This document shows positions 1-40,449 of a DNA stretch of 40,449 nucleotides, in pieces. Position numbers and translations under genes: made by a program. Where the stretch lies: IMG/VR virus record IMGVR_UViG_3300032285_001185, positions 1 to 40,449 of that record. The stretch is one strand, 5' to 3'. Below the pieces are notes generated by a model. The model was not told the DNA's origin and did not search any database. It was given only the letters and a program-made list of their open reading frames with translations. Origin of the DNA: a virus. Numbering within the stretch: position 1 is the first letter of the stretch; each line of letters starts with the position of its first letter.

Positions 1-116
1 CGGGCATTGACGACGCCATCTGGTCGGTGGCGGCGGGGTTCTTTACCGAGAACACGCCCAACCGCTTCTGGCTGGCGTTCTCCAACCCGCGCCGCAACAG
101 CGGGTACTTCTACGAG
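1..116. repeat. Terminal direct repeat, left copy (circle junction)
   Basis: These 116 bases are identical to the last 116 bases of the window (40334-40449). The repeat is coding sequence from the middle of the large terminase gene. It is therefore best read as assembly overlap of a circular or circularly permuted molecule rather than a biological terminal repeat. Joining the ends restores one uninterrupted terminase reading frame. Confidence 0.95.
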
Positions 117-926
117 TGCTTCAACTCCAAACGGGATTTTTGGCGCAACAAGATCGTGGACGCCCGGTCGGTCGAAGGGACCGACAAACAGGTCTACCAG
201 CAGATCATCGACGAGTACGGCGCGGATAGCAGCCAGGCGCATGTCGAAGTGTACGGGCAATTCCCGAACGCTTCGGATGACCAGTTCATCGGATCGTTGA
301 CCGTGGACGAGGCGATGAAACGCGAGCGGTGGAAAGACCAGTCGGCACCCATCGTGATTGGCGTGGACCCGGCGCGGTTTGGGTCCGACTCGACGGTCAT
401 CGCCGTGCGGCAGGGCCGCGACATCATCGCGATCAAGCGGCACAAGGGCGACGACACCATGGAGACCGTGGGACGGGTCATAGAGGCCATTGAGGAGTTC
501 AAGCCCACCATGGTCGTCGTGGACGAGGGCGGGTTGGGAGCGGGCGTCGTAGACCGGCTCAAGGAGCAACGGTACAAGATCAGGGGCGTGAACTTCGGGT
601 CCAAGTCGAAGAACCCGCTCATGTGGGGCAACAAGCGTGCAGAGATGTGGGGGGAGATGCGCGAATGGTTGAAGACGGCAAGCATCCCGACCGACCGCTA
701 CCTGAAGAGCGACCTGATTGGACCCCTTATGAAGCCGGATTCAAGAGGGACGATCTTCCTCGAAAGCAAAAAAGATATGAAGTTGAGGGGGCTTGCCTCG
801 CCCGACGCCGCCGACGCCATAGCGGTTACGTTCGCGTTTCCCGTTGCTCACCGCGAAATGGTTGACCGCAACCCGCGCAGAGGGTACTCTGCCGCTGGAA
901 TACCTACCTCATGGATGGGAGCCTGA
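3..926 (+). CDS. terL: Terminase large subunit, C-terminal part (gene split by the window ends)
   Basis: This is the C-terminal 307 residues of the packaging motor whose N-terminal part lies at 39736-40449. Joined across the circle the protein is about 507 residues, a normal TerL length. This part carries the RNase H-like nuclease that cuts the concatemer. The first catalytic aspartate lies in VIGVDPARFGSD, a second acidic motif in MVVVDEGGLGAG, and a late aspartate in ASPDAADAIAV. It acts with TerS (39324-39869) at the portal (1504-3672). The gene ends one base before the next start codon at 928. The missing 5' end is an artefact of where the circle was opened, not a truncation. Confidence 0.95.
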   Translation, partial: GIDDAIWSVAAGFFTENTPNRFWLAFSNPRRNSGYFYECFNSKRDFWRNKIVDARSVEGTDKQVYQQIIDEYGADSSQAHVEVYGQFPNASDDQFIGSLTVDEAMKRERWKDQSAPIVIGVDPARFGSDSTVIAVRQGRDIIAIKRHKGDDTMETVGRVIEAIEEFKPTMVVVDEGGLGAGVVDRLKEQRYKIRGVNFGSKSKNPLMWGNKRAEMWGEMREWLKTASIPTDRYLKSDLIGPLMKPDSRGTIFLESKKDMKLRGLASPDAADAIAVTFAFPVAHREMVDRNPRRGYSAAGIPTSWMGA

Positions 927-927
927 C

Positions 928-1341
928 ATGGCTAACTCAAAATCAATTGGCGTTGCGTTTCTGGACCAGAACATCGTTGGCGCGGACACGCTGTACGCTG
1001 ATGGCGAGATTGGTTATACCGCCGCCGCGCAGGGCGCGGTCACGCAGGCTACCGACAAGACCACGGGCGTAACGCTCAACAAGTCGATGGGCCGCATCAC
1101 CATGAGCAACGCGGCGCTGTCGGGCAACACGGCGGTGTCGTTTACACTGACGAACTCGCTGCTGAGCGCCAAAGACGTGATCGTTGTGTGCGTCAGCGGC
1201 GGCGGGACGGCAGCGGCCTACTCGGCGTATGTGTCCAGCATGACCTCCGGTTCGGCGGTTATTACGCTGCGCAACTTGACGGGTACATCGTACTCGGAAG
1301 CGGTTATCGTTAACTTTGCGATCATCCACGGCGCTCCGTAA
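928..1341 (+). CDS. Small structural protein between terminase and portal, unknown function
   Basis: A 137-residue protein rich in Ala, Gly, Ser and Thr, with alternating hydrophobic beta-type segments and no membrane helix. I chose the ATG at 928 because GGGAG lies a few bases upstream and the codon follows directly after the terminase stop. An in-frame ATG at 844 would overlap the terminase by more than 80 bases. Composition and position between terL and portal suggest a small head protein (decoration or coat-associated), but no motif proves this. I recall similar proteins in environmental podophages without an assigned role. Confidence 0.75.
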   Translation: MANSKSIGVAFLDQNIVGADTLYADGEIGYTAAAQGAVTQATDKTTGVTLNKSMGRITMSNAALSGNTAVSFTLTNSLLSAKDVIVVCVSGGGTAAAYSAYVSSMTSGSAVITLRNLTGTSYSEAVIVNFAIIHGAP

Positions 1342-1342
1342 C

Positions 1343-1504
1343 ATGCCGCTGGTCAAATCTGCATCCAAAAACGCCTTCCGCAGCAACATCAAAGCGGAAG
1401 TGGCAGCGGGTAAACCCGTAAAACAGGCGGTTGCCATCGCGTATTCGACCAAGCGCGCGGCAGCAGCCCCAAAAGCAAAGCCTATGGCTAAAAAGGGCAA
1501 ATAA
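1343..1504 (+). CDS. Very short basic protein upstream of portal
   Basis: A 53-residue, lysine- and alanine-rich protein starting MPLVKSASKNAF. It has a central AGKPVKQAVAIAYS segment and a highly basic tail ending MAKKGK. Short proteins with the pattern 'NI..E...GKP.KQAVAIA' are, from memory, common in phage structural regions and have no proven role. It may bind DNA or fill a small virion role. The start at 1343 is one base after the preceding stop, and the stop overlaps the portal ATG by one base. This indicates translational coupling and argues that the small gene is real. Confidence 0.7.
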   Translation: MPLVKSASKNAFRSNIKAEVAAGKPVKQAVAIAYSTKRAAAAPKAKPMAKKGK

Positions 1505-3672
1505 TGGCCGCGAACGACGTAGAAGCCGCCGGTAAGGTCTCCGAAGCTGACGACCACGACCGTCTGGCTACGATGCGTTCGCGGTTCACCATGGCTGTTT
1601 CGGCGTACTCCGAAAGCCGTGAAGACGAGTTGGACGATCTGCGCTTCATGGCCGGATCGCCCGACAACCAGTGGCAGTGGCCCGCCGACGTGCTGGCAAC
1701 CCGTGGCTCCGTACAGGGCCAGACGATCAACGCGCGGCCGTGCTTGACGATCAACAAGCTGCCGCAGCACGTCCGTCAGGTAACGAACGAGCAGCGGCAG
1801 AACCGCCCAACTGGCAAGGTCATCCCGGCGGACGACAAGGCCGACGTGGAGGTTGCCGAAATCTTTGATGGCATGGTGCGGCACATTGAGTACATCTCAG
1901 ACGCCGACGTGGCTTACGACACGGCTTGCGACAACCAGGTCACGTATGGCGAGGGCTACATCCGCATCCTGACGGAATACTGCCGCGACGACAGCTTCGA
2001 TCAGGACTTGAAAATTGGCCGCGTCCGCAACGCTTTTTCGGTCTACATGGACCCCACCATGCAAGACCCGTGCGGGTCTGACGCCAAATGGTGCTTCCTG
2101 ACCGAAGACATGACCAAAGACGAATACGAGCGCATGTTCCCCGATGCCTCGCCGGTCAGCTCTATGATGACGCAGGGCGTAGGCGACCAGTCGCTCGCGC
2201 AGTGGTTGACCGAAGACACCGTCCGCATCGCGGAATACTTCTATTACGATTATAAAACCGTCAAATTGAACCTCTACCCCGGTAATTTGACGGCGGTTGA
2301 CAATTCTCCGCAGGACAAGCAGCTCAAATTGATGTTTCAAAAGCCGTTGCGGAGTCGCGACGTTCACCAGAAACAGGTCAAGTGGGTCAAGACCAACGGT
2401 TTTGAAATTCTGGAAGAGCAGGATTGGGCGGGCAAGTGGATTCCCGTGATCCGCGTCGTTGGCAACGAATGGGAAGTTGACGGACGGCTGTACGTGTCCG
2501 GTCTGGTGCGCAACGCCAAGGACGCGCAGCGCATGTACAACTATTGGGTCAGCCAAGAGGCCGAAATGCTGGCGCTGGCTCCCAAAGCGCCGTTTATTGG
2601 TTACGGCGGGCAGTTTGAAGGCTACGAACAGCAGTGGAAGACGGCCAACACTAATAACTGGCCGTATTTGGAGGTCAATCCTGATGTCACAGATGGCGCA
2701 GGATCGGCTTTACCGCTGCCGCAGCGTGCTGCACCGCCGCTCGCTCAGACTGGCCTCATACAGGCTAAAATGGGGGCTTCTGACGACATCAAAGCCACCA
2801 CGGGCCAGTACGACAGTTCGCTTGGCGCGACCAGCAACGAACGCTCTGGCCGGGCAATTTTGGCTCGTGAAAAACAAGGCGATACGGGTACATATCACTA
2901 CGTAGACAACCTTTCGCGGGCTATTCGGCACGTCACCCGTCAACTTGTTGACATGATTCCGAAGATTTACGACACCGAACGAATTGCGCGCATTGTTGGC
3001 CTCGACGGCGAGGTCGGCATGGTCAAGATCAACCCGCAGCAGCCCGAACCCGTCAAATCCATCGTGGATCAAACGGGTATTGTGATGGAAAAAGTCTATA
3101 ACCCGTCTGTCGGCACATACGACGTGTGCGTTACGACTGGGCCTGGCTACATGACCAAGCGCCAAGAAGCGCTGGACGCCATGTCCATGCTGTTGCAGTC
3201 CAACCCGGACCTTTGGAGCGTTGCTGGCGACCTGTTCATCAAGAATATGGACTGGCCGGGCGCGCAGGAGATGGCTAAGCGGTTTGCCAAGATCATTGAC
3301 CCGAAGGTCATGGATGGCGAAGACCAGTCGCCCGAGATGCAGCACGCCAAGCAGCAGATGGAGGCCATGACGCAGCACATGCAGCAGATGGAAGGCATGT
3401 TGCAGCGCGTGCAGCAGTCGATGGAAGCGCAGGATTTGGACATTAAGCGGTTTGATTCGCAAGTGAAGGCATACGACGCCGAAACCAAGCGAATTTCGGC
3501 GGTTCAAGCTTCGATGTCTGAAGAGCAGATTCACGACATCGTTATGGGAACCATCCACGCCGCGATTGACACGGGCGATCTGGTCAGCGGAATGCCGTCA
3601 CGTGACCAGCTGGAACAGAATGAAATGGGCGAAGCGCCTCCGCAGCCCGAAATGATGGGACAAGGCCAATGA
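1504..3672 (+). CDS. Portal protein, P22 gp1-like
   Basis: A 722-residue portal, matching the size of P22-type portals (about 725). The ring of portal subunits sits at one vertex, is the channel for DNA, and anchors TerL and later the tail proteins. The N-terminal half has the features of the P22 portal family: an early DLRFMAG segment, NKLPQHVRQVTNEQRQNRP, and a NAFSVYMDPT motif near residue 185. The last 130 residues are rich in Met, Gln and Glu (repeated HMQQMEG-like helix) and likely form the long C-terminal barrel of this class. AAGGG precedes the ATG. Its stop overlaps the next ATG by four bases. Confidence 0.93.
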   Translation: MAANDVEAAGKVSEADDHDRLATMRSRFTMAVSAYSESREDELDDLRFMAGSPDNQWQWPADVLATRGSVQGQTINARPCLTINKLPQHVRQVTNEQRQNRPTGKVIPADDKADVEVAEIFDGMVRHIEYISDADVAYDTACDNQVTYGEGYIRILTEYCRDDSFDQDLKIGRVRNAFSVYMDPTMQDPCGSDAKWCFLTEDMTKDEYERMFPDASPVSSMMTQGVGDQSLAQWLTEDTVRIAEYFYYDYKTVKLNLYPGNLTAVDNSPQDKQLKLMFQKPLRSRDVHQKQVKWVKTNGFEILEEQDWAGKWIPVIRVVGNEWEVDGRLYVSGLVRNAKDAQRMYNYWVSQEAEMLALAPKAPFIGYGGQFEGYEQQWKTANTNNWPYLEVNPDVTDGAGSALPLPQRAAPPLAQTGLIQAKMGASDDIKATTGQYDSSLGATSNERSGRAILAREKQGDTGTYHYVDNLSRAIRHVTRQLVDMIPKIYDTERIARIVGLDGEVGMVKINPQQPEPVKSIVDQTGIVMEKVYNPSVGTYDVCVTTGPGYMTKRQEALDAMSMLLQSNPDLWSVAGDLFIKNMDWPGAQEMAKRFAKIIDPKVMDGEDQSPEMQHAKQQMEAMTQHMQQMEGMLQRVQQSMEAQDLDIKRFDSQVKAYDAETKRISAVQASMSEEQIHDIVMGTIHAAIDTGDLVSGMPSRDQLEQNEMGEAPPQPEMMGQGQ

Positions 3673-4031
3673 AAGCCGCTGACTTCATAGGTTGCATGTT
3701 TTTGGCGCGGGATGTGGCCCATTCCGTCCATTTGAACACCCGCAGTTTTGCCAAACACATGGCATTAAACACGTTTTACGACGAAATTGTCGGTTTGGCC
3801 GACACTTTTGCTGAAACGTACCAAGGGCGGCACGGGCTAGTTGGTCCGATCACGTTGCACTCGGCCAAAAAGACATCTAACATCGTTGAGTTCTTGACCG
3901 ACAATTTGGCTGAGCTTGAAGACGCTCGCTATAAGGTCTGCGACAAAGACGAGACGGCAATCCAGAACATCATTGACGAGATCGTTGGTTTGTACCTGAC
4001 GACCTTGTACAAACTTCGCTTCTTGGCGTGA
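3669..4031 (+). CDS. Dps/ferritin-like helical protein (DUF5856-type)
   Basis: A 120-residue, all-helical protein translationally coupled to the portal gene (ATGA overlap). The pattern of an N-terminal FIGCMFLARDVAHSVHL, then FYDEIVGLADTFAE, YQGRHG, and a last helix IIDEIVGLYLTTLYKLRFL matches what I remember of the phage DUF5856 family. That family is predicted to adopt a Dps or ferritin-like four-helix fold. Conserved His (H18, H21) and acidic residues (D39, E40, E49) could bind metal, though this is inferred. It is one of several small genes inserted here between portal and scaffold. Possible roles are binding or protecting packaged DNA, or a structural head role. Confidence 0.7.
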   Translation: MKAADFIGCMFLARDVAHSVHLNTRSFAKHMALNTFYDEIVGLADTFAETYQGRHGLVGPITLHSAKKTSNIVEFLTDNLAELEDARYKVCDKDETAIQNIIDEIVGLYLTTLYKLRFLA

Positions 4032-4041
4032 GGTAAGAAAA

Positions 4042-4458
4042 ATGCCTACAGCATCTTACGTTAAATATACCGCCGCCATTGAACCGCTCTTTGAGGGCAT
4101 CAATTCAGGCAGCGACGCGTGGAAAGTGGCGCTGGCGTCCACGGTCAACATCGCAGATACGACGTTTACGGCAGGCACTACGGACTTGGCGACCGGCGGC
4201 GGCTACACGGCTGGCGGCAACGCGGCAAGCACCACGTCTGCGTCACAGACCTCGGGAACGTACAAGCTGGTTCTTGCCAGCCCTTCAACGTGGACAGCCA
4301 CGGGCGCCGGGTTTACGTTCAGATATGCTATCCTTTGGGACAGCACGACCAACACGCCGGTAGCCTATTGGGATTACGGTTCCAGCCAGGCGGTTGCTGC
4401 TGGCGAAACGGTTACTGTGACTCTTGACGCCACCAATGGCGTGTTCCAGGCTTCGTAA
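4042..4458 (+). CDS. Beta-rich virion-associated protein, unknown function
   Basis: A 138-residue protein starting MPTASYVKYTAAIEPLFEGIN. It then consists of Thr/Ser/Ala/Gly-rich beta segments, including the pattern RYAILWDSTTNTPVAYWDYGS followed by GETVTVTLDATNGVF. This block is, from memory, frequent in phage proteins of unknown role that sit in head or tail gene clusters. No signal peptide or membrane segment is present. A GAGGTAAG sequence precedes the start. Neighbours suggest a structural or decoration role, but the sequence does not show which. Confidence 0.72.
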   Translation: MPTASYVKYTAAIEPLFEGINSGSDAWKVALASTVNIADTTFTAGTTDLATGGGYTAGGNAASTTSASQTSGTYKLVLASPSTWTATGAGFTFRYAILWDSTTNTPVAYWDYGSSQAVAAGETVTVTLDATNGVFQAS

Positions 4459-4478
4459 CGGCGGGGTAGGGAAAGAAT

Positions 4479-4727
4479 ATGATTCAGATCATCTTTGAGC
4501 GGGGCGAAGACCCGTATCGCTTCTGTGACGCGATCTACCTTCCTGATGATCACACATTCACGGATGCTCAGATTGAACAGATGAAGGATGACCGCTACAA
4601 CAAATGGTATGATTTGGTGACCAACCCGCCGCCGCCGGTTGAAGAGCCAGCGTCCGTTGTGCCGTTTATCAACCCAGATGATTACGTCGATGTGAACGGT
4701 GTGCGTTACTATAAGCCTGCGGAGTAA
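4479..4727 (+). CDS. Small acidic protein, unknown function
   Basis: An 82-residue protein of strongly acidic character. It has YLPDDHTFTDAQIEQMKDDRYNKW in the middle (written here in two parts: YLPDDHTFTDAQ and IEQMKDDRYNKW), a proline run NPPPPVEEP, and a C-terminal VNGVRYYKPAE. The short gap to its neighbours (20 and 5 bases) and a GGGAAAG sequence before the ATG support translation. I do not recognise the family. Position directly before the 1498-residue modular protein suggests it could assist that protein's folding or attachment, which is a guess from order only. Confidence 0.65.
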   Translation: MIQIIFERGEDPYRFCDAIYLPDDHTFTDAQIEQMKDDRYNKWYDLVTNPPPPVEEPASVVPFINPDDYVDVNGVRYYKPAE

Positions 4728-4732
4728 GCGGT

Positions 4733-7700
4733 ATGGCAACGCGCTACTGGGTTGGTGGGGCCGGTAACTGGTCAAGCACGACTAAATGGTCTGCCACATC
4801 TGGCGGCGGGTCTGGCGCGTCGGTGCCAATTTCGACGGATGACGTTTTTTTTGACGCCAACTCTGGGTTAACCGGCCTTATTGCCACTGTTGACACCGCG
4901 CAAACGTGCGCTTCACTTACACTGTCCCCCGGCAGCACAGCCGGGCTTTATACGATAGTAATTGCGTCCAGCTTGACCGTTACTGGTGCATTCTCAATGT
5001 CTGGAACTGCGGGCAACCGCAGATATTTGATCTCCAGCTCGACATACGGTATTGCGACCAACTTTGTCGTTGGCTCGGCATCCGGTTTGTCTGACGTAGA
5101 TTTTCGCGATTTGCTTGTGACGGGCGCTGCGGCCCCCTTGTCTGGAACGCGCATTGGCAATCTGCAAGGCGTCACTGGCGTTACGTTTTCCGCACCAAAA
5201 AACGTTTACCGAGTTGGTGGTGGAACACTAAACTGGTCCGCACTTGGTTGGGCGCCCACGTCTGGCGGAACAGCAGACGCCAATAGTTTTCCTTTGGCTC
5301 AAGACACGGCTGTTTTTGATAGCTCATCAGGCGCTACCTTAACATCTACATTTAATACGGCCATACCATACACGGGTTCGATTGATATGTCGGCCCGCAC
5401 AACCGCGATGACGATTGCCGCGACAGCTGCGTTTACGATATATGGCAACTGGATTAATAGCACCAGTACTGTAATTTCCGGTACAGGTATCACGACGTTT
5501 GCTAATCGCACGGCGCAAAGCATCACAAGTGCGACAAAAGCTTTTACCCAGCCAATCACTATTGACAGTTTTGGCGGAACCGTCAGCCTTACCGATGCGT
5601 TAAATATTGGCACCAACACTCTGACCGTCACCAACGGCACGTTTAACACAAACGGTTTTACCGTAACCGCCCTCACTTTATCTTCAAGCAACAGCAATGT
5701 GCGCGCCATCAATCTTGGGGCAAGCACGATCAATCTGTCAAACACCTTCAACGCCGTTGATTTTACAACGTCAACCAATTTGACGTTTAACGCTGGCACG
5801 TCGTCAATTGTTCTGTCTGGCGGTTCAACCGCCAATATATTTAGCGGTGGTGGAAATACGTTTTACAACGTAACACTTACGGATACTGGTAACGGGGGTG
5901 TACCCGCAATATCCGGCACAAATACTTTTAATAATTTTACGATGACCGCTCCTGCTGCAACGGGGCTTATCTCTCTGCGCCTTTCGGCCAATCAAACCGT
6001 TAACGGAACATTAACTGTTGCGGGCGCTACAGCAATACGCCGGATGTTCTTGCGCTCAGATACGATTGGCACTCAGCGGACAATTTCCGTTGGCACGTTA
6101 TCCGCGCAAGATTGTGATTTCAGAGACATTGCAGTTACTGGCGCTGCTGCTCCTTACGACGCTTCCCTGTTGCGCGTAGGTGATTGCGGTGGCAATTCCG
6201 GCGTCACATTCGCCGCTGGCGTACCCAAATACTGGAACCTCGGCGGAACAACTGTAAACTGGTCTGCTACGGGGTGGGCAACATCAAGCGGCGGCACACC
6301 TGCCGTAAACAATTTTCCATTGGCGCAAGATACCGCGACTTTTAATACGGCTGGAACTGTACCTTCTACCAATCTGGTAATGGATGCGGCTTGGAACGTC
6401 GGGACGTTTAACGCTTCGGCGCGCACCACGGCCATGCCGTTTTCAGCAGGCACCGCTGGAATATCGGTCTATGGAAACTGGTTGTTTGGCACTGGGGTCA
6501 CGGTTGCTAGTACGACCGGAACAATTACATTTTCTGGGCGCGGTACTCAGAATATCACAAGCAATGCTATTACTTTTAACTGCCCCGTCACCATAAACTC
6601 AAGCACTGGCACTGTGCAACTTGTAGACGGACTGACGTTATCTTCCGCGCGCACTTTGACGATTACATCCGGCACGTTTGACGCTGTTACTTTCCCTGTG
6701 TCAACGGGTATCGCTACCCTATCTGGCGGCACTCAAAAAATGGGGTCCGGCACCTGGACCCTATCTGGGACAGGGGTAACTGTTTGGACCCAAAATGGCG
6801 GAACTTTTTTAAAAGGCACCGCTAACATCGTTTTGTCAGACCAGACTACGGGCGCCCGCACTTTTGCTGGCGGCGGGCAAACATACAACACGCTGACCAT
6901 CGGTGGGGCAACTGGCGTCAGCACACTGACAATTACAGGCAACAATCAGTTCGCAACACTGGCGTCCACCAAAACAGTGGCGCACACAATTGCGCTTGGA
7001 ACGACAACGCAAACATTCGGTTCGTGGACCGTCACCGGCACTGTTGGTAACGTGGTAACCGTTACTGGCGGGGCAACCCTTACAATCGTGGGTTCAAGAG
7101 TTTCTGGCGTCGACTATCTGGCAATGGGTACGGCGATAAATAACAGTTTATCGACGGGTGAGTTCTACGCTGGCGCAAATTCTACCGGAACCGGCAATCG
7201 TATTATTTTAACAGCCGCCCCAACTCCCGTTACCCGCTATTGGGTTGGCGGCACCGGCACTTGGGATGCATCAACCACAACGAACTGGTCGGCGTCTTCT
7301 GGTGGGGCCGGGGGAGCCTCAGTTCCGACATCTGCGGACGCCGTGGTTTTTGACACACTGTCAAATGCGACAGCGTACACGGTCACATGCACGGCCACAC
7401 AGTTGCGCTGCGCTGCCTTGACGATGGCGGGGCCGCTGACAGGCAACGTTACATGGGCGGGGACTGCGCCGCTGGCTATTCACGGCAACGTGTCGCTTTC
7501 GGCTACCGGCATCACCCGCACTTATACCGGCACAATCACTTTGTCTGGTTCGACTACGGGCCGAACCTTTACGACAAATAACGTTTCCCTTGCCAGCCCA
7601 ATAGATGTTAACGGGGTAGGTTGCGGATGGTCTTTGGGCAGCGCGTTAACGCTTGGTACGACAAACAATATTTCTCTTACAAATGGCAGTTTTGACACCG

Positions 7701-9229
7701 CCAATTTCAATTGTTTTATCGGAAGATTTTCTACGTCTTCACTCGTAAACAACATATCTTTGTCTTTAGGTTCGTCAATAATTACGGAGCAATCTAATGG
7801 TTTTGCGTGTTCAGGTGTAAATTTTACTTTTAACGCCGGAACTTCGACAATCAATAACTCAGAAACCAGCGCGGCGAGCATAAACGGAACGCAACCGCTT
7901 ACGTTTTATAATTACAATTTTACAGGTGCCAATTTAATACAAGCAACTATTAACGGCGCGCACACGTTTAATAATCTTTCTTTTGCGGGACGAACGGCAA
8001 TCGGCGTAACGACTATTTTATTTGCTTCCAATTTAACAATAACTGGAACCTTGACCTTTTCAGCTGGCACAAACGCCACAATGCGTTTATCTGCGCAATC
8101 TACCACTATTGCCACTTCGCGCACGTTAACTTGCGCTGCGGTTTCTGGCACCGACGTTGACTTCCGCGACATCACCATTGCTGGCGCGGCGGCTCCAATC
8201 AGCGGGCTACGTTTTGGCGACTGCAAGGGTAACAGCGGCATCACATTTGACGCGGGCGTACCCAAATATTGGAACCTTGCTGGTGGCGGCAACTGGTCTT
8301 CTGTCGGGTGGGCAACTTCAAGCGGCGGCACCCCCGCCGTAAACAACTTTCCGCTGGCTCAGGACACGGCTACTTTTGAGTCTACTGGGCTTAACTCTGG
8401 CGCGACCATCACCGTTGACGCAGGGTTTGCTATTGGGACGATTGACATGTCGGCCCGCTCCACCAACACAATAATATTGGCGACCGGATCAACAACGCCC
8501 TTTATCTATGGCAACTGGATCAACGGCACCGGCACCACGCCAAGCGGCACCGGAATATTGACGTTTACGGGCCGTGGTTCGCAGACCATCACAAGCGCCA
8601 CCAGAACTTTTACGCAACCAATCACAATCACCACACCCGGTGGCTCCGTGATTTTGGGGGACGCATTCACGACAAGTGCAAGCGTGGCTGGCGCGCTCCA
8701 AATTACACAAGGGACTTTTGACGCCAACGGCTATTCTGTAACATTTTCTGGCGCGTCATCCACCGTAACCACCAGCGGAAGTGTGACTAGAACGATTGCA
8801 GTTGGGTCTGCAATATGGACCCTCGCGGGGTCTGGTAACGCTTGGAATATCGCGGCATCAACCGGCCTAACTATTACTGGCTCTGGAACAATTCGCTTGT
8901 CCAACGCCTCTGCAAAAACGTTTGTTGGCGGCGGCGTATCTTATTCTAACGTTGCCCTCGACCAAGGCGGTGCTGGCGCGTTAACGATCAGCGGCAACAA
9001 CACGCTGGGGAACATTACAAACAGCTACGGCACGACGGGCGCAACCTCTATTCTTTTGGCTAACACGACGCAAACAGTGAGCCAATTCACTGCTGCCGGA
9101 ACAGCGACAAGACTTTTGACGATTAGCGGAACCAGCGCGGCTGCGCCTGGAACGCTGATTTACACCGGCAGCGGCAACGTCAACGTTGATTATCTGACCA
9201 TTAACAACGTGCGAGGCTACCCGCTATGA
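4733..9229 (+). CDS. Giant modular beta-repeat protein (putative adhesin, head fibre or decoration)
   Basis: A 1498-residue protein made almost wholly of Ser/Thr/Gly/Ala-rich beta segments. Modules open with an aromatic signature of type (R/K)YW..GG..NWS...W followed by SSGG.....FPLAQDTA.FD. They begin near residues 4, 160, 499, 835 and 1178, giving spacings of 156, 339, 336 and 343. A DFRD..V.GAAAP motif occurs at about residues 123, 462 and 1143, just before three of them. The fold is probably a long beta-solenoid, as in surface adhesins and fibres. Base composition is clearly more AT-rich than the neighbours, especially 7650-8100, which suggests a separate origin. No signal peptide is present. 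Its place between portal and scaffold is unusual for a P22-type order. Its function (host binding, head fibre) is inferred only. Confidence 0.8.
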   Translation: MATRYWVGGAGNWSSTTKWSATSGGGSGASVPISTDDVFFDANSGLTGLIATVDTAQTCASLTLSPGSTAGLYTIVIASSLTVTGAFSMSGTAGNRRYLISSSTYGIATNFVVGSASGLSDVDFRDLLVTGAAAPLSGTRIGNLQGVTGVTFSAPKNVYRVGGGTLNWSALGWAPTSGGTADANSFPLAQDTAVFDSSSGATLTSTFNTAIPYTGSIDMSARTTAMTIAATAAFTIYGNWINSTSTVISGTGITTFANRTAQSITSATKAFTQPITIDSFGGTVSLTDALNIGTNTLTVTNGTFNTNGFTVTALTLSSSNSNVRAINLGASTINLSNTFNAVDFTTSTNLTFNAGTSSIVLSGGSTANIFSGGGNTFYNVTLTDTGNGGVPAISGTNTFNNFTMTAPAATGLISLRLSANQTVNGTLTVAGATAIRRMFLRSDTIGTQRTISVGTLSAQDCDFRDIAVTGAAAPYDASLLRVGDCGGNSGVTFAAGVPKYWNLGGTTVNWSATGWATSSGGTPAVNNFPLAQDTATFNTAGTVPSTNLVMDAAWNVGTFNASARTTAMPFSAGTAGISVYGNWLFGTGVTVASTTGTITFSGRGTQNITSNAITFNCPVTINSSTGTVQLVDGLTLSSARTLTITSGTFDAVTFPVSTGIATLSGGTQKMGSGTWTLSGTGVTVWTQNGGTFLKGTANIVLSDQTTGARTFAGGGQTYNTLTIGGATGVSTLTITGNNQFATLASTKTVAHTIALGTTTQTFGSWTVTGTVGNVVTVTGGATLTIVGSRVSGVDYLAMGTAINNSLSTGEFYAGANSTGTGNRIILTAAPTPVTRYWVGGTGTWDASTTTNWSASSGGAGGASVPTSADAVVFDTLSNATAYTVTCTATQLRCAALTMAGPLTGNVTWAGTAPLAIHGNVSLSATGITRTYTGTITLSGSTTGRTFTTNNVSLASPIDVNGVGCGWSLGSALTLGTTNNISLTNGSFDTANFNCFIGRFSTSSLVNNISLSLGSSIITEQSNGFACSGVNFTFNAGTSTINNSETSAASINGTQPLTFYNYNFTGANLIQATINGAHTFNNLSFAGRTAIGVTTILFASNLTITGTLTFSAGTNATMRLSAQSTTIATSRTLTCAAVSGTDVDFRDITIAGAAAPISGLRFGDCKGNSGITFDAGVPKYWNLAGGGNWSSVGWATSSGGTPAVNNFPLAQDTATFESTGLNSGATITVDAGFAIGTIDMSARSTNTIILATGSTTPFIYGNWINGTGTTPSGTGILTFTGRGSQTITSATRTFTQPITITTPGGSVILGDAFTTSASVAGALQITQGTFDANGYSVTFSGASSTVTTSGSVTRTIAVGSAIWTLAGSGNAWNIAASTGLTITGSGTIRLSNASAKTFVGGGVSYSNVALDQGGAGALTISGNNTLGNITNSYGTTGATSILLANTTQTVSQFTAAGTATRLLTISGTSAAAPGTLIYTGSGNVNVDYLTINNVRGYPL

Positions 9230-9792
9230 GCGTTTGGTATGTCGGCACTAACTCTACCAACGGCGGGTCGTTAGGGTTTGTTTTTTCCGCCGCGCCCGGC
9301 TCCACGTACCCTCTTACTGCGCTATCGGGGTCGTATGCCGTAACGGGGCAGACGGCTAACATTTCCCGCAATCGGTCGTTGACCGGCTCGTTTGGCTCGT
9401 ACGCCCTGACTGGGCAAACGGCGGTTGTCACATACACGCCAAGCGGCAATGTGTATGAAATCACGGCGTCCGCAGGGGCATACGCCCTGACCGGGCAGTC
9501 GGCCAGCATCTCCCGCAACCGGGCGCTAACCAGCTCGTTTGGCGCATATGCCTTGACCGGGCAGTCGGCCACGCTCGTAAAAGGCCGCGTGTTGCTTAGT
9601 TCTTACGGCGTGTACGCCGTTACGGGCCAAGATGCGACCTTGACAAAAAGCAAATTGCTTTCCGCTCAAAACGGAATATACTCTTTGTCAGGGCAATCCG
9701 TGAATATCGCATACTCTGGAACGCCGCCGGTTGTTGAGGTATTGCAATACCGGGTTGAAATTCGGTCCTTCACGGAACGCAGGAGAGTTTAG
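9226..9792 (+). CDS. YALTGQ-repeat protein (tail/fibre-like)
   Basis: A 188-residue protein with about six tandem copies of a unit of roughly 18-20 residues of the type G.YALTGQ.A.L...R.L..S (for example GSYALTGQTA, GAYALTGQSA, GVYAVTGQDA). It ends in a charged tail, EIRSFTERRRV. I recall such YALTGQ repeats in many phage tail- or fibre-associated proteins, where they likely form a beta-rich rod. The start overlaps the stop of the preceding giant gene by four bases (ATGA), so the two are coupled and may work as a pair. A role in adhesion is inferred. Confidence 0.75.
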   Translation: MSVWYVGTNSTNGGSLGFVFSAAPGSTYPLTALSGSYAVTGQTANISRNRSLTGSFGSYALTGQTAVVTYTPSGNVYEITASAGAYALTGQSASISRNRALTSSFGAYALTGQSATLVKGRVLLSSYGVYAVTGQDATLTKSKLLSAQNGIYSLSGQSVNIAYSGTPPVVEVLQYRVEIRSFTERRRV

Positions 9793-10098
9793 ATGGCTGT
9801 CAATCTTAAGGCGATTACGTCCAGCTTGGGCTACCAGCAGATCACGTCGCTTAGTTCTGCGGCAAATTTGACTGTTCCGGCCCGTGACAAGCTGGGCAAC
9901 AAGCAGCAGGCTACTATTGCGCTTATCACGCCCGAGACGCAGGCCGTCCGCTGGCGCGACGATGGCATTGCCCCGACCGCGACGGTTGGTATGCCCCTCG
10001 CCGTTGGCGTGACGCTTCAATACGATGGCGATCTGACGAACATCAAGTTCATTGAGCAGACGGCCAGCGCCAAGATCAACATCAGCTATTACGCCTAA
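9793..10098 (+). CDS. Small beta-rich structural protein, unknown function
   Basis: A 101-residue protein that starts immediately after the preceding stop. The first half contains LTVPARDKLGNKQQATIAL, the middle has AVRWRDDGIAPTATVGMPL, and the end is KFIEQTASAKINISYYA. The pattern 'lvva.q.vRWRDDG..PTAt.Gmpl' followed by a short terminal strand is, from memory, frequent in small phage virion proteins of the decoration type. No catalytic motif or membrane segment can be seen. GGAGAG lies upstream of the start. Confidence 0.72.
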   Translation: MAVNLKAITSSLGYQQITSLSSAANLTVPARDKLGNKQQATIALITPETQAVRWRDDGIAPTATVGMPLAVGVTLQYDGDLTNIKFIEQTASAKINISYYA

Positions 10099-10109
10099 AG
10101 GACCGGGCC

Positions 10110-10586
10110 ATGATCGTCGCCAATGACATTCCCCAGATGGACTACATCGACTATTTCACACGTCAGCTGCCGCTGAACCTCGCCAGCATGGCGGCGTTGC
10201 GTGATGAGCTTGTTATCCGTCAGGGCGCGCTGTCTGCGGCCCAAGACGCGCTTCACGACCGCGAGCTTGCTCGGCAGGAGCTTACGGCTGCTTCGGAAGA
10301 CCGCATTCAGGCCCGCGTTGACGCGGCTGAAATCATTGCCGCCGCCTTGGCTTTGCGGACGGAAGCCGAAGCAAGAATCGTTGATGCCGACAGAGCTGTC
10401 AAAGAGGCCGAAGTCGCAGGAATTGCTGTTGCCAAACGCGAAGCTTCTGTAGAGAAGATCGAAGCCCGGCAGGCCAAGACCGCAGTTGTGCTTGACACAC
10501 GTGCTGCTGGTATTGAACAAGATACGTTGGCTCTTGAAGCCCGCGTTAAGGCTTTCCAAGCGAAAGTGGCAAGCCTATCTGCTTAA
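10110..10586 (+). CDS. Coiled-coil protein preceding scaffold
   Basis: A 158-residue protein that is almost entirely helical and rich in Ala, Glu, Arg and Asp. From about residue 28 to the end it shows continuous heptad-like patterning (for example ALRDELVIRQGALSAAQDAL and AVKEAEVAGIAVAKREASVE), so a long coiled coil is expected. It has no Cys, no membrane segment and no enzyme motif. It is the last gene before the scaffold. It might be an assembly chaperone or rod-like head component, but I do not recognise the family. Confidence 0.72.
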   Translation: MIVANDIPQMDYIDYFTRQLPLNLASMAALRDELVIRQGALSAAQDALHDRELARQELTAASEDRIQARVDAAEIIAAALALRTEAEARIVDADRAVKEAEVAGIAVAKREASVEKIEARQAKTAVVLDTRAAGIEQDTLALEARVKAFQAKVASLSA

Positions 10587-10592
10587 ACCGTA

Positions 10593-10609
10593 CTGGTGCG
10601 GTACACCAG
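10593..10609 (+). promoter_or_regulatory. Small hairpin in the gap before scaffold
   Basis: CTGGTG and CACCAG form a 6-bp stem around a CGGTA loop. It fills part of the 46-base gap between the coiled-coil gene and the scaffold gene. No T-run follows, so it is not a typical intrinsic terminator. It could mark an mRNA processing point between the inserted gene block and the head-assembly genes. Confidence 0.35.
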
Positions 10610-10632
10610 GTATCCGTGAGGACATATAACAT

Positions 10633-11421
10633 ATGAGCGATGAAGCTCTTGAACTACCAGCGGATGATACCGCGCCGGTTGCAGACGCCACGGCGGCTCC
10701 TGCACCTGTAGACAACCAGCCGGATGAATCCACGACAGAAGCTTCAAAGTCTTTTACGCAAGAAGAACTTGATGCCATTGTCGGAAAGCGTCTTGCACGC
10801 GAACAGCGTAAGTGGGAACGAGAGCAGGCCCAGCGCGTTGCCGACCTTGAGGCTCGTAGAGCCGTATCGGTCACACCGCCCGACGTTAACGATTTTGACA
10901 ATGCGCAGGCTTACGCGGAAGCGTTGGCTGAACGCAAAGCTCAAGAGATGTTGGCCCGGCGCGAGACAGCAAAGCAGCAGGCTGAGCTTCTGGATGTTTA
11001 TCACGAAAAGGAAGAGGACGCGCGGACACGCTACGACGACTTTGAACAGGTCGCGTACAATCCAAACCTCCCCGTCACGGACGTGATGGCCCAGACGATC
11101 CAGTCTTCGGAAAACGGCCCCGATGTCATCTATTGGCTCGGTTCCAACCCGAAGGAAGCTGGCCGTATCGCTGCCCTTTCGCCTCTTTTGCAAGCGCGAG
11201 AGATTGGACGAATTGAAGCCAAATTGGCGGCAAATCCTCCCGTCAAAAAGACCTCAAACGCTCCCGCGCCTATTAACCCGATTGCAAACGCCAGATCGTC
11301 TGGAAAGCCGGTTTATGATACCACCGACCCCCGCTCTGTGAAAAACATGAGTACGTCGGAATGGATTGAAGCCGAACGTATGCGTCAGATTAAGAAGCAG
11401 GAAGCACAGCGAAACCGCTAG
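10633..11421 (+). CDS. Scaffolding protein
   Basis: A 262-residue scaffold that would fill the procapsid and guide coat assembly. The N-terminal 35 residues are acidic and disordered (repeats of Asp, Pro, Ala). They are followed by FTQEELDAIVGKRLAREQRK, the typical opening of many phage scaffold-like proteins, and a long charged helix. The last 20 residues are basic (SEWIEAERMRQIKKQEAQRN), matching the helix-turn-helix coat-binding tail known from P22 scaffold. It lies 19 bases before the coat gene, as in P22. Family assignment rests on composition, the FTQEELD motif and position, since scaffolds diverge quickly. Confidence 0.85.
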   Translation: MSDEALELPADDTAPVADATAAPAPVDNQPDESTTEASKSFTQEELDAIVGKRLAREQRKWEREQAQRVADLEARRAVSVTPPDVNDFDNAQAYAEALAERKAQEMLARRETAKQQAELLDVYHEKEEDARTRYDDFEQVAYNPNLPVTDVMAQTIQSSENGPDVIYWLGSNPKEAGRIAALSPLLQAREIGRIEAKLAANPPVKKTSNAPAPINPIANARSSGKPVYDTTDPRSVKNMSTSEWIEAERMRQIKKQEAQRNR

Positions 11422-11440
11422 CTTTTGAAAGTGTGCAACC

Positions 11441-12655
11441 ATGGCTAACAGCCTTCTTACTATTGACATGATCACCCGCAAGGCTCTCGAAATCCTTGAG
11501 AACAACCTTGTGATCACCCGCAACGTCAACCGCCAGTACGACGATTCGTTCGCCGTTGAAGGCGCTAAGATCGGCTCGACCCTCCGCATCCGCCTGCCCG
11601 ACCGCGCTCTGGTCACGGACGGCGCTGCGCTTCAGGTTCAGGACGACAACGAACAGTACACGACCCTGACCGTCTCCTCGCAGAAGCACATCGGCGTGAA
11701 CTTCACGTCCGCTGAGCTGACGATGCAGTTGGACGATTTTGCGGAACGTGTCCTCAAGCCGCGTATCTCGCAGCTCGCGTCCAGCATTGACGCGGATGTC
11801 GCCAACTCGTTCCAGACGATTTACAACTCGGTTGGCACGCCTGGCACCGTCCCGTCCACTTCGCTTGTTTTGCTTCAGGCCCAGCAGAAGCTGAACGAGT
11901 TTGCTACGCCGATGTCCCCGCGCTACGCGACGGTCAACCCGGCTGCGAACGCTGGCCTCGTTGAAGGCATGAAGGGTCTCTTCAACCCGACCTCGACCAT
12001 TAGCCGCCAGTTCAAGAACGGCATGATGGGCGAAGGCATCCTTGGCCTTGACGAAGTCAACATGTCCCAGTCGGTCCGTCAGTTCCTGACCGGCTCGGCT
12101 GTCCGCACTGACTCGCTGGCCGTCAAGACCACCCTTGCTACGCAGGGCGTCAACACGATCACGTTCAAGTCGGCCACCAATTCCAAGACCATCGTCCCCG
12201 GCGATGTCTTCACGATTGCTGGCGTGTATGCGGTCAATCCGCAGACCCGTGAATCGACTGGCTCGCTTCAGCAGTTCGTCGCGACCAACACGGTCACGTC
12301 GTCTGGCACTGAATTTGCCAGCGTCACGTTCCTGCCCGCGATCTACACGTCCACGAACGCTCTTGCGACCGTTGACTCGTTCCCTGCGGCTGACGCTGCT
12401 GTCACCCTGCTCGGCGCGGCCAGCACCTACTACCCGCAGAACCTTGTGTACCACAAGGACGCGATCTCCTTCGCCACCGCCGACCTTCTGCTTCCGCAGG
12501 GTGTCGATATGGCCTCGCGTCAGGTCCACAACGGCATCTCGCTTCGCGTTGTTCGCCAGTACGACATCAACAACGACCGTCTCCCGTGTCGTATTGACGT
12601 GCTGTACGGCTACAGCGTGATCCGCCCGTCGATGGCTACCCGCCTCTGGGGCTAA
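11441..12655 (+). CDS. Major coat protein, P22 gp5-like
   Basis: A 404-residue coat protein of HK97 fold, close to the 430 residues of P22 gp5. The opening MANSLLTIDMITRKALEILE is typical of the P22 coat family, and GSTLRIRLPDR and SAELTMQLDDFAERVLKP fall in the expected N-terminal region. Codon use is strongly biased to C-ending codons compared with its neighbours, as expected for the most abundant phage protein. The upstream gene is scaffold, and an intrinsic terminator follows directly after the stop, which would help raise the level of the coat message. Confidence 0.93.
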   Translation: MANSLLTIDMITRKALEILENNLVITRNVNRQYDDSFAVEGAKIGSTLRIRLPDRALVTDGAALQVQDDNEQYTTLTVSSQKHIGVNFTSAELTMQLDDFAERVLKPRISQLASSIDADVANSFQTIYNSVGTPGTVPSTSLVLLQAQQKLNEFATPMSPRYATVNPAANAGLVEGMKGLFNPTSTISRQFKNGMMGEGILGLDEVNMSQSVRQFLTGSAVRTDSLAVKTTLATQGVNTITFKSATNSKTIVPGDVFTIAGVYAVNPQTRESTGSLQQFVATNTVTSSGTEFASVTFLPAIYTSTNALATVDSFPAADAAVTLLGAASTYYPQNLVYHKDAISFATADLLLPQGVDMASRQVHNGISLRVVRQYDINNDRLPCRIDVLYGYSVIRPSMATRLWG

Positions 12656-12662
12656 CTCAACC

Positions 12663-12692
12663 GCCCCCGGTTAACGCCGGGGGCTTTTCTTC
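12663..12692 (+). terminator. Intrinsic terminator after coat gene
   Basis: An 8-bp perfect GC stem (GCCCCCGG at 12663-12670 with CCGGGGGC at 12677-12684) closes a TTAACG loop and is followed by TTTTCTTCTT. It lies 8 bases after the coat stop codon. The structure and T-run are those of a strong Rho-independent terminator for rightward transcription. Confidence 0.9.
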
Positions 12693-12710
12693 TTCCGAAA
12701 GGATCACATT

Positions 12711-13112
12711 ATGGCTCTTCCTTCAGTTGGTGGTGGCTATCAGTTCACCGATGGCAATATCGCCGAACTTCCGCTTGGCGTTCAGAACGCCCCGCAGACG
12801 GCAAGCGGTACGGCTACGCTCACTGCCGCTCAGATTCTGGGCGGTCTTTTGGTTGCTGATCCCAGCACTTCGGCGGCGACTTACACGCTTCCGACCGTTG
12901 CGCAGACCGAAGCCGTTCTGACGAACGCCAAGGTCAACAGCTCCGTCATCATCCGCATCGTCAACCTTGGCACGTCCTCGGGCGCGCTGACGATCTCGGC
13001 TGGTACGGGCTGGACGCTGGTCGGCTCGGCTACGGTTGCCGTCACGTCTTCGGCGCAGTTCCTTGCCCGCAAGACTGACGTCGGCGCGTGGACTGCTTAC
13101 CGCATGTCTTAA
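12711..13112 (+). CDS. Small beta-rich head protein, unknown function
   Basis: A 133-residue protein composed of Ala/Ser/Thr/Leu beta segments. Its central part, TLTAAQILGGLLVADPSTSA followed by YTLPTVAQ, and its end, SSAQFLARKTDVGAWTAYRMS, match a type of protein that I recall as common next to phage coat genes, with no role assigned. AAAGGAT precedes the ATG. The gene stands alone between two intrinsic terminators (12663 and 13119), so its dose is probably set by read-through from the coat promoter or by its own promoter. A capsid decoration role is plausible. Confidence 0.78.
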   Translation: MALPSVGGGYQFTDGNIAELPLGVQNAPQTASGTATLTAAQILGGLLVADPSTSAATYTLPTVAQTEAVLTNAKVNSSVIIRIVNLGTSSGALTISAGTGWTLVGSATVAVTSSAQFLARKTDVGAWTAYRMS

Positions 13113-13118
13113 TCTTTT

Positions 13119-13146
13119 AGGCGGCTCTTCGGAGCCGCCTTTCTCC
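13119..13146 (+). terminator. Intrinsic terminator with UUCG tetraloop
   Basis: A 9-bp stem (AGGCGGCTC with GAGCCGCCT) closes a TTCG loop between C and G, the extra-stable tetraloop, and is followed by TTCTCCTTT. It starts 7 bases after the preceding stop codon. Confidence 0.9.
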
Positions 13147-13160
13147 TTTACGAGAGTTTC

Positions 13161-13373
13161 ATGCACATCTATCTGCAACACCCGGTTCACGGCACCAAGG
13201 TCGCCACCATGGACGCCGAAGCGATTTATGATGAAGAGAATGGCTGGACGCGGTATACTCCCGGCGAACAGCCCGTGGAGCGGGTCAACGAACTGGTTTC
13301 CAGACGACGCGGGCGTCGTCCTTCGGTTGAGGAAGTAACGGCAGATGACCACGACAGCGGGCGATCAGATTAA
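13161..13373 (+). CDS. Small conserved protein preceding the gp4-like gene
   Basis: A 70-residue protein starting MHIYLQHPVHGTKVATMDAE, with NGWTRYTP in the middle and a basic to acidic tail (RRRGRRPSVEEVTADD). The pattern 'HPVHGTKVA...EA..D..NGW' is, from memory, seen in short proteins just before portal-closing genes of podophages. No role is known to me. Its last 29 bases overlap the next gene in another frame, so the two are probably translated together. GAGAG lies upstream of the ATG. Confidence 0.7.
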   Translation: MHIYLQHPVHGTKVATMDAEAIYDEENGWTRYTPGEQPVERVNELVSRRRGRRPSVEEVTADDHDSGRSD

Positions 13374-14058
13374 CGGTGCGCTGCGTCTTCTTGGCGTTCT
13401 AGCCGAAGGCGAAACCCCGTCTGCGGCTACGTCGCAAGATGCTTTGACAGCTCTTAACCAGATGATTGATTCGTGGAGCACTGAGCGGCTGTCCACGTTC
13501 TCTACGCAGGATCAGGTGTTCAGTTGGCCCCCCGGTGCGATTTCCCGCACGCTTGGCCCGTCTGGCAACTTTGTTGGCAACCGCCCCATCCAGCTGGACG
13601 ACTCGACATACTTTCGCGACCCGGCCAGCGGCATTTCCTACGGTATCAAGATCATCAACCAGCAGCAGTACGACGGCATTGCCGTCAAGACTGTGACCAG
13701 CACCTACCCACAGGTGATCTGGCTGAACATGAACTACCCCGACATCGAGATGTACATCTATCCGGTGCCGACCAAAGTGCTGGAATGGCATTTCATCTCG
13801 GTTGACGAGCTGACGCAGCCCGCGCTGCTGTCAACCACGCTGGCGTTCCCGCCAGGCTACCTCCGCGCGTTCCGCTACAATCTGGCGTGCGAAATCGCGC
13901 CTGAGTTTGGCATTGAGCCGCCGCCTACGGTGTCGCGCATCGCCATGACATCCAAGCGCAACCTGAAGCGCATCAACAACCCTGAAGACATCATGGCGCT
14001 GCCGTACAGCATCGTCGGGACGCGCCAGCGGTTCAATATTTTCGCGGGTAACTACTAA
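13345..14058 (+). CDS. Portal-closing/tail accessory protein, P22 gp4-like
   Basis: A 237-residue protein equivalent to P22 gp4, which binds under the portal after packaging and begins the tail. The N-terminus (TTAGDQINGALRLLGVLAEG, then SQDALTALNQMIDSWSTERL) is typical of this family, as is the central PTKVLEWHF near residue 145. The C-terminal FPPGYLRAFRYNLACEIAPE is a family hallmark. It is somewhat longer than P22 gp4 (166 residues), as usual for phages outside the enterobacterial group. Its stop overlaps the start of the gp10-like gene by one base. Confidence 0.88.
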   Translation: MTTTAGDQINGALRLLGVLAEGETPSAATSQDALTALNQMIDSWSTERLSTFSTQDQVFSWPPGAISRTLGPSGNFVGNRPIQLDDSTYFRDPASGISYGIKIINQQQYDGIAVKTVTSTYPQVIWLNMNYPDIEMYIYPVPTKVLEWHFISVDELTQPALLSTTLAFPPGYLRAFRYNLACEIAPEFGIEPPPTVSRIAMTSKRNLKRINNPEDIMALPYSIVGTRQRFNIFAGNY

Positions 14059-15488
14059 TGCAGTCGCCCATCCTTGGCAGCAGCTATGTGACCCGCAGCG
14101 TCAACGCTGCGGACAACCGCATGGTTAATCTGTTCCCCGAGATTGTGGCGGAGGGCGGCAAGCAGCCCGCGTTCCTTCAACGCGCGCCAGGTTTGCGTCG
14201 GCTGACCACGGTTGGCAACGGTCCCATCCGTGGGCTGCATTCTTATGGGGGCTATGCTTACGTCGCGTCTGGCAATCAACTTTACCGCATGGACCCGTCC
14301 TACAACACAACCCTGATCGGGACCATCGCCAACGACGGCCCGGTGTCAATGGCGGACAACGGTACACAGCTTTTCATCGCCTGCAACGGTCCCAGCTACA
14401 TCTACAACAACAGCACTTTGGCCTATGGGCAGATCACGGACCCAGATTTTGCGGGCGCTGTAACAGTGTCGTATCTGGATGGCTACTTCGTTTTTATTGA
14501 GCCAAACAGCCAAAAGGTGTGGGTGACGCAGCTTTTAGACGGCACGTCCATTGACCCGCTGGACTTCGCCAGTGCCGAAGGCGACCCAGACGGCCTTGTG
14601 TCGTCCATCGTGGACCATTCGGAAGTTTGGTTGTTCGGCACCAACTCGGTTGAGGTCTGGTACAACGCAGGCAATGCGGCGTTCCCGCTTCAGCGCATCC
14701 AAGGCGCGTTTAACGAGATCGGTTGCGCTGCGACGTTCTCGGTTGCCAAGCTGGACAACGGCTTGTTCTGGCTGGGCGCTGACGCGCGCGGCAAAGGCAT
14801 CGTCTACCGCGCCAACGGCTACACGGGCGTGCGCGTCAGCACGCACGCTGTTGAGTGGCAAATTCAGCAGTACGAAAACATTGCGGACGCCACGGCCTAC
14901 ACCTACCAGCAAGACGGCCACGCCTTCTACGTGCTGTCGTTTCCGTCTGCCAACGCCACTTGGGTCTATGACGTGGCGACGCAGGCGTGGCACGAACGGG
15001 CTGGCTTCAACAACGGCGCGTTTACCCGCCAGCGCGCGGCGACGCAGATGTTCTTTAGCGACGAAACCATTGTGGGCGACTACCAGAACGGCAAGCTCTA
15101 TGCCTACGATCTGGCGCTCTACGCCGACGACGACCAGACGCAGCGGTGGCTGCGCTCGTGGCGGGCGTTGCCCACCGGGCAGAACGACCTGAAGCGTGTG
15201 GCTAACCACACTTTGCAGCTTGACTGCGAGACGGGCGTTGGTCTTAACGACGGGCAAGGCAGCGATCCGCAAGTCATGTTGCGCTTTTCGGACGACGGCG
15301 GGCATACCTGGAGTCGCGAGCGTTGGTCTTCGATGGGAGCTATTGGCATGTACGGCAAACGTACATTCTGGCGTCGGCTTGGCATGACGCTCAAGCTTCG
15401 TGACCGCGTGTACGAAATTTCAGGAACGGACCCTGTGCCGATCTATATCGTCGGCGCAAACCTTATCTTGAGCGGCACCAATGCCTGA
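14058..15488 (+). CDS. Packaged-DNA stabilization protein, P22 gp10-like tail hub
   Basis: A 476-residue protein equal in size to P22 gp10 (472). That protein closes the portal channel and forms the hub to which spikes and needle attach. The opening GSSYVTRSVNAADNRMVNLF followed by PEIVAEGGKQPAFLQRAPGL is typical of this family (Phage_stabilise). Beta-propeller-like strands follow, with repeated Trp and Gly motifs (WLFGTNSVEVWYN, GLFWLGADARGKG). The C-terminal part contains QVMLRFSDDGGHTWSRERW, also typical. It is coupled to the gp4-like gene by a one-base overlap and overlaps the next gene by eight bases. Confidence 0.92.
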   Translation: MQSPILGSSYVTRSVNAADNRMVNLFPEIVAEGGKQPAFLQRAPGLRRLTTVGNGPIRGLHSYGGYAYVASGNQLYRMDPSYNTTLIGTIANDGPVSMADNGTQLFIACNGPSYIYNNSTLAYGQITDPDFAGAVTVSYLDGYFVFIEPNSQKVWVTQLLDGTSIDPLDFASAEGDPDGLVSSIVDHSEVWLFGTNSVEVWYNAGNAAFPLQRIQGAFNEIGCAATFSVAKLDNGLFWLGADARGKGIVYRANGYTGVRVSTHAVEWQIQQYENIADATAYTYQQDGHAFYVLSFPSANATWVYDVATQAWHERAGFNNGAFTRQRAATQMFFSDETIVGDYQNGKLYAYDLALYADDDQTQRWLRSWRALPTGQNDLKRVANHTLQLDCETGVGLNDGQGSDPQVMLRFSDDGGHTWSRERWSSMGAIGMYGKRTFWRRLGMTLKLRDRVYEISGTDPVPIYIVGANLILSGTNA

Positions 15489-16107
15489 CGAAAGCCAAAT
15501 CCCCGCCCCACGCGTCCCCGTGACCGGCAAGGACGGCGGGATTATGACCCGCGAATGGTTTCGGTTCTTCAATTACGTGTACGAGCAAGTCCTGCTGATC
15601 ACGCCATACGTGCCGCCCGACCCGCCTATCCCGCCTGTTCCGCTCAAATACGGTTCGTTTTACGGGTCTACTAGCCCAACATGGGTTAGCAATACCGCCA
15701 CGCTTGTGCCTATTGAGAATACAACCCTTAGCAGCGGCGTGACTAATGCTAGTTCGGTCATTACCATTGAAACCGCGGGCGTATACGCATTAACGGCTAC
15801 GTTGCAGCTGACAACCACGCTTGCGTATTACGACGAAAACGCGGTGTTTTGGCTTCGCGTTAATGGCACTGACGACTCATACAGCGCGCGTCGCATATCT
15901 CTGACGCCGTCATATTTCTCGTCCGGTTTCCCTATATACGCCGTGTTGACAATGGATATTCAGCGGCAATTTGCGGCTGGTGATACTTTCTCGCTGTACG
16001 GTTTATCGGTTGGCGGGTATGTTCAGCTCATATCTACCGCCGCTAGTGGTTCGCCTGCGTTCCCCGCCGCCCCTAGCGCCACTTTAACAGTGGCCCAAAT
16101 AGCATAG
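15481..16107 (+). CDS. Knob protein in the tail-needle position (C1q/TNF-like C-terminus)
   Basis: A 208-residue protein located where P22 carries the tail needle gene 26. Residues 1-50 hold DGGIMTREWFRFFNYVYEQ, a segment often found at the N-terminus of proteins attached to podophage tails, then a proline-rich linker (VPPDPPIPPVP). From about residue 75 the pattern GVYALTATLQL, FWLRVNGTDDSYS, FPIYAVLTMDIQ, GDTFSLYGLS fits a C1q/TNF-type jelly roll. Sf6-type needles end in a TNF-like knob, which makes a needle-tip or receptor-binding role plausible. However, no long coiled coil is visible here, so it may be a short fibre instead. Confidence 0.68.
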   Translation: MPDESQIPAPRVPVTGKDGGIMTREWFRFFNYVYEQVLLITPYVPPDPPIPPVPLKYGSFYGSTSPTWVSNTATLVPIENTTLSSGVTNASSVITIETAGVYALTATLQLTTTLAYYDENAVFWLRVNGTDDSYSARRISLTPSYFSSGFPIYAVLTMDIQRQFAAGDTFSLYGLSVGGYVQLISTAASGSPAFPAAPSATLTVAQIA

Positions 16108-16116
16108 GAATGACAA

Positions 16117-17220
16117 ATGGCTGCGTATAATCTGTCTTCCTTCGCTGGCGCGGGCGCGCAGTTCTTTGACGACGACGGCGCACCGTTGACGGGCGGCAAG
16201 GTCTACACTTACGCGGCTGGCACGACCACGCCGCTGGCGACCTACACGACCTCGACAGGGTCGGTTGCCAACACTAACCCCATCATTTTGGACGCCGCGG
16301 GGCGCACGCCAGACGAAATCTGGTTGGCTGTCGGTACGCTGTACAAGTTTATTGTCAAGACCTCAACGGATGTGTTGGTCGGCACCTACGACGGCCTTCC
16401 GGCCATCAACGACCCGTACAGCATCAACGCCTTGCTGGGTAGCATCACCGGCACCAATGCCATCGCTGCTGTAGCGACTCCAGCCATCACCGCCTACGTG
16501 GCGGGCGCGACGTACAGTTTTATCGCGGCCAATACAAATACGGGCGCGGTGACTATTAGCATCAGCGGCTTGGCGGCTAAGTCGATCACCAAGAACGGCA
16601 GCGCGGCGCTGGCGGCGGGCGACATCCAAGCCGGTAAACTGACCTGGATCGAGTACGACGGCACGACGTTCCAGCTTCTTAACAACGTCGTTTACGGTGG
16701 GTCTGTCACCAACGCGACGATTACTGGCGGCACGATGACATCGACGACGCTTACGGGCGTCACTTTGACCAGCTTGTCCGCTCCCTTGGGCGTGGCTTAC
16801 GGCGGTACGGGTCAATCTACGTACACGGACGGCCAGTTGTTGATCGGCAATACGACGGGCAACACACTGGCAAAAGCCACGTTAACCGCGGGGTCTAACA
16901 TTACGGTCACAAACGGGTCCGGTACAATCACTATCGCGGCGGTTGTTGACGTGACAAACGTCACAGCGGCGCTGGCGAACCTGACAGCGGGCAACGTAGG
17001 GACGTTTGCGTTCATGTCCACGGGTGGTGCTGCGGTTACTCTTGGTTCAACCTACGCCGGGTCTAGTCTTAAATACAGCGGCGTTTTCGGTAACGCTGGA
17101 TCGTCTGGTAACGGCGACATCGTGTATACGGCGGGCGCCGTGTCTACAGGAACTTGGCGCGCGTTGGGGACCAATGGGGCAACAAACGTGACCGGCACCC
17201 TTTTTGTGAGGATTTCCTAA
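16117..17220 (+). CDS. Tail fibre / receptor-binding protein with head-binding N-terminus
   Basis: A 367-residue fibre. The first 110 residues have the pattern AQFFDDDGAPLTGGKVYTYA, AGTTTPLATY, NPIILDAAGRTPDEIWL, GTLYKFIVKT. This is the widespread head- or tail-binding domain resembling that of P22 tailspike. The middle contains LGVAYGGTGQSTYTDGQLLI and LTAGSNITVTNGSGTITIAA, motifs typical of trimeric phage fibre shafts. The C-terminus is beta-rich. No catalytic (lyase or sialidase) motif is visible, so host recognition without enzyme action is likely. The stop overlaps the next ATG by one base. Confidence 0.85.
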   Translation: MAAYNLSSFAGAGAQFFDDDGAPLTGGKVYTYAAGTTTPLATYTTSTGSVANTNPIILDAAGRTPDEIWLAVGTLYKFIVKTSTDVLVGTYDGLPAINDPYSINALLGSITGTNAIAAVATPAITAYVAGATYSFIAANTNTGAVTISISGLAAKSITKNGSAALAAGDIQAGKLTWIEYDGTTFQLLNNVVYGGSVTNATITGGTMTSTTLTGVTLTSLSAPLGVAYGGTGQSTYTDGQLLIGNTTGNTLAKATLTAGSNITVTNGSGTITIAAVVDVTNVTAALANLTAGNVGTFAFMSTGGAAVTLGSTYAGSSLKYSGVFGNAGSSGNGDIVYTAGAVSTGTWRALGTNGATNVTGTLFVRIS

Positions 17221-17498
17221 TGAACGTTCGCAGCGCGGCGTACAACGCATATGGAACGATTGACTGTGAGATTGAGCATCCGGTGTTCGGTTGGATTCCT
17301 TTCACGGCCTCGCCCGACGACGTGGAACCGCATGGCCGTGAGATTTACGCTGACTTGATTGCAAGCGGCGCTGTCGCGGTTTACGTTCCGGTTGACGCGC
17401 CAACACCCCCGCCGCCCGCGCCGCCGACGCTGACGGAGCTGCAAGCGCAGCTCACCGCGCTGCAAGCGCAGATCACGGCGCTGACATCGGAGGCGTGA
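17220..17498 (+). CDS. Small protein downstream of tail fibre (possible fibre-assembly helper)
   Basis: A 92-residue protein. Its N-terminal part, YNAYGTIDCEIEHPVFGWIP followed by FTASPDDVEPHGREIYA, matches a short domain that I recall next to or within phage tail fibre genes. After a proline linker (PTPPPPAPPTL) the C-terminus is a short coiled coil with the repeat LQAQLTALQAQITAL. I take the ATG at 17220, which overlaps the fibre stop by one base; an upstream in-frame ATG would lie deep inside the fibre gene. A role in fibre folding or attachment is inferred from position. Confidence 0.75.
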   Translation: MNVRSAAYNAYGTIDCEIEHPVFGWIPFTASPDDVEPHGREIYADLIASGAVAVYVPVDAPTPPPPAPPTLTELQAQLTALQAQITALTSEA

Positions 17499-18004
17499 TG
17501 CAAGAGCTGGTAGACGCCAACACGCACGACAAAGTCGCGTTTAGGGAAAAAATCCTTAACGCGCAAGAACGTATGCTTGGCCTTGTCGCGGAAAACGCGG
17601 CGGAAGACGCGCTGCCGTCCTGCACGTTGACCCACACCTACACGCCGATCCACGAAGAGTACGGCTGCGGCACCTACGCGCGCCAGATGTTCATCCCAAA
17701 AGGGACGCTCATCATTGGTAAAATCCATCGGCACCAGCACCTTAACTTTATCTTGAAAGGCCGTGTGTCGGTCTCGACGGAGTTTGGCCCGCAATTTTTT
17801 GAAGGGGCGTGCATGTTTGTGTCCGAAGTTGGCCTTAAGCGGGCCGTCTACGCCGAAGAGGACACCGTGTGGGTGACGGTCCACATGACCAAATTTACAG
17901 GCGAAGAAAACCTTGCTAAGATGGAAGCCGAACTTATCGCGCCTAGCTATGACGACATGGGCCTGATCGCGTCGGTTGAGGAACTGCAAAGGATCGCACC
18001 ATGA
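17498..18004 (+). CDS. Cupin-domain virion-region protein
   Basis: A 168-residue protein with a single cupin barrel. Motif 1 is visible as KIHRHQHLNFILKGRVSV (H77, H79, H81) and a later His (H129) stands in the usual fourth position, so metal binding is likely. It lies between the fibre and the ejection protein genes and overlaps both neighbours (TGATG at the start, ATGA at the end). A GTG three bases upstream is possible, but GGAGG is correctly spaced only for the ATG at 17498. No partner or substrate can be read from the sequence. Either a structural cupin of the virion or an enzyme acting on host surface sugars is possible. Confidence 0.78.
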   Translation: MQELVDANTHDKVAFREKILNAQERMLGLVAENAAEDALPSCTLTHTYTPIHEEYGCGTYARQMFIPKGTLIIGKIHRHQHLNFILKGRVSVSTEFGPQFFEGACMFVSEVGLKRAVYAEEDTVWVTVHMTKFTGEENLAKMEAELIAPSYDDMGLIASVEELQRIAP

Positions 18005-18753
18005 CTTTCGGTATCGCCGCCATTGCAACGGGTGTTCTAGGCGCAGGCGCAGCCATCTACGGCGCGAACAAAGCCGCTGGCGCGCAGAAGGCGGGCATTG
18101 AAGCCTCGACCGCAGCGCAGCAGAAAATGTTTGATGAGCAGAAAGCTCTCAACGCGCCATTTCGCGAAGGCGGTCTTACGGCGCAGAACCGGCTGCTGAC
18201 GGTTTTGGGTTTAACGCCAACCGCTGGGTCTGGTATCACCGTAGACCCAAATTCGCCCGATTTTGGCAAATACGCTGGCGACTTCGGGATGAAAGATTTT
18301 GAAGCAGACCCTGGTTACGCCTTTCGTTTAAAAGAAGGCATGAAGGGCTTGCAGAACTCGGCGGCTGCGCGGGGGCTGCTGTCGTCCGGTTCGACGCTAA
18401 AAGGCATCACGGACTACGGTCAGAACATGGCAAGCCAAGAATATGGCAACGCCTACAACCGCTACCAGACCAACCGCGCCAACCAGCTCAACCCTTTGAC
18501 TGGTTTGATAAACAGCGGCCAAGGAGCGGTCAACAATTTGACCAACGCCGCCGGAACGATGGGCCAGAACCTTGGGCAGGCTGCTGCGGCCACGGGCGCG
18601 GCAAACGCCGGGTCGTATATAAACACCGGAAATGCGCTGACGAATGCGCTGAGCAGCGGCATGAACTCGTATATGAATTATAACATGCTAGGCAACATGC
18701 GCCAGTCTGCGTATCCAACAAATGTTGGTTCTGCTACCGGCTATGTGAAGTAA
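18001..18753 (+). CDS. DNA ejection protein, P22 gp7-like
   Basis: A 250-residue internal virion protein. It opens with a Gly/Ala-rich hydrophobic segment (FGIAAIATGVLGAGAAIYGA) like those that let ejection proteins enter membranes. A helix then carries FDEQKALNAPFREGGLTAQN, then DPGYAFRLKEGMKGLQNSAA and ARGLLSSGSTLKGITDYGQN. This last pattern is widely found in podophage 'DNA transfer' proteins. The C-terminal 90 residues are rich in Asn, Gly and Ala and probably flexible. It is the first of three ejection-type genes in P22 order (7, 20, 16) and overlaps the cupin gene by four bases. Confidence 0.82.
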   Translation: MTFGIAAIATGVLGAGAAIYGANKAAGAQKAGIEASTAAQQKMFDEQKALNAPFREGGLTAQNRLLTVLGLTPTAGSGITVDPNSPDFGKYAGDFGMKDFEADPGYAFRLKEGMKGLQNSAAARGLLSSGSTLKGITDYGQNMASQEYGNAYNRYQTNRANQLNPLTGLINSGQGAVNNLTNAAGTMGQNLGQAAAATGAANAGSYINTGNALTNALSSGMNSYMNYNMLGNMRQSAYPTNVGSATGYVK

Positions 18754-18764
18754 GGGGCGGGGCC

Positions 18765-20249
18765 ATGGTTGACTACAACATTGCGGTCCCGCAGCAGCAG
18801 CTTTATCAAGCTCCTGACCCCATGCAAAATTTCCTGCGTATGCAGCAAATTCAGATGCACAACGCGCAAATGCAGGAACTTGCGCGTAAACGCAGCGAAG
18901 AAGACGCGTTGCGGGGCATTACGGCGGACCCATCTTCGCCAGAATATATCCAACAGTTGGCGCGGATCAGTCCTGAACTTGGGATGAAGGCGCTTAATAT
19001 GCAGCGCCAGAACACGTTGCTTGACACACAGACGCGGGCAGCGGGCTTGTCCGCAGCTAAGACGGGGCAAGATATTCGCCTTGGCGGCATGGATTTGCTT
19101 AAAAAGCATACCGATCTTTTGCCTGGTGTCATTGGGTCAGATAAACCAGCAGAATCGTGGGCTACTTGGCGCGCTTCCTTGGCTAAAGACGCAGGCGAAG
19201 ACCCTGCCAATGTGCCAACGGTATACCCCGGCGCCGAACGCGCACGCGCCATCATGGACCGCGCTAATGAATTTCTGACGCGCACCGCGCCACAACGCGC
19301 TACAATTGGCGGCGTGGAAACGGAATATTCGCCGGGTACAGGCACAGCACGCGAACTTGCCGTTGTGCCGTTTAATCCTAACGCAGGCGTACCTTCTTAC
19401 CCGATGCGCCCCGCCGCAGCGGCGGACATGGCCCAACGTGGTGCGAAGTACGCGCCTGATCTTGTCGGAGGTGCTGCGCCGGTCAACACTATGGCTCCGG
19501 CTAACGCTGTTGCCGCACCAGTCAACGCTATGGCTACGCCGCCGTCGCCATACGGCGCGCTTGTAGGCGCGTCACAACTTCAGGAACAACAGAAACGTCA
19601 AGAAAGCGAACGTGCATTGGCGCTTGACCTCGCCAAAAAGCGTGGCGAAACGCAAGTTACGCAGCAAGAATCAGCAAAGGTTAAGCTCCCGCAGCTTGAA
19701 GACGCGGCCAACCAAGCACTTAAAAATATTGAAGGTCTTATCGGCAGCGCACAAGTGGACGCGAAAGGCAAAGTCGTTGTGCCAAAAGACGGCTTGCCTC
19801 TGCATCCCGGTTTTGGAAGTTCCACTGGAACAACCTTTAGCAAGCTGTTAACGAGCGAACCCATCGCCGGAACTTCACGCGCAGATTTTGTGGCGCGGTT
19901 TGAACAAATTAAGGGAAGCACGTTCTTGGATGCGTATAACGCGCTCCGCGGCGGCGGCGCTATTGATCAGAAGGAAGGCGAAAAAGCAACGGCTGCGCTT
20001 AACCGCATGAACTTGAAACAAAGCGAAGCAGAATTTATCCGCGCCGCACGCGAATTTGAAGATGTGATTAAGAAAGGTGTAGCCCGCGCGCGTGCCATGG
20101 CGCAAGGTGGCGCTGGCTCAAACATGACATCGGCAGCTACTACCGCGCCGCAAGCCAAACCGGCTGAACGTCAGGTAGTGCGCACAGGTACGCTGAACGG
20201 TCGGCGCGTGGTTCAATACAGCGATGGGGCCACCGAATATGCCGATTGA
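18765..20249 (+). CDS. Internal virion (ejection) protein, gp20-like by position
   Basis: A 494-residue, mainly helical protein. Residues 1-95 are Gln/Met-rich (QQQLYQAPDPMQNFLRMQQI, then QMQELARKRSEE), as in many podophage internal proteins. A flexible Ala/Pro/Val-rich linker (about 205-265) is followed by a charged helical domain with GSTFLDAYNALRGGGAIDQK and EGEKATAALNRMN. From memory this domain occurs near the C-terminus of such proteins. The short C-terminal tail (TGTLNGRRVVQYSDGATEYA) resembles a small beta domain. The function, entry with DNA into the host cell, is inferred from gene order. GGGGCGGGG lies before the ATG. Confidence 0.78.
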   Translation: MVDYNIAVPQQQLYQAPDPMQNFLRMQQIQMHNAQMQELARKRSEEDALRGITADPSSPEYIQQLARISPELGMKALNMQRQNTLLDTQTRAAGLSAAKTGQDIRLGGMDLLKKHTDLLPGVIGSDKPAESWATWRASLAKDAGEDPANVPTVYPGAERARAIMDRANEFLTRTAPQRATIGGVETEYSPGTGTARELAVVPFNPNAGVPSYPMRPAAAADMAQRGAKYAPDLVGGAAPVNTMAPANAVAAPVNAMATPPSPYGALVGASQLQEQQKRQESERALALDLAKKRGETQVTQQESAKVKLPQLEDAANQALKNIEGLIGSAQVDAKGKVVVPKDGLPLHPGFGSSTGTTFSKLLTSEPIAGTSRADFVARFEQIKGSTFLDAYNALRGGGAIDQKEGEKATAALNRMNLKQSEAEFIRAAREFEDVIKKGVARARAMAQGGAGSNMTSAATTAPQAKPAERQVVRTGTLNGRRVVQYSDGATEYAD

Positions 20250-22164
20250 CCTGTCCAAAGTCGAATGGGACACGCCGCCAGCGGCGGGCGCTATTGATGC
20301 GTCTAAAGTTCAGTGGGACGCAGAACCGGCGGCGCGTTCAACCGACGCGGTTCCGCAAGGCCGCACACGCGGCGGCTTTGCGCGTCAGGTTGGTGAAGCG
20401 TTTACCAAGCCTGCCGAAACGCCGGAAGCTCTTCCGTTGGCCTCGCTTGCCAAGGGCGCAGCGCAAGGTGTGCCTTCAGCCATTCTTGGTTTGCCCGGCG
20501 ACGTGCTTAGCTTAGCCGTAGACAACCCAATCAAATCTAGCGATGTGGCAGACTATCTGTTTGGCCCGGCGCAGAATAAAGGCGAAGCAGCAGGCCGTGT
20601 GACGGGCGGTATGTTTGGAGGCTTGCTTGGCCCCGGCGCGGCTTCGGCGCTTGGCCCGGTTAGAGAAGCTGCGGCTGCGGCAAAGTACGGCACGACGGCG
20701 GCGGCGTTGCGCGGCGCGCAGACCGTGCTTGACCCCGTGTCACCGTTGGTTTCTGGCGCGGTTGGTCTCGGCGCGCGGGGCGTAAACTTGCTGGCGCGCG
20801 GTGTAGAAAGGGCGCGTGCGCCCTTTACGCCTACCGCTAACCTGTTGATACCCGCTATGGAAGGGCGGCTTCCTGAAGCGGTTACTGCGCTTCGCAATGC
20901 CAAGGAAGTGCTGCCTGGTTCGCCCGCCACTGCGGCGGAAGTCTTGGTTGGGGAAGGGTTTAAAGGCACGCAGTTTCCGGCGATGCAACAGAATTTGCTT
21001 CGCAAGTACGCGTCTACGGACGCGGAGGCGTTGGCGGCGCAGCAGCGCGCGGCGCAGCAGGGCGCTATTGCGTCCATCGGCGGCACACCCGCAGAACTGG
21101 AAGCCGCGGTTGCAGCCCGCTCCGCAGCCGCTACGGCCTCGTACCGCAAGGCGCTTCAGCCGCTTGTAGAGTCGGACCCAACATTCCAGACGCTTCTGGA
21201 AACGCCAGCCATGCAGAAAGCCATTCCGGCGGCAGCGGAGCGCGCGTCAAATCGTCAGCGAAATTTTCGTATGGGTGAAGACATACCCGCGTATGAAACT
21301 CCGTCGTCTGTTGTTGGCCCAAACGGCGAGCCGCTCATGCGGCAAGTCCCCGCTGAATTTGCGCAATACCCAGGGCAGTCGTTGCAGGATATTAAAATCT
21401 CGCTTGACAGTATGCTGGAGAGCAAGAGCTACGGGCCAGCTGCTAACCCCACGTCGCTCAGCAAGTCACAGCTTGCGGACATCAAAAACGTGCGCGATCA
21501 GTTTGTGTCTTGGATGGAAAGCAAACTTCCCGATTATAAGGGTGCTCGTCAACAGTTTGCTAAAGCCAGCGAAGGGATCAATGTCCGCCAAGTTGGGCAG
21601 CAGCTTGAAAAATCGCTTACCAGCCCACTTAATGAAAACGTTACGCGGGCGGGGCAATTTGCGCAGGCGGTGGAGAATGCGCCGTCTACCATCAAGAAAG
21701 CAACCGGCGATGCCCGGTACAGTACTTTGTCCGACATTTTTGAAACCGGCGACAGCTTGAAAGTCGCGCGCGTTCTTGAAGATTTGTCGCGTACAGCGGA
21801 GTACCAACGGTTGGCAAGGCTGGGGCGTTCAGAAGCGTTGGGCGCCGCTTCGGCTGCGGAATTGCCAAAAGCGCCCAATACGCTCGGGTTGGTTCGAACG
21901 GTTGCGTCGCGTCTTCTTAACGCGCTGGAAGGCAAGATTAACGAAAGCACCGCGCTTGCTATCGCAAAGGCGTCGCTTGATCCTAAACTCATGGCGGCTA
22001 TGCTGGAAAAAGCCGCCGCGCAAGCGAAACGTACAAAAGAAATTAGTGGTAACATACGCGCTAAAGCGCCAACGGATGCACAAGGCAAAGCAGCGCGGAT
22101 AAACGCTTTGCGTCCTCTTGTTGGGCTTGGTGAATCAGATAACGCTAACGCAATGGCCCGGTAA
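20239..22164 (+). CDS. Large ejection protein, gp16-like by position
   Basis: A 641-residue internal protein, close to the 609 of P22 gp16. It starts MPIDLSKVEWDTPP and repeats this motif at once as DASKVQWDAEPA, a tandem tag often seen at the N-terminus of podophage internal proteins. A hydrophobic, Gly/Ala-rich stretch around residues 65-160 could enter membranes. The rest is helical and charged, with QQFAKASEGINVRQVGQQLE typical of such proteins. I chose the ATG at 20239, which overlaps the preceding gene by 11 bases; an ATG at 20224 is also in frame. No lytic transglycosylase motif was seen. Confidence 0.8.
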   Translation: MPIDLSKVEWDTPPAAGAIDASKVQWDAEPAARSTDAVPQGRTRGGFARQVGEAFTKPAETPEALPLASLAKGAAQGVPSAILGLPGDVLSLAVDNPIKSSDVADYLFGPAQNKGEAAGRVTGGMFGGLLGPGAASALGPVREAAAAAKYGTTAAALRGAQTVLDPVSPLVSGAVGLGARGVNLLARGVERARAPFTPTANLLIPAMEGRLPEAVTALRNAKEVLPGSPATAAEVLVGEGFKGTQFPAMQQNLLRKYASTDAEALAAQQRAAQQGAIASIGGTPAELEAAVAARSAAATASYRKALQPLVESDPTFQTLLETPAMQKAIPAAAERASNRQRNFRMGEDIPAYETPSSVVGPNGEPLMRQVPAEFAQYPGQSLQDIKISLDSMLESKSYGPAANPTSLSKSQLADIKNVRDQFVSWMESKLPDYKGARQQFAKASEGINVRQVGQQLEKSLTSPLNENVTRAGQFAQAVENAPSTIKKATGDARYSTLSDIFETGDSLKVARVLEDLSRTAEYQRLARLGRSEALGAASAAELPKAPNTLGLVRTVASRLLNALEGKINESTALAIAKASLDPKLMAAMLEKAAAQAKRTKEISGNIRAKAPTDAQGKAARINALRPLVGLGESDNANAMAR

Positions 22165-22165
22165 C

Positions 22166-22417
22166 ATGGAACCTCAAACGCTCATCAACCTTACCGGCGG
22201 TGTCGCCCTGTCAGTCGTGGGCTGGTTGGCGCGGGAACTGTGGGGCGCTGTCAAGGACTTGCGCGAAGACCTTCACAAGATTGAGGTCGATCTGCCCAAG
22301 ACCTACGTCCCCCGCGTGGACCTTGACTCGCGCATGTCGCACATCGAGGATATGTTTCAGCGCATCTATGATAAACTGGATGAGAAGGCCAACCGCGCCG
22401 ACATCCGCAGGAGCTGA
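22166..22417 (+). CDS. Small membrane protein with coiled coil, lysis cassette
   Basis: An 83-residue protein with one N-terminal membrane helix (LINLTGGVALSVVGWLARELW) followed by a charged helix (AVKDLREDLHKIEVDLPKTY, then SRMSHIEDMFQRIYDKLDEK). This layout is common in phage lysis regions. Position directly before the holin and endolysin suggests a lysis regulator or an inner-membrane spanin-like component. No outer-membrane lipoprotein partner was found, so the spanin idea is weak. I take the ATG at 22166, two bases after the previous stop. Confidence 0.72.
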   Translation: MEPQTLINLTGGVALSVVGWLARELWGAVKDLREDLHKIEVDLPKTYVPRVDLDSRMSHIEDMFQRIYDKLDEKANRADIRRS

Positions 22418-22419
22418 GC

Positions 22420-22812
22420 ATGGCATTCGGCATCGACGACGCCATCGCGGCGGGGCTTAAAGTCCTTGACAAGTTCGTCCCCGATCCGCAGGCAAAGGCC
22501 AAAGCCGAGTCGGAGCTGCGCGCCAGCCTTCAGGCGTGGGACAAGAGCCAGACCGATGTCAACGCGGTTGAGGCGGCGAATCCAAACCTGTTCGTGTCCG
22601 GCTGGCGCCCGTTCATCGGCTGGGTGTGCGGCGCGGCACTTGCCTACCAGTACGCCGCGGCTCCGCTGCTGATGTGGGTAGCCTCCAGCCTGCACATCCC
22701 GCTGACGACGCCGCCCAAGCTCGACGACACGCTGTGGCAGCTGGTTTTTGCCATGCTTGGGCTGGGCGGAATGCGGACGTTCGAGAAGATCAAAGGCGTG
22801 GCGTCCAAATGA
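22420..22812 (+). CDS. Holin (3-TM, GTA-type family)
   Basis: A 130-residue holin-type protein. The pattern PDPQAKAKAESELRASLQAW, NPNLFVSGWRPFIGWVCGAA and the end LGLGGMRTFEKIKGV is that of the 'holin of 3TMs' family first noted in gene transfer agents. Two clear hydrophobic segments are visible (about 58-75 and 78-92) and a third at about 108-120. It would form the inner-membrane hole that lets the endolysin out. AGGAG precedes the ATG, and the stop overlaps the endolysin start by four bases. Confidence 0.9.
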   Translation: MAFGIDDAIAAGLKVLDKFVPDPQAKAKAESELRASLQAWDKSQTDVNAVEAANPNLFVSGWRPFIGWVCGAALAYQYAAAPLLMWVASSLHIPLTTPPKLDDTLWQLVFAMLGLGGMRTFEKIKGVASK

Positions 22813-23327
22813 AAGACAATTTTGACCGCAGCTTGGCGATGATGCTGGCCCATGAAGGCGGCTACAACTGCAACCCGCGTGATCTTGGCGGCATGACCAA
22901 CCTTGGCGTCACCAAGGCGACGTGGGAAGCCTATGTGGACCACGACGTGACGGAGTCCGATATGCGGGCGTTGACGCCCGCCAAGGTCGCGCCGCTGTAC
23001 AAGACGCGCTACTGGGACGCCGTACGCGGCGACGATCTGCCGCCCGGCGTGGACTACGCCATGTTTGACTTCGCCGTGAACTCCGGTCCCGTGCGCGCCA
23101 TCAGGACGTTGCAGTCGTCGCTGGCAATCCCGACAGACGGCATGATCGGCCCGCGCACGCTGAAGGCAGCGAACATGAGCGCGCCGGGCGTCGTCATTGA
23201 CAACCTGTGCCGCGAGCGTGCAGAGTTTTTGGCCCGGCTCGCAACCTACAAGACCTTCGGACGCGGCTGGATACGCCGCGTCAACGAGGTGGAAGTGCAG
23301 GCTAGGGAGCTGGCTGCTCGTCCTTAA
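22809..23327 (+). CDS. Endolysin, GH108-type N-acetylmuramidase with PG-binding domain
   Basis: A 172-residue endolysin. The catalytic motif HEGGYNCNPRDLGGMTNLGV places the predicted catalytic Glu at residue 16. The GVTKATWEAY and YWDAVRGDDLPPGVDYAMFD segments are typical of the glycoside hydrolase 108 family. The second half (GPVRAIRTLQSSLAIPTDGM, IGPRTL) is the usual peptidoglycan-binding domain 3 of these enzymes. No signal peptide or SAR segment is present, so it depends on the holin. Its 3' end runs 26 bases into the convergent leftward gene at 23302-23505. Confidence 0.93.
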   Translation: MKDNFDRSLAMMLAHEGGYNCNPRDLGGMTNLGVTKATWEAYVDHDVTESDMRALTPAKVAPLYKTRYWDAVRGDDLPPGVDYAMFDFAVNSGPVRAIRTLQSSLAIPTDGMIGPRTLKAANMSAPGVVIDNLCRERAEFLARLATYKTFGRGWIRRVNEVEVQARELAARP

Positions 23328-23505
23328 GGTTAGCCATCAGCGCGTCACGCTCGCGTGTGGCGCGCAACGCTGTAAACCGCTGGTGCAGCCGCACGACCAC
23401 GGTCGCCCGGCGCATACCTTCCATCTCGTCATGCAACAGCCCCTCCACCGCGCTTTCGGACAGTTCGGGCAGCTTCTTGTTCAGCTCGCGCCAGTTCATC
23501 GTCAT
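23302..23505 (-). CDS. 67-residue helical protein at the end of the leftward nuclease-helicase block
   Basis: A short charged helical protein (MTMNWRELNKKLPELSESAV ... ATVVVRLHQRFTALRATRER). It starts inside the stop of the helicase gene (ATGA overlap) with AGGAG eight bases upstream, so it is clearly coupled. The pattern 'NWRELNKKLPELSE..V..LL..E' is, from memory, frequent in small phage proteins next to SNF2-type helicases, with no known role. It may be a helicase cofactor. Its tail overlaps the convergent endolysin gene by 26 bases. Confidence 0.78.
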   Translation of the reverse strand: MTMNWRELNKKLPELSESAVEGLLHDEMEGMRRATVVVRLHQRFTALRATRERDALMANLKDEQPAP

Positions 23506-24848
23506 GCTTTCAACTCCTCAAGGGCAATGTCCGAGATCGCGCGCTTGTCGCGCAACGCAGACCAAATCCGTTCGTCGATAGTCTTATTACAAATCAACAG
23601 GTAACACCATACCGGCTGCGTCTGCCCGCCCCGGTGCAGCCGCCCGACCGTCTGCTCGTAAAGTTCCAGCGACCACGGCAGCGACACGAACACGATCTTG
23701 TTACCGCCATGTTGCAGATTGAGGCCATGGCCCGCCGACTTGGGGTGAATCAGCAGCAGCTCGATCTGGTTCGCGTTCCAGCGTTCGATGGTGTTGGGAT
23801 CGTCAATCGTCTGGGCGTGCGGGAACCGGCGGCGCAGTTCGGCCAGCTCCTCTTTGTAATTGTACACGACGATGGTGTTGGCCCGCTGGTTCTCGTCCAA
23901 CAGTTCGGCCAGCCGGTCAAACTTGTGGCCGCTAATCCAGATCGCGCGTTTGTCCACGTCGAACTTGCCCGGCCTGTCGCTGGCGGTTGACGTGCTGTGG
24001 TAGACGAACCCAGACGCCATCTGCTGAAGCTTGCTCGTCACGGCGGCGGCGTTGGCCGCGATGACCTGATCCGATCCCAGCTCCAGCATCAGATCGCGCT
24101 TCATAATGTTGTAGGGTTTGATGTCGGCCATGTCGCACGCCAGCTCGACCGTATGCAGCGGCGGCAGCTTGTCGGCGTACACGCCAGGCTCCAGCACAAA
24201 CGTGGCGGGCTTGATCGTCGCCATGATTTGCTCCAGCGATCCCTTGCGGGGCGACCACTCGCCAAAATCGCGGTTGATGCAGACGAAGTACCGTTGCAGG
24301 AACGCGCCCTTGGACCGGCCCAGCAGCGACTGGTCCACGATCTTGCATTGCCCGAACACGTCTTCCAGACCGTTGGACGTGAACGAGCCGGTCAAGCCCC
24401 AGCGGTAGCGCACGCCCTTCAAGAGCTTCTCCAACGCCTTAAACCGTTTGCCGCTGGGGTTCTTGACGCGCGTCAGCTCGTCGAACACCACGCCGTCGAA
24501 GCGGCGCATGTCAGCGTCCGTCAGTGTCTGGATGTTGTCGTAGTTCATGACAACCACGTTGGCGTCGGACGCCAGCGCAGCCGCCCGCTGCGCCGGTGTG
24601 CCGACCGCCAGCGCCATCGTCAGACCCGCCGCCCACTTGGGCCGCTCAACCGGCCACACGTCGGTGCAGACCCGCTTGGGCGCAAGGATGAGCCAGCGCC
24701 GGGCATAGCCGTCCAGCACCGCCGCCGCCAGCGCCGTGAGCGTGATGGCTGTCTTGCCCGCGCCGACCGGCGCGAGGATCATGGCGGTGTCATGCTCGAA
24801 CAGAAAGTCTGCGGCGTCGTCCTGGTACGGTCTAAGGCGCAACGTCAA
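23502..24848 (-). CDS. SNF2/DEAH-type helicase
   Basis: A 448-residue superfamily 2 ATPase. Motif I is APVGAGKTAIT (K32), motif II is VVFDELTRVKNP with DELT instead of DEAH (D123, E124), motif III is GLTGS, and motif VI is QTVGRLHRGGQT near residue 400. Such phage SNF2-like proteins remodel or translocate on DNA and often sit beside VRR-NUC nucleases, as here. The start is a TTG at 24848 with TAGGAG seven bases upstream, 17 bases inside the methyltransferase gene. A role in replication, recombination or repair is inferred; it could also act against host DNA. Confidence 0.9.
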   Translation of the reverse strand: MTLRLRPYQDDAADFLFEHDTAMILAPVGAGKTAITLTALAAAVLDGYARRWLILAPKRVCTDVWPVERPKWAAGLTMALAVGTPAQRAAALASDANVVVMNYDNIQTLTDADMRRFDGVVFDELTRVKNPSGKRFKALEKLLKGVRYRWGLTGSFTSNGLEDVFGQCKIVDQSLLGRSKGAFLQRYFVCINRDFGEWSPRKGSLEQIMATIKPATFVLEPGVYADKLPPLHTVELACDMADIKPYNIMKRDLMLELGSDQVIAANAAAVTSKLQQMASGFVYHSTSTASDRPGKFDVDKRAIWISGHKFDRLAELLDENQRANTIVVYNYKEELAELRRRFPHAQTIDDPNTIERWNANQIELLLIHPKSAGHGLNLQHGGNKIVFVSLPWSLELYEQTVGRLHRGGQTQPVWCYLLICNKTIDERIWSALRDKRAISDIALEELKA

Positions 24849-25716
24849 GGTACGCTCCTATGATTTCTGCCGCGACTTGCGGGACGATGGCATTGCCGTA
24901 GGCGCGCAGCTTTCCCACGCGGGCGGGAACCCCATGAGCCAGCAAACGAATGCTGGATTCAACGCGCCGCGCTTTTCCGTCTGCTCCAACGGCCCATCTA
25001 TGGCCGCGCCAGAACCCTGCGCCAACATTGACAACATCACTTGCTTGCCCATCGTCACCCGCCGTTGAATTGCCGGGTCTTCCCAACGCCCCCGGTCCCT
25101 GTCGTCCGACGAACAAGGCGTCGGCCACATCGCTGCCGCTGCGGCCTTCAGCCCCGGCATTGGCCCCCGTTTCGCATCCGGCGGGCGAGGCCCACCCGTC
25201 CCGTCCGACTTGACCGGCGTCGGCCACAAACCATAGGCGGTCTCTTCGATGGGGCGCATCGACGGCACAAGCCGGTACAACAACCGCCCCGCAGGCGTAG
25301 CCGATGCTTTCCAAATCGTCACACACTCCGTCGAGCCAATCCTTGCCAACCGCAGCCGCAACTTGTTCTCCCATGACGACAGGGGGCCGGACGGCACGGA
25401 TGAGACCGAAGAAGACGGGCCAGAGGTGGCGCTCGTCCGCCGTACCCTTTTGCCGACCGGCGGTGCTGAAGGGCTGGCAGGGGGCGCTTCCGGTCCACAA
25501 GGGGCGCTCGTCGGGCCATCCGGCGAGGCGGGCGGCGAGGCTCCAGCCGCCGATACCGGCGAAGAAGTGGCATTGTGTGAAACCGCGCAAGTCCGCAGAA
25601 TCCACGTCGAGAATAGACCGCTCATCAACTTCCCCTTTGGCTATCAAACCTTTGTCTATGAGGTTACGCAGCCACTGGGCGGCGTAAGGTTCCATCTCGT
25701 TGTAATACGCGCTCAC
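24832..25716 (-). CDS. C5-cytosine DNA methyltransferase
   Basis: A 294-residue DNA cytosine methyltransferase. Motif I is HFFAGIGGWSLAARLAG (SAM binding, about 50-66), motif IV is GSAPCQPFSTAG with catalytic Cys 80, and motif VI reads GEQV instead of the common ENV (E117). Motif VIII is HRRDRLWFVADA and motif X is AYGNAIVPQVAAEI. It probably methylates phage DNA to avoid host restriction. I chose the GTG at 25716 because it overlaps the VRR-NUC stop as GTGA, has GGGAG eight bases upstream, and gives the family's usual start SAYYNE; an ATG at 25737 is also open. The region after motif VIII is low complexity and also carries a second long frame (24858-25628). Confidence 0.92.
   Translation of the reverse strand: MSAYYNEMEPYAAQWLRNLIDKGLIAKGEVDERSILDVDSADLRGFTQCHFFAGIGGWSLAARLAGWPDERPLWTGSAPCQPFSTAGRQKGTADERHLWPVFFGLIRAVRPPVVMGEQVAAAVGKDWLDGVCDDLESIGYACGAVVVPACAVDAPHRRDRLWFVADAGQVGRDGWASPAGCETGANAGAEGRSGSDVADALFVGRQGPGALGRPGNSTAGDDGQASDVVNVGAGFWRGHRWAVGADGKARRVESSIRLLAHGVPARVGKLRAYGNAIVPQVAAEIIGAYLDVAP
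24858..25628 (-). other. Long second reading frame nested in the methyltransferase gene (possible overlapping gene)
   Basis: A 256-codon frame on the same strand as the methyltransferase, shifted by one base and wholly inside it. Its product looks protein-like in the second half: ECVTIWKASATPAGRLLYRL, GLWPTPVKSDGTGG, MWPTPCSSD, and the end GALNPAFVCWLMGFPPAWES followed by CAPTAMPSSRKS. From memory, phage proteins with exactly these elements (W K..ATPAGR, WPTP repeats, LNP..V.WLMG.P..W) exist and are deposited as separate hypothetical proteins near cytosine methyltransferases. The first 80 residues are Ser/Pro-rich and look like a shadow of the main frame. Where it would start is unclear. Treat it as a possible dual-coding region. 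Confidence 0.4.
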
Positions 25717-25991
25717 AGGCCCGTCTCCCGCGCCCATTCGTCAATCTCATGCCGCGACCACAGGCAGGCGTAATTCTGTTTTAGCGTCAGCATGTCGGTG
25801 GCGAACTTTGTTTGAAGCGGTGCCAGTCGCCCGCCCGGTTTCTTGAGTTCCACAAACCATGTTTGGCCGTTGGGCAGGCAAGCGATCTGATCCGACACGC
25901 CGTTTGACGTTGGTGATTTGAACTTGAACGTCGCGCCGCCCATGCGGCGGACCGTCCAGATGAAATACGCCTCAATTTCTTTCTCACGCAT
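25713..25991 (-). CDS. VRR-NUC nuclease
   Basis: A 92-residue stand-alone VRR-NUC domain of the PD-(D/E)XK group. The catalytic set is visible as GVSDQI (D34), WFVELKKPGG (E48, K50) and a Gln at position 60. Phage stand-alone VRR-NUC proteins cut branched DNA such as Holliday junctions or flaps, as known for family members. It is the first gene of the leftward nuclease-methyltransferase-helicase block. I chose the ATG at 25991, which gives the family's usual MREKEIE start; the frame is open further upstream into the divergent regulatory gap. The stop overlaps the methyltransferase start. Confidence 0.88.
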   Translation of the reverse strand: MREKEIEAYFIWTVRRMGGATFKFKSPTSNGVSDQIACLPNGQTWFVELKKPGGRLAPLQTKFATDMLTLKQNYACLWSRHEIDEWARETGL

Positions 25992-26004
25992 TTTTCTGCC
26001 CCCG

Positions 26005-26033
26005 TTGCAAGAAAAGCTATTGCATAGCTGCAA
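26005..26033. promoter_or_regulatory. Palindromic operator candidate in divergent gap
   Basis: Between the leftward nuclease gene and the rightward replication block, AGCTAT-TGC-ATAGCT (26015-26029) is a perfect inverted repeat. It is framed by a second inverted pair, TTGCA (26005) and TGCAA (26029). TTGCAT at 26020-26025 and TAGTGT at 26043-26048 are 17 bases apart and could be a weak rightward promoter that this palindrome would control. No regulator gene lies beside it. Confidence 0.4.
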
Positions 26034-26080
26034 AAGATTGTCTAGTGTCCGTCTTGTCAAAAACACAGGAAGGTTCACGA

Positions 26081-27211
26081 ATGGCACAACACTCCACTAT
26101 TGTCGGCGGCTCCACAGCCAAGCGCGTCATTGCCTGCCCAGGTTCAGTCGCGCTTGTTCAGCAGATGCCCGCCAAACCGTCCAGCAAATACGCGGACGAA
26201 GGCACGCTGCTGCACAACGTCATTGCGGAAATCCTGACGACCGACCGCACGCCCGAGAGCTATCTCGGCACGACTTACGAGGGCATCACGCTTGACCAAG
26301 ACCTGATTGACACCAAACTGCGCCCGGCGCTGGATGAGCTGAACGAAATCGACCCCGACAAGCAGATGGAATACACGGTCGAGGCGCTTGTCGGTTTTGG
26401 TGACGTGCTGCCCGGCGTGTTCGGCTCGTCCGATCTCGTTGGCCGTCTTGGCAACCGCGCCGTCATCCTTGACTGGAAGTTCGGTTCTGGCGTCGTTGTG
26501 GACGTGGAAGAGAACGCGCAGGCGATGTTCTACGCCGCTGCCGCCATGCGCACCGAAGCCACCGCGTGGGCGTTTGAAGGCGTGACCGAGATCGAGTGCG
26601 TCATCGTGCAGCCGCCCTACGCCAAGCGTTGGGTGACGACGCTGGACCGCATTGCCCAGTTTGAGCGCGAGCTGCTGATCGCCGTCAAGACCTCCGCGCT
26701 GCCCGACGCGCCGCTGGCGTTCGGTGACCATTGCCGCTGGTGCGCCGCCAAGCCGGTCTGCCCGGTGATGACCGGAGCTGTGGATAGGGCGCTAAAAAAT
26801 AAGTTGCACGCCATAGACGCGACGCGGATTGGCGAGTATCTTAAGATGGCTGAACTGCTTGAAGCATGGATCAGCGGCATCAACGAGTTGGCGTATCAGA
26901 TGCTCGACGAAGGTCTGTCGGTGCCGGGCTACAAGCTGGTGCCGAAGCGCGCAACACGTAAGTGGATCGACGACGACAAGGCGCTTGAGGCGCTTGAGGC
27001 GCTCGGATGGCCTCATAGAGAATTGGTGGAGACAACGGTTATCAGTCCGGCAAAGGCGGAGAAGCTGCTCAAGAAGCACAAGGTCGCGCTGCCAGCTGAT
27101 CTCGTTGTCGCCATCTCATCGGGTAACACGTTGGCAACCGAGGATGATCCTCGCCCGGCGGTGTTGCAGGTCGGCAAGCAGCTCGCTTCCGCCCTTGGTA
27201 AACTGGTCTAA
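26081..27211 (+). CDS. Cas4/RecB-like Fe-S exonuclease (DUF2800)
   Basis: A 376-residue nuclease of the PD-(D/E)XK group. The active site reads GSSDLV (D118), ILDWKFGSG (D131, K133), then Q147 and Y151. Four cysteines are placed as in Cas4 and AddB: one near the N-terminus (C19, in ACPGS) and three later as C218-x2-C221-x5-C227, so a 4Fe-4S cluster is likely. The opening (STAKRVIACPGS, SSKYADEGTLLH) is that of DUF2800. It heads the rightward replication block, with AGGAAGG before the ATG at 26081. A role in end resection for recombination or replication is inferred. A second frame-open start lies upstream at 26045 but lacks a good ribosome site. Confidence 0.9.
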   Translation: MAQHSTIVGGSTAKRVIACPGSVALVQQMPAKPSSKYADEGTLLHNVIAEILTTDRTPESYLGTTYEGITLDQDLIDTKLRPALDELNEIDPDKQMEYTVEALVGFGDVLPGVFGSSDLVGRLGNRAVILDWKFGSGVVVDVEENAQAMFYAAAAMRTEATAWAFEGVTEIECVIVQPPYAKRWVTTLDRIAQFERELLIAVKTSALPDAPLAFGDHCRWCAAKPVCPVMTGAVDRALKNKLHAIDATRIGEYLKMAELLEAWISGINELAYQMLDEGLSVPGYKLVPKRATRKWIDDDKALEALEALGWPHRELVETTVISPAKAEKLLKKHKVALPADLVVAISSGNTLATEDDPRPAVLQVGKQLASALGKLV

Positions 27212-27223
27212 AGGAACACACGA

Positions 27224-27880
27224 ATGTCAAATCTTACTGTTTTCGGCAACGCAAACCTTCCTTCCGCCGCCTCGCTGGCCGACTCGCTGCGTGGCATCAA
27301 GACCGGCGTCTCTGACGCTGGTGGCAGCGTCATCATCAAGATGGACAAGACTGGACACTGGGTGTTCGGCGCTGACCAGACGGAAGTTGAGGACGACGCC
27401 ACTTGGGCCGTCAATCCGTTCTCGTTCGTTCACGGCTTTATTGCTTGGGGCGAAGGCGACGTGTTGGGCGAGAAGATGGTGCCAGTGTCGTCGCCGTTGC
27501 CTGAGCTTGACGCCGCCCCGGCGGGCGCCAAGCGTGGTTGGGAGACGCAAGTTGGCATGTCGCTGAAGTGCGTGTCTGGTGAAGACAAGGACATGGAAGC
27601 TCGCTATACGGTCACGTCCGTTGGCGGCAAGCGTGCTGTGCAGGCGCTGGCGCTCGCCATCGCCGCACAGGTCGAGAAGGATCAGACGAAGCCGGTGCCG
27701 GTCGTTCGTCTGAAGAAAGAACACTACATGCACAAGTCCTATGGCCGCATCTACACTCCGGTGTTTGACATCTTGGAATGGATCGGCATGGATGGTGGTT
27801 CGTCCGAGGCTGAAGCGCCCCCCGTCGCTGACGCTCCGGCTGAAGCTCCCGCTGATTCGCGTCGCCGTCGCCGCGCGTAA
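27224..27880 (+). CDS. Putative ssDNA-binding protein of the replication block
   Basis: A 218-residue protein with a likely OB-like beta body (SVIIKMDKTGHWVFGADQTE, NPFSFVHGFIAWGEGDVLGE, GWETQVGMSLKCVSGEDKDM) and a flexible Ala/Pro/acidic tail that ends in a run of five arginines. I recall such proteins between DUF2800 nucleases and family A polymerases in podophages and siphophages, usually unannotated. The position matches that of T7 gp2.5-type SSBs, so ssDNA binding is my best guess. The basic end differs from the acidic tail of known SSBs and is odd. AGGAAC lies before the ATG. Confidence 0.6.
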   Translation: MSNLTVFGNANLPSAASLADSLRGIKTGVSDAGGSVIIKMDKTGHWVFGADQTEVEDDATWAVNPFSFVHGFIAWGEGDVLGEKMVPVSSPLPELDAAPAGAKRGWETQVGMSLKCVSGEDKDMEARYTVTSVGGKRAVQALALAIAAQVEKDQTKPVPVVRLKKEHYMHKSYGRIYTPVFDILEWIGMDGGSSEAEAPPVADAPAEAPADSRRRRRA

Positions 27881-27892
27881 GGGAGAGTGAAA

Positions 27893-27926
27893 GCGGGCGC
27901 TGCTGCCCTCCCCCAGCAGCGCCCGC
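27893..27926 (+). promoter_or_regulatory. Perfect 13-bp GC hairpin between SSB-like and polymerase genes
   Basis: GCGGGCGCTGCTG (27893-27905) pairs fully with CAGCAGCGCCCGC (27914-27926) around an 8-base pyrimidine loop (CCCTCCCC). It fills most of the 62-base gap and ends 16 bases before the polymerase ATG. No T-run follows, so it is not a normal intrinsic terminator. It may lower polymerase translation or protect the upstream message. Confidence 0.7.
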
Positions 27927-27942
27927 GAGTAACTGCAAGACC

Positions 27943-29910
27943 ATGACAACACTCTGGCTCGACTTCGAGACACGCAGCCGCTGCGACCTTCGCTCGCGCG
28001 GCGTTTACAATTACGCGCAGGACCGCTCCACGTCCGTGCTGTGCATGTCCTATGCGTTTGATGACGAGGACGTTGTCACATGGACGCCCGACCAGCCGTT
28101 CCCGCAGCGCGTTGCGGAACACACGGGCCAGATCAAAGCACACAACGCCGCCTTCGAGCGGCTTATCTTTTGGTTTGTCCTCTGCCCTGACCAGAACATC
28201 CGCGAGCCGTCGCTGGCGCAATTCTACTGCACCGCGACGCAAGCCCGCGCCAACTGCGCACCTGGCTCGCTGGAGGACGTTGGCCGCTTTGCTGGCGCGA
28301 CGATGAAGAAGGACCATCGCGGGTCGCAGCTGATCCGCGCGCTGTCGGTTCCCCGCGGTGACGGCACGTTCAACGACGACGCGGCGCTGATGGCCGAGAT
28401 GGTGGCCTATTGCGAGCAGGACGTGCGCGCCATGCGCGCCATCAGCCAGAGCTTGCGCAACCTGTCCGCCGAAGAGCTGGCCGACTACCACGTCAACGAG
28501 CGGATCAACGACCGAGGCGTGCGCGTCGATCTGGCGTTGTGCAATGCTGCGGTCAAGTATGCCAGCGACGAGCTGGCCGAAATTCAGCAGATCGTCAGGG
28601 AAGTGACGGACGGCGCGATCACCAGCGTGCGCAGCCCGAAGATGCGCCAATGGGTGCAGGACCGCGTCGGGCCGGAGGCGCTCAAGCTGATGACCGTTCA
28701 CAAGGACGGCGTTGAGAAGATGTCCATCGACAAGAACGTCCGCGCCAATTTGCTGACGTTCGCCAGCGAGAACCCGGACGAGGTGCCGCCCGACGTGGCC
28801 GAGGTGATCCAGTGCGCCGACGACCTGTGGGCGTCCAGCGTGGCCAAATTCAACCGGCTGGCGGCGCTGGCTGACGACGAGGACCATCGCGTCCGTGGTG
28901 CGTTTGTGTTTGCTGGCGGCGCTGCTACCGGGCGCGCGTCGTCCTACGGCGCTCAGGTCCACAACTTCGCCCGCAAGTGCGCCAAGGAGCCTGACGAAAT
29001 TCGCGCCGCCATGGTGCGCGGTCACAAGATCGTGCCGCTGTACGGCAAGCGCGTGACGGACGTGCTGAAGGGCATGTTGCGCCCGGCGCTGCTGGCGAGC
29101 GACGGCAATTGGCTGTGCGTGGCCGACTGGTCATCCATTGAGGCGCGCGTCAACCCGTGGCTGTCGGGCCGCGGCGACGACAAGCTGGAGCTGTTCCGCA
29201 CGGGCCGCGATGTCTACAAGGTCAACGCGACGGCGACGTTCAGGGTTGCGTTTGAGGACGTGACGGGCGACCAGCGCCAGGTTGGCAAGGTGCAGGAGCT
29301 TGCGTGCGGCTTTGCTGGCGGCGTCGGCGCGTTTGCGTCCATGGGCCGTGTCTACGGCCTGTCGTTGCCAGAGCCGGAAGCCAAGCGCATGGTGCAGGGC
29401 TGGCGCATGGCGAACCCGTGGGCCATGCCGTTCTGGCAAGACTTGGAGTCAGCCTACACGCGCGCCATGCGCCACAAAGGGCATGAGTTCAAGGCGGGCC
29501 GGATTACCTACTTGTTTGACGGAACGCATCTTTGGTATGCTTTGCCTTCCGGTCGCGTGCTTTGCTATCCGTTCGCGCGCTTGGAAACTGAGGGCGTTAC
29601 CTACGCCAAGGCGGCGTGGAAGCCCGCAGCGGATGCGAAGGAATGGCCGCGCGCCCGACTCTGGAAAGGACTGGCGTGTGAGAACGTGACGCAAGCGACG
29701 GCCAACGACTTGTTGCGCTACTCGCTGCGGATGCTGGACGCAGAAGGGTTTGAACCCGTGCTGCATGTCCACGACGAAATCGTCGTTGAGACGGACGATC
29801 CCGACCATACGGTCGAGGCTATGAAGCGGATCATGTGTTCCACGCCGACGTGGGCCAAGGGGCTGCCACTCGGCATTGAGGCGCACAAGATGAGACGTTA
29901 CGGGAAATAA
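27943..29910 (+). CDS. DNA polymerase, family A, with 3'-5' exonuclease
   Basis: A 655-residue phage replicase. The proofreading domain shows Exo I LDFETRS (D7, E9), Exo II HNAAFERLIF and Exo III YCEQD (Y156, D160). The polymerase domain shows motif A VADWSSIEARVNPWLSG (D395, E400), motif B around RQVGKVQELACGFAGG (about 445-460) and motif C LHVHDEIVVE (D611, E612). The 5' nuclease of bacterial Pol I is absent, as usual in phages. It works with the primase-helicase directly downstream and possibly with the clamp-like protein at 37330-37977. No strong ribosome site is visible before the ATG, and a stable hairpin lies just upstream, so translation may be controlled. Confidence 0.95.
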   Translation: MTTLWLDFETRSRCDLRSRGVYNYAQDRSTSVLCMSYAFDDEDVVTWTPDQPFPQRVAEHTGQIKAHNAAFERLIFWFVLCPDQNIREPSLAQFYCTATQARANCAPGSLEDVGRFAGATMKKDHRGSQLIRALSVPRGDGTFNDDAALMAEMVAYCEQDVRAMRAISQSLRNLSAEELADYHVNERINDRGVRVDLALCNAAVKYASDELAEIQQIVREVTDGAITSVRSPKMRQWVQDRVGPEALKLMTVHKDGVEKMSIDKNVRANLLTFASENPDEVPPDVAEVIQCADDLWASSVAKFNRLAALADDEDHRVRGAFVFAGGAATGRASSYGAQVHNFARKCAKEPDEIRAAMVRGHKIVPLYGKRVTDVLKGMLRPALLASDGNWLCVADWSSIEARVNPWLSGRGDDKLELFRTGRDVYKVNATATFRVAFEDVTGDQRQVGKVQELACGFAGGVGAFASMGRVYGLSLPEPEAKRMVQGWRMANPWAMPFWQDLESAYTRAMRHKGHEFKAGRITYLFDGTHLWYALPSGRVLCYPFARLETEGVTYAKAAWKPAADAKEWPRARLWKGLACENVTQATANDLLRYSLRMLDAEGFEPVLHVHDEIVVETDDPDHTVEAMKRIMCSTPTWAKGLPLGIEAHKMRRYGK

Positions 29911-29928
29911 ACGGGGGGAACGGGTCAC

Positions 29929-32232
29929 ATGAGAGACTTTATTGAGTTTATCCAAGGGCTGGCGGAGCACGGCGAGACGGCGCTGCTGGTCAAGCAGAAG
30001 CCGGTCGTCCGCAACGGCGTTCATCTGACGCACGGCGACGGGACGTTGAAATATACCTGGCCCGCGTTCATGCCGACGCACACGCCAAAGGACGGCGAGT
30101 CTTGGTATCTGAACACCGGGTCTTATATCCTTGACCGTTTCGAGAACGGACGCCCCAGCGCCAGCGCCAGCAACTGCGAGTACGTGCTGTGTCTGATGCT
30201 GGACGATGTCGGCACCAAGTCCAAAGCGCCTTCGTTGCCGCCGACCTGGATCATCGAAACATCCCCCGGATCGTTCCAATGGGGGTACGCTTTCTCTGAG
30301 CAGCCGACCAAGGGCGAGTTCAGCGCGGCCATCACGGCCATCGCTGAGGCGGGCTACACCGACCCCGGCGCGACCAACGCCGTGCGCAACTTTCGCATTC
30401 CCGGCTCGATCAACCTGAAGCCCGGTCGCGATGGCTTTGCCGCGCGCATGGTTGAGTTCCATCGCGAGCGTGAGTTTACCTTGCCCGGCATCTGCGCCGC
30501 GCTTGGCGTGACGCCAGCCGCGCCCGACACGGCGCAGGGCGTCAGCTTCCGCTTGCGCGACACCGGCAAGGACAGCGTGCTGGAGTGGCTGAACGACAAG
30601 GGGCTGGTCCTGTCCAACGTCAACGCCGAGGGCTGGCTGGGCGTCGTCTGCCCGAACAACGCGCAGCACACGGACGGCCAGATAGAGGCGCGCTACAAGC
30701 CGCTTGACCGTTCGTTCTGCTGCTATCACGGCCACTGCGAGGACTTGGACAGCAAGGCGTTCCTGCGCTGGGTCTGCGACAACGGCGGTCCTCAAGTCAA
30801 TCCGGGGCTGCGCGACGAGCTGCTGGCTGAGCATATGAGCAACACGCTGTCCAAGCTGACGCCGACCGACATGTTTGCGGATGACGCCGCCAAGATTATC
30901 GCTGACGTGGAGCGCAAGGAGCTGGGCCGCATTGAGAAGAAGGACTGGTACGAACGCTTCGCCTACATCACCGAAGACGACTCCTATTTCGACATTCGCG
31001 ACCGCAAGGAACTGTCGCGCAGCAGCTTCAACGCGATCTTTCGACACGTCGCTTGCCAGTCGATCCACAACGGGCGACGCGTTGAGGCGGCGATCTGCTT
31101 TGACGAGAACCGCAACGCCATGAACGCGCGGCTGTTGCAGGGCGTCACCTACGCCGCTGGCGAGTCGGTCCTTGTCGCCCGCGACGGCGACGTGTACGGC
31201 AACCGCTGGCGCGACGCGCGCCCGGACGTGTCCGGGACAAGTCCCGGCGACGTGAGCATCTGGCTGGACCACTGCGCCCGCCTGGTGCCTGACGCCGACG
31301 AGCTGGCGCACGTCTTGGACATGATGGCGTTCAAGGTCCAGAACCCGCGCATCAAGATCAACCACGCGGCGCTGCACGGCGGCGACGAAGGCTGCGGCAA
31401 GGACACTATGTGGGCGCCCTTTATCTGGGCCGTCTGTGGCCCCAGCCTGCGCAACCGGGGCTTGATCGACAACGACAGCCTGTCCTCGCAGTGGGGCTAT
31501 CAGTTGGAAAGCGAAATTCTGATCCTGAACGAGCTGAAGGAACCGGAGGCGAACCAACGCCGGGCGCTGGCGAACAAGCTGAAGCCGATCATCGCCGCCC
31601 CGCCCGAGATGCTGGTCATCAACCGCAAGGGTCTGCACCCGTACAACATGTTGAACCGCATGTTTGTGCTGGCGTTCACCAACGATCCGGTGCCGATCTC
31701 GATCCCGTCGCAGGACCGCCGCTGGTTTTGTATTTGGTCCTCGTCGCCGCGCATGACGAAGGCGGAGGCGAATGTCATCTGGAGCTGGTATAACGCGGGC
31801 GGATACGAGCGCATCGCGGCGTGGCTGCACGCGCGCGACGTGTCAAAGTTCTCGCCCAACGTCGCCCCGCCGTTCACCGAGTTCAAGGCGAACCTGGTCG
31901 AGCATGGCATGTCGATTGCCGAGTCGTTCCTCGTTGACATGATCCGCAAGCGTGTTGGTGAGTTCGCGCGCGGTGTGGTCGGCTCGCCGTTCTTCGCCAC
32001 TTGCGACCGTTTGGTGGCGTCTGCGCCCGCTGGCGTCAAGATACCTCAGGCGGCGCTGCTGCACGCGCTGAAGGAGGCTGGCTGGGTCGATGTGGGCCGC
32101 GTGGCGTCCAGCCTACACGGGACAAAAAAGCATATCTTTGCCGCGCCCGACATGGTGCGCGACCATACCAAGTCGGACTTGCGCAACATGCTGGAAACAC
32201 CACCAGGCGCGGGCCTATCGTTGGTCAAGTAA
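29929..32232 (+). CDS. Primase-helicase fusion
   Basis: A 767-residue protein. The N-terminal third resembles RepB/archaeo-eukaryotic primases: LMLDDVG (D92, D93) and RNFRIPGSINLKPG (about 153-167). A Cys/His cluster follows (VVCPNNAQH, then FCCYHGHCED, about 239-268) that may bind zinc. The C-terminal half is a P-loop ATPase of the DUF5906 or superfamily 3 type, with the Walker A HGGDEGCGKDTMW (K491) and the later ILNELKE (acidic pair). It would prime and unwind at the phage fork. GGGGGGAAC precedes the ATG, and the rightward block ends here with a strong terminator. Confidence 0.9.
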   Translation: MRDFIEFIQGLAEHGETALLVKQKPVVRNGVHLTHGDGTLKYTWPAFMPTHTPKDGESWYLNTGSYILDRFENGRPSASASNCEYVLCLMLDDVGTKSKAPSLPPTWIIETSPGSFQWGYAFSEQPTKGEFSAAITAIAEAGYTDPGATNAVRNFRIPGSINLKPGRDGFAARMVEFHREREFTLPGICAALGVTPAAPDTAQGVSFRLRDTGKDSVLEWLNDKGLVLSNVNAEGWLGVVCPNNAQHTDGQIEARYKPLDRSFCCYHGHCEDLDSKAFLRWVCDNGGPQVNPGLRDELLAEHMSNTLSKLTPTDMFADDAAKIIADVERKELGRIEKKDWYERFAYITEDDSYFDIRDRKELSRSSFNAIFRHVACQSIHNGRRVEAAICFDENRNAMNARLLQGVTYAAGESVLVARDGDVYGNRWRDARPDVSGTSPGDVSIWLDHCARLVPDADELAHVLDMMAFKVQNPRIKINHAALHGGDEGCGKDTMWAPFIWAVCGPSLRNRGLIDNDSLSSQWGYQLESEILILNELKEPEANQRRALANKLKPIIAAPPEMLVINRKGLHPYNMLNRMFVLAFTNDPVPISIPSQDRRWFCIWSSSPRMTKAEANVIWSWYNAGGYERIAAWLHARDVSKFSPNVAPPFTEFKANLVEHGMSIAESFLVDMIRKRVGEFARGVVGSPFFATCDRLVASAPAGVKIPQAALLHALKEAGWVDVGRVASSLHGTKKHIFAAPDMVRDHTKSDLRNMLETPPGAGLSLVK

Positions 32233-32279
32233 AGTTTTCGCCCCGGTTTATGGCCGGGGCGAAACTTTAATTTATTTTT
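32231..32279 (+). terminator. Intrinsic terminator ending the replication block
   Basis: CGCCCCGG (32239-32246) pairs with CCGGGGCG (32254-32261). The stem is extended by an A/T-rich arm with one bulge (AAAGTTT with AAACTTT), and TTTAATTTATTTTTTT follows. It overlaps the primase stop codon. Rightward transcripts end here; leftward transcripts from 38747-32267 also converge on it, but the T-run favours the rightward direction. Confidence 0.85.
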
Positions 32280-32488
32280 TTCAGGTCGGCGGTTGATGGC
32301 GTTTTGATTGACGTTATGATTTTTTGCATCATTGACAACGTCAGTTCTTTGGTTTTTGCGTCTTCCGCTGTTTCGCTAAACCGCGCCAGCGTCACGAACG
32401 CCATCGCGCGCTGCGACACAATGTCGCTAAAAAACATTGATTCGGCGTCGTCCATATAGATCACGTTGTCGTCGTCGTCATCGTTCAT
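32267..32488 (-). CDS. Small acidic protein, last gene of the leftward block
   Basis: A 73-residue protein starting MNDDDDDNVIYMDDAESMFF, strongly acidic at the N-terminus and helical after that (RAMAFVTLARFSETAED, then KELTLSMMQKIITSIKTP). I do not recognise the family. The ATG at 32488 overlaps the preceding gene by 11 bases; a GTG at 32515 is open too, but neither has a clear ribosome site. The stop codon lies inside the terminator shared with the convergent replication block. The acidic patch could mimic DNA, which is speculation. Confidence 0.68.
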   Translation of the reverse strand: MNDDDDDNVIYMDDAESMFFSDIVSQRAMAFVTLARFSETAEDAKTKELTLSMMQKIITSIKTPSTADLKKIN

Positions 32489-32699
32489 GGGGCGCGTCCG
32501 TTCTCGGGGGTTCACGGTAGAATGCCAGATGCCGGTCCTTCAACAACTCCTGTATTGTTTGTTCCTGCGCCAAGATCATAAGGTTTAGCGCGATCAGCTC
32601 TTCAGCCATGCGAAACTCGGTCTGCGATCCGCTCCATTTGACGCGGAATGCGTTCACAAGTTCGTGAATGATTTGTTCGTACGGATGTAGCCCCGGCAT
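32478..32699 (-). CDS. Small helical protein, unknown function
   Basis: A 73-residue helical protein (LHPYEQIIHELVNAFRVKWS, then QTEFRMAEELIALNLMILAQ, EQTIQELLKDRHLAFYRE). Its ATG shares bases with the stop of the metallophosphoesterase gene (TGATG), so translation is coupled. No motif is recognised. It sits between the phosphoesterase and the acidic end gene, and all three are probably one transcript. Confidence 0.7.
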   Translation of the reverse strand: MPGLHPYEQIIHELVNAFRVKWSGSQTEFRMAEELIALNLMILAQEQTIQELLKDRHLAFYREPPRTDAPHER

Positions 32700-33697
32700 C
32701 AGGCATACAGCTCTTCAAGCTGCGACATCGACGTGAATTGGTAGGACACAATGTGGCCCCCGCGCAGCTCCAGTTCGTAAACGCCATACGACCAGCCGGT
32801 CGTTGCGGTCCCTGCATACTTGGCGATATACCCGTGCGGCATGGCTGATCCTAAGTTCATGACTTCAATGGAATTGTTAGCGCCTATTTTGGGCGTCTTG
32901 CGAAACGATGCGCGGTGCGTATGACCGAACACGATTGAGTGGGTTGCGTGGTTTGCAATCTGGTTCTCGGATTGTTGACCGCCGTAGGGGCGTCCCATGA
33001 TGTTCATCGGCACATGAATAAACCCGACCCCGTCGATCATCAGCCATTGGCCGTAGGGGTGAAGCCGCCAGCGGTGCCTGGCGGACAAGTCTTCAAATTG
33101 CGCCCATAAAGTTCCAACAGTTTCGGGCGTTTTGTTCTCAAAGCGTTGGATTCTGTCCTCGTGGTTGCCGCAAACCAGCTCCAGCGGGATGCTCAGGCCG
33201 GATGTCTCTTTGTAAAACGCGGCCATCGCCTCTTCGCAAGACCGCAAGTCTTCTTGGAAGCTAGGGCGCTGCGCGTAGCCTACGCTGCCCCGTTCTTCAT
33301 GCGCCGACACCGAGTTCCAAGACGCAAAGTCACCGATCTGAACGACCCTATCGGGCATCCGTGCGACGCAATGTCGGCCCAGCCAAGTGAAACGGTCCTT
33401 TGCCATGTTCGGCTCGTCGTGCGTGTCGCCTATCGCCAAGACGCGCGTTGAGCGGCCTTCTTTTGCCGGGATGATTCGAGTACGGATCGGTGGGCGGGCG
33501 TCGCGGGCGGCACGTAGCGCGGCAACTTCGGCCTCTAGCAGGCTGGCGGTGCGAATCAGATCCGATACGCGGATCGGCTTGTTGCGCCGGATCGCGTATC
33601 GGACTGTACTTTCGTTTCGACCAATATGTTCAGCAACGCGGGCGGTGCTGCCCATTTGCACGATTAGCGTTTGCAATTCAGCTGGACTCAATATCAT
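32699..33697 (-). CDS. Metallophosphoesterase with N-terminal helix-turn-helix
   Basis: A 332-residue calcineurin-like enzyme. The metal-binding motifs are in order: GDTHDE (90-95), GDF (122-124), GNHED (177-181) and GHTH (258-261), with a further His in FIHVPMN. The first 60 residues form a helix-turn-helix (GSTARVAEHIGRNESTVRYA, then IRVSDLIRTASLLEAEVAAL), like a DNA-binding repressor or terminase-like head. The fusion suggests a DNA end- or site-linked phosphoesterase or nuclease. Substrate is unknown. A GGGGGCGG sequence lies upstream of the ATG. This is the largest protein of the leftward block. Confidence 0.88.
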   Translation of the reverse strand: MILSPAELQTLIVQMGSTARVAEHIGRNESTVRYAIRRNKPIRVSDLIRTASLLEAEVAALRAARDARPPIRTRIIPAKEGRSTRVLAIGDTHDEPNMAKDRFTWLGRHCVARMPDRVVQIGDFASWNSVSAHEERGSVGYAQRPSFQEDLRSCEEAMAAFYKETSGLSIPLELVCGNHEDRIQRFENKTPETVGTLWAQFEDLSARHRWRLHPYGQWLMIDGVGFIHVPMNIMGRPYGGQQSENQIANHATHSIVFGHTHRASFRKTPKIGANNSIEVMNLGSAMPHGYIAKYAGTATTGWSYGVYELELRGGHIVSYQFTSMSQLEELYA

Positions 33698-33760
33698 AGC
33701 CGCCGCCCCCGTCGTTCGCGGCGGAGCTTACGGCGGTTTTATGTCTAACGCATGTCTTTT

Positions 33761-33967
33761 TTATCCGTCTGTATTTTGCGCCAATTGACGAGCCAGTTCA
33801 TCACGCTGATGCCGGACCTTGGCAAGCTTGCGGCGCAGCCGCTCCTCATAGTCGCGTGCGCTGACAAGACGCCGTTCAAGGTATTCAATATGCTCAGCGG
33901 CCTTCAGGGACGCCCGGCACCCGTCTTTCTCCGCCAAGGCGCGCAGGACGGCCTTGTGGTCAATCAT
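33761..33967 (-). CDS. Small coiled-coil protein
   Basis: A 68-residue protein. A short N-terminal helix (MIDHKAVLRALAEKDGCRAS) is followed by a charged coiled coil (EHIEYLERRLVSARDYEERL, then RRKLAKVRHQRDELARQLAQ). I chose the ATG at 33967 because GGGAGG lies seven bases upstream; the frame is also open further upstream. It overlaps the HTH gene by eight bases. No family recognised. It could dimerise with another small protein of this block. Confidence 0.72.
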   Translation of the reverse strand: MIDHKAVLRALAEKDGCRASLKAAEHIEYLERRLVSARDYEERLRRKLAKVRHQRDELARQLAQNTDG

Positions 33968-34139
33968 GGCGGGGCCTCCCATTCTTGCGGGCTGGCGCGC
34001 CATTCTTTTTGGCTATCTCCCGAACGTAATGGAGGGACTTTAAGTTAAAGAGGCGGGCTATGAGGGCCACCTTCTCGCCCGCGAGATACCGCTGGGTGAT
34101 CAGCCTGTTCCTCAATTTACGGTCTGCGTGACTGGCCAT
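33960..34139 (-). CDS. Small helix-turn-helix protein
   Basis: A 59-residue protein, ADRKLRNRLITQRYLAGEKV, then ALIARLFNLKSLHYVREIAK with a basic tail (KNGAPARKNGRPRHD). The body reads as a helix-turn-helix of sigma-region-4 or resolvase type (RYLAGEKVALIARLFNLKSL), so it may bind DNA as a regulator. The ATG at 34139 has GGAG six bases upstream and follows the preceding stop by one base; an ATG at 34151 is possible. It is one of three HTH-bearing small proteins in the leftward block. Confidence 0.7.
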   Translation of the reverse strand: MASHADRKLRNRLITQRYLAGEKVALIARLFNLKSLHYVREIAKKNGAPARKNGRPRHD

Positions 34140-34140
34140 A

Positions 34141-34338
34141 TCAATCTCCATATTTCCTTCCGAAGGTTGCGTTTTTTTCGGCGCGGATGTCTTGATTGCG
34201 CCACGTCCAGCACTCTCCGTCATCCTGAAAGCAGACCCAGCACAAGTCGTGCTCGGCCCCGTAGTCAATCAGGATGTGCGCCAGCGCCTTGCCGCGCGGC
34301 GTCACGACGGGCAAGGGCGGATCAAGGCGCAGCATCAT
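34141..34338 (-). CDS. Short conserved phage protein (LDPPLP..TP.G type)
   Basis: A 65-residue protein, MMLRLDPPLPVVTPRGKALA, then HILIDYGAEHDLCWVCFQDD, GECWTWRNQDIRAEKN. The sequence 'LRL.PPLP..TP.G.A.AH..IDYG.EH.L.W....D..GE.W...N..IR' is, from memory, a very common small phage protein whose role is not known. GGGGAG lies eight bases before the first of two adjacent ATG codons. Its start lies in a 33-bp repeat shared with another gene junction (35049-35081). Confidence 0.78.
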   Translation of the reverse strand: MMLRLDPPLPVVTPRGKALAHILIDYGAEHDLCWVCFQDDGECWTWRNQDIRAEKNATFGRKYGD

Positions 34339-34648
34339 CGGTCTTCTCCCCTGCAAGCGCGGCGCGGGCGTGTTTGCCGCAGGCGTTGTAGCCGTTGTAC
34401 TCTTCGTCTGCATATTTTTGCAGGGCCGCTTCCAGTTGCTCAATGCGGTCGGTGCCAAGATAGAATTTACGTTCGTAATACTCTAGACTTGCGCCTGCTC
34501 TTTGCAGCGACGCTTCAAGCCAATTGATATATCCTTGAACCGTACGCACATCCTTGATGGTGAAGAAGGCTTCTTTACCAAACGCCGCAATCGATGACTC
34601 ATGTCTTGCAAGAGCCATTTTTGTGTCAGCCTGTAATTCAGTTAGCAT
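34322..34648 (-). CDS. Small helical protein ending in the ALAGEKTDD tail
   Basis: A 108-residue helical protein (MLTELQADTKMALARHESSI ... VQGYINWLEASLQRAGASLE, then YYERKFYLGTDRIEQLEAAL). The end, CGKHARAALAGEKTDDAAP, is encoded by a repeat that also encodes the end of the 35045-35404 gene (RRAALAGEKTND). GGAG lies seven bases before the ATG at 34648; other ATGs further up are less well placed. It overlaps the next gene by 17 bases. No function recognised. Confidence 0.72.
   Translation of the reverse strand: MLTELQADTKMALARHESSIAAFGKEAFFTIKDVRTVQGYINWLEASLQRAGASLEYYERKFYLGTDRIEQLEAALQKYADEEYNGYNACGKHARAALAGEKTDDAAP
34335..34367. repeat. 33-bp gene-junction repeat, copy 1
   Basis: These 33 bases match 35049-35081 with one mismatch. 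On the leftward strand each copy holds the codons for RAALAGEKT, the ribosome site GGGGAG, and the start codon of the next gene. The neighbouring genes on both sides are unrelated, so the similarity is limited to the junction. Confidence 0.85.
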
Positions 34649-34853
34649 CTTTCTTCTCCACCGCCGCCATAACGGCTTCTTTGCTCGCGCCATAGGCCAT
34701 GTGCCCAAAGCGAGTATCATTATCAATTGCGTCTTTTCCTTTTATGGCGGTCTCGCCGTCAATGCAGGTTAGCACAAACCCATCAGGCAACCGTTCAAAC
34801 TCTTCCGGCGTTACGAGCCAAAGCGTTCTTTCATCATCCCACCAAGCACCCAT
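34638..34853 (-). CDS. Small protein, unknown function
   Basis: A 71-residue protein, MGAWWDDERTLWLVTPEEFE, then RLPDGFVLTCIDGETAIKGK and FGHMAYGASKEAVMAAVEKK. The pattern 'lv...EF..LPdGt.L.cI.G......G.D.Id.dTR.Gh.AYG' is, from memory, found in small phage proteins of unknown role. AAGGGA lies upstream of the ATG. It overlaps the next gene by 11 bases. Confidence 0.75.
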   Translation of the reverse strand: MGAWWDDERTLWLVTPEEFERLPDGFVLTCIDGETAIKGKDAIDNDTRFGHMAYGASKEAVMAAVEKKDAN

Positions 34854-34854
34854 G

Positions 34855-35052
34855 TTATTTTCCCTTCAATGCTTTGCTAGCGATTTCGTTAATATCGGCG
34901 CGGCGAGGAAGACCCCGCACTTGCGGGCGATCTAAATACTCAATTGCCCGCAGAGCTTTCTCTAGCGCCTCGATACGGTCAGCAGCCGCGTCCATCAGAT
35001 CGTTGTTGCCATCGCAGTATCCGCGCAGCCGCGCCACGATGTCGTCAGTCAT
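34855..35052 (-). CDS. Small helical protein with common phage 'I..LR.......L...AAD.IE.LE' pattern
   Basis: A 65-residue protein (MTDDIVARLRGYCDGNNDLM, then DAAADRIEALEKALRAIEYL). The pattern DIV.RLR........L...AAD.IE.LE is seen in a great many phage and prophage small proteins and is usually unassigned. The ATG at 35052 lies in the second copy of the 33-bp junction repeat, which supplies its GGGGAG ribosome site. It overlaps the upstream gene by eight bases. Confidence 0.75.
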   Translation of the reverse strand: MTDDIVARLRGYCDGNNDLMDAAADRIEALEKALRAIEYLDRPQVRGLPRRADINEIASKALKGK

Positions 35053-35404
35053 TGGTCTTCTCCCCTGCAAGCGCGGCGCGGCGCGGCTCAGGCCACGGCG
35101 CCTCCCCATACAGCAGATGGGCAGTACGCTGCGCGGCATACGTCATGTCAGACATTGCTTCTTGCGATCCGCTGTATTGGTGCTGAATGAGTGCATCCCA
35201 CTCATGCAGCGCGTCCCGCAGCCGCTCGATCTCGGCCAGCAAGTCGTTCAGCGTAACCTCAACGCACTCGTGACCGCCGTATATCTGGCCGTCTGATGGA
35301 AACCGCACGCCATAGCGGTGCTTGCCGTCGTGGTCGTCCAGCCAACTCGCCAGCTCGATCTCGCCCGTGCGCGGATGCCGTGTCATACTAATGTAGTTGC
35401 TCAT
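35045..35404 (-). CDS. Small protein ending in the ALAGEKTND tail
   Basis: A 119-residue protein. The first half is beta-type (MSNYISMTRHPRTGEIELAS, WLDDHDGKHRYGVRFPSDGQ) and the second half helical (LNDLLAEIERLRDALHEWDA). It ends PRRAALAGEKTND, encoded by the repeated junction. AGAGGTGAG lies before the ATG, which overlaps the previous stop by four bases. The first half resembles short phage proteins beginning 'Y...TRHP.TG..E.A.W.DDH', whose role I do not know. Confidence 0.75.
   Translation of the reverse strand: MSNYISMTRHPRTGEIELASWLDDHDGKHRYGVRFPSDGQIYGGHECVEVTLNDLLAEIERLRDALHEWDALIQHQYSGSQEAMSDMTYAAQRTAHLLYGEAPWPEPRRAALAGEKTND
35049..35081. repeat. 33-bp gene-junction repeat, copy 2
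   Basis: This copy matches 34335-34367 at 32 of 33 positions, with the same layout: the end of one gene (RAALAGEKT), a GGGGAG ribosome site and the start of the next gene. The copies are about 0.7 kb apart in direct orientation and enclose two complete genes. Confidence 0.85.
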
Positions 35405-35733
35405 ATCTCACCTCTTGCTTTCTTGGCTCGCCAATATTCCAGCGCGTGCGTGCGCTTGCGTGCGCTGCTCGCTGACTCTTGCCCTTGCAGCCAGCACGCC
35501 AGCGATTGCACGCCGTGCCACACCGTCGTCAGGTCGCGCCCGCCGGACCACTCGCCTAACTGGCGGTAGGAGACCGTCAGCCGGTCACGTGCGCGCCACC
35601 AAGCTAGATGTCGCGCAGCGCTGGCGCTTGCGATACGCGAGGCGCTGTCAAACAGCGCCCCGTCAATCTTGAACTCGTCGCACGTCTCGGCCTTGATTGC
35701 CTCAAACGCCGCGCGCGTCGCGTGCGGCTTCAT
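35401..35733 (-). CDS. DnaA domain IV-like DNA-binding protein
   Basis: A 110-residue protein. Residues about 16-75 read like the C-terminal DNA-binding domain of the initiator DnaA: ETCDEFKIDGALFDSASRIA, then SARHLAWWRARDRLTVSYRQ-type helices and the signature GGRDLTTVWHGVQSLA (DnaA has GGRDHTTV.H). This suggests binding to DnaA boxes of phage or host. No AAA+ ATPase part is present. The ATG overlaps the stop of the upstream gene by four bases, as does its stop with the next start. Confidence 0.75.
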   Translation of the reverse strand: MKPHATRAAFEAIKAETCDEFKIDGALFDSASRIASASAARHLAWWRARDRLTVSYRQLGEWSGGRDLTTVWHGVQSLACWLQGQESASSARKRTHALEYWRAKKARGEI

Positions 35734-35921
35734 CGCGTCGCCTTGTCTCGCGCCTCGTCACGCGCGCGTTGCTTTGCTCGCCAGTGCAGCACCTCCAGCC
35801 TAACAGCGGCGTCCGCGATGGCGCCCGCAACCTTGGCCCACGCGTCGCTTGTCATGTGGCTGGACACAGGCGCCAGCGTCAGGAGCGCGTCAACGAGCGC
35901 CCGTGCATTAGGATCGTGCAT
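35730..35921 (-). CDS. 63-residue helical protein
   Basis: A small helical protein, MHDPNARALVDALLTLAPVS, then AWAKVAGAIADAAVRLEVLH and a basic tail (WRAKQRARDEARDKATR). The start overlaps the upstream gene by 14 bases, with GGGGG five bases before it, and the stop overlaps the DnaA-like gene by four. I see no known motif. A two-helix hairpin is likely. Confidence 0.68.
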   Translation of the reverse strand: MHDPNARALVDALLTLAPVSSHMTSDAWAKVAGAIADAAVRLEVLHWRAKQRARDEARDKATR

Positions 35922-36324
35922 TGTCGCCCCCTACCAGCGTCACGGTCACGGCGTCCGCCTCGTAACGGCCTTGCGCCATCTCGACCTCGATAGCCTCAAC
36001 GATCTGCGCCGCGCGGTCCTCAACGCGTCGCGCGTCGCAGGCCCGCACGTAGAGCGTTGCGTATCCGGCCACGTCGTGCGCGTGGTCGGCGTAGCTCACG
36101 TCGCCCGCCATGATGCGTGCGGTCTTGCAGAGCCAGGCTTCGCACGCTTCGCGCTGCGCGTCCGTCATGTGCGGATAGCCGCGCGAATTGCGCAGGATGT
36201 CTTTCAGGAGCTGCGCATACGTCGCCACGTCCTCGAACGCGCCGTGCGTTGTCTCGCGTTCGCGCAGCGTTTGTTCAACCGTCAGCGCCGCGTCGGGCGC
36301 GGTCGGATGCTTAGTCTTTGCCAT
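35908..36324 (-). CDS. DUF6378-like protein
   Basis: A 138-residue helical protein. The middle part, RERETTHGAFEDVATYAQLL, then WLCKTARIMAGDVSYADHAH and DVAGYATLYV, follows the pattern 'ER...HG.f......a...K........Q.....i..K.ARI..Gd....DH..D.aGYa.L'. I recall this for the phage DUF6378 family. The role is unknown to me; the conserved His and Asp pattern (DHAHD) is like that of MazG-type nucleotide pyrophosphatases, though this is not proven. It overlaps both neighbours by 14 bases. Confidence 0.75.
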   Translation of the reverse strand: MAKTKHPTAPDAALTVEQTLRERETTHGAFEDVATYAQLLKDILRNSRGYPHMTDAQREACEAWLCKTARIMAGDVSYADHAHDVAGYATLYVRACDARRVEDRAAQIVEAIEVEMAQGRYEADAVTVTLVGGDNARS

Positions 36325-36862
36325 GCTCAGGACCTTTCTTTTTGATGTAATACATTATTGTGCTGTGGTCGCGATTGCAAGCGCGTGCGATAGCCGAATA
36401 GCTCCAACCGTCGCATAGCAGCGCCTGGTAGACTTCAAAGCGCGGGCGGATCAGGTCAACGCTATGCGATTGACCTATGATTGCCGTCCAGGTCGTGCCG
36501 TGCTGCGCTGCCAGCGCCGCAAAACGTTCCGGTAGCGCCGCGACGCTGGCCGCGTGCGCTTGGCGTTGCTGCGCCCGCGCCAGCTTCAGCAACAAGCGCC
36601 GGTCCTTCATCAGGCGCGGGCGCGCCTTGGCGACGGGCAGCGCCGCGATCTCGGCTGGCGTCAGCGGCGCAAGCGCTGGCGGGCCAAGCGCACGTGCTGG
36701 CGTCCGTGGCGGCTGCGGGCGGTCCACGACGGGCCGCACTAGCACGACAGGCGCGGGCGGCTTGGCGTTGGCTGGCGCCCGCCCCTGCGCGATGCGGGCG
36801 CGCACGGCTGCGTAGTGGTCCGCCCATGCGCGTCGCGCGTCAGCGTCACCGTTCAGATTCAT
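36311..36862 (-). CDS. Basic protein with C-terminal DnaA-like/HTH segment
   Basis: A 183-residue protein. The N-terminal 80 residues are Ala/Pro/Arg-rich and likely disordered. The middle is a basic helix (LMKDRRLLLKLARAQQRQAH). The last 55 residues carry a helix-turn-helix: RPRFEVYQALLCDGWSYSAI, ARACNRDHSTIMYYIKKKGP, in which RDHSTIMY.I is like the DnaA domain IV signature. I chose the ATG at 36862, with AGGAGG seven bases upstream. It overlaps a tiny membrane-protein gene by 17 bases. DNA binding is likely; the target is unknown. Confidence 0.72.
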   Translation of the reverse strand: MNLNGDADARRAWADHYAAVRARIAQGRAPANAKPPAPVVLVRPVVDRPQPPRTPARALGPPALAPLTPAEIAALPVAKARPRLMKDRRLLLKLARAQQRQAHAASVAALPERFAALAAQHGTTWTAIIGQSHSVDLIRPRFEVYQALLCDGWSYSAIARACNRDHSTIMYYIKKKGPEHGKD

Positions 36863-36965
36863 CGAAATCCTCCTCATCTGTTAGTTTTTCCCATAACGCC
36901 GCGCCGCCAACTAGGGCGAACGGGATTACGACGAACAATAATCCGGCGATTAGCAAGTGAAGCAT
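36846..36965 (-). CDS. 39-residue single-span membrane protein
   Basis: A tiny frame: MLHLLIAGLLFVVIPFALVG, GAALWEKLTDEEDFDESER. Residues 3-23 form one membrane helix and the tail is strongly acidic. Its ATG shares a base with the upstream stop (TGATG), GAGGG lies a few bases before it, and its end overlaps the next gene by 17 bases, so it fits the tight packing of this block. By the positive-inside rule the acidic tail would tend to face the periplasm. Possible roles are superinfection exclusion or membrane anchoring, both guesses. Confidence 0.7.
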   Translation of the reverse strand: MLHLLIAGLLFVVIPFALVGGAALWEKLTDEEDFDESER

Positions 36966-37255
36966 CACGCGCCCTCGCTTTCGTCGGCGTTATCGGCGTC
37001 GTAACCCTCGCGTGCATGTTCGGCCAATTCGCGCCATACGACGTAGGACAAGAACGCCAGCGCGTAGTCGCGCGCTAGTCCTTTTTTGGTCGTTTCCTCG
37101 ATGTGTGACTCGGCATGTTCGCGCAACCAATCCGCAAGATCGGCGGTGTCCAGCCGGTCCAAGCCATAATCGGCCAGATCAAGCCCGTCGAATAGCTCGA
37201 GCTGAACGCGCCAAGTCGGATAATTCTGCCAGCCGTTATATGTTTCGTTTTTCAT
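36965..37255 (-). CDS. YNGW-type small acidic phage protein
   Basis: A 96-residue acidic protein starting MKNETYNGWQNYPTWRVQLE, with DTADLADWLREHAESHIEET in the middle and an acidic tail. The pattern 'YNGW.NY.TW.V.LE' is, from memory, one of the most widespread families of small early phage proteins and has no known role. The C-terminal half repeats the family's 'a..l..yal.fl..v.W.ELaeh' (YALAFLSYVVWRELAEH). It is coupled by TGATG to the next tiny gene. GGGGC lies upstream of the ATG. Confidence 0.82.
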   Translation of the reverse strand: MKNETYNGWQNYPTWRVQLELFDGLDLADYGLDRLDTADLADWLREHAESHIEETTKKGLARDYALAFLSYVVWRELAEHAREGYDADNADESEGA

Positions 37256-37296
37256 GTGCTTTGCCCCGTGTTGCGTCGCCCCATGGCGCGCTATGA

Positions 37297-37314
37297 GCCA
37301 GCCCGTAGGCTGGC
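37297..37314 (-). promoter_or_regulatory. Post-stop hairpin 1 (after clamp-like gene)
   Basis: GCCAGCC and GGCTGGC form a 7-bp stem around a four-base loop, 15 bases beyond the stop of the clamp-like gene. No T-run follows on the leftward strand. It shares the core GCTGGC/GCCAGC with the hairpins at 38014 and 38606. Confidence 0.6.
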
Positions 37315-37329
37315 CTTAGCGCGTCAGCG

Positions 37330-37977
37330 TCAGGCGGTCGGCCATGCCGCAGCGGGCGCGCTTGCCCACGAATAGTAGAGCGTGCGGTCGGTCGTGCGCA
37401 GCGGCATGACAATGCCAAACGCGTCAAAACCAGTTTCGTAAGCGAAGTCGACGACCGCCGGGCTTCCGCCATTGTACCGCACGATGGGGCTTTGCTTGCC
37501 ATTGCGGTCGGGCTTGGTTCCGGTCAATTCTTGGCGCGCTTTGCCGAAGTCGGCCAGGTAAACGGGGTTATATTGCGCGGGCTTGCCATCAAGATCGGTC
37601 GGCACGATGCGGCGGTAATCCGGGAACGTCCCATCGATACGCGCGCCACCGAACGACTCGCCCGCGTGTTCAAACGTCAGGCGCCCGTCGTCGCCGATCG
37701 TGAGGTCGGTCGTGTCGAGCGTCTTTATGCGCGGGTTGATCTTGAGCTTGACGACCAGATCGCGCGGCACGATCACGCTTGCGTGGGCTTGCGTCGCGCC
37801 GTGTTCGCCATATGCCTGGCGCAGCACGATCATGCGGTGGCCATCGGTGGCGCACATGACAACGCCGTCGGGCGTAAATTCAAGGTTTATGCCGTTCAGG
37901 TAGTAACGTGTCTGTTCATCGCTTGCGGCGATGTTAACAGCGCGCAGCGCGCGAATTGAAAGCGTAACCTTAAGCAT
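37330..37977 (-). CDS. Sliding-clamp-like protein (DnaN-related, shortened)
   Basis: A 215-residue protein resembling the middle and C-terminal parts of the bacterial beta clamp. Near the start are NIAASDEQTRYYLNGINLEF and GVVMCATDGHRMIVLRQAYG, the DnaN pattern 'D.tRy.LnGv.lE......l...atDghRla'. Further along come SVIVPRDLVVKL, LTFEHAGESFGGARIDGTFP-DYRRIVP and a C-terminal IVMPLR (DnaN ends in 'MP.R'). It is much shorter than DnaN (about 366), so one domain is missing. It could be a processivity clamp for the phage polymerase or interfere with the host clamp. GGGGGGA lies eight bases before the ATG. Confidence 0.8.
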   Translation of the reverse strand: MLKVTLSIRALRAVNIAASDEQTRYYLNGINLEFTPDGVVMCATDGHRMIVLRQAYGEHGATQAHASVIVPRDLVVKLKINPRIKTLDTTDLTIGDDGRLTFEHAGESFGGARIDGTFPDYRRIVPTDLDGKPAQYNPVYLADFGKARQELTGTKPDRNGKQSPIVRYNGGSPAVVDFAYETGFDAFGIVMPLRTTDRTLYYSWASAPAAAWPTA

Positions 37978-38013
37978 GGTGTAGTCCCCCCGTGTCGAGC
38001 AAAGGCGCTCGCA

Positions 38014-38039
38014 TAAGCTGGCGCTTGTGCGCCAGCTTA
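38014..38039 (-). promoter_or_regulatory. Post-stop hairpin 2 (11-bp perfect stem)
   Basis: TAAGCTGGCGC and GCGCCAGCTTA pair over 11 bp around a TTGT loop (plus-strand reading). It lies 12 bases beyond the stop of the 38052-38327 gene and before the clamp-like start. No T-run follows on the leftward strand. The core GCTGGCGCTTG-GCGCCAGC recurs at 38606. Confidence 0.75.
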
Positions 38040-38051
38040 GACTTGCGTCTG

Positions 38052-38327
38052 TTAGGCTTGCGCTTGCGCGCGCGCTTTGACGTGGATTGTACGATCAATC
38101 TCGTAAATGACCGTGTCGCGTTCATAATCCACGCTGTCGGCATTCCAGCCTATTGGCAGCCCAATTGCGCGCAACGTGGCGTAGGGCGTCACGAGCGCCT
38201 TGTATCCCATACGCTCAAGCTCAGCTGCGCGCGCGTTGGCGCTTGCCGCGTCAGCGTAGCTGTCCATGACGCGTTGCCATGTGCAATGATGTGTGCCGCC
38301 CATGCGGTAAACGATTGCGTATGTCAT
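38052..38327 (-). CDS. Small conserved phage protein (YAIVYRMGGTHHCTW type)
   Basis: A 91-residue protein, MTYAIVYRMGGTHHCTWQRV, then SANARAAELERMGYKALVTP and LRAIGLPIGWN. The pattern 'yaI.yR.GGt....W......f....eA...a.e.er.Gy.alv....l.aiGlP..w' is, from memory, widespread in short phage proteins without known function. GGGGGA lies about eight bases before the ATG. A candidate promoter lies at 38355-38383, directly upstream. Confidence 0.8.
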   Translation of the reverse strand: MTYAIVYRMGGTHHCTWQRVMDSYADAASANARAAELERMGYKALVTPYATLRAIGLPIGWNADSVDYERDTVIYEIDRTIHVKARAQAQA

Positions 38328-38354
38328 GCGTTTTTCCCCCTGTTGGACTTATCC

Positions 38355-38383
38355 AAAGTATGCCCGAATCAAAATGCTGTAAA
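38355..38383 (-). promoter_or_regulatory. Candidate leftward sigma70 promoter
   Basis: On the leftward strand TTTACA (38383-38378) and TACTTT (38360-38355) are separated by exactly 17 bases, in the 63-base gap before the 38052-38327 gene. The -35 is close to consensus and the -10 is weak. It would give a second entry point into the leftward block. Confidence 0.4.
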
Positions 38384-38390
38384 GCACTTT

Positions 38391-38480
38391 TTACGGATTG
38401 AACGCGATTGCGAGGCATGTGATAGCGGCGACGATTGCGATAGCTGCGAGCGCGTCAATAATGTCTGAGATGAGTGTCAT
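38391..38480 (-). CDS. 29-residue membrane microprotein
   Basis: A frame of 29 codons: MTLISDIIDALAAIAIVAAI, TCLAIAFNP. It is hydrophobic from residue 3 to the end, so it is a single membrane span. It begins five bases after the stop of the preceding microprotein. A weak GGGGC lies upstream of the ATG. Three such frames follow each other here in the same strand and order, which makes chance less likely. No family is recognised. Confidence 0.5.
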   Translation of the reverse strand: MTLISDIIDALAAIAIVAAITCLAIAFNP

Positions 38481-38485
38481 GATGA

Positions 38486-38581
38486 TTAGCCCCAAAATGC
38501 GCAGGCAAGCGCGTACAAGCCGCCGACGTACGCGGCGCTGAAGGTAAGATCGAAAACAAGTGAAGCGGCTGTTTTTGTCAT
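38486..38581 (-). CDS. 31-residue membrane microprotein
   Basis: A frame of 31 codons: MTKTAASLVFDLTFSAAYVG, GLYALACAFWG. One hydrophobic span covers residues 8-30. AGGAAA lies about ten bases before the ATG. It is the middle one of three membrane microproteins between the leftward promoter at 38778-38806 and the 38052-38327 gene, and it follows a hairpin at 38606-38627. Function unknown. Confidence 0.52.
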   Translation of the reverse strand: MTKTAASLVFDLTFSAAYVGGLYALACAFWG

Positions 38582-38605
38582 GTGCTGCGTTTCCTAGTGT
38601 CTGGT

Positions 38606-38627
38606 GGCTGGCGCTTGCGCGCCAGCC
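38606..38627 (-). promoter_or_regulatory. Post-stop hairpin 3
   Basis: GGCTGGCGC and GCGCCAGCC form a 9-bp perfect stem around a TTGC loop, 6 bases beyond the stop of the 38634-38747 gene. The arm GCTGGCGCTTG is shared with the hairpin at 38014-38039. No T-run follows on the leftward strand, so it is more likely an RNA stability or processing element than a strong terminator. Confidence 0.7.
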
Positions 38628-38633
38628 TGTCTG

Positions 38634-38747
38634 TTAGCGATTCTTGAATGCTTCGCGTGCTGCGTCGAAGGTGACATAAACGAGGCCAGCGATTGAGATG
38701 GCGCCAATGAGCGCGGCGATGTTGAGGACTGCTTCTGCGTGTGTCAT
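38634..38747 (-). CDS. 37-residue membrane microprotein, first gene of the leftward block
   Basis: A small protein, MTHAEAVLNIAALIGAISIA, GLVYVTFDAAREAFKNR. Residues 7-27 form one membrane span, and a short basic amphipathic tail follows. The ATG at 38747 has GGGAG nine bases upstream and lies about 24 bases after the expected transcription start of the promoter at 38778-38806, so it should be the first and most strongly expressed early product. No family recognised. Membrane-active early roles such as exclusion of other phages are possible but unproven. Confidence 0.65.
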   Translation of the reverse strand: MTHAEAVLNIAALIGAISIAGLVYVTFDAAREAFKNR

Positions 38748-38777
38748 GTGCGTGTTCTCCCGTTTGCCTATGTTCAC

Positions 38778-38806
38778 AACATAAGCGCGGCGCGCCATGT
38801 CGTCAA
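38778..38806 (-). promoter_or_regulatory. Leftward sigma70-type early promoter
   Basis: On the leftward strand the sequence reads TTGACG (38806-38801), a 17-base spacer, then TATGTT (38783-38778). Five of six and four of six bases match the sigma70 consensus, with ideal spacing. Transcription would start near 38771, about 24 bases before the ATG of the 37-residue gene, and run through the whole leftward block. Confidence 0.75.
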
Positions 38807-39052
38807 GCAATGTTTTGCACATGGCTCAAAAAGAATTGTGCTGCCCATTGTGGGTAAAGTATGGGCGCCCAACTGTGTAGTTTTTTAGGGCTTGATTGCC
38901 CTGGCATAAGCGCCTGATTACGTTCGGATTGTCGGGGCTATAGGTATTATGGGTAATGATATGAAAATAAATAAAAAACTAATATACGCCTATAATGGGT
39001 TTGGCTGCCCAGTCTGGAGCTCAAGGTTTAGCAATAAAAAAGGTAGTGCCTA

Positions 39053-39072
39053 AATGGCCTATTTGACCCATG
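39053..39072 (+). repeat. 20-bp motif, degenerate copy 1
   Basis: This copy reads AATGGCCTATTTGACCCATG and matches the two better copies (39145, 39196) at 15 of 20 positions. The last nine bases, TGACCCATG, are the same as in the 39196 copy. Confidence 0.55.
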
Positions 39073-39144
39073 ACCCCATGACCCGCGCAATTTGGCCCGC
39101 GCAGCCTGGCATATTGTATGGGCAATATAGGCAACGCATCATGC

Positions 39145-39164
39145 CATTGCCCAAACGACCCATG
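39145..39164 (+). repeat. 20-bp motif, copy 2
   Basis: This copy reads CATTGCCCAAACGACCCATG. It matches the copy at 39196-39215 at 19 of 20 positions, with 51 bases from start to start (close to five helical turns). Confidence 0.75.
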
Positions 39165-39195
39165 CTGGCAGCTGTATTGGAGCGATAGGCATAGG

Positions 39196-39215
39196 CATTG
39201 CCCAAATGACCCATG
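39196..39215 (+). repeat. 20-bp motif, copy 3
   Basis: This copy reads CATTGCCCAAATGACCCATG. It is direct to copy 2, in the same orientation, about 110 bases before the terS start. Confidence 0.75.
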
Positions 39216-39323
39216 GCCTCGAGCATGTTGCAGTGCAGCATGGAGGGGGGGGAGGGCCGGCGCCCGCCGGTCATCGGCGACGAAGGGTTTGCACAAACTT
39301 TTTTTTTAATTTAAAAAAGCAAC

Positions 39324-39869
39324 ATGACCTGGCACTCAATTCCTTACGAACCGCGCAAACTTACCGCGACAGAGGCGCGTCTGGACGCGATCTACGCGGC
39401 TGCACGTAAAGGTCTGAAGGGCGACACGCTGGCGCTGGCGTCGGGGATGTTGCCTTCCGAGTACCGGCAACTTTGCCAATTTGACCCATTGGCCGAACTG
39501 GCTGAGCTAAAGGGCCGCGCGGACGGCGAGATGGAAATCTCGTCCATCTTGCATGATGCCGCAGCGGGCGGCGACGCCAAGGCAGCGCTTGAAATTCTGA
39601 AGCACGTTCACGGCTGGGTTGCCAAGCAGCAAATCAACGTGGACGTAGAGCAACGCATCAGCATCACGGGCGCGCTTGAGATGGCAGAGCGGCGCGTGCT
39701 TGAGGGCGTCTACACGGTCATAGAGGAACAAAACCTTGCAGACGACAATTTACAGCTCAGAAGAAGAAATGCTCTTAATGAGCCGTCTTTGGTCGAAATC
39801 GATCAAGAACGACCCATTGGCGTTCGTCCTGCTGACGTTCCCGTGGGGCGCGAAGGGGACGCCGCTTGA
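39324..39869 (+). CDS. terS: Terminase small subunit
   Basis: A 181-residue DNA-recognition subunit of the packaging motor. The N-terminal part holds a helix-turn-helix (LTATEARLDAIYAAARKGLK, GDTLALASGMLPSEYRQLCQ). The middle helix (ADGEMEISSILHDAAAGGDA, KAALEILKHVHGWVAKQQIN) is the oligomerisation region, and VDVEQRISITGALEMAERRV is typical of podophage TerS. The last 45 residues overlap the start of terL in another frame. No clear ribosome site precedes the ATG: nine T and an A run stand there, which is unusual and may limit its translation. A further degenerate copy of the upstream 20-bp motif lies inside the gene at 39471-39490. Confidence 0.85.
   Translation: MTWHSIPYEPRKLTATEARLDAIYAAARKGLKGDTLALASGMLPSEYRQLCQFDPLAELAELKGRADGEMEISSILHDAAAGGDAKAALEILKHVHGWVAKQQINVDVEQRISITGALEMAERRVLEGVYTVIEEQNLADDNLQLRRRNALNEPSLVEIDQERPIGVRPADVPVGREGDAA
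39471..39490 (+). repeat. 20-bp motif, degenerate copy inside terS
   Basis: This copy reads CTTTGCCAATTTGACCCATT and matches the motif at 39196 at 15 of 20 positions. It lies within the terS coding sequence (residues LCQFDPL). Packaging sites of P22-type phages lie inside the small-terminase gene, which makes this copy notable. Confidence 0.45.
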
Positions 39870-40449
39870 GCATTTCACCGGCCCGCGCAAATGGCAGCGC
39901 GAGGTGCTGCGCGAGCTAGGCGACGCAATCAAGGCCAACGACGGCAAGATCGACTACGACACGTTCAGGATGGCGACCTCATCAGGCCGCGGCATTGGCA
40001 AGTCGGCGCTGGTCAGCTGGCTGGTCATCTGGATGCTGACGACCCGCATCGGCGGGTCCGTGATCGTGTCGGCCAACTCGGAAGCGCAGCTCCGGTCGGT
40101 CACGTGGGCCGAGATCACCAAGTGGCTCAGCATGTCCCTCAACAGCCACTGGTTCGAGGTGAGCGCCACACGGTTGATGCCCGCCAAGTGGCTGACGGAG
40201 CTGGTCGAGCGCGACCTCAAGATGGGTACGCGCTACTGGGGCGTTGAGGGGCGGCTGTGGTCGGCAGAGAACCCCGACTCGTATGCGGGCGTGCACAACA
40301 TGGCGGGCGTCATGCTGGTGTTTGACGAAGCGTCGGGCATTGACGACGCCATCTGGTCGGTGGCGGCGGGGTTCTTTACCGAGAACACGCCCAACCGCTT
40401 CTGGCTGGCGTTCTCCAACCCGCGCCGCAACAGCGGGTACTTCTACGAG
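39736..40449 (+). CDS. terL: Terminase large subunit, N-terminal part (continues at 3-926)
   Basis: The first 238 residues of the packaging ATPase. Walker A is SSGRGIGKS (82-90) and Walker B is MLVFDEASG (193-201), with the catalytic Glu at 198. The DPLAFVLLTFPWG and TGPRKWQREVL segments are typical of this TerL group. I chose a TTG start at 39736 because AGAGG lies nine bases upstream and gives the sequence QTTIYSSEEEMLLM. An ATG at 39769 is the alternative, but it has only a weak GAAGAAGAA upstream. The start lies 134 bases inside terS. The frame runs off the window end and continues at base 3 through the 116-bp overlap. Confidence 0.9.
   Translation, partial: MQTTIYSSEEEMLLMSRLWSKSIKNDPLAFVLLTFPWGAKGTPLEHFTGPRKWQREVLRELGDAIKANDGKIDYDTFRMATSSGRGIGKSALVSWLVIWMLTTRIGGSVIVSANSEAQLRSVTWAEITKWLSMSLNSHWFEVSATRLMPAKWLTELVERDLKMGTRYWGVEGRLWSAENPDSYAGVHNMAGVMLVFDEASGIDDAIWSVAAGFFTENTPNRFWLAFSNPRRNSGYFYE
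40334..40449. repeat. Terminal direct repeat, right copy
   Basis: This is identical to bases 1-116 and shows that the sequence closes on itself. Confidence 0.95.

Follow-up and report, generated by a model that had tools for sequence, protein, structure and literature searches.

What does a reading frame that stays open for 256 codons inside the gene of a C5-cytosine methyltransferase encode, and is it a gene at all? The question is raised by a stretch of 40,449 nucleotides corresponding to the virus record IMGVR_UViG_3300032285_001185 of IMG/VR (the window), in which genes for a helicase, a DUF2800/PD-(D/E)XK protein and a DNA polymerase A lie nearby. The methyltransferase ORF (alpha) occupies 24832..25737 on the minus strand and codes for 301 residues. 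The nested ORF (beta) is located on the same strand at 24858..25628, in the +1 frame of alpha; it opens with a TTG directly followed by an ATG at 25625, and its product thus counts 256 residues from the TTG or 255 from the ATG (24858..25625). An earlier note, made from the sequence alone, had given the same coordinates, register and length for this frame, and the elements that it had picked out in the translation, WPTP repeats (two motifs), TIWKASATPAGRLLYRLVPS and a final LNPAFVCWLMGFPPAW, are all present. As for alpha, the ATG at 25737 is probably not its true start; by inspection this is likely to be the GTG at 25716, which overlaps the stop codon of the upstream gene as GTGA. This overlap (25713-25716) suggests translational coupling between the two genes.

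A trivial answer would be that the open frame is a shadow cast by a high G+C content and by the codon bias of the methyltransferase. The region is indeed G+C rich, and codon bias in a first frame can hold other frames open. We calculated the number of stops expected when synonymous codons are shuffled within each gene, which keeps the composition, in 140 distinct (non-redundant) relatives. Over the nested region, 73 stops were seen in the +1 frame, most of them at the region edges, whereas the shuffles still predict 411; the +2 frame, taken as a control, displayed no depletion (1356 stops for 1394 expected). For the window gene alone, shuffled versions contained 2.4 stops on average in the +1 frame and only 2% of them were equally open. 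Depletion was already strong at alpha residues 45-110 (11 stops against 89); the relatives had only 3 stops across residues 76-273, where about 341 were expected, and none of them had any across residues 111-252. Its borders are sharp and fall at the start and at the stop of beta, with no depletion upstream of the nested start (alpha residues 1-36, 302 stops against 222 expected) or past the nested end (residues 291-301, 128 against 53). The excess at 291-301 is the beta stop itself, and that at 1-36 is without explanation. Stops in close relatives, which would have refuted the nested gene, were not seen (none in loci L001-L004).

Two further observations go against a shadow. Forty-one canonical C5-methyltransferases from bacterial genomes showed no depletion (431 stops for 433 expected), and phages of Paenibacillus with a lower GC content (47-49%) retain the open frame (P = 0.001 or less). 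The frame is also kept in distant relatives, found in phages of Mycobacterium, Microcystis and Vibrio. The synonymous shuffles, the +2 frame and the canonical methyltransferases led us to reject the codon-bias shadow, to which we attach practically no credence, and we regard it as good as certain that the overlap is coding and that the nested frame is a real gene. Stop counts taken over HMM envelopes told us nothing, as these extend beyond the gene ends. By such a count, two loci from insect-symbiont genomes (L223 and L225) contain 1-2 stops in the methyltransferase frame over the nested region and are possibly decaying prophage copies.

If beta is a gene, its protein should leave a mark on the way this DNA evolves. 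Substitutions were sorted by their effect in both frames for 65 independent pairs, which gave for beta an NN/NS ratio of 0.23 (95% 0.20-0.27) and an SN/SS ratio of 0.41 (0.35-0.51), and for alpha an NN/SN ratio of 0.11. Purifying selection acts on both frames, and this analysis, together with the depletion of stops, supports the proposal of the earlier note that this DNA is functional in both frames. Within the recognition region, the constraint on beta even exceeds that on alpha (0.18/0.16 for beta against 0.41/0.36 for alpha). Strong constraint on beta is confined to alpha residues 111-290; in its first third, amino acids are neutral (0.94, 1.23), yet the frame is almost stop-free. We have no explanation for a translation start so far upstream of the selected part, beta residues 1-74 (25404-25625) being stop-free but neutral.

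Synonymous codons at conserved alpha positions are frozen where beta needs them. To illustrate this, V126 is encoded by GTT in 136/136 sequences (27% expected), A267 by GCT in 118/118 (18% expected), H268 by CAT, which yields a Met in beta, in 90/90 (33% expected), and V274 by GTG, which yields a Trp in beta, in 128/128 (19% expected); G269 is GGG in 135/136. These expectations (18-33%) were drawn from the codon usage of each gene, and only conserved alpha positions were considered. The mean excess of the majority codon reaches 0.32 within the overlap against 0.12 on each flank. We did not rely on a pairwise BLOSUM test with codon shuffles: the +1 frame scored above the +2 frame (z 5.7 vs 3.9), but the latter was raised too, an effect of the frozen third positions of alpha on the two frames.

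How would beta be produced? A ribosome-binding-site-like sequence, AAAGGGGA (25631..25638, minus strand), precedes the ATG at 25625 by 5 bases and lies within alpha. An internal ATG in the +1 frame with such a site is found in 117 of 134 genes, for 36.9 expected, and this conservation points to independent initiation of beta. One could also imagine a programmed +1 frameshift that joins beta to alpha in a single fusion protein, in which case beta would have no start of its own. Selection on beta amino acids only from about alpha residue 111 on is what a late frameshift would permit. However, the strong depletion of stops at residues 45-110 and the conserved ATG with its ribosome-binding site both argue against this hypothesis, and we hold it to be quite improbable.

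The earlier note had also referred to stand-alone phage proteins of this type encoded beside methyltransferases. We found homologues of the nested frame in 215 phage records, and it sits in the same +1 register inside a methyltransferase in 161 of 162 sequences (160 loci of viral contigs and the two window copies). When loci were fetched with the methyltransferase alone as bait, the nested frame was found in 79/80 and is also open in the remaining one (L147). No free-standing beta was detected in more than 330 loci from phages, viral contigs and bacterial genomes: each match has a methyltransferase in its -1 frame, and this part of the note is not supported. The overlap is near-universal in a large family of orphan phage methyltransferases, including those of coliphages and of phages of Paenibacillus, cyanobacteria and Mycobacterium.

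The impression of stand-alone proteins arises because some records list a single frame or name the nested one after the enzyme. Most records annotate one of the two proteins: only beta is annotated in Cr-LKS3 and JC01, other records list only alpha, and both frames appear in K1ind2 (as 'Mte8-like'), Pagassa, Lily (as 'g62 internal gene') and PhiXhv-28. The record of phage Riah lists no gene at the locus, although the methyltransferase frame is open there. Two protein families labelled 'DNA methyltransferase', PHROG 1008 and PHROG 31772, are in fact the nested +1 frame and not the catalytic protein: 100/100 aligned beta members match phrog_1008 and 99/100 match phrog_31772, and phrog_1008 falls at the nested place in 12/12 phages checked.

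To learn what beta may do, it is useful to consider what alpha has and what it lacks. Alpha matches PF00145 (E=3.8e-18) and phrog_363 (E=2.9e-78), and its model aligns with M.HhaI over 169 residues (Z 14.9, rmsd 3.0). It meets the criteria of a C5-methyltransferase by its PF00145 domain, its motif IV PCQPFS with the catalytic Cys (25465..25482) and its motif X GNAIVPQ (24877..24897), the latter identified from the alignment of relatives and from canonical motifs. P86, C87 and Q88 of motif IV as well as G281, N282 and A283 are invariant in 75 relatives. Motif I, CHFFAGIGGWS (25540..25572), was recognized by comparison with canonical motifs and by inspection. The motif order of alpha is rearranged (II, III, I, IV ... 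X): motifs II-III (YYNEMEPYA...DERSILDV, 25593..25710) stand ahead of motif I, hhalign matching residues 10-50 to canonical motifs II-III and residues 49-75 to motif I, and the structural alignment begins at M.HhaI residue 34. At residues 123-126 (25360-25371), the canonical ENV of motif VI reads G-E-Q-V throughout the family, with G123, E124, Q125 and V126 invariant; the overlap may force part of this invariance, V126 being always GTT.

The catalytic core and the motif X helix of alpha are confidently predicted, whereas residues 181-240 (25018..25197), whose DNA is shared with the WPTP cassettes of beta, and residues 266-281 have a pLDDT <50, the former being predicted disordered. The earlier note had placed the overlap in a low-complexity part of the enzyme; this part is covered, but so is the conserved catalytic part. 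No match to motif IX was found in the alpha C-terminus, where the canonical matrix scores -10.7 bits on average. Alpha does not meet the criterion of a single-chain C5-methyltransferase, which carries both motif IX and a structured domain for recognition on one polypeptide.

Beta alone folds poorly, with a mean pLDDT of 60 and most of the protein predicted disordered. Its only well-predicted part covers residues 82-122 (25260..25382), a helix-strand-strand element with the consensus SSWESRLRxRLxxxGSTExxLTWKxxxTPAGR, for which AlphaFold2 means over 10-residue blocks mostly range from 70 to 90 and drop to 66 at the end; the corresponding segment, 111-172, is under strong selection. Sequence searches of Pfam, NCBIfam and the PDB with beta returned nothing convincing, and none of 100 members matched a nuclease family. 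When the beta model was used for fold searches, the PDB gave only weak matches (Z 2.2), and the best matches in a viral library include proteins named methyltransferase, probably nested-frame relatives; the model being poor, neither result was interpreted.

A clue came from a motif IX matrix built from 23 canonical motif IX blocks. In 96/100 beta proteins, the best site of this matrix is the LNPxFVxWLMGFP block, which in the window is LNPAFVCWLMGFPPAW (24915..24962) and contains the frozen codons V274, A267, H268 and G269. At this site the matrix scores +6.0 bits on average in the tested subset, against -5.0 for 500 permuted matrices (sd 1.2, maximum -0.6), hence p about 0.002, the lowest value that 500 permutations can give. 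Because the beta block does not retain the R-E...R residues that are invariant in canonical motif IX, we call it 'motif-IX-like'. Whole-profile comparison of beta with canonical C5-methyltransferases by hhalign was not significant (E 0.03-0.08): the match fell on motif IX with a small canonical set (E 0.075) and elsewhere with a larger one (E 0.034). In view of this inconsistency, only the block-level matrix test was used. With Dcm as bait, the relatives were not distant enough for building a profile.

Between the helix-strand-strand part and the motif-IX-like block, beta contains WPTP cassettes of about 30-55 residues each, 1-5 per protein; 8/227 beta proteins have none by the pattern used. 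The window has two. Cassette 1, WPTPVKSDGTGGPRPPDAKRGPMPGLKAAAAAM (25128..25226), is found again in loci with alpha catalytic parts only 60-62% alike, the cassette being 71-74% identical in beta against 26-32% in alpha; cassette 2, WPTPCSSDDRDRGRWEDPAIQRRVTMGKQ... (24963..25127), is 62% identical to that of locus L324 in beta against 15% in alpha. More generally, among loci with alpha catalytic parts at most 65% identical, recurring cassettes occupy a different ordinal position in 642/954 pairs, with an identity of 0.75 in beta, 0.50 in alpha and 0.50 in the unused third frame.

These pairs had been picked on beta similarity, and for this reason the comparison was repeated with pairs chosen on nucleotide similarity, now by codon position, a third-position check of the kind that the earlier note had called for. 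Over alpha residues 1-173, identities at codon positions 1, 2 and 3 are 0.78, 0.81 and 0.53, and the fast position is the third of the methyltransferase. In the recognition region they are 0.61, 0.83 and 0.87, and the fast position is the third of beta; the DNA there therefore evolves mainly as a beta coding sequence. The cassettes behave like target-recognition domains, DNA recognition itself being inferred and not shown.

We propose that beta is the second, specificity-bearing subunit of a two-polypeptide C5-methyltransferase, a reading to which we give a probability of about 0.7; the heteromer, the specificity role and the requirement for methylation are all inferred. Alpha would be the catalytic subunit, with the catalytic motifs and motif X, without motif IX and with a disordered recognition region. 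Beta, translated one base out of step from the internal ATG with its own ribosome-binding site, would bind alpha and supply the motif IX part of the small domain together with the WPTP cassettes as target-recognition modules. Shuffling of these cassettes between phages would change or add DNA specificities, the presumed purpose being to hide phage DNA from host restriction. We also lean, with somewhat less assurance, towards the idea that the DNA-recognition domain has moved wholly to the overlapping frame. Beta, with its tandem cassettes, would then be a specificity subunit that can be exchanged, what alpha reads from this DNA would be a passenger linker, and the stretch would evolve under the codon phase of the hidden gene. 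There is no experimental evidence that beta is produced or that it binds alpha, and heteromer formation, recognition by the cassettes and the anti-restriction role remain inferences. Against a subunit stand the missing R-E...R residues, the non-significant whole-profile comparison, the poor folding of beta alone and the placing of the recognition domain of M.EcoHK31I, a known two-polypeptide enzyme, in its large subunit.

On the other hand, the nested protein could be real and fulfill a separate job (e.g. in anti-restriction, regulation or toxicity), merely sharing the methyltransferase DNA. Its predicted disorder, the absence of a database fold and its neutral N-terminal third would fit such a role. 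Such a protein would nevertheless have to account for the fact that beta never occurs without the methyltransferase in the more than 330 loci, that its motif-IX-like block is found exactly where alpha has none, and that its cassettes are shuffled in a manner typical of recognition domains. We consider a separate job unlikely, without dismissing it. Were the recognition domain indeed housed wholly in beta, a single sequence would encode a catalytic and a specificity subunit in two of its frames, and this throughout a very large family of phages. With beta as the specificity subunit, half of the enzyme would escape one-frame annotation, database labels and the cloning of a codon-optimised alpha alone; this could be why some phage methyltransferases seem inactive or seem to have too short a recognition domain. 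The family also lends itself to the study, in a natural setting, of how recognition modules can be exchanged without closing either reading frame. To our knowledge, overlaps of such length with clear two-frame selection have rarely been documented in double-stranded DNA phages.

Our literature searches found no account of this phage overlap, its near-universality, the nested-frame cassettes, the wrong-frame labels or the function of the nested frame. The nested frame itself is what databases list as PHROG 1008 and PHROG 31772, as the 'Mte8-like protein' of K1ind phages and, in phage Lily, as the 'g62 internal gene'. A closer parallel can be drawn with M.EcoHK31I, whose small-subunit gene, in work ascribed to Lee, Kam and Shaw in 1995, is reportedly likewise nested within the large-subunit gene in a different frame. 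In the family studied here, a small gene nested in the +1 frame is observed in 140 relatives. This C5-methyltransferase, which acts on YGGCCR, needs two polypeptides, the large one with motifs I-VIII and X and the small one with motif IX (PMC3404938). Likewise, the motif-IX-like block is in beta and there is none in alpha, although the invariant R-E...R is not kept. Unlike in M.EcoHK31I, where the large subunit is held to contain the recognition domain (PMC3404938), the recognition modules are apparently in beta, as 1-5 exchangeable cassettes; moreover, alpha has motifs II-III before motif I, and a large phage and prophage family takes the place of one restriction-modification system.

Other systems invite comparison with the pair described here in single features. 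As in M.AquI, a split C5-methyltransferase, the motifs of one enzyme are shared between two polypeptides; those of M.AquI are consecutive pieces with motifs IX-X in the small subunit, whereas here the genes are nested and motif X stays in the large one. The multispecific enzymes of the Bacillus phages SPR, phi3T, rho11 and H2 consist of one polypeptide read in one frame. According to literature cited in PMC8936443, these C5-methyltransferases carry several tandem target-recognition domains. Beta has 1-5 tandem, exchangeable cassettes, which lie here in a nested frame; they may be the counterpart of such domains, DNA recognition by them not having been shown. A phage DNA methylase with a protein hidden in a different frame is also known from the ShiLan element, an out-of-frame HNH endonuclease that is a mobile insertion (PMC11855218). 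Beta, in contrast, did not arrive as an insertion; it extends across the catalytic domain and has no match to any nuclease family. Altogether, the nested two-subunit arrangement has a described precedent, to which these phage enzymes add cassettes in beta and a family-wide overlap, neither of which we found described in the literature.
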